Assembly (NCBI GenBank): GCA_963556145.1
Contig: OY744466.1
Coordinates: 6,061,820-6,125,819, forward strand
DNA: 64,000 bases
Source: Hygrocybe punicea
Taxonomy: Eukaryota > Basidiomycota > Agaricomycetes > Agaricales > Hygrophoraceae
Reading direction: 5' to 3'
Made by a program: the position numbers and the translations under genes. Shown here piece after piece: positions 1 to 64,000 of this stretch. The number at the start of each line of letters is the position of its first letter. The stretch's first letter is position 1. The notes under the pieces are model-generated. The model saw nothing but the letters and a program-made list of their open reading frames with translations, made no database searches and had not been told where the DNA came from.

Positions 1-1017
1 TGAAAATTTTCGAAATGGAAGCTTATCGCGCTACAATTTTCGGAATGGCCCTCCGGGATCTCGTTTTTTCTTCCTATCTAGAGGACCATTTGAACAGAAT
101 GGGGCTTCCTGACCCTCAGAATGGTGCGGATACGAATGTAGAGTGATTATTGGGATGCAGAACTTCTGAATGTTCAAGCATCGGGGAATCACCTCAGGGA
201 GCCTTCCATACCCGAGGCGTATACATGTTGGTTGCGTTTACAGGTCGTTCATTTCGAAGCTGTTAGCAAACTCCTTGCCTTCACGTCTGGTCGGAGCTCA
301 ATGTCCTTCTCTCTCAAAGTCGTTGGCGATCATCCTAAAGGGACCCAAATGCGACCTTGGAAACAGGTTATCGAAGAAATCATGTCGTCCCCCAGTATCA
401 GTCAACCATCTAACTACTCTATGCGGGAGGCCATTGAAGCGATTGAGATATCAGTCTCCACAAACACGATGTTCCAACATTTCTTAAACATTCACATGGC
501 GAATGGCGAGAACTTCTATGGGACGCTGCACTGTGCAGCTAGCTTGGTGACTATCCGTCAGGCTATGTCTGCAGTGAGTGCTACACTCAATCAATATCTC
601 GGTTGTGTTAACCTGATATATTCTATGATATAGCCTGCAGACAATGTTGTTGGGTTATCCAATCAATGTTGTCGCGTCTGTTCACACTTGTGCTCTCTTT
701 TGGGAGTTCGTGAAACCCAGTTCTTTGAAGTTCTGGCTCCGAGCCAAAGAATTACTGCATGCACGCTACCATCGTCGCTGCCGGTTGAAATACTCGAATC
801 AATGATCACTTTCTTTGGGAAGGAGTTAAAATGCCTCATACTGCATATGGATGTCTCATCGCAGGGCGTTTCACATATTGTTTCAAATTCTCCAAAGACC
901 ACCATCAATAATGTGACTTTCTTTATTACTTTCTTCGATAAGATCCGTAACTTTATGCGTGTAACCAACTTGAACTTGAACGTAGTAGGCAATAGTAAAT
1001 ATTTCATTTTCAAGTAA
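1..1017 (+). pseudogene. Deaminase-like protein, 3' part (tandem copy 1)
   Basis: This is the 3' portion of the gene found complete at 4678-6369, cut by the window start. It carries the same peculiarities as that copy: a frame change near base 144 (or a 37-nt intron), an intron of about 70 nt with a GTGAGT donor in the deaminase core, an LHCAAS stretch where a zinc deaminase has an H-x-E motif, and a downstream Cys-Cys-x-x-Cys. The translated proteins of the two copies are identical. I read the core as an OTT_1508-like nucleic-acid deaminase family member, a family expanded in Agaricomycetes. Whether this copy is real sequence or an assembly duplicate is open. Confidence 0.5.
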
Positions 1018-1286
1018 ATTTCATAGAATATGTGGGTAATGAAATATTTACACTTCGGAAATATTTACACTTCGGACTGACAGGACTATTATTTTGTAAT
1101 TACTGAACAAGATGCGTAGATTTTATATTGTAATTAGCTACTATTATAATGGAAATCATGATTTTATTTGTTTTCGAGCTTTTTTACCCCCTTTACTCGG
1201 AGGAGAAAGTTCGGAACATTTATCGACAGTAGTAGTATATTTCTAAAGTTAGCAGCAAAATATAATCTTTAAATTTACATTTAGGC

Positions 1287-1381
1287 CCGACCGTGACCAT
1301 GACCACGTTCAACTCGGACTTGTGACATGACCATGACCGTACCGTCACGGTGTCAGACCGTGACTCGGACTCGGACTGGCC
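1287..1381. repeat. Cluster of short GACCGTGAC / CATGACC repeats 5' of Plavaka copy 1
   Basis: About 95 bases hold overlapping direct and inverted copies of GACCGTGAC, ATGACC(A/G), ACTCGGACT and GTCACGGT. The block lies about 190 bp before the transposase start, and the same block is at 6639-6733. Short subterminal repeats that bind transposase are typical of CACTA-type elements, so this may be the 5' subterminal region. The rest of 1018-1569 is AT-rich and holds no gene I can see. Confidence 0.5.
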
Positions 1382-1569
1382 ACCGCTGCTTCATATTGTT
1401 CAACGTTGTGCAAGCGCTGCCTGTCCCTGTCCCTTTCTCAACTGCATAGCATTCTAACGCTGTGCGAGTTCCTCACTGTCGATGTGCATCTTTCTCGACG
1501 TTATTTTAACTTCCCTGGTAATCATCATCGCACAGTGCTTCAAACTTGATATACGCATTTCGATCTAGT

Positions 1570-4423
1570 ATGCCGGACTCGGAGAATGACGCCTCCCTTG
1601 CGTGCATATGTGGGCAGTCGTTCTCGCAACAGAATGCGTGCACCAAGCACAAGCAATCATGTTCATCAACAAAAAAACGCCTATCTAGCGCCTTAGACAA
1701 GGCGAAGCAACTCTGGAAGGGATCTAAGAGGCGCCGTTTGGGAAATAACTCTCCAGATGTCTGTGAACCTCTTCCTGCAGTTGGTCTGGTACTCCAACCG
1801 ACGGCCGAGACTTCACCCCAGGTATGCGTTTCATGTTCCTAGACATGATCCCAGGAGCGACTAATGGTGTCTCGTGCAGGTCTTGGATGAAGACCCAGCA
1901 ACTGGAAATGAAATCGACGATTCAAACTTGTCGATTATGGAGCGTCGACCTTGGATGAAAAGACTGAATCGCCGTCTTCCTTCGCGCTTCAGAGATTTAT
2001 TACCGCAAGCTCCCCCATACCTTCCTCCTCCACAGGCAGTTGCAGATCCTCAGTTACCTGCTAGTGAAGAGCCTGCGTTGATGGGTTCAAACCTTGCGTT
2101 GCTGGGTCATCTTCGCCAGGTCTTTACTACTGAGCGGAACATATTTGGCCTTTTCCGACGTTACGAGGCTTCGACGCTACCCACAAATGATCCAGAGGAG
2201 AACGTCTCCTTGAATGAACTCTCTGACATACCCACCAAAAGCTCTACCTCGGAATCCCCTTTAACTTCCTTCTATCCTTACTCCAACCGAAGTTCGTTTC
2301 TCCTCAGTGACTGGTATTGGAATGGCGGTGTACAGAAATCACAATCCAGTTTCAAAGATTTGGTGGACATTATTGTCAATCCTGAGTTTAAACCAGCGGA
2401 AATCAAAGAAACTCGATGGGACCGTATCAACCACATCCTTGGGAGCAATGATGGTCAGGAGTGGTTGGATGCGGATGCGGGATGGACAAATACTCCCGTA
2501 ACCATCAACGTCCCATATCAATCCCGCCGCGGCGTAACTTCTGACCCTTCGGCCGGTCCTCGGGAATTCACAGTTACCAATTTTTACCATCGCAGTCTAG
2601 TTTCCATCATTCGTGAAAAAATTAACAATACATCTGACGCTCAACATTTCCATCATGAGCCTTACGAGTTAAACTGGCAGCCTGAGGGGAATCCACACAT
2701 AATACAAACATACAGTGAACTCTACACATCCCCTGCATTTATCGACACCCATCGAGAATTACAAGAATCTCCTTCTGAGCCTGGGTGTGATCTCCCGCCA
2801 GTGATCGTTGCATTGATGTTCTGGTCCGATGTAACACATCTCACATCATTTGGGGAGGCTAAACTCTGGCCACTCTACTTATTTTTTGGAAATGATTCCA
2901 AATACCACCGGTGCAAGCCTTCTTGTAAGCTATGTCACCACGTCACCTATTTTCAGAAGGTCTGCACTGTCTTCTTGTAAAACTTCTGCACACGTTAATT
3001 GGGATCATTGACAGTTACCTCCTGAGTTCAAAGACTTTGCGGCCAAGCAGACGGCAGGTGGTCAGGCTCCTAGTGATGAGTTTCTGACGTACTGCGCTCG
3101 TGAGCTCATGCATGCGCAGTGGGAGATTCTACTCGATGAGGATTTCCTTGAGGCTTGGAGGCATGGAATTGTCATCATGTGCTGCGATGGTGTCAAGAGG
3201 CGATTTTATCCCCGTATATTTAGCTACTCTGCTGACTATCAAGAGAAGTAAGTTTGTGACGGTTTTGTGACCGGGTTGTGCTTATAAATGTTCAACAGAA
3301 TACTCATTGCGGGAATCCGGAATCGTGGTCTCTGCCCGTGCCCTCAGTGTTTAGCCCCATTAACCCGCATTCATAATCTCGGAATGCGCAGGGACATGGA
3401 TCTCCGAGTGAATTTGGCCCGCGTTGATGATGTCCATCGAAAAAGCCTGATCATCGCTGCAAGAGGGAAATATACCAAAAACAAAAAGGAGTTAATAGTG
3501 ACATTGTCGAGAAGTTATTAAAGGAATTGTCTTTGGTTCCGAACAAGGTTCGTGTACTAGTACAGGACTACAGGCTTGTTTATCAGTCATATAGCGGCAT
3601 CCTGACATTGGCATTTATATCCAGAACGCCTTCTCAGACCTGTTGTCCCCTTTTGGTTTCAACTTATATTCAATGTTACTCCCGGATTTCATGCACGAAG
3701 TCGAGATCGGGAGCTGGAGAGCCCTGTTCATCCATCTACTTCGAATTCTCGAATCACATGGCGGTAGCAACCTCATCTCTGAATTGGACCATCGGTTGGT
3801 TCTCCTTTTCATGATAATATCAACTACCCTTACCAGATTGTGCAGTTACAGGCAACTGACGTCCTATGGAAGGGATACAGTTTGAAGGTTTCGGTTGAAT
3901 TGCTCGGAGTTGAAAAACATGGCAGCCCAAGATTATGAGAATCTCTTGCAGGTACGCGACGTATCATTCAAGACATGCCCTAACTTAATCTGTGTCTTAG
4001 TGTGCAATTCCTGTATTCGATGGACTCCTCCCAGAACCACATAATAGGCATATCCTGCAACTTCTGTTTGTTACAGCGCATTGGCATGGTTTAGCCAAAT
4101 TACGCCTCCACAATGAGTTGACGCTCAACATTTTGGACTCAGTGACTGAATCCTTAGGCAAGAAACTCCATGAATTCAGGGACGGCACATGCTCTGCATT
4201 CACAACTAGGGAGCTCGAACGAGAATACGATGCCCATGTCCAGCGCCAGACCAAATCCATGGCTGCAAGGCATGCTCCGAAGGATGCTAAAAATGTGACT
4301 ACCACTATTTCCGAGGGTGCACGGCAGACGGTCATTGCACCTGCCAGAAACGGGAATGCTGCAGCTCCTGCGGAGACAGGTGGTAATTCTCCTTGTCGAT
4401 GGCTCAAAACTCTCAATTTAAAC
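1570..4423 (+). pseudogene. Plavaka-type transposase, N-terminal two-thirds (tandem copy 1, runs into gap)
   Basis: This is the same reading as the full copy at 6922-11296. Exons are about 1570-1821, 1880-2959, 3015-3247, 3299-3547, 3625-3794 and 3837 onward, with short GT-AG introns between them. The N terminus has a Cys-x-Cys...His-x3-Cys finger-like motif, followed by the Plavaka core (FYHRSLVSIIREKI, LMFWSDVTHLTSFGEAKLWP, DFMHEVEIGSWRALFIHLLR). A 1-bp loss in an A-run near 3484-3490 breaks the frame. A TGA at 3883-3885 sits where the family has arginine. The gene is cut at 4423 by an N run, exactly inside a conserved stretch that continues in copy 2. It is not functional as it stands. Confidence 0.8.
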
Positions 4424-4623
4424 NNNNNNNNNNNNNNNNNNNNNNNNNNNNNNNNNNNNNNNNNNNNNNNNNNNNNNNNNNNNNNNNNNNNNNNNNNNNN
4501 NNNNNNNNNNNNNNNNNNNNNNNNNNNNNNNNNNNNNNNNNNNNNNNNNNNNNNNNNNNNNNNNNNNNNNNNNNNNNNNNNNNNNNNNNNNNNNNNNNNN
4601 NNNNNNNNNNNNNNNNNNNNNNN
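4424..4623. other. Assembly gap (200 N)
   Basis: The run is exactly 200 N, a conventional gap size rather than a measured one. It separates two nearly identical contig stretches (1-4423 and 5353-9776). If the tandem arrangement is real, the missing part should hold at least the 1.5 kb of transposase C terminus seen at 9777-11296. Confidence 0.99.
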
Positions 4624-4677
4624 CGTCGGCAGAATTCTATTTGGGAAGTGACTGTTTGCAATCATAAAGAGCGTCCC

Positions 4678-6369
4678 ATGCCTACAACTACAGCCATTCC
4701 CAGCCCTCAGATGACTGCCGGTGATGCTCGCTCCTCGACGATTAGGGAAGAGGAGTTAATACCAGATGTATGTGACGTCGACTTATCCAATCCTTTTCTG
4801 TATATAAGAAAGACGTGGTAAGTACTCAACGCCTATGCCAACAAGCTATCTTTCTCACGCATTGTACTAGGACTTCACAGTCATGCCATGAACATGCAGC
4901 TGCACTTGCTCGCCTTTTCAATTTACAAGCACTTTCTCCAGAAAAGATAGGCATCTTTGTCTATGTAGTCTCCAAGGCCTATCCGAGGATACTTCGTCGA
5001 ATTCAACACCCAAATTATTCTTTACCATTCCTTGACTTCCTTTTGGCTACCCGAAATTATCATAACCACCTTCCGTTCCCCAAAGACAAACTGTTACTAC
5101 CTCGAGATATCATCTTTATCAAAACTTTCTCAGATCCCGACATCCAACGCATTCTGGAATTTTCAGAAACCGACTTCCCTAACCTCATTGCCGCGGTGAA
5201 TAGCTACCAACCAAATGCGACCCCTCCCTTCATTTATACTGATATAACTTGCCCCGAGTTTCATCAGCTACTATGCCATCTGCTTCGTAAATTCATAGAC
5301 TTTCTTCTGGTGCTCGACAAATACACTGGTCTTATGTTGTCAGACAATGACATGAAAATTTTCGAAATGGAAGCTTATCGCGCTACAATTTTCGGAATGG
5401 CCCTCCGGGATCTCGTTTTTTCTTCCTATCTAGAGGACCATTTGAACAGAATGGGGCTTCCTGACCCTCAGAATGGTGCGGATACGAATGTAGAGTGATT
5501 ATTGGGATGCAGAACTTCTGAATGTTCAAGCATCGGGGAATCACCTCAGGGAGCCTTCCATACCCGAGGCGTATACATGTTGGTTGCGTTTACAGGTCGT
5601 TCATTTCGAAGCTGTTAGCAAACTCCTTGCCTTCACGTCTGGTCGGAGCTCAATGTCCTTCTCTCTCAAAGTCGTTGGCGATCATCCTAAAGGGACCCAA
5701 ATGCGACCTTGGAAACAGGTTATCGAAGAAATCATGTCGTCCCCCAGTATCAGTCAACCATCTAACTACTCTATGCGGGAGGCCATTGAAGCGATTGAGA
5801 TATCAGTCTCCACAAACACGATGTTCCAACATTTCTTAAACATTCACATGGCGAATGGCGAGAACTTCTATGGGACGCTGCACTGTGCAGCTAGCTTGGT
5901 GACTATCCGTCAGGCTATGTCTGCAGTGAGTGCTACACTCAATCAATATCTCGGTTGTGTTAACCTGATATATTCTATGATATAGCCTGCAGACAATGTT
6001 GTTGGGTTATCCAATCAATGTTGTCGCGTCTGTTCACACTTGTGCTCTCTTTTGGGAGTTCGTGAAACCCAGTTCTTTGAAGTTCTGGCTCCGAGCCAAA
6101 GAATTACTGCATGCACGCTACCATCGTCGCTGCCGGTTGAAATACTCGAATCAATGATCACTTTCTTTGGGAAGGAGTTAAAATGCCTCATACTGCATAT
6201 GGATGTCTCATCGCAGGGCGTTTCACATATTGTTTCAAATTCTCCAAAGACCACCATCAATAATGTGACTTTCTTTATTACTTTCTTCGATAAGATCCGT
6301 AACTTTATGCGTGTAACCAACTTGAACTTGAACGTAGTAGGCAATAGTAAATATTTCATTTTCAAGTAA
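4678..6369 (+). CDS. OTT_1508-like deaminase-domain protein (catalytic Glu apparently lost)
   Basis: The proposed start is the ATG at 4678. A short first exon is spliced (GTAAGT ... CTAG) to a helical region containing HEHAAALARLFNLQAL and NYHNHLPFPKDK. The frame then shifts near 5496; either one base was gained or a 37-nt intron, short for a fungus, is used. The downstream segment carries NGENFYGTLHCAASL, an intron with a GTGAGT donor, then GLSNQCCRVCSHL. The H-x-E plus later CCxxC arrangement matches zinc-dependent nucleic-acid deaminases of the OTT_1508-like family known from fungi. Here the Glu position is Ala (GCA, 5887-5889), so catalysis is doubtful. The gene lies just upstream of the Plavaka transposase on the same strand, and the two are duplicated together, so it may be transposon cargo. 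The family call is from motif memory only. Confidence 0.5.
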
Positions 6370-6638
6370 ATTTCATAGAATATGTGGGTAATGAAATATT
6401 TACACTTCGGAAATATTTACACTTCGGACTGACAGGACTATTATTTTGTAATTACTGAACAAGATGCGTAGATTTTATATTGTAATTAGCTACTATTATA
6501 ATGGAAATCATGATTTTATTTGTTTTCGAGCTTTTTTACCCCCTTTACTCGGAGGAGAAAGTTCGGAACATTTATCGACAGTAGTAGTATATTTCTAAAG
6601 TTAGCAGCAAAATATAATCTTTAAATTTACATTTAGGC

Positions 6639-6733
6639 CCGACCGTGACCATGACCACGTTCAACTCGGACTTGTGACATGACCATGACCGTACCGTCAC
6701 GGTGTCAGACCGTGACTCGGACTCGGACTGGCC
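6639..6733. repeat. Cluster of short GACCGTGAC / CATGACC repeats 5' of Plavaka copy 2
   Basis: This is an identical copy of the block at 1287-1381, placed the same distance before the transposase start. The region 6370-6921 is otherwise AT-rich and without a recognisable gene. Confidence 0.5.
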
Positions 6734-6921
6734 ACCGCTGCTTCATATTGTTCAACGTTGTGCAAGCGCTGCCTGTCCCTGTCCCTTTCTCAACTGCATA
6801 GCATTCTAACGCTGTGCGAGTTCCTCACTGTCGATGTGCATCTTTCTCGACGTTATTTTAACTTCCCTGGTAATCATCATCGCACAGTGCTTCAAACTTG
6901 ATATACGCATTTCGATCTAGT

Positions 6922-9900
6922 ATGCCGGACTCGGAGAATGACGCCTCCCTTGCGTGCATATGTGGGCAGTCGTTCTCGCAACAGAATGCGTGCACCAAGC
7001 ACAAGCAATCATGTTCATCAACAAAAAAACGCCTATCTAGCGCCTTAGACAAGGCGAAGCAACTCTGGAAGGGATCTAAGAGGCGCCGTTTGGGAAATAA
7101 CTCTCCAGATGTCTGTGAACCTCTTCCTGCAGTTGGTCTGGTACTCCAACCGACGGCCGAGACTTCACCCCAGGTATGCGTTTCATGTTCCTAGACATGA
7201 TCCCAGGAGCGACTAATGGTGTCTCGTGCAGGTCTTGGATGAAGACCCAGCAACTGGAAATGAAATCGACGATTCAAACTTGTCGATTATGGAGCGTCGA
7301 CCTTGGATGAAAAGACTGAATCGCCGTCTTCCTTCGCGCTTCAGAGATTTATTACCGCAAGCTCCCCCATACCTTCCTCCTCCACAGGCAGTTGCAGATC
7401 CTCAGTTACCTGCTAGTGAAGAGCCTGCGTTGATGGGTTCAAACCTTGCGTTGCTGGGTCATCTTCGCCAGGTCTTTACTACTGAGCGGAACATATTTGG
7501 CCTTTTCCGACGTTACGAGGCTTCGACGCTACCCACAAATGATCCAGAGGAGAACGTCTCCTTGAATGAACTCTCTGACATACCCACCAAAAGCTCTACC
7601 TCGGAATCCCCTTTAACTTCCTTCTATCCTTACTCCAACCGAAGTTCGTTTCTCCTCAGTGACTGGTATTGGAATGGCGGTGTACAGAAATCACAATCCA
7701 GTTTCAAAGATTTGGTGGACATTATTGTCAATCCTGAGTTTAAACCAGCGGAAATCAAAGAAACTCGATGGGACCGTATCAACCACATCCTTGGGAGCAA
7801 TGATGGTCAGGAGTGGTTGGATGCGGATGCGGGATGGACAAATACTCCCGTAACCATCAACGTCCCATATCAATCCCGCCGCGGCGTAACTTCTGACCCT
7901 TCGGCCGGTCCTCGGGAATTCACAGTTACCAATTTTTACCATCGCAGTCTAGTTTCCATCATTCGTGAAAAAATTAACAATACATCTGACGCTCAACATT
8001 TCCATCATGAGCCTTACGAGTTAAACTGGCAGCCTGAGGGGAATCCACACATAATACAAACATACAGTGAACTCTACACATCCCCTGCATTTATCGACAC
8101 CCATCGAGAATTACAAGAATCTCCTTCTGAGCCTGGGTGTGATCTCCCGCCAGTGATCGTTGCATTGATGTTCTGGTCCGATGTAACACATCTCACATCA
8201 TTTGGGGAGGCTAAACTCTGGCCACTCTACTTATTTTTTGGAAATGATTCCAAATACCACCGGTGCAAGCCTTCTTGTAAGCTATGTCACCACGTCACCT
8301 ATTTTCAGAAGGTCTGCACTGTCTTCTTGTAAAACTTCTGCACACGTTAATTGGGATCATTGACAGTTACCTCCTGAGTTCAAAGACTTTGCGGCCAAGC
8401 AGACGGCAGGTGGTCAGGCTCCTAGTGATGAGTTTCTGACGTACTGCGCTCGTGAGCTCATGCATGCGCAGTGGGAGATTCTACTCGATGAGGATTTCCT
8501 TGAGGCTTGGAGGCATGGAATTGTCATCATGTGCTGCGATGGTGTCAAGAGGCGATTTTATCCCCGTATATTTAGCTACTCTGCTGACTATCAAGAGAAG
8601 TAAGTTTGTGACGGTTTTGTGACCGGGTTGTGCTTATAAATGTTCAACAGAATACTCATTGCGGGAATCCGGAATCGTGGTCTCTGCCCGTGCCCTCAGT
8701 GTTTAGCCCCATTAACCCGCATTCATAATCTCGGAATGCGCAGGGACATGGATCTCCGAGTGAATTTGGCCCGCGTTGATGATGTCCATCGAAAAAGCCT
8801 GATCATCGCTGCAAGAGGGAAATATACCAAAAACAAAAAGGAGTTAATAGTGACATTGTCGAGAAGTTATTAAAGGAATTGTCTTTGGTTCCGAACAAGG
8901 TTCGTGTACTAGTACAGGACTACAGGCTTGTTTATCAGTCATATAGCGGCATCCTGACATTGGCATTTATATCCAGAACGCCTTCTCAGACCTGTTGTCC
9001 CCTTTTGGTTTCAACTTATATTCAATGTTACTCCCGGATTTCATGCACGAAGTCGAGATCGGGAGCTGGAGAGCCCTGTTCATCCATCTACTTCGAATTC
9101 TCGAATCACATGGCGGTAGCAACCTCATCTCTGAATTGGACCATCGGTTGGTTCTCCTTTTCATGATAATATCAACTACCCTTACCAGATTGTGCAGTTA
9201 CAGGCAACTGACGTCCTATGGAAGGGATACAGTTTGAAGGTTTCGGTTGAATTGCTCGGAGTTGAAAAACATGGCAGCCCAAGATTATGAGAATCTCTTG
9301 CAGGTACGCGACGTATCATTCAAGACATGCCCCTAACTTAATCTGTGTCTTAGTGTGCAATTCCTGTATTCGATGGACTCCTCCCAGAACCACATAATAG
9401 GCATATCCTGCAACTTCTGTTTGTTACAGCGCATTGGCATGGTTTAGCCAAATTACGCCTCCACAATGAGTTGACGCTCAACATTTTGGACTCAGTGACT
9501 GAATCCTTAGGCAAGAAACTCCATGAATTCAGGGACGGCACATGCTCTGCATTCACAACTAGGGAGCTCGAACGAGAATACGATGCCCATGTCCAGCGCC
9601 AGACCAAATCCATGGCTGCAAGGCATGCTCCGAAGGATGCTAAAAATGTGACTACCACTATTTCCGAGGGTGCACGGCAGACGGTCATTGCACCTGCCAG
9701 AAACGGGAATGCTGCAGCTCCTGCGGAGACAGGTGGTAATTCTCCTTGTCGATGGCTCAAAACTCTCAATTTAAACACGTACAAAGCCCACTCACATGGA
9801 GACTACGCCGCAACAATCAGAAGATACGGCACAACCGATTCATATACAACCGAGCCCGTGTGTAACAATATGTGGTTCAGTTCCTAAGTTCAAGTTGATT

Positions 9901-11296
9901 GATTGGTTACTTTTGGCAGGGCGAACTGGAGCATCATTCACCCAAGTCGTGGTACTCTCGTACAAGTCATAAGGACTTTGTCCGGCAACTCACCCAAATA
10001 GAGCGACGTCGAACGCGGATTCGGCGTATCCGGGAACAATATAAGAACGTTGAAAATCCTATTCACGAGTCTGTTCCGCATACGCCGAATATTCATCATA
10101 TTATCAGACAATCCCAAAATTACCCAGTGAATATACCAGAATTTTTACGGAAGCACGATGGAGACCCTGCTGTCAAGGTAAGATCCTGTAGTAGCAGTAG
10201 CAGTAGTATTTGTGCTCACAGCTGGACGTGCTCACCTCATCTTAGGATTTCGTCCCGAAACTCAAGCAGCATTTACTGCCGTGCATCAAGGAATTGCTCC
10301 GACAAGAATCTGTCTTGCAAAATGACGAGCCTTGTCTATTAAACCCTGAAACCCCAGGTCTATCACCTGTCACACTTGACTGCAGTCAAGTTGACTGCGA
10401 GAAGATCTTTTTCAAAAGCGACCGCATGTATCGCCATCATTTAGCGAGGTTCAACTACACTACATACGATGTCTGACGATCTCAAGATGTTATCAACTCT
10501 AATTCCTCGCGTTGTAATGTTATGCTGCTTGCCAACAGAGAGAACATGAACATTGGGGCCCACCATCCATTCATGTATGCTCGAGTTCTTGGAATTTACC
10601 ATGTTAATGTCATCTATACGGGATCGGGCATGCTCGACTTTGCACCAAGGAGGTTTTACTTCCTCTGGGTACAATGGTTTGAATACACTGGAAATAGACC
10701 CTTGACCTGGCGAGATTGTCGCCTTGATTCCGTTCACTTCCCGCCCCTTGCACATGACGACGCTTTTGGATTTATCAATCCCAGGGATGTCTTGCGAAGT
10801 TTTCACCTTACTCCGGCATTTGTGAATGGGAGAGTCTATCCTGATGGAAAAGGGATCTCTCGTTGTGCGAAGGACTCTCATGATTGGTGACGTTACTATG
10901 TCAACAGGTGTGCTACTAGTATATTACCACTGACTACTTTGGTACTGACTTCGCTTTACTAGGTTTGTAGATCGTGATATGCTCATGAGGTACCACTGGG
11001 GCCTTGCCGTTGGACATCATTATTCTCATGGCACGGACATGGAACACAACCTTGACTTGGAATTGTCGGGATGTGAAGCACTAGAGCGCCCTTTACCACG
11101 TGAGGAAATAGCACATATGCCGAACGAGCAGATTGCTGTTGAAATTGGTGAGGACATTGTTCCTGATGTTGATCAGGAGATGCAGCTTTGTCAAGATGAG
11201 GAGGACGAAGATTGGGACGATGCGGAGGAATCCTGCAACGAACTTGAGCAACTAGATGAGAGTGACGATTCGGACGATTGTATGGATGACATATGA
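6922..11296 (+). pseudogene. Plavaka-type transposase (tandem copy 2, full length but broken)
   Basis: The start is the ATG at 6922, opening a finger-like N terminus (CICGQSFSQQNACTKHKQSC). About ten exons with short introns follow. The order is: Pro-rich linker; core with LMFWSDVTHLTSFGEAKLWP; CDGVKRRFYPRIFSYSADY; CPQCLAPL; LLPDFMHEVEIGSWRALF; TAHWHGLAKLRLH; LNLNTYKAHSHGDYAATIRR; an E/R-rich helix; ARVLGIYHVNVIYTG; AFGFINPRDVLR; FVDRDMLMRYHWGLAVGHHY; and an acidic tail ending at 11296. These are hallmarks of Plavaka transposases (CACTA-related, abundant in Agaricomycetes). Defects are a 1-bp frameshift in an A-run near 8836-8842, TGA at 9235-9237, TGA at 10474-10476 and TGA at 10888-10890, the first two of these stops at expected arginines. 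It is a decayed element, related to the fragment at 63319-64000. Confidence 0.85.
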
Positions 11297-11459
11297 ATCT
11301 TGGTGATGCAACCATGCTCCGGTGCTCGCTGCTATAAATGAAGTACCTGATCGCTTAATCACCCCTCTGCCTGTAATGTACGTGACTTGTATGGTACGCC
11401 TGATCCAAAAATTGATATTCATTTTGACACACCCAGAGTTGTTGTCATATCCCATGCAG

Positions 11460-11990
11460 CTCCGCCGGATTCCGACGAACTCCGCTCCGGACTTTTCCGC
11501 CGACTTATCTTATCTTATCTTATCTTATCTTCTCGCGTACGTTATTGTTCTTCTCTTGTTAATTACTATTCTTCCCCATCTCCGTTTACTCCGACCTCCT
11601 TTTCTCTTCCTCCCCTTTGTTTACTTGTCACCGTACATAGCAACCTTTTATCCCTTTTATTTTCTTCCGAACTCCGGTCCTCTTTCCGGAGTTCATATTG
11701 TCTTCACGTCTCCAAGGACATGACAATTAGTCTACCAAGTATATAAACTAGAACTACAATGTCCTGTAACTCCGTTCAGAAAATCAACTTGAGTTCCTTA
11801 TTTCTTACCCACTCTCAAACTTAAGGTTTTCCCTTAAGCTCATTAGTTATCTTAGTACTTAGTCCGGAACTCCGGACTAACTCCGCTCCGTCCACGTCTT
11901 CTCAATACGACTTAAGGAAGTAGTGAACCTACTTCAAGAGTTGACGTCTCCGCTCCTCCGAAGAACTCCGATCCTTCCGGAGTTGCACGC
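11460..11990. repeat. Subterminal AACTCCG / CGGAGTT repeat cluster 3' of the Plavaka gene
   Basis: At least eight copies of (A)ACTCCG or its complement occur in about 530 bases (for example near 11477, 11588, 11669, 11686, 11769, 11868, 11879 and 11964-11983), in both orientations. A run of TTATC units lies at about 11504-11528. The block starts 165 bp after the transposase stop and ends sharply near 11985. This fits the 3' subterminal repeats of a CACTA-type element, so I place the element's right end near 12000, although no terminal inverted repeat was identified. Confidence 0.55.
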
Positions 11991-12251
11991 CTCTAACAGT
12001 TGTCCTCCTAGTCTACTTTCATAAAGCCACTCCCTACTACTCCCTTTGCCCCCAGCCCCTTCATCCCCATCCCCCTTGCCTGCTCTTGTGGCCTGCTTAT
12101 CCTCTCCCACACCCTCTCGTCTCCTGCCCACCCTCCCTTTCCACACCCTTCCCTGCCAGAAGTCATCCCTGGCTCAATTTAAATGTAATTAGTTCACTTG
12201 GTGGAATATATAAACAATGGCTACTACACTATTATCATTCAATCTCAGATG

Positions 12252-12635
12252 TGACCGGCACTCGGCATCCACACAGCCACCTATCAGGCCCGATACTTTA
12301 TATGCCATACTTTGTAGAAATTACCAAGGCATATAAACCATGATCCCTCAATTGCAAGTATGGTACACCATGGCCATTCAACCCCTGACTGACAACTGCC
12401 GCGTCAACCCGTACCATGCTTGACCAGCACTCGGCATCCACACAGCCACCTATCAGGCCCCGATACTTTATCTGCCATACTTTGTAGAAATTACCAAGGC
12501 ATATAAACCATGATCCCTCAATTGCAAGTATTGTACACCATGGCCATTCAACCCCTGACTGACAACTGCCACGTCAACCTGTACCATCCTTTACCATGCT
12601 TGACCGGCGCTCGGCATCCGTACAGCCACTTATCA
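12252..12635. repeat. Long-period tandem repeat, about 2.2 units of 169-180 bp
   Basis: Units begin with TGACC(A/G)GC(A/G)CTCGGCATCC at 12252, 12421 and 12601. Units one and two share nearly all their sequence, including a CTATCAGGCC block, CATACTTTGTAGAAATTACC and GACTGACAACTGCC. The third is truncated after about 35 bases. No protein-coding potential is evident. It could be a minisatellite or the internal repeat of a non-coding element. Confidence 0.8.
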
Positions 12636-12639
12636 ACTC

Positions 12640-13369
12640 CGACTGGTCATGCCAGCGCCTCACCGATTTCCCGATGTATGCACCTTTCTCTTCTCTGTTA
12701 TAGGACCGCAATACCGTTTTCAGGGATCCCATTCGGTCCTTTCCCGCTGTTTGTTGCCAAGTTCCATCAAAGAGCCAGTCATTGACAAAATGCTAGTGCA
12801 TTTCAGTGAACAACTAAGGGACGCCATCACGTTGTCACCCCGGGTACGATCCGACTCTGCGCAGTCTTGCGCTCTGTCCTTGTCATCATATGTGGCTCCT
12901 GGTGTCGGCAACCCTTTTACTGCCATTAGCAGTAAGCTCATTAAGTTTACTTCAAAGGCAAAAAATCTTTTCACCAAATAAATACTTGTGTAATACATAT
13001 TTTGGCTCTTGAACTATAGTTGTAGTGCCACTAATTAATTAATTAATTAAGAGGAGGAGGAGGAGAACAGGATTCTTTATTTTATTATGCACATAGCCAT
13101 TCTTCCCCCCTTCTTATCACCATACTAATTCATACTTGAGGTCTGATGAATTTTTCTGTTGTGCAAGTAATTTTTCAAGCAATTGTGTGTCATTTTTCCT
13201 TTTTGTAATTATAAACTAGAATAAATGTATAATACAGGGAGAAATGAGGGTAAGGAGCAGAATGCAGGAGACAAGGAAACAAAAGGGAGCAGGAAGGAGT
13301 GAGAGGGGGAGGGAGTGGGAGTGGGGTTAGGGAGTAAGCTGAGTTTGGATGACCTGTATCTTACATCGG
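12640..13369. other. No gene recognised; simple-sequence stretches
   Basis: Short open frames exist but show no family features. AATT repeats followed by GAG repeats lie at about 13032-13065, and a purine-rich tract at about 13240-13340 directly follows the 3' end of the P450 remnant. Confidence 0.6.
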
Positions 13370-14347
13370 ACTGCAACTCTATGTCATAGAGAAGGAGAAT
13401 CGTTGCAAGAGTAAGCTGCATCTCCATATACGCGAGGCTGTCGTGAACTAAGGTTAGCAGAGTTCCCTGCTCCGTAATCCTGAAACTCACTTCCTGCCAA
13501 TCTATATGCGGTAAAAGGTGTAAACAATAAGTCATTTACGAAAATGAAGCGAAGCATACGCAGGCTCGAGGACCTTTTCCAAATGCCGAAAGATAGTGCT
13601 GAAGATTGTGGTCCGCCAACCATCTCTCTAGCTGGAAATTTTCTGGATCACCCCAAATATTATCGTCGTGTTGGATGCTCCATCCAGGAACGGACATCTC
13701 CATCTAACAGACCTTAACGACCATATGACAAGCCGTGAGTGCGGCTACTCGCCCCTGCTGGGAAAAACACATAACACCGCCTTGTGGGACTGAGCGATGC
13801 AGCCCAATTGCAGCGAGAGCAAAATACCGAAGTCTGACGAAAACAGTAAATTAATTAATACACAGCACGGAGAATACAATATACCCTTCGTCAATGGTTG
13901 CTTGCAGATATGGAATATCCTTGACTTGATCATACCTGGGGAACTCATTGCATCCAACTGTGTTTTCCAGAGCCTCCATCAGCTTTTGGTGCACACGGGG
14001 ATTCCAACCAAGGAGGTGGATAATGGCTGTAATCGAATTGGAAGTTGTATTCGAACCTGCAATGCTACATAGTGCATGCCATTGTGTTGTAGTATAGAGC
14101 ATGCAACGACTCACATAAGTGTCACAGTCTCGGCGATAAGCTTGTTGATTTGCTCAGGATTCAGATTATCGTCATCCTCGGTCCACCCCCGAATGAGTTT
14201 GCTCAGGATATCCTCGCGTTGTGTGCCCCCAAGCACTTCGCGACACGTAGTCGGGCAAGGTCAATTAAGCCAGTCCATGGTTTGTGTCCTCGCATAAAGA
14301 ACGGATCCGGGATGATTTTCGACGGGGGTTCGAAGCAAGGATGGAGG
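13370..14347 (-). pseudogene. Cytochrome P450, C-terminal half (split by hAT-type element)
   Basis: Read on the minus strand, the order is: IPDPFFMRG; a frame-shifted stretch with DDNLNPEQINKL; AGSNTTSNSITAIIHLLGWN (the I-helix A-G-x-x-T-T motif); NPRVHQKLMEALENT; DIPYLQATIDEG; IWGDPENFQLERWL; FGKGPRACV (the heme-binding Cys loop, about 13559-13585); and, in another frame, SLAYMEMQLTLATILLLYDI. The order is correct for a fungal microsomal P450, but the frame changes several times and the ending is lost near 13370. The 5' half continues at 23684, beyond the inserted element, in the same orientation. The gene was already decayed or has decayed since insertion. Confidence 0.85.
14340..14347. repeat. 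Left 8-bp target-site duplication (GATGGAGG)
   Basis: GATGGAGG directly precedes the left terminus TAGTGTTGCC and is repeated exactly at 23676-23683 after the right terminus. An 8-bp duplication is diagnostic of hAT-superfamily insertion. Confidence 0.9.
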
Positions 14348-14480
14348 TAGTGTTGCCACGGCTCGGTCCGAAACCGTTAGCCGATTGAGCCGAGCCGATG
14401 ATTAGCCGAGCCGAGCCGTTGCTACGGCTAACGGTTAAACCTCGGCTTAGCCGTGGCTAGCCGTTTTGAGCCGTTACAAA
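14348..14480 (+). repeat. Left terminal region of the hAT-type element
   Basis: It begins TAGTGTTGCCACGGCTCGGT. The first 23 bases are the exact inverse complement of 23653-23675. Beyond that it holds many GAGCCG, TAGCCG and GGTTA motifs but diverges in order from the right end. Confidence 0.85.
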
Positions 14481-14749
14481 ATTTCCAAATTAGGAAATAT
14501 AATGATTTCGAGGTTTCCGGAGTGTTTGCTGGCTCGCAACTGGTTTTCTGGCATTGCCCAAGGCTCAAAACATCACCAGACGACTGCTGTGCTAATGAAG
14601 GATAGATTTTGGTGTAAAATATAATAATACTGAATAATTATTGCATCTACATAGTCTCAATTACCTTGATGAACAACCATGTCGTATCGTAACTTGTAAC
14701 AGTCACCATTTGATACTGAAGAGATGAAACATTGAGCCATTAAATCTGA

Positions 14750-15720
14750 CCTATAGAAAGAAGCTCACGTTGTCAATGCTTCGGGCGTTACTGAGATGCG
14801 AGAGGGTTTGTAAGGGAAGCCATTTGAAGACACTCTTGGCTTGCGTTCGTTCTGTTGACCCAAATGTCCGGTTTCGCTGGATCCAGACACTAGATGTGGT
14901 TCGTTGTAGCAAATAAGAGGCAGCAAAATTATGTCTCCTAATTTTTACTTTTATTTTATTTTATTTTATTTGGAGGGTCGACATACCTGACTTCAGCAGC
15001 AGTGACACCATCGAGGCTGTTTAAGAGTCCACACAGACGTAGCCTTGAAGTGTGAGTAGTTTCAGTTGCGTTCATAGGTGGACATAATGTCACGACTGAC
15101 GGAGCACGTAAATGTATAGCCATGCGAGAAAGCGACTTGCCTGATTGAAACATATCCCATTAACGTCGTCAAAGTATTATCACTTATGCAGTACTTATGC
15201 TAGGATTCAGCTGCAAGAAAGGCTGACGACATAGATATCAAGACCGAGTTCGCCAGCTAAGGAATCGATGAGTGATAGTTTACCGCTATCTTTAAACCCT
15301 CCAACCATCAAAGAGTTCCAAAGGGGATCCATTGTCGAGCAGAGGTTGTACATGGCAAGGGCTAAATTGTTGTCTCCAATGCCATGTCGATAGCCTTGGA
15401 GCGTGCAAGAGAACCATAAGATGAAAGAAATCAGAATAATTATTGCTATTCGAGAAATATAACTGCTCTCACCGAGATTGTTGACTGCCATCATGATTAC
15501 ATCCTCGACTCCGAATACTCGCACCAGGACAAAATTTGTTTGACAAAATCATGTTCCACCACGAAGGAGAGAATGGTCCTTGCAGGTGGGAGAGTAGGCT
15601 AGTCCCATCAAAATTAGACATCATTTTTTGCAATGCAGGGTTCGACTGACTCACCTTGAAAAAACGGATAGTCCAGGGCAAATGTCCAATATATTCCGCT
15701 GATGCCCTCAACCGAGTTGT
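14750..15720 (-). pseudogene. BCS1-like AAA-ATPase fragment inside the hAT element
   Basis: On the minus strand, GDNNLALAMYNLCSTMDPLW is followed by GGFKDSGKLSLIDSLAGELG and LDIYVVSLS. This matches the Walker A neighbourhood of BCS1-type AAA ATPases (family form G-x-x-G-x-G-K-T/S), but the loop is altered to FKDSGKLS. After introns comes CGLLNSLDGVTAAEVR, the region after Walker B in BCS1 proteins. BCS1 itself is a mitochondrial inner-membrane chaperone for Rieske protein; Agaricomycetes carry many divergent paralogues. The copy is interrupted and lacks both ends. It retains intron-like gaps, so it was captured at DNA level. An upstream stretch near 15469-15711 may belong to it, but I could not place it. 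Confidence 0.6.
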
Positions 15721-15739
15721 CTACAGGGAGAATGTGAGG

Positions 15740-16847
15740 ATGTTGCTACATGCAGGCTGACACGAAATCACCAAGTGCAACACGCAAATCATTGCAAGTA
15801 TTATGAGAGAGACCACAGGTAGAAGATGTCGAGACACCCCCAGTACACAGGGGGATAGGAAAAGGCGATGACTTGTGAAAAGTTTGAGTGCCCAGCACTA
15901 GTGAAACAGATGGAAGGACGTGAAATATGGACCAGAAAATAAGATGATGAAGGCCGAAGACAGGGAGATGCAGAGACAACAGGGACGAGACTTTGCGGTG
16001 CTCAGCACTGGCAAAGATGGTAGAAAGCGACGGGGACAAGTCTTTGCTGGTGCTCGGCACTGGCAAAGATGGTTGAGAAGAACATAAGGCTCTTACGGTC
16101 ACAGTATGGTGAAGCTCAAGTCTCACGGTCACATGATCGAGTTACTGTTGAGCGCCATTCTAAGTCTTTTCTCTTCATCTCCCCTTGATTGAATCATAGG
16201 GAGATTCTTGTCTCTCTTCTCCCCTTGATTGAATCATAGGGAGATGTTCCTTCCTGGTTGTGTTATCTGCCGATGCCGACACTGAGGTTCTTATCTGCCA
16301 TTTTGCTATGGCTGGCGTCGTCTTCCCCCTACTCTTTGCTTCCCCGGCTCTGGGTACGTTGACTTATCCCCCTCTTCGCAATGGGTTGTCATCCTATTCA
16401 TATCTTGCACCAGGATCTGCCCGTTTGACACAAGGAACAGATCAAGACCACACCCTCGATACATGTGTCTGCATGCTGTTTCGCTTAGCACCGTGTTTTT
16501 TTAATCTCCACGTTTTTTTCCCTTTGCCACTACTGAGACGTTCATATTTTTTCTATTGTACTTTTACCAATAATTTGTATTTCATGTGTATTTCATACAT
16601 CCACCATCAAACTCACCCGGTTACGTCTGCATCTTCAACTTATTCACCACGTTGTACAGGAGAAATGTAATTGTTAGTAGCGTTCATGGCAGGACAATAG
16701 TCATACAGCATGCACACAAGTTGCAATACGTCTTGATTGAGATCGGTTACACCCTTGGAAAGCTATCGTGTCTGGAGGTCCGTTAAATTGAAATTCACGT
16801 CAGTCATCATATATTCGACTGAACTTTGCATAACTCTTTAGACCAAT
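15740..16847. other. Non-coding stretch with short tandem repeats
   Basis: At 16160-16245 a segment of about 42 bp (CTCCCCTTGATTGAATCATA and flank) is present twice in tandem. At 15885-16075 a TGCTCAGCACTGGCAAAGAT-like segment recurs three times with variations. I recognise no gene here. Confidence 0.6.
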
Positions 16848-19800
16848 ATGCCTCCTCGACGTGGAGCCAAAAAGTCCAAGACGACTGCCTTTGCAAATGG
16901 CGCGCTTCAAACATCCTTCCGAATTCAAGGTAGATATTTCACTTTTAAACCCACTCATATACGGTGCTGACATTCTCATACATATCCAGTACCTCAACTG
17001 TCCACTCCAACTCCTGAACCGATCCATCGAGACAAAGGAAAGGGCAAGGCCGTTGAAGTAGACATCGACGATCCCTTTGGTCCCGGCTTTCTATCAAGAC
17101 CTACCAACCCAGCCATTACACCGATTCGACAGGTGGGGCCTGCGATATTGGACCGTGCTCGGCGAAGGGTTCTTTCTGCAAAAGCTAATGACCCAAACAA
17201 CGCAGCAGCAGCTGTCGATATTCTATTTACACCATCTCCTTGCTCACGCCGTCGTCGTCAACAAAGGAAGACGCCTGTCACAGCTTCTTCTCGCAACCCA
17301 CCCAACTTATTCTCTTCTGGCAGCCCAATCATACCCATTCGACAAGTCACATTCCGATTACCATCGAGTTCTCCCAGTGATGGTCCCTTCACCTCACTTT
17401 CACCTCCACAAGCCTCAACTTCACAGCAACCTTCACTCCCACTCTTTGACCTAGCAACTGCTACGTCCACGTCCTCACCAACGTCGCCGGTGTCGCCGGT
17501 GTCAACGTCCAGCTCTAAGTCTAGTGGGTCAGAATCCAACCATAACCCACGGCCACCTGCAGCAAATCCGGCAACTCGTTCATCGCGAACGAATGGTCCC
17601 GCAGGCAACAAGTCTCGTCACATCGCATCGGACGTGTGGACTTTCTTCGAAAAGATGGGAAACCAGTATAGTTGCATGTTCTGCGGGTATGTGTTTCCAC
17701 ATCCTAGTTATTATATGATGCTGAACGACTTAAATAGAAATATCCATGCAACGAATCCAAGCTATAAGATTACCAAATTTAGTGTCAAGACATCCACCGG
17801 GACTATTCGCCGTCACTTGATAGAGGAACACATGAATGTTTGGGTGTCTGGTTGTGACGAGTTGGGCATCAAGATAAAGGCAAAGAGTGCCCAGGCTGCC
17901 CTGGATGGATATCGAAAGGGTAAAGGGCAACCAACGGGACGGATGCCGCAAGAACGCACATCGTACTCGAGGGAAGCTTTCGTTGACGCAATCATCGAGT
18001 TCATTGTTGGCGATGATCAGGTATATTTTTCGATTGTTTTATATTCCTGTATTGATGAGATATCATTATTTTAGTCAATCAATGTTGTCGAATCACCGCA
18101 TCTGCGGGCAATTTTCCTCATGCTTCGAGAAGAACTTCGGGAGTCGGATATTCCTGGCAGGACTACGATCCGTAAACGCATTGAAGAGACGCTTCAAGAA
18201 CATTTAGATCAACTAAGTAAAGACATGCAGGTCAGAGCGGCTGCTACCTGCATTTTGACTATTCTTGTTAATAAAGGAACAGCACTCATTAGGGAAGATT
18301 TCATTCACAATGGATATGTGGTCCGATCCGAATCATTCTCCTTTCATGGCTATCACGGCTCATTGGATCCAATCGCATACTGAAGAAACCCCCACTGGCC
18401 GTCAACACATTCTCAGATTACGTTCCGACTTGGTGGGATTTCATCGTGTTCCTGGGCGACATGATGGCGAGCATCTCGCCCATGTATTCATATACGTTAC
18501 TGATCGGCTTATGATTACTCACAAGGTATTCAATATTCAAAGTTTCTTCGTATTCTCGTTGACCCTCATCCTCTCAGATTGGATGGATTACCCTCGACAA
18601 TGCCTCAAACAATGATACGTTCATGGCCATATTAGAGCGTGAACTTCGGCGACGGAAAATCAAATTTGACAAAATTGAGTGTCGAATTAGGTAGGTGACA
18701 TGATTTTGTTGCTGCACCATAAGTACTAATACTCTTTACCTCCAGATGTTTCCCCCACATCGTCAACCTTGCTTGCAAGGCTGTGCTAGCGGCAATCACC
18801 AATCTCGACTATGTGGCTGAAACCGCTGACGACTTTTACCCTGCAAACTTCTTGGAAGGGATTGACCGAGATCCAATTGCAACTGTCTGATCTCTCATTC
18901 GTGCAGTATGTCTCTCTCTTGCTATCTTGTGCAGCAACTTACCTTTTGATGCGAAAACATTAATTTATACTAGATCCGATCATCTTCTCTGCGCCGACAG
19001 TATTTTTCATCCTTGTTTGAGAGATTAGAGCAGAAGGAACTTCAGCTTCTGCGTGACATGGAAGTGAGGTGGTCTTCAACATTACTCATGATTGAACGAG
19101 CCATTGATCTTCAAGAGGTATTTTTTATTTTTTATTTCGTGGCCAATATTTGACGTGGTTATCTAGGTTCTTGACACCTTCCTCGAAAGCCGGGAATTTT
19201 CTGAACTGCACAAGTTCCAGCTCCGTGATTCCGACTGGAACGCTCTTCGAAAATTTCAATCTATTCTCCAGGTGAGTGTATTTGATTGTTCCTTTTCTAT
19301 ATAATGTATTATCATTGTCAGATTCCACATGCCTTCCAACAAATGTTATCACATGAGAAGACTCCAACATTATGTCACGCCGTACCTGCATTTGAAGCGA
19401 TGCTCAATGTCTGGAAAGTACATCAAGAGCAGAATCCGGAAACTTCTGAAATCGTCCAGAAGGGGATCGACAAACTTGAATTATATAGTAGCCGAACGGA
19501 CATGGTCCCTGCTTACACACTGGCCATGAGTCTGTATCTAACTAATTTTTTGCTTTTGCTGACGGTTTTTTTCCAGTTCTAGATCCATCCATCAAATTGA
19601 CGTGGCTCGAGGAGTACATGCCAGAGCGAGTTGATTGGGCCAAAGATTTATTTATTAATGCCGTATGTACCAATAATATTTCCGCTTTTATCACCTGAAT
19701 TACTCCATCTTACATAGCTTCGCCCGTATGACCCTACTACTGGAACTGAGGGCCCTGTAGTAAATGCAGAACCACCTGCAGTCCTGCCACGTCCCACTGC

Positions 19801-20300
19801 GAGAGACATCCTCGGCCTCAACCGTATTCGAGGTCACTCAGTTGTGCAACGGGCAATAGAAGTCGAGGCCGCAGCTTACCTTCGCGATACACAGCCAACA
19901 ACAAAGAGTCTGACATACTGGCAGGTATGTGAGGCCGATGACAGATGTATCCATTTCATGCTAAACATAGTTGGACAAGGAAAATCAACTTCGCTATCCG
20001 AGAATTTTTTCTCTCGCCATGGACATTTTACCGATACAAGCTTCGGCAGTGCCTTGTGAAAGAGTGTTTTCGTCAAGCAAGGAAACTATGACTGCATGAC
20101 GGAATCGCATTTCACCTGAATTAATGGAAGCCCTTCAACTTTTGAAGTATTCCATTCGGCAGGGAAGAGGTCTCAATTTTACGGATGGTCTGGATTGGGG
20201 TCAGGAGCTTCATGAGTTGGAGACTTACGATGATGCACAGATGCAGCTCCCAGAAGATGTCAACTCATTCATTCAGTCTCTTACAGAAAAACTTCAGTAG
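16848..20300 (+). pseudogene. hAT-family transposase with BED zinc finger (two in-frame stops)
   Basis: The start ATG is at 16848 (MPPRRGAKKSK), then a basic, Ser/Pro-rich N-terminal region. A BED-type finger follows: CMFCG, then HLIEEH about 40 residues later, with an intron between. Next come the hAT core segments GKISFTMDMWSDPNHSPFMA (first catalytic Asp region), GWITLDNASNNDTF, CFPHIVNLACKAVL and LRDMEVRWSSTLLMIERA. The C-terminal dimerisation region is MDILPIQASAVPCERVFSSS, then SPELMEALQLLKYSIR. About ten exons with short introns can be followed in frame. Two stops break it, TGA at 18888-18890 and TGA at 20097-20099, both where related proteins have arginine (CGA to TGA). The splice sites look intact, so inactivation may be recent. 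Confidence 0.85.
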
Positions 20301-20421
20301 AAATATAAATTTTATTATGAAACGAAGGGACACAAGAACATCACGTAAATAATGTGGTCGACGTGGATGGTAAGACAAATGTACACGATACAAGGAAAAA
20401 CAATGAAACGAGACCAACAAA

Positions 20422-23014
20422 CTACGGAAATGTCTCGCCTTCTATGAACCGGCCCGCTACCTCATGTATCTTCTGAGCCAAACGCAGTGACCTTCCATGC
20501 CTCGGAAGAGATTCATACCACTTTCCAGCAGTCCGACATGGGGCCTTGTTCTGCTGGATGAGTTCGAGACGTTTCTGAAACCAGTCCTCGGCAGCGGGAG
20601 TCCAGTGGCCAACATTGAAAAGGCTCTTCTGCCAAGTTGAGTGCTTTGGCCACCAGGAAAGATGGGAGACCTGTTGGTTCGATCCTACATCACGTTGACT
20701 TAACGCATGGCTGACGAATCCAGAGAGGGTACCCACCAGTATACACCCTATATACGCCACATATGAGGTCAAGCTCATCTTCACCGAGGTGATCGTCACA
20801 GAAAGTAGTGCCATCCGCAAAATGGAAGACTTGCCCACGAGAGAAGGCTGCACTAGAGGGGCCAGTAAGAACCCGTCCAGGGCCAACGAATTCCATCGCG
20901 AGGCGCCAGACAATACCACCCTTGAGGATTGCTTCACGTGCATGTGGAGAACGTAGAAAATGGTCTCGAGCCGCTTCATAAGCGGCATAATCAGCAGCAT
21001 CAGGCTGGTAGCCAACTGCACGCACACCGAGAGATATGGGGGGTGGTGGAGGGCCTGTCGATGGAGGTGGGTGTGAAAAGGCAGGGCAAGGATTGAGGGT
21101 ATTGAAGGGGATTCCGCGTTCCGCAAGATACCGAACAGCTTCTGTGATATCCCTACACGATCGGAGGCATTGCAGAGCGGTGACCGGACTATCTACTGTA
21201 AGCAGCCAATCAATATTCGCAGTAGCACTCGTGGACCCGACAAAATATATTTTTTGATCTCTATTGTTCATCATCTCCCTCCGCTCAATTGTCAGATAAT
21301 GTTCCTGTCGTTCACGCAATGGAAAAAGGCTCGACGAACTGAGATCCCATGGCATAGCTGATAACCCGTCCACTGGTCCATCGATCAGACGTGCGACGAA
21401 GTCGAAGATTGGGCCCTTGTATTTAGTAGCCACTTGAGGGTGAGGGTCCTGCAAAATATTAAGGGTCCGGTCCCATTCGGTATTTGATGGCGTAGGACCG
21501 TCAGCATAGGCGGTGTCATCCCAATCGAATCCAAAGCGATCATAAAGACGGCAGTCAAGGGTAGTCGTAAATTTAGGAGCAGCGGCATCCGTGTGGCGAT
21601 CGCCGACACCATGAATGGACAGCACATCTCACTGCCAGTGTTCCGCAGGAAGTGGACCCGCAGGTATTGTTTGGCTATTGATTTGATCAGCAGGTTGCCT
21701 CGCCTCACCTTCTTCCAAGGTGGGATCGTCATATTCACCGTCGTAGTCGTCGTTACCGAATGGGTCTTCGTTGTCTGGCGCGTCGGGGTTAAATTCGGTA
21801 CAGACGTCCCATTCCCTATCAAAGGCATTATATCGCATATGTTCCGGCGGCTTTTCTTCCCACAGATCTTCTATCTCTCTGAAATTGACTCTCGTTCTGA
21901 GGCGAAAGCCATCCATTTCCAGCCAGCGGAAGACAGCAGCCCCTCTCTTCCCCGGTGCGCGAAAGCGTTCACCTTCCTTCTGACGAGCCAAGCGAGCGGC
22001 TGTTTCTTGTGCAGTCTCCATGGCAGCAATTTTCTCGTGGCGTACTGCTTGTCGAACAAAGAATTCCTGCCAAGTTTCTCCAAGTTTCTGGCGAGAGCCT
22101 GGGTTTGGCTTAGGGAACTTCTTGGAGGATGTTACATCAGTGGTAGGGCTAGGCGGTGGCGGAGACAACTGCTCCAACTGCCACTGCTGGCAGGCAGCCT
22201 GGACTTGTGCATTATTGGGTAAGTAGTTTGCCACCTCGGGTTTGGGTGATACGCGTAGGGGCTTGTCGAGGGTGCTCCATACGAACCAGATAGGGATATC
22301 GATTCTGACGAGTCTTGGGATGTGTGCCAACCATTTGCATTGATGCACGTCAATGACCACGCCTACTCTCGGAATGCTGTCGGTGAAGTCGGCGATCGGT
22401 GAATCCCGCAGTTGCTGGACCCACTCTGGGTGGACCTTGGTTTCGCTAGTGAGTATCTTCACCCAGTTGGGGTCGTCGCCATATGGGACATAGCTGGCTG
22501 TGAAAAATGAGATGGCCATCGAACACAGTCCCATCAACGGTATGAAAGCATCTCGGGACTTCATGGCACACTTTCGGGCTGAGTGTTCACGTGTATGAAT
22601 GCGGAGGTAGCCGTATGTGTGAGGGACGGGGAAACATCTGTATTCAAGTGGAAAAAAGGCACCCGGGGCTTTTCCCAGTAATTCCCGAGCAACCACATAG
22701 AGAGAGGTTTCGAGATCGTGCCATTTTTCTCGGGTAGCAGCTGATAATTGGAACCCACCACGGACGCGTTCAATAGATAGCGACTTGTAATCACAGACTA
22801 GACGCTGTATTAATGGGTGATCCCATCGTATCGAACGGGGCACAAATGGGAGCTGTGGAAGATCGTTGCGCGCCCAATTCGTTGTATAGGTCCACTCTGG
22901 CCCTGGATCATCACAGTCGAAATTGTGGTAACTGGGGAAGGCAGCTAAGGGACCCGCATTTGGGGAGGTGATTACAAAGTTGTCGAGGATGAAGGTTTTG
23001 AAGGTCGACGGCAT
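20422..23014 (-). pseudogene. Uncharacterised basidiomycete protein of about 850 residues, carried in the hAT element
   Basis: Minus strand, start ATG at 23014 (MPSTFKTFILDNFVITSP). It is open for 461 codons to a single TGA at 21629-21631, then open in the same frame for nearly 300 codons (DRFGFDWDDTAYADGP; GGIVWRLAMEFVGPGRVLTG). A 52-nt intron (about 20698-20749) leads to a last exon with SHLSWWPKHSTW, NVGHWTPAAEDWFQKRL and stop at 20422. The middle is acidic and lysine/glutamate-rich. I know of similar conserved proteins in Agaricomycetes but no assigned function. With one stop removed the gene is continuous, so it is nearly intact and may be maintained cargo. It lies tail to tail with the transposase, 121 bp apart. 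Confidence 0.7.
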
Positions 23015-23059
23015 CTGACAGCAGTATTTGGGTTAATAGAATAGGTGCAAAAAAAAAGA

Positions 23060-23545
23060 TACACACGGATAGGGATGCAAAGGAGCGGTGAAAGACGAAG
23101 TCAAAGAGCTCGCTGATACACTGTACGGGCCAACGAGAATAGATTGACCAATGGGAGCACCTGAGCCAAGGCCAATGGGAGCGTGGAGCTTGTTGATACT
23201 CAGTACAGGCGAACGAGAACGGCTAGAGCGATGGGAGCACCCGAGCCAAGACACGCCTGGAGGCTGGAGCTCGCTTGTACTTTGTACAGGCGAGCGAGAA
23301 TGGAACGAAGGAGTCTCGGAGGCCAAGAAGTTAGGGCAAGTCTGAGCCAAGACGAACAACGATGGAATGCAAGAGTCTCTGAGCCAAGAGGTTAGGGCAC
23401 GTCTGAGCCAAGATAAAAGCTCGCTAGTACTTTGTACAGGCGAACGATGAGTCGGGGAATGCTCACTTGTACTTTGTACGGGTGAGCAATGAACAAAACG
23501 GTAAATACAAACAACGGATCTGGCCGACCTGGGTCACCTGACAAA
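23060..23545. repeat. Subterminal palindromic repeat block of the hAT element
   Basis: Imperfect copies of GCTCGCTTGTACTTTGTACA with GGCGAGCGAGAA (itself an inverted pair around TACTTTGTA) occur near 23110, 23188, 23268, 23408 and 23465. They alternate with GAGCCAAGA(C/G) units. The block lies between the cargo gene and the right terminus. Such subterminal motif clusters are binding sites for hAT transposases in other systems; that role here is inference. Confidence 0.65.
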
Positions 23546-23675
23546 TTTCCTTTTTTGGACGGTTAGCCGCGGCTTAGCCGTTGCCACAACGGTCCGGTCC
23601 GGCTAACAACCCATATATGGGTTAACCGTTGTTAGCCGTAGCCGAGCCGAGCCGGACCGAGCCGTGGCAACACTA
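23546..23675 (-). repeat. Right terminal region of the hAT-type element
   Basis: It ends ...GAGCCGTGGCAACACTA at 23675, followed by the duplicated GATGGAGG. It contains a palindrome AACCCATATATGGGTT. The whole 130 bp is repeated at 38019-38148 with only a few C/T differences. Confidence 0.9.
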
Positions 23676-23683
23676 GATGGAGG

Positions 23684-24532
23684 CCCACCACCGCCGCAAA
23701 ATGTTCACGCTACGATGGAGCGTTTATAAAGGAAATAAACGATCTGGAGAATCCAAACGTACTTCATCTACAATGGAAATGGCATGTTCATTCGACACGA
23801 CTGTACCATCTATCTATTCGCTGGACAGATACTAAATCTGATCCCTGCATGGCAGCAGAAAAGTCATGACTATAGTTGTAAAAGCAAGATATTCATCGAA
23901 GCACATACATTTTCTAACATCCCAATAGGTTTCCAAAATGCCAGAACGGAGAGAATGTCAAATGCCAAGTAGTTGAACGACAAAAGTGCGCCGAGTTGTA
24001 GCCTGGAGTAATGGTTCAAACTTTACAACAGAACGATAAGAGAATGCTTGGGAGAGCAGTCGTCGCTTCTAGGCGTGGTCTTGATGGTCCATAGTAGAAA
24101 AGATGGAAGGGTGGTCCCAACAAAGGCGGAGTAGAACGGCGACTTGTCAAAGGCACCGGAGCCTTGGCCGTAGACAACCGAAATCGCATCTTTATCCGCC
24201 ACCGAGATGTGATTTGGTGGGATTCGAACAATTGGACCACAGTTCTAACAAACCATGTTAATGGGTCGAAGAGAAAATAGCAGCAGATATTGACATACTT
24301 TATGAGCCTCATTAACGGCGAGATACCAGCGTCCCAAACGAGCGTGATAAGCAAACCAAAGTGGTGTCCAGCGGGCGACAAACGGTCCAGGAATATGGCC
24401 AAGAGGATCGCGTTTGGAAAAGATTTGTCCCAGAAATTTTGTGAGCAACGTTGAGATCATAATAATAACTATCAGGAAGGAGAAATCCACCGACGGGGAG
24501 AGTTTTACCCGAGACATTGTGGGAGTTGGCAC
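23684..24532 (-). pseudogene. Cytochrome P450, N-terminal half (split by hAT-type element)
   Basis: Minus strand, starting at or just inside 24532 with a hydrophobic anchor (FSFLIVIIMISTLL), then the proline-rich hinge DPLGHIPGPFVARWTPLW. After an intron comes [58 protein letters not shown] (with an in-frame TAG just before it) and FNYLAFDILSVLAFWKP. These are in the right order for the first 200 residues of a fungal P450. The sequence ends at the target duplication and resumes at 14347 on the other side of the element. Confidence 0.85.
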
Positions 24533-24619
24533 TGCAGGGATGCAGACCCGACGTCAGAGGCTTGAGCTTGGAGCTGACGACGACGTCCTTATGTACTCTG
24601 CCGGTGGTGTATGCCATGG

Positions 24620-25160
24620 TCAAAAATTATGCAAGGTCAAGATGCGAAAAGTTGTTGAGGAACAGCGAGAGGATCGATGAAGGTTTGTCATGAACAGGAT
24701 CTGGTAGAAGGAAGGTACCGCAGCCTTCAGATGGGAATTTCTTAAAATCAGAAGAATCTCTAATGGTCTAAAAACCTGACTTACTCGGACTCCAGTCAAC
24801 CCTCGAATGAATAGCAAATTGAGAGCGGAACAGCCAAGCAATAATGGACTCGATAGATGGAGCGTGTGGAGTAGTGAACTAGTAGTAGTATTGCGATTGA
24901 TGGAAATAGGTGGCTGACGGTTGAAAAAATAGTGAGTATATTCAAGTAGAGATATAAAAAGACGTGTACCCCCATAACTGAGAACTTGATGTACTTGCCC
25001 ACGACCCGGCAAGCAGCCACCAGTTTTCTTGTACTCGTCAATCACGTGTTGCAATTGCTCGCGCGGTTCTGTTAAGTTCATATCTTCAAGACGTCCACTG
25101 GCAGGCTCGCTCAGGCATAAGGTATGTACCTGGCTGGTCTCAATGTATGGCGAACTCAAC
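24620..25160 (-). CDS. Unrecognised minus-strand reading frame upstream of the P450
   Basis: A first exon reads LVHTLCLSEPASGRLEDMNL-like sequence (SEPASGRLEDMNLTEPREQL then QHVIDEYKKTGGCLPGRGQV), ending at a GTACACGTC donor; a CAG acceptor follows about 60 nt on. Downstream frames are short and Ser/Leu-rich. The first exon has the composition of real coding sequence, but I cannot name a family. It may be a 5' remnant of a neighbouring gene. Confidence 0.3.
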
Positions 25161-25800
25161 TCCTAGAAGGTCACCCCTTACCAACCCATCCTGTGTTCTG
25201 CAGCAAGTGATCGCCCTTAAATTTTAACGGTTTTCCCAACCTTCAGATATTTTCCTTGATATCCTTCTGGTGCGCACTGTTTCTATAAGTTTCAGTGATG
25301 GTATTTTCTGAGTCTGTTGAAACACCAATTTTCTTAGTTGAACGACATCGAACACCAATTGATCGAACGCCAATTGATCTACACTAGGAAAATGGTTAAA
25401 ACTAAAGCAACGGCTGGCAAGAGGCCAAAGGTATGTCTTTCTCTTTATTCAGGTAGCCATACAGCACTGTTAGCTAAGTCCGAACCAGGTCATTAAAGGT
25501 TCTCGTGTTCACAACACACGGAGTGGCCAAATACCCTTACCTTCAGCAAAGTCGTCTGTTACATTTCCAACTCCACTTCCGACCCCGATGCCCATTCCAA
25601 TACCTACCATGACGATTCTACACTGCCACCTTCCTTTTTTATTTCATTTTGTCCTTCGTCTTTGTTTCGATGTCATTGTTTCTTCATTCGGACATCCTTG
25701 TACTTTCTTGTTCTTGTTCTCTTTTTGTCCCACCTTCTAGAACAATCCAGACCGACCATGGACATATCCACGTGACCTCGTTGTACCCGAATAGTCTCCT
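25160..25800. other. No gene recognised between divergent remnants
   Basis: The sequence is low in coding signal. A short ATG frame (about 25392) begins KTKATAGKRPK and is followed by a GTATG donor, but it leads nowhere convincing. Confidence 0.5.
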
Positions 25801-25809
25801 TGCTGACGG

Positions 25810-26800
25810 ATGTCACCGACATTGTCTTTTCCCTTTGATATCTTGTTTACGCTATCCCACGACAAACCGATCACAATGGCTGTACTCCCGAAACAGCTCA
25901 TTACCGTAATTATCATTGGCAGCATCGCCATCACTTTCCTGATCGGTTTCTACCTTGTTATGATCTATCTTTGGCATCGGCACCGAAACCCTTCCGCCAT
26001 TGATACTTCTGACTTCCACCTCGACAATATATCGACACGTAATTGACAATTGCCATTCCCGGATATTTGGTTTCCATATTCATACCCTGTGCCCACCATT
26101 ATCCTCCCTGACGATCCGACGACATTCCTCACCTGCATGCGAACTCTGGACAATCCCCGATCACAAGACATTTCACTGTTCTCTCTAATCCGACCATCGC
26201 CGGAGCATACTCTTTTAGACTTCGACCACAGACCATACGACTTCCCAAACAGTGAACCAACCCCCATCGCATATTGTTCGCACGACACCGCTTCAATGCA
26301 GTACCCGACAACTTGTTCCCACAGCTTGTCAGTCGTGCCATGACTCGACACCTGGACCCACGTTCATTTATCCTTTTCCATCATGATCTCGATACCTCCC
26401 ACACTCGTTTACAATGATACCCTTTCTTGGACGAATACCGACATCAAGTGGACCTTCTTGTTCCACAAACAGGACAAGACATCGCTCCTCGATACGTCAT
26501 CAACACAGACATCGTCATCCGGTACAGCTTGTGCTGTTCACATGTCTGACCTCGACTAGCCCACCGTCCTAGTTGGTTTTCCTTCCACACATTCCTTTGT
26601 TTTCTTTCATGCAAACCTTGCCACTACATCCACACCACCTCAAGACATTCTCATCACCAATCCCACACTGGATGATACCCATCTTCGACCCGACCGTGCA
26701 ATGCACTTGCTAGATTGCACACTTGCTTGTTACAGCAAGTGTAGACCCCAAATAGGCAATTCTGCACATCACATGATCCGATGACAAATCATCCGAGTCA
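25810..26800 (+). pseudogene. Degenerate reading frame with one membrane segment
   Basis: An 18-20 residue hydrophobic helix (LITVIIIGSIAITFLIGFYL) follows MAVLPKQ near 25876 and is followed by a basic WHRHR. The frame then stops at 26044-26046, continues in a neighbouring frame (FPDIWFPYSYPVPTIILPDD; ILITNPTLDDTHLRPDR) and meets several stops up to about 26800. Amino-acid composition remains protein-like throughout, which suggests a decayed single-pass membrane protein or an ORF of a retroelement. I do not recognise the family. Confidence 0.3.
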
Positions 26801-27227
26801 TCTGGACCTCACCTCTCCCTCAATGACACCCGGGCCTCCAGTTGGATCGCGAGAACATCGACATGAGGACGCCTCATGTGCGCCTCATGGTGAACACATG
26901 GTAGAGTTGGACATGTTATGGCTTCATGGTTGTATTTCTATTTACCTCCCCTCAAGACCAGTCACTATATATACTGTTCTTGTTGTTGGTTCGGACTTTT
27001 TCTTCTTTTCCTTTCTTTACGTTTAGTCTGGTTCTTGGGGCAGACTCATCTTGTTTTGGGTAACCCCCACGGCTCGCAATGACATTAGACCTTAACCCCC
27101 CCTTCTTAGCAGTGTTGTCTTAGCTGTAAGCAACAATGAAAGCTGCTGTTCTCCCCTCTGGAAGCCGATCCCCTGTTAAGTTGATTGTTGCCGGAGCCCG
27201 CTGCAGAAGCGATCCGTAACATCGTCC
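26800..27227. other. Upstream region of the TET/JBP gene
   Basis: No separate gene is visible. A stretch at about 27193-27287 could be an upstream exon of the dioxygenase gene (frame with EAIRNIVLDSKCPRTEGFSL), but I could not place its splice junction. Confidence 0.4.
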
Positions 27228-28663
27228 TTGATTCCAAGTGTCCACGGACCGAAGGTTTCTCGTTACCGACTATATAGATCCAAGAATCCAAACGACAAAA
27301 AAGGTGAAGCTCGAGAAACAAGATTCTTCAATCGGAGGGCGAATCTGTTCAAACAGTTTATCGAAAGATCGCCCGGTGTGATCATATATGTTGCACTTCT
27401 GTCAGCCACTGTTAACCACTGGATTTATTCTGTTTCACCCAGCTGTTTGTTCCGGCGTACGCCTTGATGACCTCCGCAAACGAACAATCACTCCAACGGT
27501 TCAGGCGGCTGCGGAGAAGAAGATGAGAGAGATGGAGGCCTCTGGGATAACTCCCAGGAGTCTTTCAGGTAAATGGGTGGAGGACGTTTCTGAAAATCCA
27601 GAATGGTTGGTGATTTATGCTGGCCAGCATGAGGACGGCGGGAAAGTACTTCAAGATGGATTTCAAGTAAGTATCCGTCCTATAACTTCAAGTTAGAATT
27701 CTAAGTATTTTCAAGGATTATGAACAACAGTACATGTTACAGCAAACACAAGATTCTATGGCTAAACTCACCGTCGCTCATCCACCCATTGATGGAGACA
27801 AGAGGCACCAGGCCAACGTCGATTACCCTTTTATGGATTATGATGACTTGTCAGATGAAGAGATGGAACCTAAATACAGTTTGTGGATAGTTTGATCATT
27901 TTTCAAGCGATTTACATTTTTTAGATCACTACTCAGATCCAATATATGAGGCAGATATGACTGAACAAGTTGGACTAAGGCATGATGTGGAGTGCTGGTA
28001 TGAACAGGCACATGAGGTATTCAATTTTATACAATTATTTGACTTTAACACTAATTTTGCATATGTGACAGGATTTAGGGCCCCTACCCTCAGGCGATCT
28101 CATGGGGGCTGGAAGTGTTACTCGGCATATGAATGGGCGGCAATATCTTCAGGCTAATTCCATGCAAGCAAAATATTTGAATCATTTGCTGAAAGCAACA
28201 GTTCCAGCTATACATGCCAAACTTATTCGGGCAGCTGCAGCAGGACGATGGTTTCAAGAACTCAATGACCGGCCTTTTCTAGGCATGGCAACTGTGTGGA
28301 AGCTTCAAGTTGGTGTTCATCTTGACGAATCTGACTGGGAGTTGTGTGTCATTACATGTGGTGGTGCATTTACTGGAGGACATTTATACCTTCCGGATTT
28401 GAATCTTTGTCTTCTGTAAGTAGTTTATTCTGCTAATTATTTCCATTGATAACTAACTATTTTATAGTTATAAACCTGGTGACATAGTCATCTTTCGTTC
28501 GCCTTATCTTTTCCATGGTATTAGTCGGTGGGAACCTCTCCCAAGGTTACCCACTGACCAATGTACTCCTGGACGCGTAGCATGGGTCCATTTTACACAC
28601 AAGAAAGTGATGGAACATCTTGAAGGAAAACCTGCAGGTTGGTTTGCTAAACAGGGACGTTAG
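27228..28663 (+). CDS. TET/JBP-type 2-oxoglutarate/Fe(II) dioxygenase (apparently intact)
   Basis: Exons join cleanly in one frame through five short introns. In order: a basic N-terminal region; LDDLRKRTITPTVQAAAEKK; KWVEDVSENPEWLVIYAGQH; an acidic linker; GDLMGAGSVTRHMNGRQYLQ; a helix AIHAKLIRAAAAGRWFQEL; and the oxygenase core GVHLDESDWELCVITCGGAF, TGGHLYLPDLNL, PGDIVIFRSPYLFHGISRWE. The iron ligands are visible as H-x-D (His at 28318-28320) and a distal His (28513-28515), and R in TPGRVAWVHF suits 2-oxoglutarate binding. Stop TAG is at 28661-28663. Family members oxidise 5-methylcytosine; expanded fungal TET/JBP genes are known to travel with KDZ-type DNA transposons. The exact 5' start is unresolved. 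It abuts the truncated ADAM pseudogene tail to tail. Confidence 0.7.
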
Positions 28664-28689
28664 AGGGGACTAGTGGTGAAAATAGTTTG

Positions 28690-30393
28690 TGGAAATACAG
28701 ATGACCCACAATTGCACCAAAATTATGACCGATTTCATGCGCCACGACTTGCCACTCTACACGCCCAGCAGTCGAGACCCTGGTACCAGACACCACTGAA
28801 GGTGCTGTCCCGGATGATGTGTATTGGCATCTGTGAAATGTTGGCAAATTCAAGACAGTAACGAACGCAGTCGCCAGAGGATAACGTACAGTGTTGAAAG
28901 CCACGCAATACCCACCTCTGAACCAGTTGGACAGCCACTCATGAGGTGCCATAGCCCAGCACCATCATCACCTTTATCCCCTCTCCACTGTGAGAACAAG
29001 GAAAGACGATTGTTGAGGGTGACGGAGCTGCAGTCGACGTTCCATGGAGTGATGGGATTCGGACATCTAATTGTGTGGTGACGACATGGGGGAGGATACG
29101 GAAGACAAAGACACTCACGTTTGGTTATGAATTTGGAGGTCGATTATGCCGAGACTGACCTTGAAAGTTGACTGGCGTGAACCAAAATGATGAGTCCAGT
29201 GAAGGATGACAATTAAGAGTAATATTACCTTGTATAAAGCACTAGCGGAATTCCAGACAGTTTGGTAGCATTCATTTGCGATCCATGTAGTGTGGTATAT
29301 TCGCAGTCTGCAGTGACACCCATATACACCTAGCGCATATAAGCTTTCACTTGTAAACTTCCGACGAAAACCACAAAAACACTTTCTGACTTCTCGGACA
29401 TCCTGCAGTGTTACCAATAGAATCCACGTATCTGTGAAAAAAGCTTAGGATAACTGCGTGCAGGGAATTAACAATGCTCACGTTGCTCCAGAACTCCCAC
29501 TCATCACGTCATCACCCCTCTCCAGTGGATCTAATATGTTGAAAGGATCGTACCACAAGTCTTTCACAGGTTGTTTCCGTAGGGTTGGATTCAGCAGCGG
29601 ATCCGTGTTGTACGAGAGGTGGTCATGGCCACAGGGATGGGGAAGATACGAAGTAGCAGCCAAGGTTCCAAAAGCCTGCTCCTCCAGCACGGTCATCACG
29701 TCTGAGTCATGCCAAATCACAAGCGACACATCGGTGTCCTCAGACACATCTCTGAGTTCCGGATCGCGGGGATGCTCGTGGCGCAGGGAGTTGTCTCTGG
29801 TCACGATGGTGTGCATCACGCCACTCACAGTGAATGCGCCCTTGAACACTGGTGCGACTGCGACGTCGGTGTCACCTTGATTATGTACCATGATGCGCGC
29901 CCAACCCAAAACTGATTCGTCCGCGAACCGAGGGAGGACCCCAGCAGCATCTTCTCGCGAATGCGCACTATGTATGACCTTGCCCCAGTATGCCTTGACA
30001 GACTCATGCAGCAGGGGCCTGGAGCGTATGAGTTGGGAATGGCCCCCGGATACAGGGTGGTAGACATTGACGCGTGCTGCAGGGTGGACGAGGTGGTCGT
30101 TTGGGTGCAAGTGCAGATAGGACGAGACGAAATGTGTCGTCATGCCGGAGAACATTGGAGCGCTGGGAGAGGTGGTTATGTGGGTGTCAGGGGATAATTT
30201 CGAGGGAGATGGTGGAGGGATGTGCGAGACTCTTGAGTGGCCTTGGCGGGGCACTGCAGGCTGGTGAAAGGAGAAATCTAGTTCGAGGATAATAAGGAGC
30301 AATATACATGGACTGACCAGAGACTAGAACGGAGGATAAGAGAAGGAGCACGGTGACAACGATCAGTGCATATCTTGAAAAGTTTGGAAACAT
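28690..30393 (-). pseudogene. ADAM-type (M12B) zinc metalloprotease, truncated and frameshifted
   Basis: Minus strand. A signal peptide (MFPNFSRYALIVVTVLLLLS) is at 30393, then PPRPLKSLAHPSTISLEIIP with TGA at 30187-30189. In another frame comes NDHLVHPAARVNVYHPV, then GWARIMVHNQGDTDVAVAPV (propeptide-like), HDSDVMTVLEEQAF, NTDPLLNPTLRK, NSASALYK...[34 protein letters not shown] and [16 protein letters not shown]. It ends at VVAHEIGHNFGA (about 28705-28740). The H-E-x-x-H part of the zinc motif is present, but the third ligand His and the whole C-terminal half are missing; the copy ends about 30-40 bp from the stop of the TET/JBP gene. Order matches fungal ADAM proteins. Non-functional. Confidence 0.8.
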
Positions 30394-30434
30394 TCAAAGA
30401 GAAAAATATCTTGTATTAGAATGAGATTCGGCCT

Positions 30435-31971
30435 GTGCATGAACGAACGTCCAACCAGGTTGGGAAAAGGGAAAGGCTGGCTAGTAGAAACAAAGCAGAA
30501 AAGGTACACGTAAGACATCCATCACACATCACTAGTACTGGGCAGTGCACGGTAACTAGCTTGAGGGAGCGAAAGAGCGATCAAGATATTCATCTACAAT
30601 ATCCTGCTAGGTCCCACTGCCCTTGCCACCTCAGCGCTCAGCATCTGGATCTCCTCACAAACCTGACTGCGCACGAACTGAAAGTTACCAGGTTGCCTGG
30701 AACCCAGTATCAGGTGAAGAATCAACTGTGGACGTTTTCATGTATCTCCTGCACACATTGGGAGTTGCAACGACATATGGGGAGTGGAGGTATGCCAAAA
30801 TGGACGTCTGTCGTCTGTATCATGGACAGGGATAATATCCTACTTCTCTTTCAAGAAGAAAAACGATACTTGGAAGTCATCGATCCTCGACCTCAGCTCA
30901 TCGCCGAAGCCATCGCATCTGCTTAATATCACAGCATACACTCAAGCTGCTGCAAGCTGTCCAGAGAAGCCAATATCCGGCTACATGTATGTATGCCAAG
31001 CAATTCTCACACTCTCGTATGCCAAGTTCTTATCCATATTTTGACAGGACCCATCGTTGGTTTGAAATTTGGATGAAAGAACACGATTGTTTTAAACACT
31101 CACAAGGCTGTCGGACCTCTTGGATAAGCAAACTGCTATTTATTCTGATTGTATGTGCCGCATTTCCCTTTGCTCTTAAATTGAAAGATTTTGCCAAGGC
31201 CCTCGTTTTATCGCTGGAGAAATGCTGACAGGCTGTTTATTCCTCGTCTTCAGTAGATATGGTGATCTGTACGATCTGTACGATATTTCTCTTCCAATGT
31301 GATCAATAGCTCATCCTTTTTATTGAAAATTTAGATGGCGTAGGTTGCGCAGAGTGCATCACGGAGGTCGTTACTCGCATGCTGCTGAAAACTACTACAC
31401 GCTTCAAGAAACAGAAACAGAAGTCGCTGATAGTTTCCTCAAAAATTGCGATGCCTGGGATGGCCATCTAATGAGTTATTTTCTTCTTTTAACACACCTT
31501 TCATATCACATTCACTCCATCCATGTGCGTTGACATCTTGCATATGATTTGAATACCACCTAACCAAGGAGTCAACTGGCAACAGATACACGTCGAAGAG
31601 CACACCATCGCTCGCTGGCCCTAGGTTATACGGCAACATTCAACTGGCTTGTAGAGTATAGCGTGTGTAACGGGATTGATGAACCCGACAGCAGGAAAAA
31701 TTCTTGCACCAATGCCATCCACCGGATCCTGAAGGACGCGCAACTCAGCCAAGTTGTTCTCGTGCAAAGTCAGGAACATCATACCGGTTCAGCATTCTGC
31801 TTCGTAATCGCGCACAATCAGACACGTGAGGGGCTGGAAAGAGCAACAAAGGAGAGAATTGAGAGGGTGCAGAAAGCTTTTGGGAGAGACGACCCGCCAA
31901 AGTGGCACTTGATGGGCAGGGTGAGTGGTCTCTACTCGTGCATCCTGCCGACCTCACTCATTAGTGCATAG
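30435..31971 (+). pseudogene. Conserved hypothetical protein remnant, interrupted by P450 sequence
   Basis: Part one (about 30560-30930) reads, in shifting frames, SYQVAWNPVSGEESTVDVFM, YGEWRYAKMDVCRLYHGQG and VIDPRPQLIAEAIA. Part two (about 31560-31950) reads QQIHVEEHTIARWP, SQVVLVQSQEHHTGSAFCFV, NQTREGLERATKERIERVQK and FGRDDPPKWHLMG. These recall one conserved fungal hypothetical protein, function unknown. Between them lies unrelated P450 coding sequence (31045-31490). Frames change several times, so the gene is dead. Confidence 0.4.
31045..31490 (+). pseudogene. Cytochrome P450 N-terminal fragment (second P450, plus strand)
   Basis: GPIVGLKFG-stop-KNTIVLNTHKAV, then in the next frame SDLLDKQTAIYSD, then PRPSFYRWRNADRLF-like sequence. 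After an intron-like gap comes WRRLRRVHHGGRYSHAAENY, then TLQETETEVADSFLKN and CDAWDGHLM. This is the beta1 / helix B-C order of the N-terminal part of fungal P450s of the O-methylsterigmatocystin-oxidoreductase-like type. It is unrelated to the split P450 at 13-24 kb. It is truncated at both ends and frameshifted. Confidence 0.65.
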
Positions 31972-32348
31972 TTTCGTCACCCTCGTAAAGTCAAGACTGG
32001 CTGAACTTGTATTTTAACTGCATACACCCATATCCTTTGTCTCTGACTCGTCTCTGGAGAATTGCCCTGTTTTATCATATCGTATGCTGTGTATTTTTCC
32101 TCTGTGACGATCGTGTGATCAGTGACATGTTAGTCCAAAGGTACTGAAGGTTCCCTAATTATAACAAAAAGTCACATCACACAAGGCCATTGTTAGTTAT
32201 CTCAAGGGAAAAGTCACGTCACATTTGACCTTTCCACCTGCCATATATAGTAACTTTTGGACCCTATAAGTTATAACCCAAAATGGATTAGGGTCCTACT
32301 ATATAAGGCAATAATTGTTATCAAAATACCAAATTGTTAAGGTCACGC

Positions 32349-32503
32349 TGTGGTAGGGAGATCTGGTAGATCACGTGACCTTCCCACGGTTGGATTCAGT
32401 AGATAGCTCTGTTTGGTAGTCAGTAGGATCAGGATTGATCTTAGTGACTCGAGCTTAGCGATTGAGCTAGAGGACTCCCTGCTAGCCCATCGGCACCTCT
32501 CCA
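32349..32503 (+). repeat. 5' LTR (155 bp)
   Basis: TG...CA-bounded repeat, read as identical to 34644-34798. Confidence 0.9.
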
Positions 32504-32506
32504 TCG

Positions 32507-32530
32507 TGGTGATGAGAGCGCGATTCGACC
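32507..32530 (+). promoter_or_regulatory. Probable tRNA primer-binding site
   Basis: TGGTGATGAGAGCGCGATTC then GACC starts 3 nt after the left LTR. Its complement ends in ...CACCA and contains TCGAATC, as in a tRNA T-loop, spaced correctly for a T-stem and acceptor stem. Which tRNA is not known. Confidence 0.6.
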
Positions 32531-32719
32531 TTTAACACGCGTGCTTCTGCTCTGTTGTCACAATCTCAGTGCCTTTCTCTCAGTGTCTCAGTGTCCTGTG
32601 TCTCAGCGTTCCAGAGTCTTGCGTTTTAGCGTTTCAGCGTTTTCGTGTCTTGCGTTTTAGTGTTTCAGCTTTTTCGTGTACCCGAATTTCTGTCATTCCC
32701 CGCAATCAACTTGCTCGAC

Positions 32720-34480
32720 ATGCCCGGCCCCAGCAATGGAAAAAAGGCCCACAAACATGCAAAAAAGGTTTCGTACGCCGCAAAGCCACCAGCATCAGCC
32801 ATGACAAAATACACAGAAGAATATAATCATAGCATGTGCGAAGTCGCGATCGCCGAATTCAACACTACAGACGACAAATACAAGGCACTCGAAGGATTTT
32901 TCGATATTGCAATTGAACTAGGACGACGGGCGGCATACGAGCAACTGTCTATGGACACTACAACAAACACCGAGGCTCGACGTGGCGCCTATGAAGCAGG
33001 CAAAAAAGAAGGACTCTCAATAGGGTACAAAAAAGGCTTCGAAGATGGCCAGGCCTCAGGCTACGACGAAGGGTATTTCCCCGGATATGATGCCAGCTAC
33101 CTCGCTGACCAACAGCAGCCCGCTTACACATCCGCGTCCAACCAAACGATGCCGCCCGCCGGCATTTCTGTGTCAACACAGACGAATTCGACGCCAGAGA
33201 CGGCGCCCATCGCAACCCAAACGGAACCATGTACCAGCACCCCAGTATCCACGCAAACGACGCCGCAAATCTACACATCAACGGCCATACAAGCATCGCC
33301 GGCCCCCACCTACCCATTTCCAACGAAAATGACGCGCCACGCGCCAAAGGCAGCCCAAACGGCCTCACACACCTTCGCGTTCGCGTCAGTACAGACAGAC
33401 GAACCGCAAACGCATTCACCAGCACTCAGCACACATAAGAACGCTCAAACGGCCCCACGCGCACGCGGCAACGCGTCTCAGCAAGCTCCAGCTCACCCAC
33501 CCTCGCCAAAAACGACGTCCACCGCACCGGAACGTGCCACGTCACCAAACCCGCCATGCATCGCGGTATCAGCCCACCTACACGCGTCGAGGACGACCCC
33601 GCGCGTCCCAACACCCCCCGTGTCGCCCAACACTGAACGCGATGCCTTCCATGTCCCAATGCCCACCCAAACGGCCCCGTTCACGCACAGAAACGCGTCC
33701 CAGCGTGTCCCAACAAGCCCACCCGCTCAAGAATCAACACCCCCGCTACAAAACGCGTCCATACGCGTCTCAGACCGTGAATCCACCACGCCGGCACCAG
33801 TGCCCAGTCAGTCCACGCCCACGCAAGCCCAAAGACACGACGTCGCCGTCCAGACGTTGCCAATGCGACCCCCAAAGCCAAGCGACGTCGAAACACGAGC
33901 CGGCGTGTACGCGAACGAAAGGAATGAGAGGGAAGGAGACAGCACGAAGAAAGAGGAGACGACGACACCAAGAGGAGGCGAGACGAGCGAGGCCGCCCCA
34001 AAGACGAACGGGGGCATGCGCCGAGGCGACGATGAGACGGACCAAGAGGAGACCGTGGACAGCTCCGTTCGTGTGCCCAACCCCGCCCCAACGTCTACGC
34101 CAGCACAACCTACGCGGTTCGACTGGGCTGAAGACGCCGCGACGATCCCACTTCGCCCCGTTTTCCCAGCCAAATACCCACCTCGCGACCTTTCAGGACT
34201 CTTCTCCAACAACCGACAGCCCTTCGCCACCCTTCAACGTCGTATTCGACAACGCCACGCACGCCCTCGACCTCGCTGCATATACACAAGACCACCTGGT
34301 CCAGCATTCACACGATCCCACCCATCTGGCATCGCACCTGGCCGACCCATCTTCATGAAGCCTTTCCACACGACATACCCGACTGCCCCGAGATCTACCT
34401 GTCTCGACTGGGACCAGGACCCTCGTCTCTCAGACTTGAGTAGAGCTCTCCAGGCCCTGGGTTGGAAGAAGCCAAGATAG
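32720..34480 (+). CDS. 586-residue ORF of the LTR element (TQT-rich, function unknown)
   Basis: I chose the ATG at 32720 (MPGPSNGKKAHKHAKK); the frame is open slightly further upstream without an ATG. Order: a basic start; a helical domain (MCEVAIAEFNTTDDKYKALE, FFDIAIELGRRAAYEQL); a Gly-periodic stretch (GAYEAGKKEGLSIGYKKGFE, DGQASGYDEG); then about 300 residues rich in Pro/Thr/Ala with recurrent STQT, ATQT, PTQT, SVQT and AVQT motifs; a charged E/K/R segment; and a conserved-looking tail FDWAEDAATIPLRP ... CLDWDQDPRLSDLSRALQAL. No retroviral domain is visible. The ORF spans most of the internal region and is uninterrupted, so it has been kept. It might be a gag-like structural protein or unrelated cargo. 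Confidence 0.75.
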   Translation: MPGPSNGKKAHKHAKKVSYAAKPPASAMTKYTEEYNHSMCEVAIAEFNTTDDKYKALEGFFDIAIELGRRAAYEQLSMDTTTNTEARRGAYEAGKKEGLSIGYKKGFEDGQASGYDEGYFPGYDASYLADQQQPAYTSASNQTMPPAGISVSTQTNSTPETAPIATQTEPCTSTPVSTQTTPQIYTSTAIQASPAPTYPFPTKMTRHAPKAAQTASHTFAFASVQTDEPQTHSPALSTHKNAQTAPRARGNASQQAPAHPPSPKTTSTAPERATSPNPPCIAVSAHLHASRTTPRVPTPPVSPNTERDAFHVPMPTQTAPFTHRNASQRVPTSPPAQESTPPLQNASIRVSDRESTTPAPVPSQSTPTQAQRHDVAVQTLPMRPPKPSDVETRAGVYANERNEREGDSTKKEETTTPRGGETSEAAPKTNGGMRRGDDETDQEETVDSSVRVPNPAPTSTPAQPTRFDWAEDAATIPLRPVFPAKYPPRDLSGLFSNNRQPFATLQRRIRQRHARPRPRCIYTRPPGPAFTRSHPSGIAPGRPIFMKPFHTTYPTAPRSTCLDWDQDPRLSDLSRALQALGWKKPR

Positions 34481-34626
34481 GCATTTTTAATATTCTTCTT
34501 TTTTCCCATTGCTTTCCCTATATGACTCTTTTCCATTTCTTTTCCATTTTTGTTATTCCTTTCCATCTCTCTTCTTGTCTTTCTGTCTCCCTCTTTTCTC
34601 TTTCACTGGCAGCGGGGACACTACCA

Positions 34627-34643
34627 TTTTGGAGGAGGGGACA
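34627..34643 (+). promoter_or_regulatory. Polypurine tract before the 3' LTR
   Basis: GGAGGAGGGGACA immediately precedes the right LTR, the expected position for plus-strand priming. Confidence 0.6.
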
Positions 34644-34798
34644 TGTGGTAGGGAGATCTGGTAGATCACGTGACCTTCCCACGGTTGGATTCAGTAGATA
34701 GCTCTGTTTGGTAGTCAGTAGGATCAGGATTGATCTTAGTGACTCGAGCTTAGCGATTGAGCTAGAGGACTCCCTGCTAGCCCATCGGCACCTCTCCA
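34644..34798 (+). repeat. 3' LTR (155 bp)
   Basis: Read as identical to the 5' LTR at 32349-32503, and ends ...CACCTCTCCA before ACGCC. Confidence 0.9.
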
Positions 34799-34849
34799 AC
34801 GCCGTCACACCCCATTGTTACAATTAGGGAACCTTCAGTGCTTGCGACG

Positions 34850-36355
34850 TTACATATATAGCCAAGAGGTCACTCAATAACATCCCTGGTCCCCATTCGG
34901 AATCCTTTTTCCATGATAAGTCAACCCCATGCTATTGACTTTTCATATTTTTACACTAATCGGACTAGGAAATTTCGCACAACTTTTTGATGCCAAGAAA
35001 TCAATTGGTTTTTTTTGAAACATCACTGGTACATACAGCGGAATCATTCAAGTGGACAGCATTCTCAGGGTGCGTCCTTGTTACCAATCTTTCGAGTCAA
35101 GGGCAGCTCAAGTTTGATCACAAGCTTGTCAAAACATCTTTGTGAAGGATCGACATATTTTCGGGAAGACGTCTTCATTGATCCAGTGATCGATAGTATT
35201 GTTCTATATCTCATACAGTCTTGCTGATGCCCACCTCAGGTTGAATAAGTTACTGTTCGGTGAAGGAATATTCGCTATGACCGGTATGTATGTTGATATT
35301 CTGGGTGGACAGGTTTATCTCATAATAATCACCACCAAAAGCAATGCAAGATGATTGCTCCCGCCTTTGCAATCGGCAACTTCGCCATATGAAGGGTTTT
35401 CCCGAAGAGGAAAACCCTTCGTATGACCAAATTTTCCTGTTGGGAAACAGGCTTTGTCACGCGTCTACTAACTCATTGCTGATCGCTAGCATGACCATCT
35501 GAACATTGAATGAAGGATATCAAATCCCTCCACGGGCTCGAGCAATGTCAAGACAAGTGATGTAGCAAGGCTTATGGAGTTATTTCAGGTGTGTATCTTA
35601 AAAGATTATTCATTTGCGCTTCACTTGTCCGTTCTGCATGGAATTTTCGAAAATCATACAACCTTGAAGCTAACCGGTCAGTCCCAGTGAAAAGTCCATC
35701 TTGCATAATCCAGTTAGATACTCTAAATTCTTTTATATCTATATACAACCATTAAAATTGTTCCAAGTGAAAAGATGATGAATAAAAATCTCACAAAGGC
35801 ATACTATGCTCCTGTTCTGGTAGTGACAAAATCTTTTGCAAACGGAACAAAAAATGTGAGTCGGTCGATGACATCATCTTTGCACTTGTTCATTTGTTTC
35901 CCCTGCTCCTGATGTCCCTGCAGCCAAGCGTGACACCCTCGTCGACTTCCTCATCTGCTGCTCGCTGGTCAGACCGGTCAGGATGTGCCAGTACGACGGT
36001 GTTGGAGCGAATAAGCAGCTATTTACGGTTGGCAGAATGGCCGTGGTTCGATTCAACCAGTGTGTCAGATTAATATCATAGATTATTATATAAACTCAAT
36101 GTTTATAATATTATTTTTCATTAGATAATTGCCTATGCCTATAATTGAACAGCGGGCAATGATAATTGCAGGCAACGATAATATATTTTGAGGAGGACCA
36201 GGGGGGATCAATGAGACACACAGAATGACTACATATATCAACAAGGTGCAATCTGGACACTCGGGGGAGGGGGGGGGGAAGGGGATCAATGAGGGGGACA
36301 GAACAACACTACATACATCAACAAGAGGCACAGTCGAGGGGGGGGGGGGTTATTA
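34850..36355. other. Region without an assigned gene
   Basis: A plus-strand stretch near 35110-35290 (TYFREDVFIDPVIDS...) has protein-like composition but no family I recognise. At 36260-36345 there are runs of ten or more G. The rest is AT-rich. Confidence 0.5.
35386..35425. repeat. Short inverted repeat (17-bp arms, 6-nt loop)
   Basis: CATATGAAGGGTTTTCC (35386-35402) is followed by CGAAGA and the inverse copy GGAAAACCCTTCGTATG (35409-35425), one mismatch. The left side (GGCAACTTCGCCATATGAAG and GG) recurs inverted at 49584-49606, so this may be the end of a small transposon. Confidence 0.7.
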
Positions 36356-36655
36356 TTACAATGCAGCAATCACTGTCGAAATGTCATGAAATATATCCCA
36401 GCAATTTGTAAAGGTTATCACCGGATTACCGAGGGACTGGTGTGCCGCTTCAGCAACAGCCGAAAAGTCTTCACTGACCCAGTCAAGATAGGTACTCCGT
36501 GGCCCAACTTCTTCCACAAGGTACTCCTGGAGATGATCAATGGCTTGTGTAGGGACAGGAATGAGGCAGTTAAGCCCTCTGTAAAGGGTTGGATGCTCAA
36601 GAACATCAATTGGGACATGAGGGTCACTTAAGGGTGCTAAGAATTTGGTGCTCAA
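36356..36655 (-). CDS. Unrecognised small reading frame overlapping a fold-back
   Basis: About 99 residues in one frame (LYRGLNCLIPVPTQAIDHLQ; GPRSTYLDWVSEDFSAVAEA), with protein-like composition. Its first 12 codons lie in the left arm of the fold-back at 36621-36767. It is probably the truncated end of a longer gene. No family is recognised. Confidence 0.3.
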   Translation of the reverse strand: MSTKFLAPLSDPHVPIDVLEHPTLYRGLNCLIPVPTQAIDHLQEYLVEEVGPRSTYLDWVSEDFSAVAEAAHQSLGNPVITFTNCWDIFHDISTVIAAL

Positions 36656-36767
36656 TCATCAGAGTTATTCAACCATAGCTGTTGAGTCTAGCCAGCTACT
36701 GTCCAACAGCTATGGTTGAATAACTCTGAAGATTGAGCACCAAATTCTTAGCACCCTTAAGTGACCC
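36621..36767. repeat. Near-perfect fold-back: 64-bp arms, 19-nt loop
   Basis: Left arm 36621-36684 (starts GGGTCACTTAAGGGTGCTAA) and right arm 36704-36767 are inverse complements with a single mismatch that I can see, around a 19-nt loop. The arm includes the start of the reading frame above, so the structure looks like an inverted duplication or a snap-back element. Transcribed, it would form a strong hairpin. Confidence 0.9.
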
Positions 36768-36844
36768 CTCAGCTTTTGGCCTCGCCCGTCTCCTCAAATA
36801 TTTTCATAATTTTAGCTAATTTTACTAGCCTAAAAAGGCAATTT

Positions 36845-36879
36845 TTCAAAAAACATCGGCTATAGCCGTGGCAACACTA
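36845..36879 (-). repeat. Solitary right end of a hAT-like element (relative of the 9.3-kb element)
   Basis: GGCTATAGCCGTGGCAACAC then TA repeats the terminal GCCGTGGCAACACTA of the 9.3-kb element, followed by GTTTGCAT. No partner end was seen in the window. Confidence 0.6.
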
Positions 36880-36914
36880 GTTTGCATCCTGTTTGGATCG
36901 TTAGCATACAAAGT

Positions 36915-37670
36915 GGTGACATCACGCATAGCTCACTATAATTAACTCGCCGGGAGCCATCGCAGAATCCTCGGCAGAGAAGACAACACCCAATGCACCT
37001 TTTGTAGGCTCCCATCGAACCTTGAACTTCAGCCCCTCGACTTCGTCGGACGGTCGTCCCGTCCCGAGCTTAGCCTTTTGTTGCAGTTCGGCAAGAATAC
37101 GGGCTTTTGAAGACCACGCCAGTCCGCCGCCTGCTTGAGGTGGCGCCTGCGCTTCGATGATGGATATTGTGAGTGTCCTGCCCAGTGTGGGTAACTTCAA
37201 TCTGCTAGATGGTGGTTGTGGGCGCCCGGGTACAGTTGGGGGCAGTTGACAACTAAATTGATGGTCGAATGTCAGTAGGCGGATGATGATGTACCGAAAC
37301 AGCACGGACATCCAATACGAGGCTGTTAGCGTCTGCATATATAGCCTGCACAACTCGCGAAAGCACGTCACCGAGCGGCACTTGACCATCATAAACCATA
37401 GGAAGTTCACGCTCGAGATCCTCGCCAGTGGGTTCATGGATGCCATTATTGAGCCCACCGTTCAACATGGCGGCGGAAGTTGTCTTTTCAAGTCCAGTGG
37501 CATCCAACGTGACGCTGTTAGGTTTCGAGTGCTCTGGAGAGATACATCGGCAGGTATCTGGGGAAAAAATACGTAGCTAGACAGATCTTTGTTAGTAAAA
37601 GTAAAGAAAAAAAACCTTACCGATGCAGCAGAGATGGGTGCACGACCCTCCGCTACATCTGGGACTGGCA
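36915..37670 (-). pseudogene. MED14: Mediator subunit 14-like fragment
   Basis: Minus strand. EKTTSAAMLNGGLNNGIHEP then ERELPMVYDGQVPLGDVLSR and VVQAIYADANSLVLD match the conserved N-terminal start of fungal MED14/Rgr1, a scaffold subunit of the Mediator coactivator. Directly after it comes LPTLGRTLTISIIEAQAPPQ and KARILAELQQKAKLGTGRPS, then VEGLKFKVRWEPTKGALGV, which belongs several hundred residues further on in the full protein. So the copy has a large internal deletion, lacks the C-terminal part and cannot be the working gene. It sits just left of a hAT-family end (38019-38148) and may have been carried by such an element. Confidence 0.65.
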
Positions 37671-38018
37671 CGCGTGGCTTGTCGTCGCTGCTGGCACTGC
37701 TGTTGCCGTCGTTGCCACTGCCGCTGTTCTGTTGCCCTAACCGGGGTCATTGGTCGTTGCTGCTGCTGTCCAGGCTGCCACGAGATCATTTGTGCTGTAA
37801 TCCAAAAATAAGTTGGTAGTAATAAAAAAAAAACAGACATAACGGGAGTGTCCGCTGCTTCCGTTGCCGCTTCATTCCTCGCCCCTCTGCTGGTCGCCGT
37901 TGGGGTGCTGTGGCAGTGTGGCCTTTGTTTGGGGTCCGCCGGCGTTGTTGCGAGCTGGTGTGTGAGATTGGTGGTGAGATTCGACCTTGACAGTGGTCGC
38001 TAGGCACTCTGCTATTTA

Positions 38019-38148
38019 TTTCCTTTTTTGGACGGCTAGCCGCGGTTTAGCCGTTGCCACAATGGTCCGGTCCGGCTAACAACCCATATATGGGTTAACC
38101 GTTGTTAGCCGTAGCCGAGCCGAGCCGGACCGAGCCGTGGCAACACTA
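38019..38148 (-). repeat. Right end of a second hAT-type element of the same family
   Basis: The 130 bp match 23546-23675 except for about three C/T changes, ending ...GCCGTGGCAACACTA at 38148 with CACGGCCA after it. The left end and matching duplication are not in the window, or have been deleted. Confidence 0.85.
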
Positions 38149-39240
38149 CACGGCCAATTGGTCATAGTACTAGATTAGGCCTATAGACGTTTTGGTCAAA
38201 CATGGGTGACGTGGCACAAATTCGATCCCAGACGAATGCTGAGCTGGGGATATGACAAATCGGCAGATCATCCCTCGGTTCACAGGCACGGCTCAGGCCT
38301 GGGCCTCAGTCAGTAATTAGCCCTTTGCTCGGTTCATTCTGGGCCTTCCCTAACGACAGTCGAGTGATGCGAACCAGGGGCTGATCGGTTCTCGACTCAG
38401 CACTGGATCAGGCCTCAGGATTTGGCCTTGGAATTCACTGTAGTGTTAAATCTGAGTTTCTAAGCCCCTGCTGCCTTAACTGAGTCTTCCTAGCCCTTAT
38501 AAGCAGATATAAACATCTCTTTATCATATAGTTCTCTAAGGCTCTCTAAAAGTCTATGTCATAAATCTAATATGAAGCATGTCCTGTTGTTACTTGGCGA
38601 AATTCTCCAAGTCTTTACTTTGGCGTTGTTTGTTACTTATCGGAGCGGCAAAATTCCATATCTTTACTTTGGTCTTGTTTGTCTACAGTTCAACTTCCTC
38701 CACCATCTCGACATCTCGCCTCATCATCCCCCACCCGCCTCTACTCCTCTCAGCACAACGACTACGGCTACTACAACGACTACGGCTACTACAACGACTA
38801 CAACGGCGACAACGACAACACCGGCGCCAACAACAACAACCATAAAGACATGACGACAAATGATGGCCATCACAACAACGGGCCGCGACGCAGACGACAA
38901 GCAGCAGCACGGCAACGGCAACAACAGTGGCAGGCGGCAGCGGTGGTAGCTGTAAGTAGTGGCAGCAGCAGCAGCAGCAGCACGACGGCAGCGGCAAAAT
39001 GTACTGTATAAATGGCCCGAGAATAATAAATAATATGTACCCCATTTATCCGTAATATGGAAAATAAATAAATATAAATGTAATATAAATTGAAACTAAA
39101 GGGCAAGTGAGCCCGTCGACCAGTACTGAACCAGGGGTGGAGGCTCAGTACTGATTTATCATAACGTCCATAGTATTAGATCAGTACTCCCATGTGACTA
39201 AGTCATGGAACCGAACTAAATCCCGGTTTCAGTACTGGGC
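38149..39240. repeat. Non-coding region with ACN trinucleotide tract and CAGTACTG repeats
   Basis: At 38751-38850 imperfect (ACR/ACN) repeats form a microsatellite that is open in several frames on both strands, with CAG/GCA repeats at 38890-38995. At 39120-39240 the motif CAGTACTG or AGTACTG recurs four times within an inverted-repeat-like setting. I see no supported gene. Confidence 0.6.
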
Positions 39241-40455
39241 TTGTTTAGGCGTGTACTTACATCCAAACCCCCCACTCTCACCACACTGTTGACCACCTCC
39301 CTTTTGCAATCACTTTCTTCCCTTACGAATCGTAGATCAGACGTTGTTAGTCTCATAGCTTGGCGGGTACGGCTGCAAGCGGGTCCTGGGGCTCGAAGTA
39401 CCTCCCTCAACGCCCGTTCGAAGGCCATTCATAAACATATACGCGCGATCAGGTTTGATGGCCATATTGGCGTACATCGGTGATTTAGCAATTGTGGTGT
39501 TCACAGGGATAAAGCATACGGCGGATTGGTTTTTGGCGAGCTTCAAGGAGAATGAAGTGGCCAGTTGTGCGTTGGCTCACCTTGAATCCGATGGCAAGCT
39601 TTTGACTTACTCAAAAACTTTCTCGGCTAGCGTTTATTGAATGGACAAAAAAGCAGCTAGAAGATTACGCCGAGATATTCAGGAAACAAGTGTATAGCTC
39701 GGGTGTGGACACAAATACCGTGGATGAAGCTCTCAAGATTACTTATAGTCAGAGTAAAAAGGTCTGTAACTGTTTTAAATAATTACCTCATCTCATTCTC
39801 CGTCACGCAGCTCTTGCAAGAATATGGGCTCGACTTCCGCTTCTTCTTGGATGACCTCCTTACCGAGAAACCGAAAGAAGCTGTGGCATCACCGCCAGCA
39901 TTTAGCCTTCGCGCGTATCAGAATCCCGAGCCAATACTTCTTCAAACTCCATCAACGGAATCATTTATGTCGCCGGTCCCCAATTCCGCTCGTCTCGGCA
40001 CCCCAATGTCCGCTGTACCCAATGTCCGTCTTCTCTTCTCCCCGGCTGCGGCCACGCCCGGACCCTTTACCTCACGCTTCCGATCTCCACTTCCCACCCT
40101 CGCCACGCCCGCCACTGGCGACTCGGACATTCCTTCCGCCTTCGCACTTCCTTCCGCGCCACTTCGCTCCGCGCTGCGCACCCCAAAGTCAGCATTCCCG
40201 CCGCCGTCACCACCCACATCGCCCATTTCCCAAGTCGTATCACCCATCCCGAGGCGCATGCGGTCGCCGCCGCCCAGTGCCTATGCACTGCGCAGTGTGA
40301 CACCGGGCTCGATAAGTCGCCCACCCAGACCTCCGTCAGGTAGTCCGGCTCCGCGCGCCGGCAGCCCTGCACCCCCTCCACGGTCTACCAATAGACCTGG
40401 GAGCGCGCATCGACCGCCCCCAGTCGCCGTGCCCAAGAGAGACGGCATGTTCTGA
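39241..40455 (+). pseudogene. EXO84: Exocyst subunit EXO84, 3' part only
   Basis: Plus strand. TLLTTSLLQSLSSLTNRRSD, then ARSTSLNARSKAIHKHIRAI and RFDGHIG, then after a frame slip YIGDLAIVVFTGIKHTADWF and LASFKENEVAS. A second frame carries FIEWTKKQLEDYAEIFRKQV and DEALKITYSQSKK, an intron, and LLQEYGLDFRFFLDDLLTEK followed by a long Pro/Ser-rich tail ending at 40455. These are the C-terminal cullin-repeat-like region and tail of fungal EXO84, needed for secretory vesicle tethering. The N-terminal half is absent, and at least two frame slips (near 39475 and 39580-39630) break the rest. The terminal exon is intact. Confidence 0.75.
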
Positions 40456-40536
40456 ACAATGTCTTCAGGACCACTCCGTTTGGCACGTGGAGGCCCGATA
40501 GCGCATTTAAATAACTCTGTAAATAGACAAGTGATC

Positions 40537-40830
40537 CTACGATTCTGCATCTTCCTTGACGTTGACAAGCTCCCTGCCTTCCTCTACCATATCTCCCTTC
40601 GTGCAGCCAACAGCCATCACCACGCCAACCACATCAGCCCTCAACACGGTCTCTGTCTTCATGCTCTCCAATACCACAACGGCTTGACCCTTCTCGACCC
40701 TGTCACCGACCTTCACCTTCGTCCACGATTAGACTTGGCATAGGGGCTTTGAGCACACCTTTACCTGCGGCAAGCACGTCCCCGCCTATAGAGAGCAGCC
40801 ATTTAGGGGATGGCAATAGGAAGGTCGTCT
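40537..40830 (-). pseudogene. Methylcrotonyl-CoA carboxylase alpha subunit, C-terminal biotin domain fragment
   Basis: Minus strand. VKTTFLLPSPKWLLSIGGDV, LAAGKGVLKAPMPSLIVDE, then one base out of frame KVGDRVEKGQAVVVLESMKT and ETVLRADVVGVVMAVGCTKG, ending at a stop near 40537. E-S-M-K-T is the biotinylated-lysine motif of methylcrotonyl-CoA carboxylases (leucine breakdown, mitochondria). Only the last 90 residues are present and the frame is broken once. It lies tail to tail with the EXO84 remnant, 81 bp apart, which suggests that both 3' ends were copied together from one ancestral locus. The sequence to about 41040 is not recognisably part of it. Confidence 0.7.
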
Positions 40831-41280
40831 TCACACCGCCAGTAAGTCGTGGTCGTGGATGAAGCTGGAGCCAATGTCGTTGATGATGGGTTTCGATTAG
40901 CGCCTGGCAACATTGAACCAAGTGCACCGAGAGCGTTTGAGATGGTTACGCCATCCGAGGTAGACAAAGCCGTAGAGAGTGAGCGAACGGTCGCGGTCTT
41001 TGACAAAATCATACAAGTCGTTGGACAACACCCGTAAACACGGCCGTTCCTAACAACTTGAACTCATACGTTTCAGCGTACGTTTTAGTGTACATTGTCA
41101 AGTGTCACTCCGTTTACAAGTTTACCTGGCAGCTTACTGCTTCATTTGTACAGCCGTCCACACGGGTAGAAGCCTGAAGAACACCGTGACCGTTAGTTGG
41201 CTGGCACAGCCAATACATAGCGTTGTATTAGGTTTCCGACGTTTTAAAGGTACGCTCTCTGTATTCGTGACAACACCTCA

Positions 41281-42750
41281 ATGGCCCACTCTGACAGTAC
41301 AGTGTACGCTCGTCAACTTCTCCCGAAAGGATTCGGATTTCCAATCTGGACGCCTGAACCCTCTGATGACCTACCACACTCCTACAAAATACATGGGTTA
41401 GAATCTTCAACTATTACACTTGTTTCAATGAGCTACTTACTGTCGTTCATAATCGTACAGCGTGGTTCCAGGAGATGTAGGAGTTATAACCACTGACGGC
41501 ACTTTCGACTATATTTTCAATGAAACACCCCGAAAATCCAGTTGGTGCCCCGCCTGGTTCAGAACTCTTGGTGTTAGGCCCCGGAGATATACGAACCAAC
41601 TTGCACCGACATTCACGGGTCTCACATGTTGCGAGTATGTCGGTACATAAGACGAGGCTGAATGGAGATATATCCGCGTCAACTAATCCGTAAGCCCTCA
41701 TGACTGTTTGCGTTCGACCATTTTTCAGTGCCCTCTTCATTAGTTTTCTTCCCGTCGGTGTGGGGGCAAGCGTGACATTCTCCTCCACTTCCAAAGAAGG
41801 AGCCGTTCTCGCCTTACCCAACGGTGCTTCTGCTCTTGATCTCCGACCTACGGACAGATTAAAAGAGTACGCTTTAAAACACGGTGCAAGCTGGTATGAA
41901 TTCGTGAATGGTACACTTCGTCGAGGTATCCCGAACGGATCGCTGTATTTCGTGACAGGTTGTGACAAGACATCATCGTGGGGCGTCGCATCTGTCTCCA
42001 ACATTTCGACGGAGGGCGAAGTTGCTCTTACTTTCAAAAATACTCAACTTGGCGGTGGAAGTGCATCATTCGAATGGCAGTGGGAAACATGCAGTCCTGC
42101 GGCAGTACGCACTGGACCGGAGTTGGCGGAAGGCGAACGAAACCCACCTCAGAACCAATGTGTTTTTCTTCGTGGATACAAGGTGGCAGTGCGAGAGAAT
42201 CCGGTAGCCAAATTGATGGGACCGGTCAAGGCTTCTTTCGTCGTAAACTCCAAACCTGAAGATATTCTATCAAATGGATCATCCGTGCCATTTGTTGGGA
42301 GTTCGAAAACGTTTGCAAGACGTTTCAATAGCGGAAACCAATCCGGAAGCCCGCAAGATTCCTCGAAAGCCGGTGAATGTGTTGATGACGAGGTTGTTCT
42401 CGAGGTTGCTCCTGGAATATCAGAGGTAAGCATGTTAGAATTCGAGTCACACCTCTCGTTGACCGATATACCAGCCATATCACCCTTCAACGATTATCAA
42501 CAATTTTCTCCTCGAATCTGTTCGTATCTTACAGCATTCGACTACTCACTCGACTTATCACCATTTCTAGATGCCTGACGCCCAAGTAGTCCTTACAGAC
42601 GACGATGACTGGTGTGCCATTGTTGGGGAGGTCTGTTGCGCCACCAATGATATTTGGAATTCATTCATTCAATCCTTCGTAGACGTTCCCTGAAGACTCA
42701 GAGCTCCTACGTCGAATTCGTGCCAAGTTTCAACCGGTAATGGGGCCCTG
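41281..42750 (+). pseudogene. Conserved basidiomycete protein of unknown function
   Basis: It starts with VYARQLLPKGFGFPIWTPEP (about 41296), then an intron of about 60 nt, then VPGDVGVITTDGTFDYIFNE, a disturbed stretch, and a long open frame from 41700: GASVTFSSTSKEGAVLALPN, LKEYALKHGASWYEFVNGTL, NGSLYFVTGCDKTSSWGVAS, ASFEWQWETCSPAAVRTGPE, NQCVFLRGYKVAVRENP. A last exon has DDDWCAIVGE and FPEDSELLRRIRAKF. This layout matches a family common in Agaricomycetes (N-terminal 'GYPLW' exon, central 'GCDKT' domain, C-terminal 'DDDWC' exon) with no known function. Small frame slips near 41545 and 42680 suggest decay. A copy of its first exon recurs at 44965-45062. Confidence 0.6.
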
Positions 42751-42815
42751 TCAGTATTCACCCTTGTTTTTCCCAATGCAATCTAGTTTATCCTTGACGA
42801 TGTGTTAACAAGGGG

Positions 42816-43436
42816 GTGCATACCTTATCCCTGGTGGACCGTCGCAATATAATAATGATATCCCCGACGCCACCACCCCTCTACTCATATTACAACGGGG
42901 CTTGGGGCAACATGAAGCATCTTCGCCTGGTGGGTCCGCATCTCATATGTCAAGGCGGTTACTCAAATCAGCTCTACTTATCATCATCAGTACCTGCGGA
43001 AATATTTCCTACAGATAATACACATTCAACGACATGGAACATCAGCTTACCCCTACAGGCCACATCTGAGATGAAACATATCTCCAATTTAAATAAATGC
43101 CTTGATGTAGCGGATGATACCGGTGAAGTAATAAGCACATTTCCATTCAATGTGTTCGATGTGGTGTTGTGCCCGGAGGACCGCACAACCTACGACGTCC
43201 ATACTCACAACCAGTTGTCCAACCTTGCTCGCGTTAGAGCCCCGTATCCTGCGTCTTCAATGACGATGCACTACCATTTCCACCACCACCACCCTTTCGA
43301 CGGCCCACATGTTTTAGCTTTCCATGTCCTAATCCTTCTAGTCGACAGTTGCATATCTCATCGACGTGGCCTTGTTCTCAGGTCGTCGAGAATGTCTCTC
43401 TCGACCTCTCACTTGCCGTTCATCCTGAATGGCTAA
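42816..43436 (+). CDS. Open frame without recognised family
   Basis: The frame is open for over 200 codons (LVDRRNIIMISPTPPPLYSY; MKHISNLNKCLDVADDTGEV), moderately protein-like at first and His/Pro-rich later. It may combine two unrelated remnants. Not recognised. Confidence 0.2.
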   Translation: MHTLSLVDRRNIIMISPTPPPLYSYYNGAWGNMKHLRLVGPHLICQGGYSNQLYLSSSVPAEIFPTDNTHSTTWNISLPLQATSEMKHISNLNKCLDVADDTGEVISTFPFNVFDVVLCPEDRTTYDVHTHNQLSNLARVRAPYPASSMTMHYHFHHHHPFDGPHVLAFHVLILLVDSCISHRRGLVLRSSRMSLSTSHLPFILNG

Positions 43437-43479
43437 CCCAACAATGTCAATCTGGTGCCTCTCAGGTGCCTCGGAAAAG

Positions 43480-44605
43480 TTCCGATTCAGGGGGGGCCTC
43501 CCACGTGTGTCACACCTGCCGTTTGTGCCGTTCAAAGTAGGTCTAGCCCACACGATGTTCCTTTGTTGCATTGTCGATCTTTTTGCCTTTTGAAAGGAGA
43601 ATCAGAGGCGCTTGCGACCGCCCTGTTTGCTATTGTTTCCATGCTAACGAAGTGAATATCTTGTGCTATATACACTGTTTCTTGCTGACTATTCTTTATA
43701 ACAGTGTTCGTGGGGACAAGAATCCGTCAAGGGTTCGAGTGGTAGCGATATCCAGTCTCTAGAAAAATCCATCAAACGTCTCGCCAAGCTTGCATCTTTG
43801 CTGCACCGAAAAATCAAACAATGTCTTATGGAGCACAACGGCTTTACCAATGATCGCTTGCATTTACGTCCAGACTCTCCGCCAATTATGGATCATGAAC
43901 CAGACTTCAATATAAATCACTCTGACAAGAATGATGTTGCTGAGCGGATGATGACATTACATATAAGTCGATCATCCATGGAAGGACCGCTCATTTGACG
44001 TTTGATTTGGTGCACCCACAGCTCGAGGGGAAAGATCTCCATTTCTACGGCCGAACGTCGATATTCCAGTTTGTTCAAACGGATCGAGGCCGCCTATCTC
44101 ATGATCCCGACATTTTCGAAGAACCTCGTTTCTATCTGTTTCCCGTTGATGACTACATAAGCCAATACAATCCCGACTTTGACTGGTCCCGCCACCTTCC
44201 TCCCGAAGTCAATCTTGATCATCGTGAACATGACAAGTGGGTTACCATGATAAGATGCTCTCCATTCCGATATTCAAATCTATCTTTAGAACACTTGGTC
44301 TCCTTTTCAAGTTTTGGTCCCTACGAAGAATCCACGAACGATATCGGGCCCCAATTCTTCCACCACCGCAACCCATGCGGAAGACCGCCCACCACTCTTG
44401 TATGCTTGTCGATGCACTCATGGCTTTGGATATGGCCGTCTCCGATGACCGCCGTCTCCGATATTTCGATTTTGTCAAGTACATAAAAAGTAGCACCGAC
44501 ACCGCGCGCTTCTCGTCGGTCTCCCGCATCATTGATGATGTGCATGCTATGAGTTCCATTTCATCTCCGGGTGTTCGATCACCAGGGGACTTGTATTTTG
44601 GTTAG
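43480..44605 (+). pseudogene. Fungal-specific transcription factor remnant (Zn2Cys6-type middle domain)
   Basis: After a coiled-coil-like SLEKSIKRLAKLASLLHRKI come HFYGRTSIFQFVQTDRGRLS and EEPRFYLFPVDDYISQYNPD. In the next frame come KSIFRTLGLLFKFWSLRRIH and AHHSCMLVDALMALDMAVSD, ending SSPGVRSPGDLYFG. The H-S-x-M-L...AL-x-AL-x-x-A-x-SDD pattern and closing Y-F-G are typical of the 'fungal specific transcription factor' domain found with Zn2Cys6 fingers. The finger itself is not clearly present, frames change, and the copy stops at the end of one exon. It is probably a broken regulatory gene. Confidence 0.5.
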
Positions 44606-45170
44606 TGTCCGTTTCCTTCTCCGGTACGAGTTCTCAGCTAATGTCGGGGTATCGCGACTGTCTGCTCGCCTTGTCCAATCGGCAGGCAGAAACGAATCCA
44701 GGAAATTAGCCCTCCGGGTTCTGAGTCAACATCCACAACAGCTCATCCAAGAAATCCTCCTGCCAATAATGCTCGCTTGTCGCGCTCAATATTTGCCGGG
44801 ACGCGAAAGGTATTCCATTTTCGAGACGGCACACAGCCAGATGCTTGTGCTTTGGTATACGACAATCTTGAACCTGAATTTATGTCACGACTAACCTGTC
44901 ACCCCTGTATCCGACGCAATATCTGTCGGCCAGAAGATTGAGGGTGTTGTCGTGACAACACCCTCAAAGGCCCACTCCGACGGTGCAGTGTATGCTGGTC
45001 AACTTCTCCCAAAAGGACTCGGATTTCCAATCCGCACGCCTAGGTTAGAATCTTCGTCTATCTCTCAGTTTAGATGAGCTCAATCTGGTATGCATGCAGG
45101 AGCTGGGCTGATCACCTTGTACTTATGTGGGCAGAAGTTACGCCTTCGCAAGGCCGATTTCTAAAGCAAC
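44606..45170 (+). pseudogene. Pro/Ser-rich remnant and duplicated first exon of the 41-kb gene
   Basis: About 44700-44940 reads as coding-like sequence (SRSIFAGTRKVFHFRDGTQP; LVYDNLEPEFMSRLTCHPCI) in one frame; family unknown. At 44965-45062, AHSDGAVYAGQLLPKGLGFP and IRTP repeat the first exon of the gene at 41281, and at DNA level the match also covers the upstream GTGACAACACC. So this segment is a partial duplicate of the 41.2-kb locus. Confidence 0.5.
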
Positions 45171-45212
45171 TACCAGAACTAAAGCCGCTCCGATCCACGA
45201 AAGGCCATCGCA

Positions 45213-46500
45213 TTAACCAGTAACAGCCATCCCAACAAGCCGGTACTGCTCTCCCACCTCGGTAATAACCTGCAGAGTCGCTTCGAGCGGCTCCGCGAGT
45301 CGCCTGATCTCGATAACACCATCACAGCAAAACGCAGTCGAGCTCTCCAAGAACGACCAGCCAAAGAAATCAGAATTTCTATTGAACCTTGCTGTCAACC
45401 AACGCACTGGCTTCAGTCACCTCGATGAGCGTGCAGCTATCGACAATTCCATCTCAAATCTACGCAATGCGGTCATGTTTGCAGACGACGGTCACCCACG
45501 TAAGCCAGCATATCTCGGACAACTAGCATTTGGCCTGGACAATCGATTCAGGCACTTCGGTGTACTGGAGGATCTGGACGACTCAATTTCTCACAACAAA
45601 ACCGCCCTCAAGCTCACCGGGGAAGGTCACGCAAACTACCCAGTTTTGCCTTCTAACCTCGGTTGCGTCCAGCAGCTACGGTTCGAGCGGCTCGGAGACC
45701 TGACGAATCTTCACGACTCCATCTCGAATCTGCAAAATGCAGTTAAACTTGCCGACAATGATCCAGTTAAAGCAAGGGTTCTCTATGCCCCAGTAATAGT
45801 CAGCGCAGTCGCTTCGAGCGCCTCGGTGAGGTCGCGGATCTCACCAACTCCATCTCGAATGCGCAAAAAGCCATTGACCTCACGGACTACCATCATCCCA
45901 ACAAACCAGTTCTTCTGTCTAGCCTCGGTATCCGTAACGATATCGACCATTCCATTTTGAATCTGCGAATGGCGCTTGATCTCGCTGAGACGGACCACCC
46001 AACCTTTCTTATAAACCTCGCTCACAGCCAGCAAAGTCGCTTCGAGTGCCTGGGTGAACTGGACGATTTAACCAATGCCATTTCGAATCTGGAGTTGGCC
46101 AATGAACTCACCAATGACAGCTATGCAAAGAAACCTGGGATTCTATCAAGCCTCAGTGACAGTCAGCGCAGTAGCTTCGAGCGCTTCGGTGAACTGGTGG
46201 ATATCAATATGTCCATCTCAAATGCGCTAAGGGCAGTTAAACTCGACGGTGGCAATGCAAAGAAATTGCTTTACCTCTCGAGCCTCAGTGAGCCAACGTA
46301 GTCGCTTCCAGCGGCTCGGTGACCTGACTGACCTGAACAATGCAATCTCGAATCTGGAAGAGGCAATCAAGTTCACCCACGAAGGCAACCCATGTAAATC
46401 AACCTGTCTCTCGAACCTCGGCAATATCCAGCGTATTCGCTTCGAGCACCTTGGCGTGTTTGCTGATATCAACAACTCCTTTTGTAGCCTCGGCAATTAA
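45213..46500 (+). pseudogene. Tetratricopeptide-repeat protein remnant (Agaricomycete TPR/NLR-type repeats)
   Basis: At least six degenerate 40-50-residue repeats show the pattern RFERLGDLTNLHDSISNLQN-AVKLADND-P-K-L-NLG. Examples are LGDLTNLHDSISNLQNAVKL, LGELDDLTNAISNLELANEL, FGELVDINMSISNALRAVKL and LGDLTDLNNAISNLEEAIKF. They are spread over all three frames with several stops. In Agaricomycetes such TPR arrays form the C-terminal sensor of NLR-like or CHAT-domain proteins. No effector domain is visible here. It is broken and truncated; beyond it 46500-46850 holds nothing I recognise. Confidence 0.65.
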
Positions 46501-46849
46501 CGGCCCGGCACCCCACCTTCGCGACGACCGCCAGAGTGTTGACCTGTAACTAGCCGGTATCGCCGTCAGCTGCAGAGAATCACTCACAACTACTGTCTTC
46601 TAATGCAGTCCCTCCGCACTCGCAAAACTTCTGTACCCAACAAACGTGGCCCCACTGGGTCACCATCAAGGAGAGTCCAAGAGAGGCTGACAGGAACAGG
46701 ATGATTTAACCCCGATGCTTGTGAGCAAGCCATGATGTGAGTTGGTTGAAGTTTTGACAAGGTTCATGGTAGACTTGAAGTTAATCTGTATTTGTCATCA
46801 CTTTCTGTTTGAGAAAACCAACGTACGTCGATGGTATTATCGGGTGCTT

Positions 46850-49511
46850 TCTTCGAGAATTGCCTGAAATTTAATAGATCGTCGACTTGCACAATGGCGG
46901 CCTTGGCACTCTCTGCTTAGCCGCCCTTTTCTGTGAAAAAGGCCAAACTCAGGGCAGGAACCAAGAACGAAGCAGAACAATGACACGAACCCCCTGGGCG
47001 CCGAGCATTTTCGAGTACGCAGCTTTGGTGTCTTCCAAAAAGATTTCCTTGGCGGATCGTCTGTCCCCAAGCTCGCTCAATGTCTGTATGCAGTTGAGGA
47101 TTCGTTCGTTTGGGTCCTCGTCAATCTGCACCATGACAAACTTGGACTGCCCAACACGAATGACGGATGTCATAATCAGCATTGCCTGCAAATTATAAGC
47201 TAGTCAGGATTCGCATATCCTATGCGGGACTTGGGACGAACTTCAGCACGTAGCATGTTTGCCGATGTCTGATCCTCGTCTGCTGACCGAACCACATAAA
47301 AAGTTTCGTCAGAGTTGCACCTAAAGCGGTTCCGGTGAAGAAATCACCACCCAGGATAAGCGCTACAAAACAGATTCAATTAACCAAACATATCCCGGAC
47401 GCTCATGCTTCAAAAAACCTTACTTCTCAGTGGTGGCTTCGCAGCAGCTTTGACGGCCTCCAACTTTACCGTGGTTGAACTGGTGTATGCAGTCTCCGTA
47501 GCATATGTGCTATCGGCCAATACCTTTGGCCTTCCTCTCTCCGTCTTACTCTTCTCGTTCTCCTTGGCCTCCTCGCTATCCCCCCCGGCCTCATCCAATA
47601 GCCGTTGCTCCGATGCTAAAATCGGAATCTCGCCTAAAACTTTCCTGATCTCCTGCATCCCGGCCGGGATGCTGGCGACACCTTCAAGATACTCACCCAG
47701 GATCCACAGCACACCCTGGAAGACTTTTCCTGACTTGATTTCACCAAGCGTTTGTAGCAACTTCTCGCTGATAGCCTGCCGCAAGCGGGGGAATTTTTCT
47801 ACTACTTCGCTGAGAAAAGAAGCGATGTCTCAATCTGCGCGTCCTTCTAATTTCGAAAAAAAAGGCTATGAAGGTGGACGAACCAAACGAATGCGACAAC
47901 ATCGAGGGCTGATGGGTTACTTGAGAAATCCATAAGCGCGTGTACCACGCTCGCAGCGACTTCAGAAAATTTGATAGCAGTAACGTGGATGGACTGGATG
48001 AGTAGCTGTCTATACTCCGGAGTCTGCCATGGCAAGGTTATCATCAACCATTCATGATCAAACATTGACCACGACCCACCTTCTCGTAGTCCTATTCTTG
48101 CGTCTTCTGCAGTTGTTTCTTCAGGAATAATACAACGTCCTCGGCGTTCCGACTCGAAGTCATGCTCAAGACAATGCTGATGGCTTTCCGTTGAACCTCC
48201 ATGTCCGCACCGCTAGACGATGGCATGAGTAGGGTGTAAATTATCTTTATAAATATATACCTGGAGAGGATTCGGAGGACATCCATGATGAGTCCATCAA
48301 GCACATGCCCGTGCTGCGAGCGCAAGGTGTCTAGACGGTCCAAGACGATAAGCTTGTCGTTGTTGTCCGACTCTTTGATGACAAGATTCACAAAAGTTGA
48401 GGCCGCAGCTGTATGAGGTTCGTAAACCAGAACATTGATCCATGCAGGGAAGATAAAGCCGGACCTTTCACAGCGGCTGGATTTTGCGTCAGTGTGGTCA
48501 GCGTCGCGGCAGCTTCATATTTCACCGCATGCGACGAAGTGTTGAGAAGATCAAAAATACACCGTATACAGCGAGCCTGGCGCGGGGATTGGGGTTATAA
48601 GGCACTCCAGAGAAACAAAAACTCACTCGGTGCGCGGTGTCATTTTTACTATCTATGCGGATAACCTCTATTATACTCATTTGCAACAACTCGTCAAGTC
48701 CCGTTATGTGATCATACGTGCCCAGTATCCATTCCGCCACTTTTGGCAGAGAGCAATGCGAAAGGAACACGAAGGCATTGCGCTTGCAAGTGGCATCCGT
48801 CTCGGCAGCGAGGAAGGTCTGCATGAGTTCTGGTGTGTCAGGGATGAGGTGCTCAAACTCGCGGTAGATATAATAGACTGCAAATATGGTGTTTTGGCGG
48901 ACGTAAGAGTGGCGATGCTCCAAGCAGGATCGACAGTGGGGATGAGTGGCTCAAGGAGTTCAGCGTCTTTGGCAATGTTTTGAAGAAAATGGAGAGTCGC
49001 TCCGCGGATATATTCATTAGGATGTTGCTAGCGAAGGATCTGGTAATCAAAAACACGAGAACTACCAATGAACATGGAGACTCACGAGGTCGTTCCGAAT
49101 AGAATTGCTTCAGGTGATTTCAGCCTCGTTTTCTATACACAGAGCGATGTATCATACATACACAACAAGGATCATCACTTGCTTGAGCTTCCCATTCTCG
49201 TCATACTTTGGGCAATAAAAGCCTGAGTGGAGCAACTTTTTTGATTTTTTGTTCTGTGACGGCATAACATACTGGATTATGGGCATCAAAAGCATAGGCT
49301 GAATCGTAAAGCAATCATATTAGAGATCGGCATAGCAAGTAGAGGAAGCTGGGTTTCTGTTGATGGTCAAGACGAGAATCTTGCGCAACGTGTCGATTTT
49401 GACTTCGTCGGAGCCCTTTTCCAATCCTGCTCTGAGTTCCTGGGCGGTTGGCGACTCTGCATTGACAAGGGTGTAGCAAGATGACTCTGAGGGCGCTCAA
49501 GCTCATAGTCG
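46850..49511 (-). pseudogene. SEC26: Coatomer beta subunit (COPI) pseudogene
   Basis: Minus strand, many short introns. In order: SCYTLVNAESPTAQELRAGL and KGSDEVKIDTLRKILVLTIN; PIIQYVMPSQNKKSKKLLHS; CPKYDENGKLKQVMILVV; NEYIRGATLHFLQNIAKDAE; SCLEHRHSYVRQNTIFAVYY; PDTPELMQTFLAAETDATCK; NDKLIVLDRLDTLRSQHGHV; KAISIVLSMTSSRNAEDVVL; LLQTLGEIKSGKVFQGVLWI; ALLIMTSVIRVGQS-like; VQVDDLLNFRQFSKKAPDNT. These are unmistakable beta-COP segments (vesicle coat, Golgi-to-ER). A lost base at PTCRS (about 48920-48930), disturbed frames at the start codon region and near 47000, and absence of the C-terminal appendage show it is a partial, dead copy of an essential gene. Confidence 0.85.
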
Positions 49512-50201
49512 ATTGAAGGCAAAACCCGCAAAGCGGCACGTGGTCACGGTTGTCCTTGCCAGGGAAAATAGGTCATATGAACCACCCTTCATATGGCGGA
49601 GTTGCCCTCAAGCTCACGGAAATTTGGTACCCATAATTATTAATTAACTACTAGTACTAGTAGTAGTTACAAGACTTGCAAGCATTCGTATCGGGGTACT
49701 CAAATATAGAATCCGAGAAATCGAGAAATCTTCCAATGGTGAAGCTCAGTAAAAGTGAAAATTCGTGTGAATGTCTAGTGTTGGTCGTGTCATAGTCGAA
49801 ATCGACTAAACTTTGACTAAAGGGCGTTTTAATTAATTCTGCACGACTAACTATTGACTAAGTTAGTTGTGTGACAGTCATGTCAGTGTGGCGACCGTCG
49901 TCAACGGAATACATGTGAAAGTCATACAAAGGTCATGTAACGGTCGTGTCCGTCATCAAGCTTTAAGTAATGTAATAGTCCGTTCATAGTCATAATACAT
50001 CTTACAGCAGTCAGATGGCAGTCAGATGGCAGTCAGATGGCAGTCAGGTATATTGAAATCCCACAATACAATGTAAATTATTGTTAAATGGGGATGAGGA
50101 TGAGGGGAGGGGGACAATGAGGAGAAGGGGGAGGGCAATGAGGAAAAGGGGGAGGGGGAGGGGGCCAGGGAACACCAGAGCAAGCAAAGAACAAACTGCA
50201 A
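49512..50201. repeat. Non-coding repeats between beta-COP remnant and SAP-like gene
   Basis: At 49584-49606 is a 22-bp inverse match (one mismatch) to 35376-35397. At 49646-49672 is an AT-rich palindrome (ACTAGTACTAGTAGT). From 49778 to 49960 GACTAA, GTCGTG and TGACTA motifs recur. At 50008-50047 CAGTCAGATGG is repeated three times plus a partial unit. At 50096-50165 is a GAGGGGGA-rich tract. No gene seen. Confidence 0.6.
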
Positions 50202-52801
50202 TTAGGCTTTCAACGTCTTCCGGAGCGCTTTCCTGGCTTTGCGCTAAAAAAGAACCTGTTAGAGACCTTTTTTTTAACAAAAGAAATAAATTACATCATG
50301 TAAAATCTTCGAGAGATCTTCCTTCGACGGTTGATGGGTAATCAGCGCGTGAAGAACCATAGATACCAGATCTATTGAACAATTAGTATTTTGCGCGTCG
50401 TTTGGTAGAGTGCCACTTACCCTCTTTTGTTCGGGCTTTAGCCCCAACTGGAATCCCGCTGGTTTTCATCCAATCTTTCAACTCTTCTTTCGTCAAAGTC
50501 TAAAAATATATTAGTACGCAAGAATCATGTGGATCGGTGGGCCTACCTGCATCAACTGGCGGAGATCATCCACCATGGGCTCCTCACCGATCTGACCTCC
50601 TGTGGGAGGAGTGCCAGGTGTTTGCTTGGGTGTTGTATGCCCTGAGATTGGTCCAGGTGGTATTTCGGCTGGGGTAGGAGTTCCGCCGCTTGAGGAAGGA
50701 TTGCGGTTCGCAGAGGGTGGGATCAGGGTTAGCCTAAGAGGCGGTATTTGAGCTGGGGTAGGGGTTCCGCCGCTTGAGGAGGGATCGCGGATCGGAGAGG
50801 GTGGGATCAGGGTTAGCCTAGGAGGAGGAGGAGGATTGGACCTGGGGGGCTCAATGGAAGCCGTGCCTGTGGAACCAGCCGGTGTGGGATTCACGGCCGT
50901 GGTAGGGCCGGTAGGGGTTGGGGCCTGGATAGGACCTTTGCTGGTGCCAACGGCTTGCGGAGCCTAGCTACAAAGTCACCAAAAAAATACCGGATAAAGA
51001 ATATAACCTACGCCTCCGGCATTTATCCACAAATTCCAAAGTAAATCAATCACCGCCGCCAGGTAAACATCGCTGATGTAAGATTCTGGCTCAAGCGCAC
51101 GCTGGAAGCAGAGATATCGGGCAACTTTTGAAGTCTTGATGGCGGCTGCTATGAGCCAGCATGCGATCACTGGGTTTCCAACATCCTCCCATGACTTTAG
51201 CACAGATGTGCATGTTAGCTGCCCCGCAGAAAACTGGTAATGACCCCAACCAGCATTCATATCATCTTCGCGAATACTCTCAGCGTTGGGATCTGCACTT
51301 TCAATGCGGGAGATAAAAGCGGTCACGTCAGCAGAAGGTTGTCCAGTTTGGAATCCTGAATTATGTTGCATTGAGCTAAGAAGAGCGGCAGCGTGAGGGA
51401 TGGAGGGAAAATCTTCGGCCATGATAGCTAGTTTGCGTTGGTGAGTTTGCTTGGCCTTATAGCAGGACGACTTACCTAAGAGGTTAGTGACTGAAAAAAA
51501 TAGATAACAAACAAAATAACAAACATCTGCGAAATGAACGTACATGACGGATTCACTTGTATGAAGCTGACATCGATTACGGCTGCATCGGGTGTAGTTT
51601 TCGACACCTTTTTGTTCAAGAAGCTTGACAACTGTAATTTTCTGCGCTTGGCAATTTCTCGCTTGGAACTGTCGGTTTGACCTGGGAGAAAATCAAATGT
51701 AAGGTTGTTTTAAGAGTGGGATGATGCGATGACGATGTAACCTGTGTCATTGTGCTGGCTGACAGGTAGCTGCGCATGAGTGTTTGTCTTCGTCTTTTTG
51801 CTTTTGTGTGGAGTTGACGGTGACTGCGGTCGCTTTTTGCCATCTGATATGTTGGCCGTTTGATGAGTGTCCCGACCTTGACCGTTATCATTGCCATTTC
51901 CGTCGTCTTTGCTGTTATCTGCAGCGCTCTTGCTAGTGACAAGTAAGGTATTTCCTAGAACATGCTCAGCTTTCCAGTGGGCGGCACAAAGTGCCAGCAG
52001 TGGCTGCTGTCGTTCCATTTTGTTTACAGCCGCATACCAGTCCTTGGGAAAGAATGTACGAAAGTACACCCTTGTCTTCGCACGATTTCTTGCTTGTCGA
52101 TCCTGTGGAGGCGGAAGACTCAGTAGGTCTAATTTTACTAACCGTGCTGTTGCCTTGATTGCGGACCACTCGCTTGAGGTGATCATTGTCCCATCAGCGT
52201 GTCGAATGGCCTTGTCCATGGCAGGCCTGGACTGGTTCGTTTTGGATATATTGACATCCGGATCTGCTTTGCAATCATCGAGACTCCAGAGGATTTCGTT
52301 GGGATATTGCGATGGCCTGGTAGCAGGCTGTGAGATTGTACTATTTTCTGCCGAGCTGCCAGCCAAGTGCGAAACGGAATCGCTGGGAGCAATAGAGGCA
52401 CTCCGAGTGACTGAAGATGTTTCGCGTGCTTCGGGCCTGCAACATGTCAGAAGAAATGAGAGACAACTATTGAAAACGTACAAAGATTGCCATGACGACT
52501 TTTTGAGCAAGTCGTTCTCAGAATTGAGCTGGTTATTCTCCTGTATTAACGTTTGCTGCATTTCAATGACTTGAAGGATTTGGTCACCGGCAAGCTTCCA
52601 GCTTTTGTACATGGATTGGACATGGGGGTTCTTCATCAGGTCCTGCAACTCGAGCAATTCTACCGGAGTGTTGCCATGGCCGACTGGACTAATTTGACCA
52701 CTGGACATACTGGACATACTGGACAAGGAAAAGGAATCTAAGACAGGATCCTCCAAGAATAGACGTGAAGATGGCCCGGCAGAGAATGGATGCATATCCA
52801 A
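50202..52801 (-). CDS. Coiled-coil protein with C-terminal SAP-like motif (apparently intact, unknown function)
   Basis: Start ATG at 52801 (MDMHPFSAGPSSRLFLEDPV). A zipper-like helix (ILQVIEMQQTLIQENNQLNS) follows. A 45-nt intron leads to a Ser/Thr-rich exon with a conserved-looking core (SSEWSAIKATARLVKLDLLS; TRVYFRTFFPKDWYAAVNKM; LLALCAAHWKAEHVLGNTLL) and a basic PHKSKKTKTN. Later exons carry FPSIPHAAALLSSMQHNSGF, GHYQFSAGQLTCTSVLKSWE, ESYISDVYLAAVIDLLWNLW, then Pro-rich RLTLIPPS repeats, then TLTKEELKDWMKTSGIPVGA (SAP-like, DNA-binding helix-extended-loop-helix). It ends RKARKALRKTLKA at 50202. All introns I checked keep one frame. It is probably nuclear and DNA-binding. Its start lies 148 bp from that of the divergent transposase gene. 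Confidence 0.7.
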
Positions 52802-52949
52802 CGGACACGAACTGAGAAGGTTTCTAGTTCATTCGGCATCATTCGGCATTATTCCGGGATGTTATGGTAAATTCTCACGCCACCTATATATTGACTCTAA
52901 CTTGACTCCAACTTGACTCCCCTATCCTTGCACTTCTCTCTCTACCACC
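52802..52949. promoter_or_regulatory. Short divergent promoter region
   Basis: These 148 bp separate the head-to-head SAP-like and transposase genes. They contain the repeats CATTCGGCATCATTCGGCAT and three CTTGACTC(C/T) copies, a CTATATATTGA box about 70 bp before the transposase ATG, and a pyrimidine-rich CTCTCTCTACC leader. Confidence 0.5.
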
Positions 52950-55900
52950 ATGCCCTGCTACTGCTCTCAGTGCTTTCCCCAGCGTAACCGAACCCTAAAG
53001 ACTATCAGACGACACTTGAAACAAGATCAAGAGTTACTGTATAGCGCGGAACAAACTCACACTCCAGAATTTAATGCTCATCTTCAGAAATGCATTAATA
53101 TGAATAATTCTTTCTTATTTGGTGGAGATCCTGATCAAGAAGGTGAGTGTAGTGTATATAAAGACTAGAGTGTTGGTATTAATCTATACCAACAAGCCCC
53201 AGAGACTTCCCAGAGTTTTGCCCAGGATGATGTTAGATCAGGATTAATTCATGATGAAGGTATGTTCACTTTCAGATTCTCTATTATAATATTTAATATT
53301 CTAATCCTTTCATTAAGATATGTTAGAGAACTTGAATAGTGGTAAGTTCAATAGAAAACAGCTGAATTGGCTTCAAAATTAATTTGGTATTCAAGGCTCT
53401 TTTACTGCTACCCATGATGATGGTATGTGACTGTATGTCAGTGACAATTTCATATAATAATTAATTCAATTATTATTCAGGATCAGACTTAAACATTCAA
53501 TATCTGGAAGAGGCTGAAGGTCAGTTAAACTGAATTTCTAAGATTACACTGTGGTATTTATTCAGATTTTAACATTTCAGAGTCTGCTCATCCACATGGT
53601 AGGTTCAGGTGTAAATCTACGCTGATTAAACTCTGACAATGGCATCCATTATTAATAAGATGATGACTGCAGTGACACCGACACAGATACTGAATCCTAC
53701 CAATCCAACTCCGGAATCCTGAAATTTCCAGAAGATGATTTCATATCTGATGCTACTGAGGAAGATTTTGGCAATAATTCTGATGATATGTCCAATGATT
53801 TTGAACCTGATGACCTGCCCCATGATTTGGTGAGCGAAGAGTCAGATGATGCTGAAAGCAATCAGAGTGCTTCAGATAACTCTGACAGCAATCAGAGTGC
53901 TTCAGATAACTCTAACAATCAGGGTACTTCAGATGAGTCAGAGCAACATGCTGGCCTACCTGATGTAGTGGCACATCTTCAACAGAAGTTATTAGGAGAC
54001 TACACTTTGCCTCCCATTCCTCCTGCCTCAATATCTGAGCCACGGTCATTGAGTGAATCTGAATTTCACTCACTGAGGCATTATGTGGCATGGAAAAGGT
54101 CCAATGGAACTGTTAAAGCATTCAAATTGCATTCTAAGGTTCTTCAAGCTGCAGCTGGAGTGAAGATTCTTTCCTTGTACTCTGTCCAAAAGCTAGCAAT
54201 GAACTTAACAGATTTCAGACCTTCCAAGGTGGATATGTGTCCTCACAGCTGTATTGCATATACAGGTGAATTTGAGACCATGACATCTTGTCCATATGTT
54301 AAAGAGCATAAGATATGTGGTCAACCACGCTATAAACATAAAAGCAGCCCATCAGCTCGGAACAAGCCTAGAGCACAAATGATGTATCTGCCAATTATGG
54401 CTACAATCAGAGCAATGTTTGCCAATGCAGAAACCTCCAAACTTTTGCGACACAGAGATAAATGTTTGCAACAAGCTTTGCATCTTGTAGCAACAGCTGC
54501 TGACAAACATAAATACTCTGATTTTGCTGATTCCCAAGTACATATGCATCACTACAAAGATATGCATTTGTTTCAAGAACCACGTGACATTGCTCTGGCA
54601 ATTTCAACTGATGGTGCTCAACTTACTATGAAAAAGCAATCTAACACTTGGCTTGTTATTCTCATCTTGCTCAACTTGGCTCCCGAGATTCGCTCCAAAT
54701 CTGGAAATGTTATTGTCGCCTTCGCAACTCCAGGTTCAAGACCACCTGGACACATGGAATCATTCATACACGTAATTTTTGAGCAAATGGCAGCAGCTAG
54801 TGAAGGCATATGGACATGGGATGCCATTGACTCATCCTATTTTGTCAATCGAGCTTATATTTGCATGGCATTAGGTGATATGTTGGGGTCAGCCAAACTT
54901 AATGGAATGGCAGGACATTCTGCCATTTATGGTGACCGTTTTAGTATGGTGAAGGGTGCCAGGGCAAGCAAGAACAAAGGAGCAAAATCCCAGTACTATC
55001 CAATGTCACCACCAGAAAACTCCACATATAATCCTGACCGGCCTGAATCATATGATCTTGATGACTTACCACTTCGAGATGAGGACTTCTACTGGAAAAC
55101 AATTGCTGCACTGTCAGCAGCTACATCAAAGGCTGCTGTAGCTGAGATTGTCAAAAAAACTGGTATTTCACGCATGCCTTTGTGTGCAGCTGCTGCTGCC
55201 TTTCTCCATCCAAGCTTCTTTCCCCTTGATCCATTTCATTTATTCTATGAAAATGATATGGCATTCCTGTGGGACTTGTGGACAATTTTCAGCCTACCTT
55301 CAGAGAAAATTCATCTTAGCGCTGAAAAGGCTCGCTTGTTTGGCAAATTACTAGCTGAAGCTATGTCAATACTTCCACCTGCTTTTTGTGGGCCTGTTCG
55401 AGATGTGTTCTTAAAGCGCCAGAGTCAATATAAGATATATGAATGGATGGCTTTACTCCATTGGTATATCTTGCCTATTGGTATGGAAATTGGAGTTGAT
55501 CCTGCAGTGCTTGAGAACTTGTCCTATTTTGTTGAAGCTGTTGAATTTGCTATGACTATCAAGCCCAGGACAGACACAGAGCTTCATGATCTTCACAACT
55601 TGATCAAAAAGTTTCTGCAAGGATTTGAAAAACTATATGTTGGAAAAGATCCTCAGAAAATCTCAAGGGTCCGCCTGTGTATATTTCAGTTGATCCATGT
55701 TCCAACACATATAGAATGGAATGGTTCAATAAGGCTTGGTTCACAAGCCACTGTGGAAAGAGCTATTGGAGAAATGGGTCATAAGATCCGTTCCAAAAAG
55801 GCACCATTTGCAGAATTGGCCAATATTATTTTTGAGAGAGAGCTGGTGAAACTCTTGATGCTGTATTATCCATCACTTGAGATTGATCCACCCAAATCTC

Positions 55901-56460
55901 CTCCAAGAACAATGAAACTCTTTCAAGAAATCAAAATTCTCAAAAGAGATCGTCTATCTAATGAGACATTTTCTCATCACCTTCAAACAATCTGCATTTT
56001 GTTGCAGCAAGACTTTGATCCTCAGCTTAACCTTTACAGATGGGGAAAGCTTCGTCTGATTGGGGGACATGTACTCAGAAGTCATCTGAGTGAGACTCGA
56101 GGAGTCCCTCCAGATCGATCTTCCTCTTATTTTGAGGCTAAAGTTGATGATATATCAGAACCAATTTTTGGTCAAGCTCTTGTATTCTTTGAAGTGCTGG
56201 AAACACATCAACAACTGGTTCTATATCATCCAGTTGTTGACCTTCATCTAGCCTTGAAGAGGTGGAAAGGAACTTGGTCTGAAGATATCCGGGTTTTGCC
56301 TGTGTCAGCAATATGTCATCTTATTGCCATTTGGAACCATGAACAGGCAGTTTATATACTCAGAAAACATCCAGGTCTGGAGATGTTGACTCCTGAAGAA
56401 GCTGGCTCCACCATTGAAGATGGTGACAATGATGATGACAATGATGATGACAATGATTAA
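52950..56460 (+). CDS. Tnp2-type (CACTA-related) transposase, 1050 residues, apparently intact
   Basis: Start ATG at 52950: MPCYCSQC, TIRRHLKQDQELL, an N terminus I know from basidiomycete Tnp2-like transposases. Exons 1-7 (52950-53142, five mini-exons of 63, 24, 27, 39 and 33 nt, then 53687-56460) join in one frame with phase-1 introns. The large exon has an acidic Ser/Asp/Asn-rich region; CPHSCIAYTGEFETMTSCPY (Cys/His cluster); QVHMHHYKDMHLF; DIALAISTDGAQLTMKKQSN (catalytic-Asp-type region); NTWLVILILLNLAPEIR; GHSAIYGDRFSMVKG; DPFHLFYENDMAFLWDLW; THIEWNGSIRLGSQATVERA; and an acidic DDDN tail. No stop or frameshift was found. It is AT-richer than its neighbour. Terminal repeats were not identified. 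Confidence 0.8.
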
Positions 56461-56521
56461 TAGTGCTTGGAGTATGGCCTATGACAATTTACTTTTAAAT
56501 ATCTAAAACTTATACTAGCTT

Positions 56522-56684
56522 TAATTCATAACTTTCTCTTTCTGTAACTGTGTAGTCTACAAATTCTATTTGAAGAGGCTTTTGTTTCCATGTGTACATT
56601 CTTTAATTCATAACTTTCTCTTTTTGTGACTGTGTAGTCTAAAATTCTATTTGAAGAGGCTTTTGTTTCCATGTGAAATTTGAA
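56522..56684. repeat. 82-bp tandem duplication downstream of the transposase
   Basis: TAATTCATAACTTTCTCTTT starts both at 56522 and at 56604. Each unit continues through TGTGTAGTCTA and GAAGAGGCTTTTGTTTCCAT, with only a few differences. The rest of 56461-57359 is AT-rich and holds no recognised gene. Confidence 0.85.
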
Positions 56685-57359
56685 ATTATGATTCTCCCAA
56701 CTATCTCTGCATTTTTACAAGATGGATATCAACTGTGTGGCTATTCAATATATCCAAGACGGTAGACAAAACTCACCAACATGACAAACCAAGCAAGGAG
56801 AAAGCATGCGAATACCAAGATGCTACAATCTGATGGGACAGTTGAGCCTTGTGAATTAGTTTTGCCATGGTTCAGTTAAAAATGATAAATGGTCCATAGA
56901 ACTTTTATCAATCTGAAGGTTCAGTAAATTCAGTGAAAATATATTTAAAAATAGAAGGCAAATGAAATTCATAGAAACCAAATTTTTCATTGAATCAGCT
57001 TTAGTGGTTCCACCACAATATTGTGCTGCACCCTGTCCCATATTTTAACACCCAAAAAGCATTCCCTCACAGATAAATATTTGACCAAGCTGCCAAAAAG
57101 GATCAGTCAATGACCATTGCATCATCTTGTCTCAGTGATAAGAACATTGACAGGATAGTTATAATGCTCACTAAAGTCTATTGCAATTGGAGGTTTATCA
57201 CTACTGACTAACTACATGCTGACTTGACCCATCAGAATCCCAATAACACCTCTAACACAGCACTATGTATGGCCCACACATTCACTTTTACAGCTGTTTT
57301 CTGCCATTGGGGCATTCCAAACTGGGGGGCATTGCATTGAATGTTTATGTCCGGACTCT

Positions 57360-58661
<1,302 letters not shown>

Positions 58662-59402
58662 TTTTTGGCACGTTCCAGATGTACCCCAGAGTCGGGTAGC
58701 AAGAGCATATAAGATGCAAACATGCCCATCTACATTTGATAAGTGGGGTAATATTATCCATGGCTCCAACATGGTTCATCGCTCCTCCACTATAACGTGT
58801 GGCCTTTCCCAAATGTTCCCAGCGGCTAAGCACCTTTTCATTTTCTTGTATAAATTGGCATGTTGGATGCAACACATTTATTGCAAGTCAGTTACACTAG
58901 ACACCATGGGGGTAACACTTATTCAGACTGCTCCATTAACCTCTTAACCAAATTATCTAAGCCATCTCCTGTCATTTGAATTTCCCCTCATCTATATTGA
59001 AGCTCTCAGAACTCCACTTGTTGGCCAAACAGTAAGATTTTGAATTTGGCCACTAATGTCTCTTTTTTGTCCAGTAATGGGGCTTTTTGTTTTAAGCATT
59101 CCCAAGCAACCCTTGCCTTTGTCCACCATTGCCAGAGCCTGCAGGTGGAGTTCTTATAATCCAATTACTCTTCTACATTTCCATTTATGCATGAAGTTCA
59201 TTCAGGGGCTAAGAAACAAATCACATATGGGATTCATATATCTTTGAAACATTTCATCTCAGAGAAATACTGAAAGCACTAATAACTTTATTTAAGCGAA
59301 GCCAATTACGCAACAGACAGAAATCAACAGCAACTGGAATAAAATACGCTGCAAAAGAACACCAGATGAGATTGTTAATATCAGTGCGCGAGACCAATGT
59401 AC
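58662..59402. other. AT-rich region without a recognised gene
   Basis: One plus-strand frame runs through to about 58945 but shows no family features and lies out of frame after the RPT2 end. Nothing else is supported. Confidence 0.5.
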
Positions 59403-59830
59403 CTATTCAATTAATATCGTCGCAGTGCGACCAATGGCAGCGCCATAGGCGGACTTGGGGGCCGGGAATTGCTTCCGAGGTGCTGTGGACGATCCGCAAG
59501 GAATGGCCGATGTGGATGGAACCTGACCACCGAGTAGTGGTTCCTGCAGTTCCTGGGTATCACTGGCCGAGGACCATCCTGAAAGCTGAAGCACGGGAGA
59601 CAGCGCATCACTGGCACCAAGAGCGTCGTCGTCGGTGCTCAACGATGCCTGCAATTCTAAGGCGGACACAGAGTTGCTGGTGTTCTGAGTAGGTGCCTGA
59701 GACGGGGTGCACTGAGGAGAAATCAGCATGTAGTAACGAAAGGATAGATAAAAATGAACTCACATTCGTCATCTCGAGCTGAGCGGAATGTGGCAACGTT
59801 GTAGAACTTAGTGAAAACATGGTCTGATGC
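59403..59830 (-). CDS. Unrecognised two-exon reading frame
   Basis: Minus strand: MLEHQTMFSLSSTTLPHSAQ, a GTGAGTTC donor near 59763, a CAG acceptor, and then TPSQAPTQNTSNSVSALELQ and a Ser/Gln/Leu-rich sequence ending at 59403. The composition suggests a disordered C-terminal tail of a longer protein whose body is absent. Low confidence. Confidence 0.3.
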
Positions 59831-60433
59831 TCGAGCATGCGGACACACGAATATAAGTTGCGTGTCGGACTAAAGTTGTACTTTACCTTGACTAAATTTG
59901 ATGGGAAATAGTTGCGGTACCTGGATGTAACAAACTTTGACGTTTTGCAGACTACAAGTTGACTATAATTGACCATGGGTCGACTTTGACCTGATTTCAC
60001 ATGACTTCACTTGAATATTCGTTTTTACTGAGGGTGAAGCGTGACAATGGTGCGAGAAAGACTTAGAGGATCATCAGGAAAACGTGGAGACACTGATATG
60101 GCCAGGCGGAGTTGACAATTGCTAATCAGCCTGGATGGCTATTATCTAGTCTTACAATGGCCCAGAATTGTATTAGGATTAGGTCATACCATGTCATCCT
60201 GTTATATGGATATCTATTATTATCATTTCAGTGCCATATTGGCATCATTTTAGCATTTACCAGCATAATGATACAACTGGGGGAAGCCCTTATCATTTCA
60301 GTGCCATATTGGCATCATTTTAGCATTTACCAGCATAACAGTACTGCCGGCAGAGAATTATGATATCATTCTGATAAATAAATATCATTATGACTTCGGA
60401 AGTGGTAAATAAATATTTAGCCTTCTCATCCCA
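59831..60433. repeat. Non-coding region with a 48-bp direct repeat
   Basis: ATCATTTCAGTGCCATATTG followed by GCATCATTTTAGCATTTACC and AGCATAA occurs at about 60221-60269 and again at 60291-60339, 70 bp apart. From 59850 to 60000, GACTAAA, TTGACTA and GTCGACTTTGAC motifs recall those near 49780-49960. No gene seen. Confidence 0.6.
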
Positions 60434-61086
60434 TTGCCTTGGGAAGCAGTGTCCGGTCCTTCCCCTGAGGCACTCGAACGATCTCCAGACACACCGGTGT
60501 ATCGTTTTATCTGCAATGTTCCAACCAAGGATGGCATCCCTCCGAGTCCCCACTCTCCACCGACACCCTACGTCCAATCTGCATTGAATAAATACGGTCC
60601 AAGCCATTTATCTTTGGGTCCTTCCGTAAATCCCAATCCGATTCAAGTATCGCAGGCTATTTGGTCGACGCGGTACAAATCCCATGCCGCCATTGCTGAA
60701 CACTTCTTCGTTCGGTTCAGAGGTGATACTGGTTCGGCGGCTGATGATCAAAGTGCCGCACACATTCATTCACCCGCTGGCGGACAAGGTATGAACCTAG
60801 GCATCCGTGACGCTATCGGCCTCGCTGCTGTCTTGGCACAGCATCTCAAATTAGCCAAGTCGCACGATGACGATGACAAGGTCCTCCGGGATTATGATTA
60901 TGCCGCAGCCAGACACGAGCGCGCTATGAGCGTTATACGCTTGACAAAGCGCTTCCAGATGGTCCCGGCCAGATTTCAGTCGTGTATTCTCAGGAAAATC
61001 ATGATTTTGGCCCTATGGTGTCTGGGGCGCACCCGGCTTTTAGGAGGGCGATGGCATGGAGACTGAGTGGTCTGGGGACGAGGTAG
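60434..61086 (+). pseudogene. FAD-dependent monooxygenase, C-terminal two-fifths
   Basis: VYRFICNVPTKDGIPPSPHS, ALNKYGPSHLSLGPSVNPNP, IWSTRYKSHAAIAEHFFVRF, then AAHIHSPAGGQGMNLGIRDA (the second FAD-binding motif, family form G-D-A-A-H; here Q-S-A-A-H) and YAAARHERAMSVIRLTKRFQ. The expected ending GAHPAFRRAMAWRLSGLGTR lies one base out of frame, stopping at 61084-61086. This is the PHBH-like aromatic hydroxylase family. The N-terminal G-x-G-x-x-G nucleotide-binding part is missing, cut by repeats at about 60430. Non-functional. Confidence 0.75.
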
Positions 61087-61419
61087 GCTGGAGGCTTACG
61101 CTGTGTACGATATCCAACGTTGGTATGTCGGAAATAGCAACCACAGTGTCACATTAATAACGGTTTCACTTTTCTTGCCAATGGAGGCATACGTCGAGCA
61201 TGGATGCCCCAAACACACTGGACTTGTGCCATTGCGGACATCTGCTTCTACACCTGGTGTCCCACTCAGCGAGAACCACCGGTTAGGCAAATTTTTGCCA
61301 TTAGATTGCGCTTCAGATCCTTCCATGTGCGAGTCCAGATGCCACTTTTCAATTGATATGGCTACAAAAGCTTTCATACATGGCCCTGTCCCGGCCTCGA
61401 ATCCAGTCAAACTGGAAAT

Positions 61420-62520
61420 GGCGTAATTTTGCACTTGAGCACTCCTTGACAACAGAACCAAGATGGAAACGACGCACTGAGTGTCATGACTGAGACTCTT
61501 GCGAACCATCTGACACACAAAAGTGCTTTCGCCACCTGGAATGATCATCTCCACATCGGCTCCCGTACAAATCTGATCAAGGAGGGTACAAAGGAAATAT
61601 CACAGAAATTGTGATCCGCACCACGCTCAGCCCCAATTCTTTTGCTTCTGCCGATTTTGCCACATCCTCCGCACTGCTATAAAATGGAGGATTGCACATC
61701 GTAAAATCAAATCTAGTTAGAGAGAGTGTGTGGGTAAGAACAACACAAAATTGATGAGTTGCCCGCACAAACGTGGAACTTGAATCCAAGGATAGTGGTA
61801 GAAGATGGGCCTGCCCGACGTTGCCGCCGTAATCGTGATTCGGTTTTGAAGATTATTGGACTCGATATTCATTTGAGCATTTTGAATTGAAGCCTCGTCG
61901 ATATCTGGACAGAAGCAGTCGTTAGGCACGTGTAGATGCATGAAAGAACGAAGTACCCGTGGCAGCGAAAGTCCAGCCTGGCTCAATCTTGCAGGCCAAA
62001 AGCGGATATATGGCAGATGCTCCGGTTCCTCTCATCAGCGTACGTGAGACGGAGAACAAACAGTAAAAAAAGTCAGCTGGGCATACATGTCGATCCCTCT
62101 GATGTGCACTCCGTCCTGGCTACCAGTTATACGAATGATGTCTTGAATCCACAGCACATAGTGTAACCGATTGGGAACCTGCAGATCAAAGAGAAGTAAA
62201 TTGGGCACACTCTTTTTGTTGACATACAGGTGGACAAATGCGATCGCGTGGGAGGCGGATCGAGTGACCAAAGTCGCAGTGGAGGAGCACTTCAGTTAGA
62301 CGTCTGGCTCCAAATTCGCGCAGGTAAACATATATGGCGCAGATAGAAGGGGTTCTGGCAAAGCTTTGAGATGGATCGTTTTGAAAGTCAATGGTGCTGG
62401 ATTCCGAGTCGTTGGATGGGGAAATAACACAAGACTCACTGTGAGTATACGTCTTTCCCACCATCTGCTCCTTTCTCAGCACCGTGACCAAATGCCTAAA
62501 GCTAACTTGAAATCTACGGT
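61420..62520 (-). pseudogene. METTL16-type RNA m6A methyltransferase, partial and frameshifted
   Basis: Minus strand: STIDFQNDPS, LTEVLLHCDFGHSIRLPRDR, intron, VPNRLHYVLWIQDIIRIT, GIDM, intron, GTGASAIYPLLACKIEPGWT, intron, DIDEASIQNAQMNIESNNLQ, then a frame slip, intron, FDFTMCNPPFYSSAEDVAKS (the N-P-P-F catalytic motif), intron, and TGADVEMIIPGGESTFVCQM. It ends near NYAIS. These match METTL16 (U6 snRNA and related RNA N6-adenosine methylation). The C-terminal part is missing and the frame is broken between NRITITAAT and the N-P-P-F exon. 61090-61420 is not recognisably part of it. Confidence 0.75.
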
Positions 62521-62559
62521 GAGTCTCATTTACCTTTGCGGTATATTTAGTTAACCGTT

Positions 62560-63318
62560 ACCTAGTCCACACGATCGGCTCGACGTGCAGTGTCTGCTTC
62601 CATCACTGGTCGTCGCACTGCCCAGTTCGAGGTTCGTGATCGGGGTATTGCGGCAGTGCACTGGCAGTATACTCACGTCGAACATGCAGGAAGGCAACCT
62701 TGTCAGAGTGCGTTACGTTAACCAAGTGTACTGGGGGACATACGTGACATTGACACAAATAGTAAGTTATTCATATGATGGCCAATTTTAATAGCTTATC
62801 GTGCTGCAAGGGCAATCACCGTGTTGATATTTATGTCAACGATCGGCGATTAAGAGTTGAGGTTGCGCCCTCTGATGTGAAACATAGGTAGTTATTTGAT
62901 ATGGGAAATGTATTTGAGGGGGAAGGGAATGTTCATTCAGGGTCGGATAGTTAAAACTAGCGCTATTGAGAGCAAATTAGTTGCGAAGGATGTCGTACCC
63001 TCATGGAATTTTACTTACCTATCCCAGTTGCAATTGGAATGCGATATTCATCAAAACCACAGCCCCCTTTTTTCGCTCACTGGCAGAGCGGATGGTATCC
63101 GGATGGCGAAGCATACATATAACCAACAGGCGGCTCTGGGCCTAGCATTATGATGATTAGGTGGTTATTCCGGCAATTCCAAGTCCATCAACAGCCAGAA
63201 GCTGGCCATGCATCGCATATTACAACAACTCAGCCTTCTGAGTCCAATAAATGCCCCACACAACTTAAAGTAATTTAGCAAATGTGCCAACTTGAGACTG
63301 AGATTTGTGAATAGATCG
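62560..63318. other. No gene recognised
   Basis: Short frames only. The stretch between the METTL16 remnant and the third Plavaka gene probably contains the 3' flank of that transposon, but I saw no AACTCCG-type repeat cluster here. Confidence 0.5.
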
Positions 63319-64000
63319 CTACTCATACATATCCAAATCTTGTGTGTCGCCATACATTTCCGCCATCGCAAGGAGTTCCCTGTCACTGTAGTCCTCATCT
63401 TCAGCTTCTTCATCCTCGTCCCAATCCGCATCCGAGCCCTCGCTATTCTCCTCCTCCTCCTCCTCCTCCTCCTCCTCCTCCTCCTCCTTTTCATCGTCCT
63501 CGTCATCTCCCTTGTCCTCATCGGAGGCGGCGTCACCATTGGGGATATCGAGATAATTGATATCTTCTGCATCAACAGCATTATCATCGCAATCGGCAAG
63601 AACAGGGGACGGAGGCATGTCGTTGTGTTGAGCCAGAGTGGGCTCTGTCATGTGGGTATACATGTGTCCCACTGCAAGGCCCCAATGGAAGCGCATAAGC
63701 ATATCTCTATCGACAAAGCTGCAAATTGCATCATACAGCAGATGAAAAATCACTCGAATTGACTACTCACCGAAGAACGTAATACTGATGCCAATCATTT
63801 ACATCTCGGGCACACTCTGAAATGCCATGCCCATCTGGATGCCGCATCCCAGCCGCAAATTTCGGAACCAGATGACAGCTGCATAGTACATGCGCTGGAT
63901 CGATGAAACCGAATGAATCTTCTTCGCTCATGGGCGGAAATTCCAACCGATTGAGCCGAGCGTTGGCCCAACCTATATTGACCGGCTCCGAGTCATCATC
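63319..64000 (-). CDS. Plavaka-type transposase, C-terminal part (third element, runs off the window)
   Basis: Minus strand from the window edge: NARLNRLEFPPMSEEDSFGF, IDPAHVLCSCHLVPKFAAGM, HPDGHGISECARDVNDW, YYVLR, then a GTGAGT...GCAG intron of about 50 nt, then FVDRDMLMRFHWGLAVGHMY and a long acidic tail with 14 consecutive glutamates encoded by a (CTC)n tract (63451-63488), ending MYE at 63319. It aligns with the end of the 11-kb copy but is diverged and shows no stop in the visible part, so this is a separate element that could be intact beyond the window. Confidence 0.85.
63451..63488. repeat. (CTC)n microsatellite inside the transposase acidic tail
   Basis: About twelve CTC units encode a poly-Glu run on the minus strand. 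It is a length-variable tract within coding sequence. Confidence 0.9.

What the first reader, a model, noticed from the sequence alone, without database searches (positions are those of the whole stretch)
14340..23683. A 9.3-kb hAT-type transposon with perfect 8-bp target duplication splits a P450 gene and carries a conserved non-transposase gene
Termini (TAGTGTTGCCACGGCTCGGT and three more bases) are exact inverse complements, and GATGGAGG flanks both sides. The P450 remnants on either side join in order and orientation. Inside are a BED-finger hAT transposase, a BCS1-like fragment and a long minus-strand gene of about 850 residues with only one stop. An oversized hAT carrying a nearly intact conserved fungal protein would be an unusual cargo-bearing family.
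Basis: partly seen in the sequence, partly recalled or inferred. Interest (0 to 1): 0.85.

Follow-up and report, generated by a model that had tools for sequence, protein, structure and literature searches.

The report
Two-gene mushroom hAT transposon family
A 9.3-kb jumping gene that split a cytochrome P450 gene in what looks like a mushroom genome belongs to a family that carries, beside its own transposase, a second gene of unknown function that appears to have been kept by selection as the family spread.

Summary
A 9,328-bp element with exact 23-bp inverted ends and an 8-bp duplication (GATGGAGG) splits a P450 gene; a paralogous empty site carries one GATGGAGG. It is not a one-off: the host genome holds many near-identical copies, and 19 of 19 fetched TIR pairs have perfect 8-bp duplications. 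Inside are a 939-residue hAT transposase (13 exons) and, tail to tail about 120 bp away, an 846-residue gene with no match in the Pfam copy, PDB sequences or PDB folds.

The gene is not recent luggage. Of 53 loci of this gene, 45 have such a transposase on its 3' side in opposite orientation, including 8 of 8 further divergent ones read. Between diverged subfamilies its dN/dS is about 0.33 (transposase 0.20). Three relatives (60-68% identity) sit in another repeat with no such transposase in the DNA read; five loci were not checked. Corrections: the 'BCS1-like' piece looks like proteasome beta-4; related elements carry HSP70 or fatty-acid-synthase pieces. So this is a gene-capturing hAT lineage in which one gene became a lasting second gene. 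Its function (anti-silencing or transposition helper) is inferred, not shown.

The parts
14340..14347 (.). left target-site duplication GATGGAGG
   Evidence: single copy in the empty paralog L040
14348..14370 (+). left 23-bp terminal inverted repeat
   Evidence: 100% complementary to 23653-23675
14348..14534 (+). left terminal region (135-187 bp) shared with the otherwise unrelated elements between the same ends
   Evidence: L017 and L019-L027 match only here and at the right end
15207..15548 (-).
   Evidence: phmmer vs PDB, E 7e-4; in the host genome 40 of 45 candidates scored, all 95-100% identical, no diverged parent listed; no match in L029 or L030
16848..20300 (+). hAT transposase gene, 13 exons, 939 aa; two in-frame TGA in this copy
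   Evidence: Pfam Dimer_Tnp_hAT; Hermes transposase in PDB, E 1e-6
20422..23014 (-). second gene ('cargo'), 846 aa, exons 23014-20737 and 20684-20422 (52-nt intron); one in-frame TGA at 21629-21631 in this copy
   Evidence: homologs; no family in the Pfam copy at hand, no PDB sequence or fold match
23098..23492 (.). 5' side of the second gene: five imperfect copies of a ~35-nt repeat
   Evidence: family D1
23544..23675 (-). right terminal region (131-132 bp) shared with the other elements between the same ends; related sequence at the right end of sister hATs L037-L039
23653..23675 (-). right 23-bp terminal inverted repeat
23676..23683 (.). right target-site duplication GATGGAGG
13851..14339 (-). 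3' part of the interrupted cytochrome P450 gene
   Evidence: Pfam p450 E 8e-12 for 13851-14153; continuity with the right flank by L040
23684..24553 (-). 5' part of the interrupted P450 gene; frames broken in this copy
   Evidence: no Pfam hit for the piece tried, 24245-24553; its first 400 bp align across the empty site to the paralog at C8:178768-179617

Best explanation
This is one insertion of a two-gene hAT transposon family. Shown: the element has hAT ends, 8-bp duplications and a hAT transposase, exists in many near-identical copies at different sites, and carries an 846-residue second gene tail to tail with the transposase; that arrangement predates the split of subfamilies now only 72-79% alike in the cargo protein. 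Inferred: the transposase cuts and pastes the element through its ends (the ~135-190 and ~130 terminal bp, the only DNA it shares with the other size classes). The lineage also picks up host gene pieces (proteasome beta-4, HSP70, fatty acid synthase). Most pieces look broken, but the second gene was kept because it helps the element itself. My best guess is an accessory protein that helps copies escape silencing by CpG methylation or aids transposition, playing the part that TET/JBP dioxygenases are proposed to play in other fungal transposons. Element-level function about 0.7; anti-silencing in particular about 0.35.
For: Copies: of 15 whole-element matches scored (470 candidates), 13, the window and its two duplicates included, reach both ends at 99-100% identity; 19 of 19 fetched TIR pairs have perfect 8-bp duplications. 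Linkage: 37 of 53 cargo loci have a hAT transposase within 8 kb on the 3' side in opposite orientation among listed hits, 32 of them within 433 bp of the cargo match, two of the 37 entered by hand; plus 8 of 8 further divergent loci read, two of which (L046, L048) show only its C-terminal part. Continuity: one blastn match through cargo, spacer and transposase to L029 (6,262 columns, 82%) and to L030 (7,026 columns, 80%). Selection: branch between subfamilies, cargo dN/dS 0.333 (bootstrap 0.259-0.426, 839 codons), transposase 0.202 (0.159-0.253, 912 codons); pairs within subfamilies give 0.44-0.85 for the cargo and 0.63-0.79 for the transposase, the relaxed baseline. First exon of the cargo open in 12 of 23 matches at 93% identity or more over residues 1-761; the stops in the other 11 are all TGA. 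Of 10 aligned copies (8 distinct insertions) one has both genes fully open. Methylation-type decay: CpG transitions are half or more of the differences in each of 8 copies (6 of 12 up to 64 of 82; 211 of 318 in the most diverged), while CpG makes up 942 of 9,328 bases. Homologs at E 6e-189 to 2e-32, incl. Athelia and Heliocybe (27 found, 7,998 candidates scored), and Ganoderma and Arthromyces (40 found).
Against: The gene family is not exclusive to hATs: three loci (C8:5760071, C39:5828222, C2:4089989; 60-68% identity) have no hAT transposase in 17.8 kb (C8, C2) or 9.9 kb (C39) read, nor has the 33% relative at C33:251536 within 4 kb on its 3' side. Five further loci were not checked. Sister hATs with 32-79% identical transposase pieces lack the gene (0 of 4), so such a transposase does not need it in general. 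No fold or motif points to a function. CpG decay shows pressure from methylation, not that the gene counters it. NG86 distances ignore CpG bias, and codons came from tblastn matches with imprecise exon edges.
Confidence: 0.72

Rival explanations
1. The second gene is a passenger, caught once by the element like the proteasome, HSP70 and fatty-acid-synthase pieces and copied along without function.
For: The lineage does pick up host pieces: HSP70 in L020 and L025 (Pfam 2e-12, 4e-25), FAS beta in L038 and L039 (Pfam FAS_meander 2e-41 in L039), proteasome-like in the window. 11 of 23 near-complete copies have stops in the first exon.
Against: Unlike those pieces it is full length with its intron, the first exon is open in 12 of 23 copies, and dN/dS on the branch between element subfamilies is 0.33, not near 1.
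Confidence: 0.15
2. The gene serves the host (or is a host gene family) and the hAT merely spread it; selection acts through the fungus.
For: The family has members without a hAT transposase beside them in this genome and homologs in several named fungi.
Against: No lone copy close to the element's version was seen: of the 53 loci, none above 68% identity is known to lack the transposase, though five were not checked. 235 of 288 first-look candidates were not scored, so a lone copy could have been missed.
Confidence: 0.1
3. The protein family is a shared module that moves between different transposon types, as TET/JBP genes do, the L031-L033 repeat being a second carrier.
For: L031, L033 (99.8%) and L032 (94.5%) are a separate repeat that holds the gene beside a 1,040-bp inverted repeat (seen in the C8 copy; 93% over about 800 bp in the C2 copy) and no hAT transposase in the DNA read. 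TET/JBP genes are reported in eleven lineages of fungal DNA transposons (PMC12730594: abstract, passages and part of the discussion read).
Against: The ends and transposase of that repeat were not found; it could be a segmental duplication.
Confidence: 0.2
4. The second gene is a separate transposon nested in the hAT.
For: None beyond its opposite reading direction.
Against: It ends about 120-130 bp from the transposase stop in the window and in the divergent loci where both ends were read; no ends or duplications of its own were found.
Confidence: 0.02

Closest known systems
hAT superfamily (Ac/Ds, hobo, Hermes; in mushrooms MarorhAT-10)
   Same: 8-bp duplications, short inverted ends, hAT C-terminal dimerisation domain, non-autonomous relatives sharing only the ends
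   Different: 9.3 kb with a second long gene; the active autonomous mushroom element MarorhAT-10 is 3,396 bp, with a hAT transposase domain the only gene named in the passages read (PMC9674265)
TET/JBP-carrying fungal DNA transposons, including hAT7 (PMC12730594: abstract, passages, part of discussion read)
   Same: A fungal DNA transposon with a non-transposase gene thought to help the element against methylation
   Different: Cargo matches no family in the Pfam copy at hand (so no TET/JBP call); 8-bp not 7-bp duplications; hAT7 was reported from rust fungi
Pack-TYPE elements (PMC8903248, search listing only) and hAT capture of histone H3 (PMC6710886, abstract read)
   Same: Relatives of this element carry host gene pieces between the same ends
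   Different: Here a full-length gene sits in the autonomous element across diverged subfamilies and is under purifying selection; the captured histone H3 copies were all inactivated except the original gene

Membership tests
hAT superfamily | 8-bp target-site duplication | tested here: met
   19 of 19 fetched TIR pairs plus the window; empty site with one copy
hAT superfamily | hAT transposase with C-terminal dimerisation domain | tested here: met
   Pfam PF05699 49.5 bits, cut-off 21.4; Hermes, PDB 6dww, E 1e-6
hAT superfamily | short terminal inverted repeats | tested here: met
   23 bp, 100%
hAT superfamily | DDE catalytic residues and BED zinc finger | tested here: inconclusive
   Pfam calls no BED finger and only a sub-threshold hAT RNase-H match; C-X2-C/H-X4-H motif seen by eye; catalytic residues not mapped
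hAT superfamily | transposition activity | not testable with these tools
   recent spread only inferred from 99-100% identical copies at different sites
TET/JBP-bearing hAT7 | 7-bp target-site duplication | tested here: not met
   8 bp
TET/JBP-bearing hAT7 | TET/JBP dioxygenase gene | tested here: not met
   no family called for the cargo or for 10 homologs in the Pfam copy at hand
Pack-TYPE elements | non-autonomous, captured host fragments between TIRs | tested here: not met
   the 9.3-kb element encodes its own transposase; the 1.9-kb and 3.4-kb relatives L025 and L020 with HSP70 pieces do fit

The most novel reading that the evidence does not exclude
An orphan protein family spread over mushroom-forming fungi is a transposon accessory protein family: it is the fixed second gene of one hAT lineage, has also entered at least one structurally different repeat, and counters host silencing or helps transposition by an unknown fold.
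Probability: 0.3. Interest if true: 0.8.

Novelty: new variant of a known kind. Interest (0 to 1): 0.6.

Why it matters
hAT transposons are usually thought to need only a transposase (general knowledge). A lineage that has carried a second, selected gene through subfamily divergence would show that hATs, too, build multi-gene elements, and would give a biological home to a fungal protein family with no domain or fold that I could match. It makes a question testable: what do transposon-borne non-transposase genes do for the element?

Full report
What is there. The window lies at G000:C8:6061820-6125819 of a 92.2-Mb, 42-contig genome. At 14348-23675 is a 9,328-bp element with exact 23-bp inverted ends and GATGGAGG on both sides. 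The 20-bp end occurs 318 times forward and 280 times reverse at up to 3 mismatches, the backwards control never. From the first 100 listed places I chose and fetched 19 TIR pairs (L009-L027; other pairs in that list were not fetched): 19 of 19 have identical 8-bp flanks. L013 and L014 repeat the window's flank and are taken as the same insertion on small contigs, leaving 18 different sites with the window. The P450 flanks joined with one GATGGAGG match a paralog at C8:178768-179617: 88% over all 800 bases, and 226 of 239 without a gap across the site. That is an empty site, though in a paralog, not an allele.

Family structure. Nine fetched loci (L009-L016, L018; L018 with extra DNA near one end) align over the whole element at 95.6-99.9% identity. 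Of 15 whole-element matches scored out of 470 candidates, 13, the window and its two duplicates included, reach both ends at 99-100%. Other elements between the same ends (L017, 8.8 kb; L022, 6 kb; L019-L021 and L023, 3.1-3.4 kb; L024 and L026, 2.2 kb; L025 and L027, 1.9 kb) share with it only 135-187 bp at the left and 131-132 bp at the right. L020 and L025 hold HSP70 pieces and L022 a nested Tc5/pogo-type transposase (Pfam). I infer that these ends are what the transposase needs.

Genes. The transposase has 13 exons, 16848-20300, 939 residues, with the hAT dimerisation domain and a significant match to Hermes. The second gene runs from 23014 to 20422 on the minus strand, two exons, 846 residues, ending about 120 bp from the transposase stop. 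The window's copy has two stops in the transposase and one in the second gene; of the ten aligned copies (eight distinct insertions) one has both genes fully open. CpG transitions are half or more of each copy's differences from the majority of eight copies: 12 of 18 in the window copy, 64/82 L009, 7/10 L010, 7/12 L011, 6/12 L015, 11/19 L016, 80/107 L018, 211/318 L012, with CpG only 942 of 9,328 bases; 9 of 10 premature stops listed in six copies are of the CpG type, one is not. I read this as decay under cytosine methylation (inference).

Is the second gene part of the element? A protein search of the genome returned 59 matches (53 of 288 candidates scored), which merge to 53 loci. For 37 a hAT transposase lies within 8 kb on the 3' side in opposite orientation among listed hits, for 32 of them within 433 bp of the cargo match (two places entered). 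Eight more, 72-79% identical in their main match, were read: 8 of 8 have it, two of them (L046, L048) only its C-terminal part in the DNA read. Of the remaining eight, three (C8:5760071, C39:5828222, C2:4089989; 60-68%) have none in the DNA read (17.8, 9.9 and 17.8 kb), and five (C36:439956, C33:5949053, C34:2322276, C36:975340, C6:5449695) were not checked. L029 and L030 align with the element in one piece through cargo, spacer and transposase at 80-82%, so one joining event precedes their split. The codon comparison gives cargo dN/dS 0.332 (L015-L029) and 0.372 (L015-L030) against 0.255 and 0.244 for the transposase; pairs within subfamilies give 0.437 (L015-L012), 0.853 (L029-L030) and 0.681 (L031-L032) for the cargo, and 0.632 (L015-L012), 0.692 (L029-L030) and 0.789 (L036-L038) for the transposase. 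On the branch between subfamilies: cargo 0.333 (0.259-0.426), transposase 0.202 (0.159-0.253). Both were thus selected while inside the element. Codons came from tblastn matches, so exon edges are imprecise, and CpG bias is not modelled.

What was added when. The small left fragment (15207-15548) has no match in L029 or L030 and is probably a later addition, though their left ends were not identified. It looks like proteasome beta type-4 (E 7e-4), not BCS1. Sister hATs L036-L039 (transposase pieces 32-79% identical) have no cargo homolog in the 8.4-8.7 kb read (0 of 4); L037-L039 share a related right end, and L038 and L039 carry fatty-acid-synthase beta pieces beside the transposase, on the minus strand as the cargo is here. 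So capture is a habit of this lineage, and the 846-residue gene is the one that stayed.

What the second gene is. Homologs: 27 (7,998 candidates scored) and 40 (531 candidates) database proteins, with overlap, most without an organism name; named ones are Athelia, Heliocybe, Ganoderma sinense, G. boninense and Arthromyces (all Agaricomycetes, recalled). No family in the Pfam copy at hand for it or for 10 homologs, although some homologs bear a pre-computed label PF28437 that I cannot interpret. No PDB sequence match at E below 0.2, no fold match for the whole model or for the well-predicted C-terminal part. Predicted pI 5.9, no basic nuclear signal by a simple pattern. With a distant homolog as query, further family members appear that are not in the first list (for example C33:251536 and C8:6010559); C33:251536 has no hAT transposase within 4 kb on its 3' side.

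Mechanism and rivals. Shown: mobility signature, recent multiplication, a shared two-gene layout, selection on both genes. Inferred: cut-and-paste by its own transposase; second gene acting for the element. Published precedents are TET/JBP genes in eleven lineages of fungal DNA transposons, proposed to undo silencing (PMC12730594: abstract, discussion part 1 of 2 and passages read), and hAT capture of histone H3, where the captured copies were inactivated (PMC6710886: abstract read). The active autonomous mushroom hAT MarorhAT-10 is 3,396 bp (PMC9674265: passages read). Passenger, host-gene, shared-module and nested-element readings are weighed in their own sections. Function is the open point.

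Noticed in passing
window 38018-38148: A second right end of the same family (97.7% over 131 bp, exact TIR 38126-38148); no matching left end was found in the window.
   Followed up: partly
L031, L032, L033 with L034, L035: A different multicopy repeat holding a 60-64% identical relative of the second gene, with a 1,040-bp inverted repeat (99.3%) and no hAT transposase in up to 17.8 kb; type and ends unknown.
   Followed up: partly
L019-L021, L023: 3.1-3.4-kb elements between the same ends that look filled with ~150-bp tandem repeats (off-register matches between copies).
   Followed up: no
L038 4938-5657 minus; L039 4591-5904 minus: Sister hAT elements carry fatty acid synthase beta-subunit gene pieces (Pfam).
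   Followed up: partly
L014, L013 (contigs C29, C14): Small contigs repeat the window's insertion with the same duplication at 99.9% identity, probably assembly duplicates or another haplotype.
   Followed up: partly
G000:C8:6010559-6013093: A distant relative of the second gene about 49 kb left of the window, with identical-scoring copies on small contigs C26 and C28.
   Followed up: no
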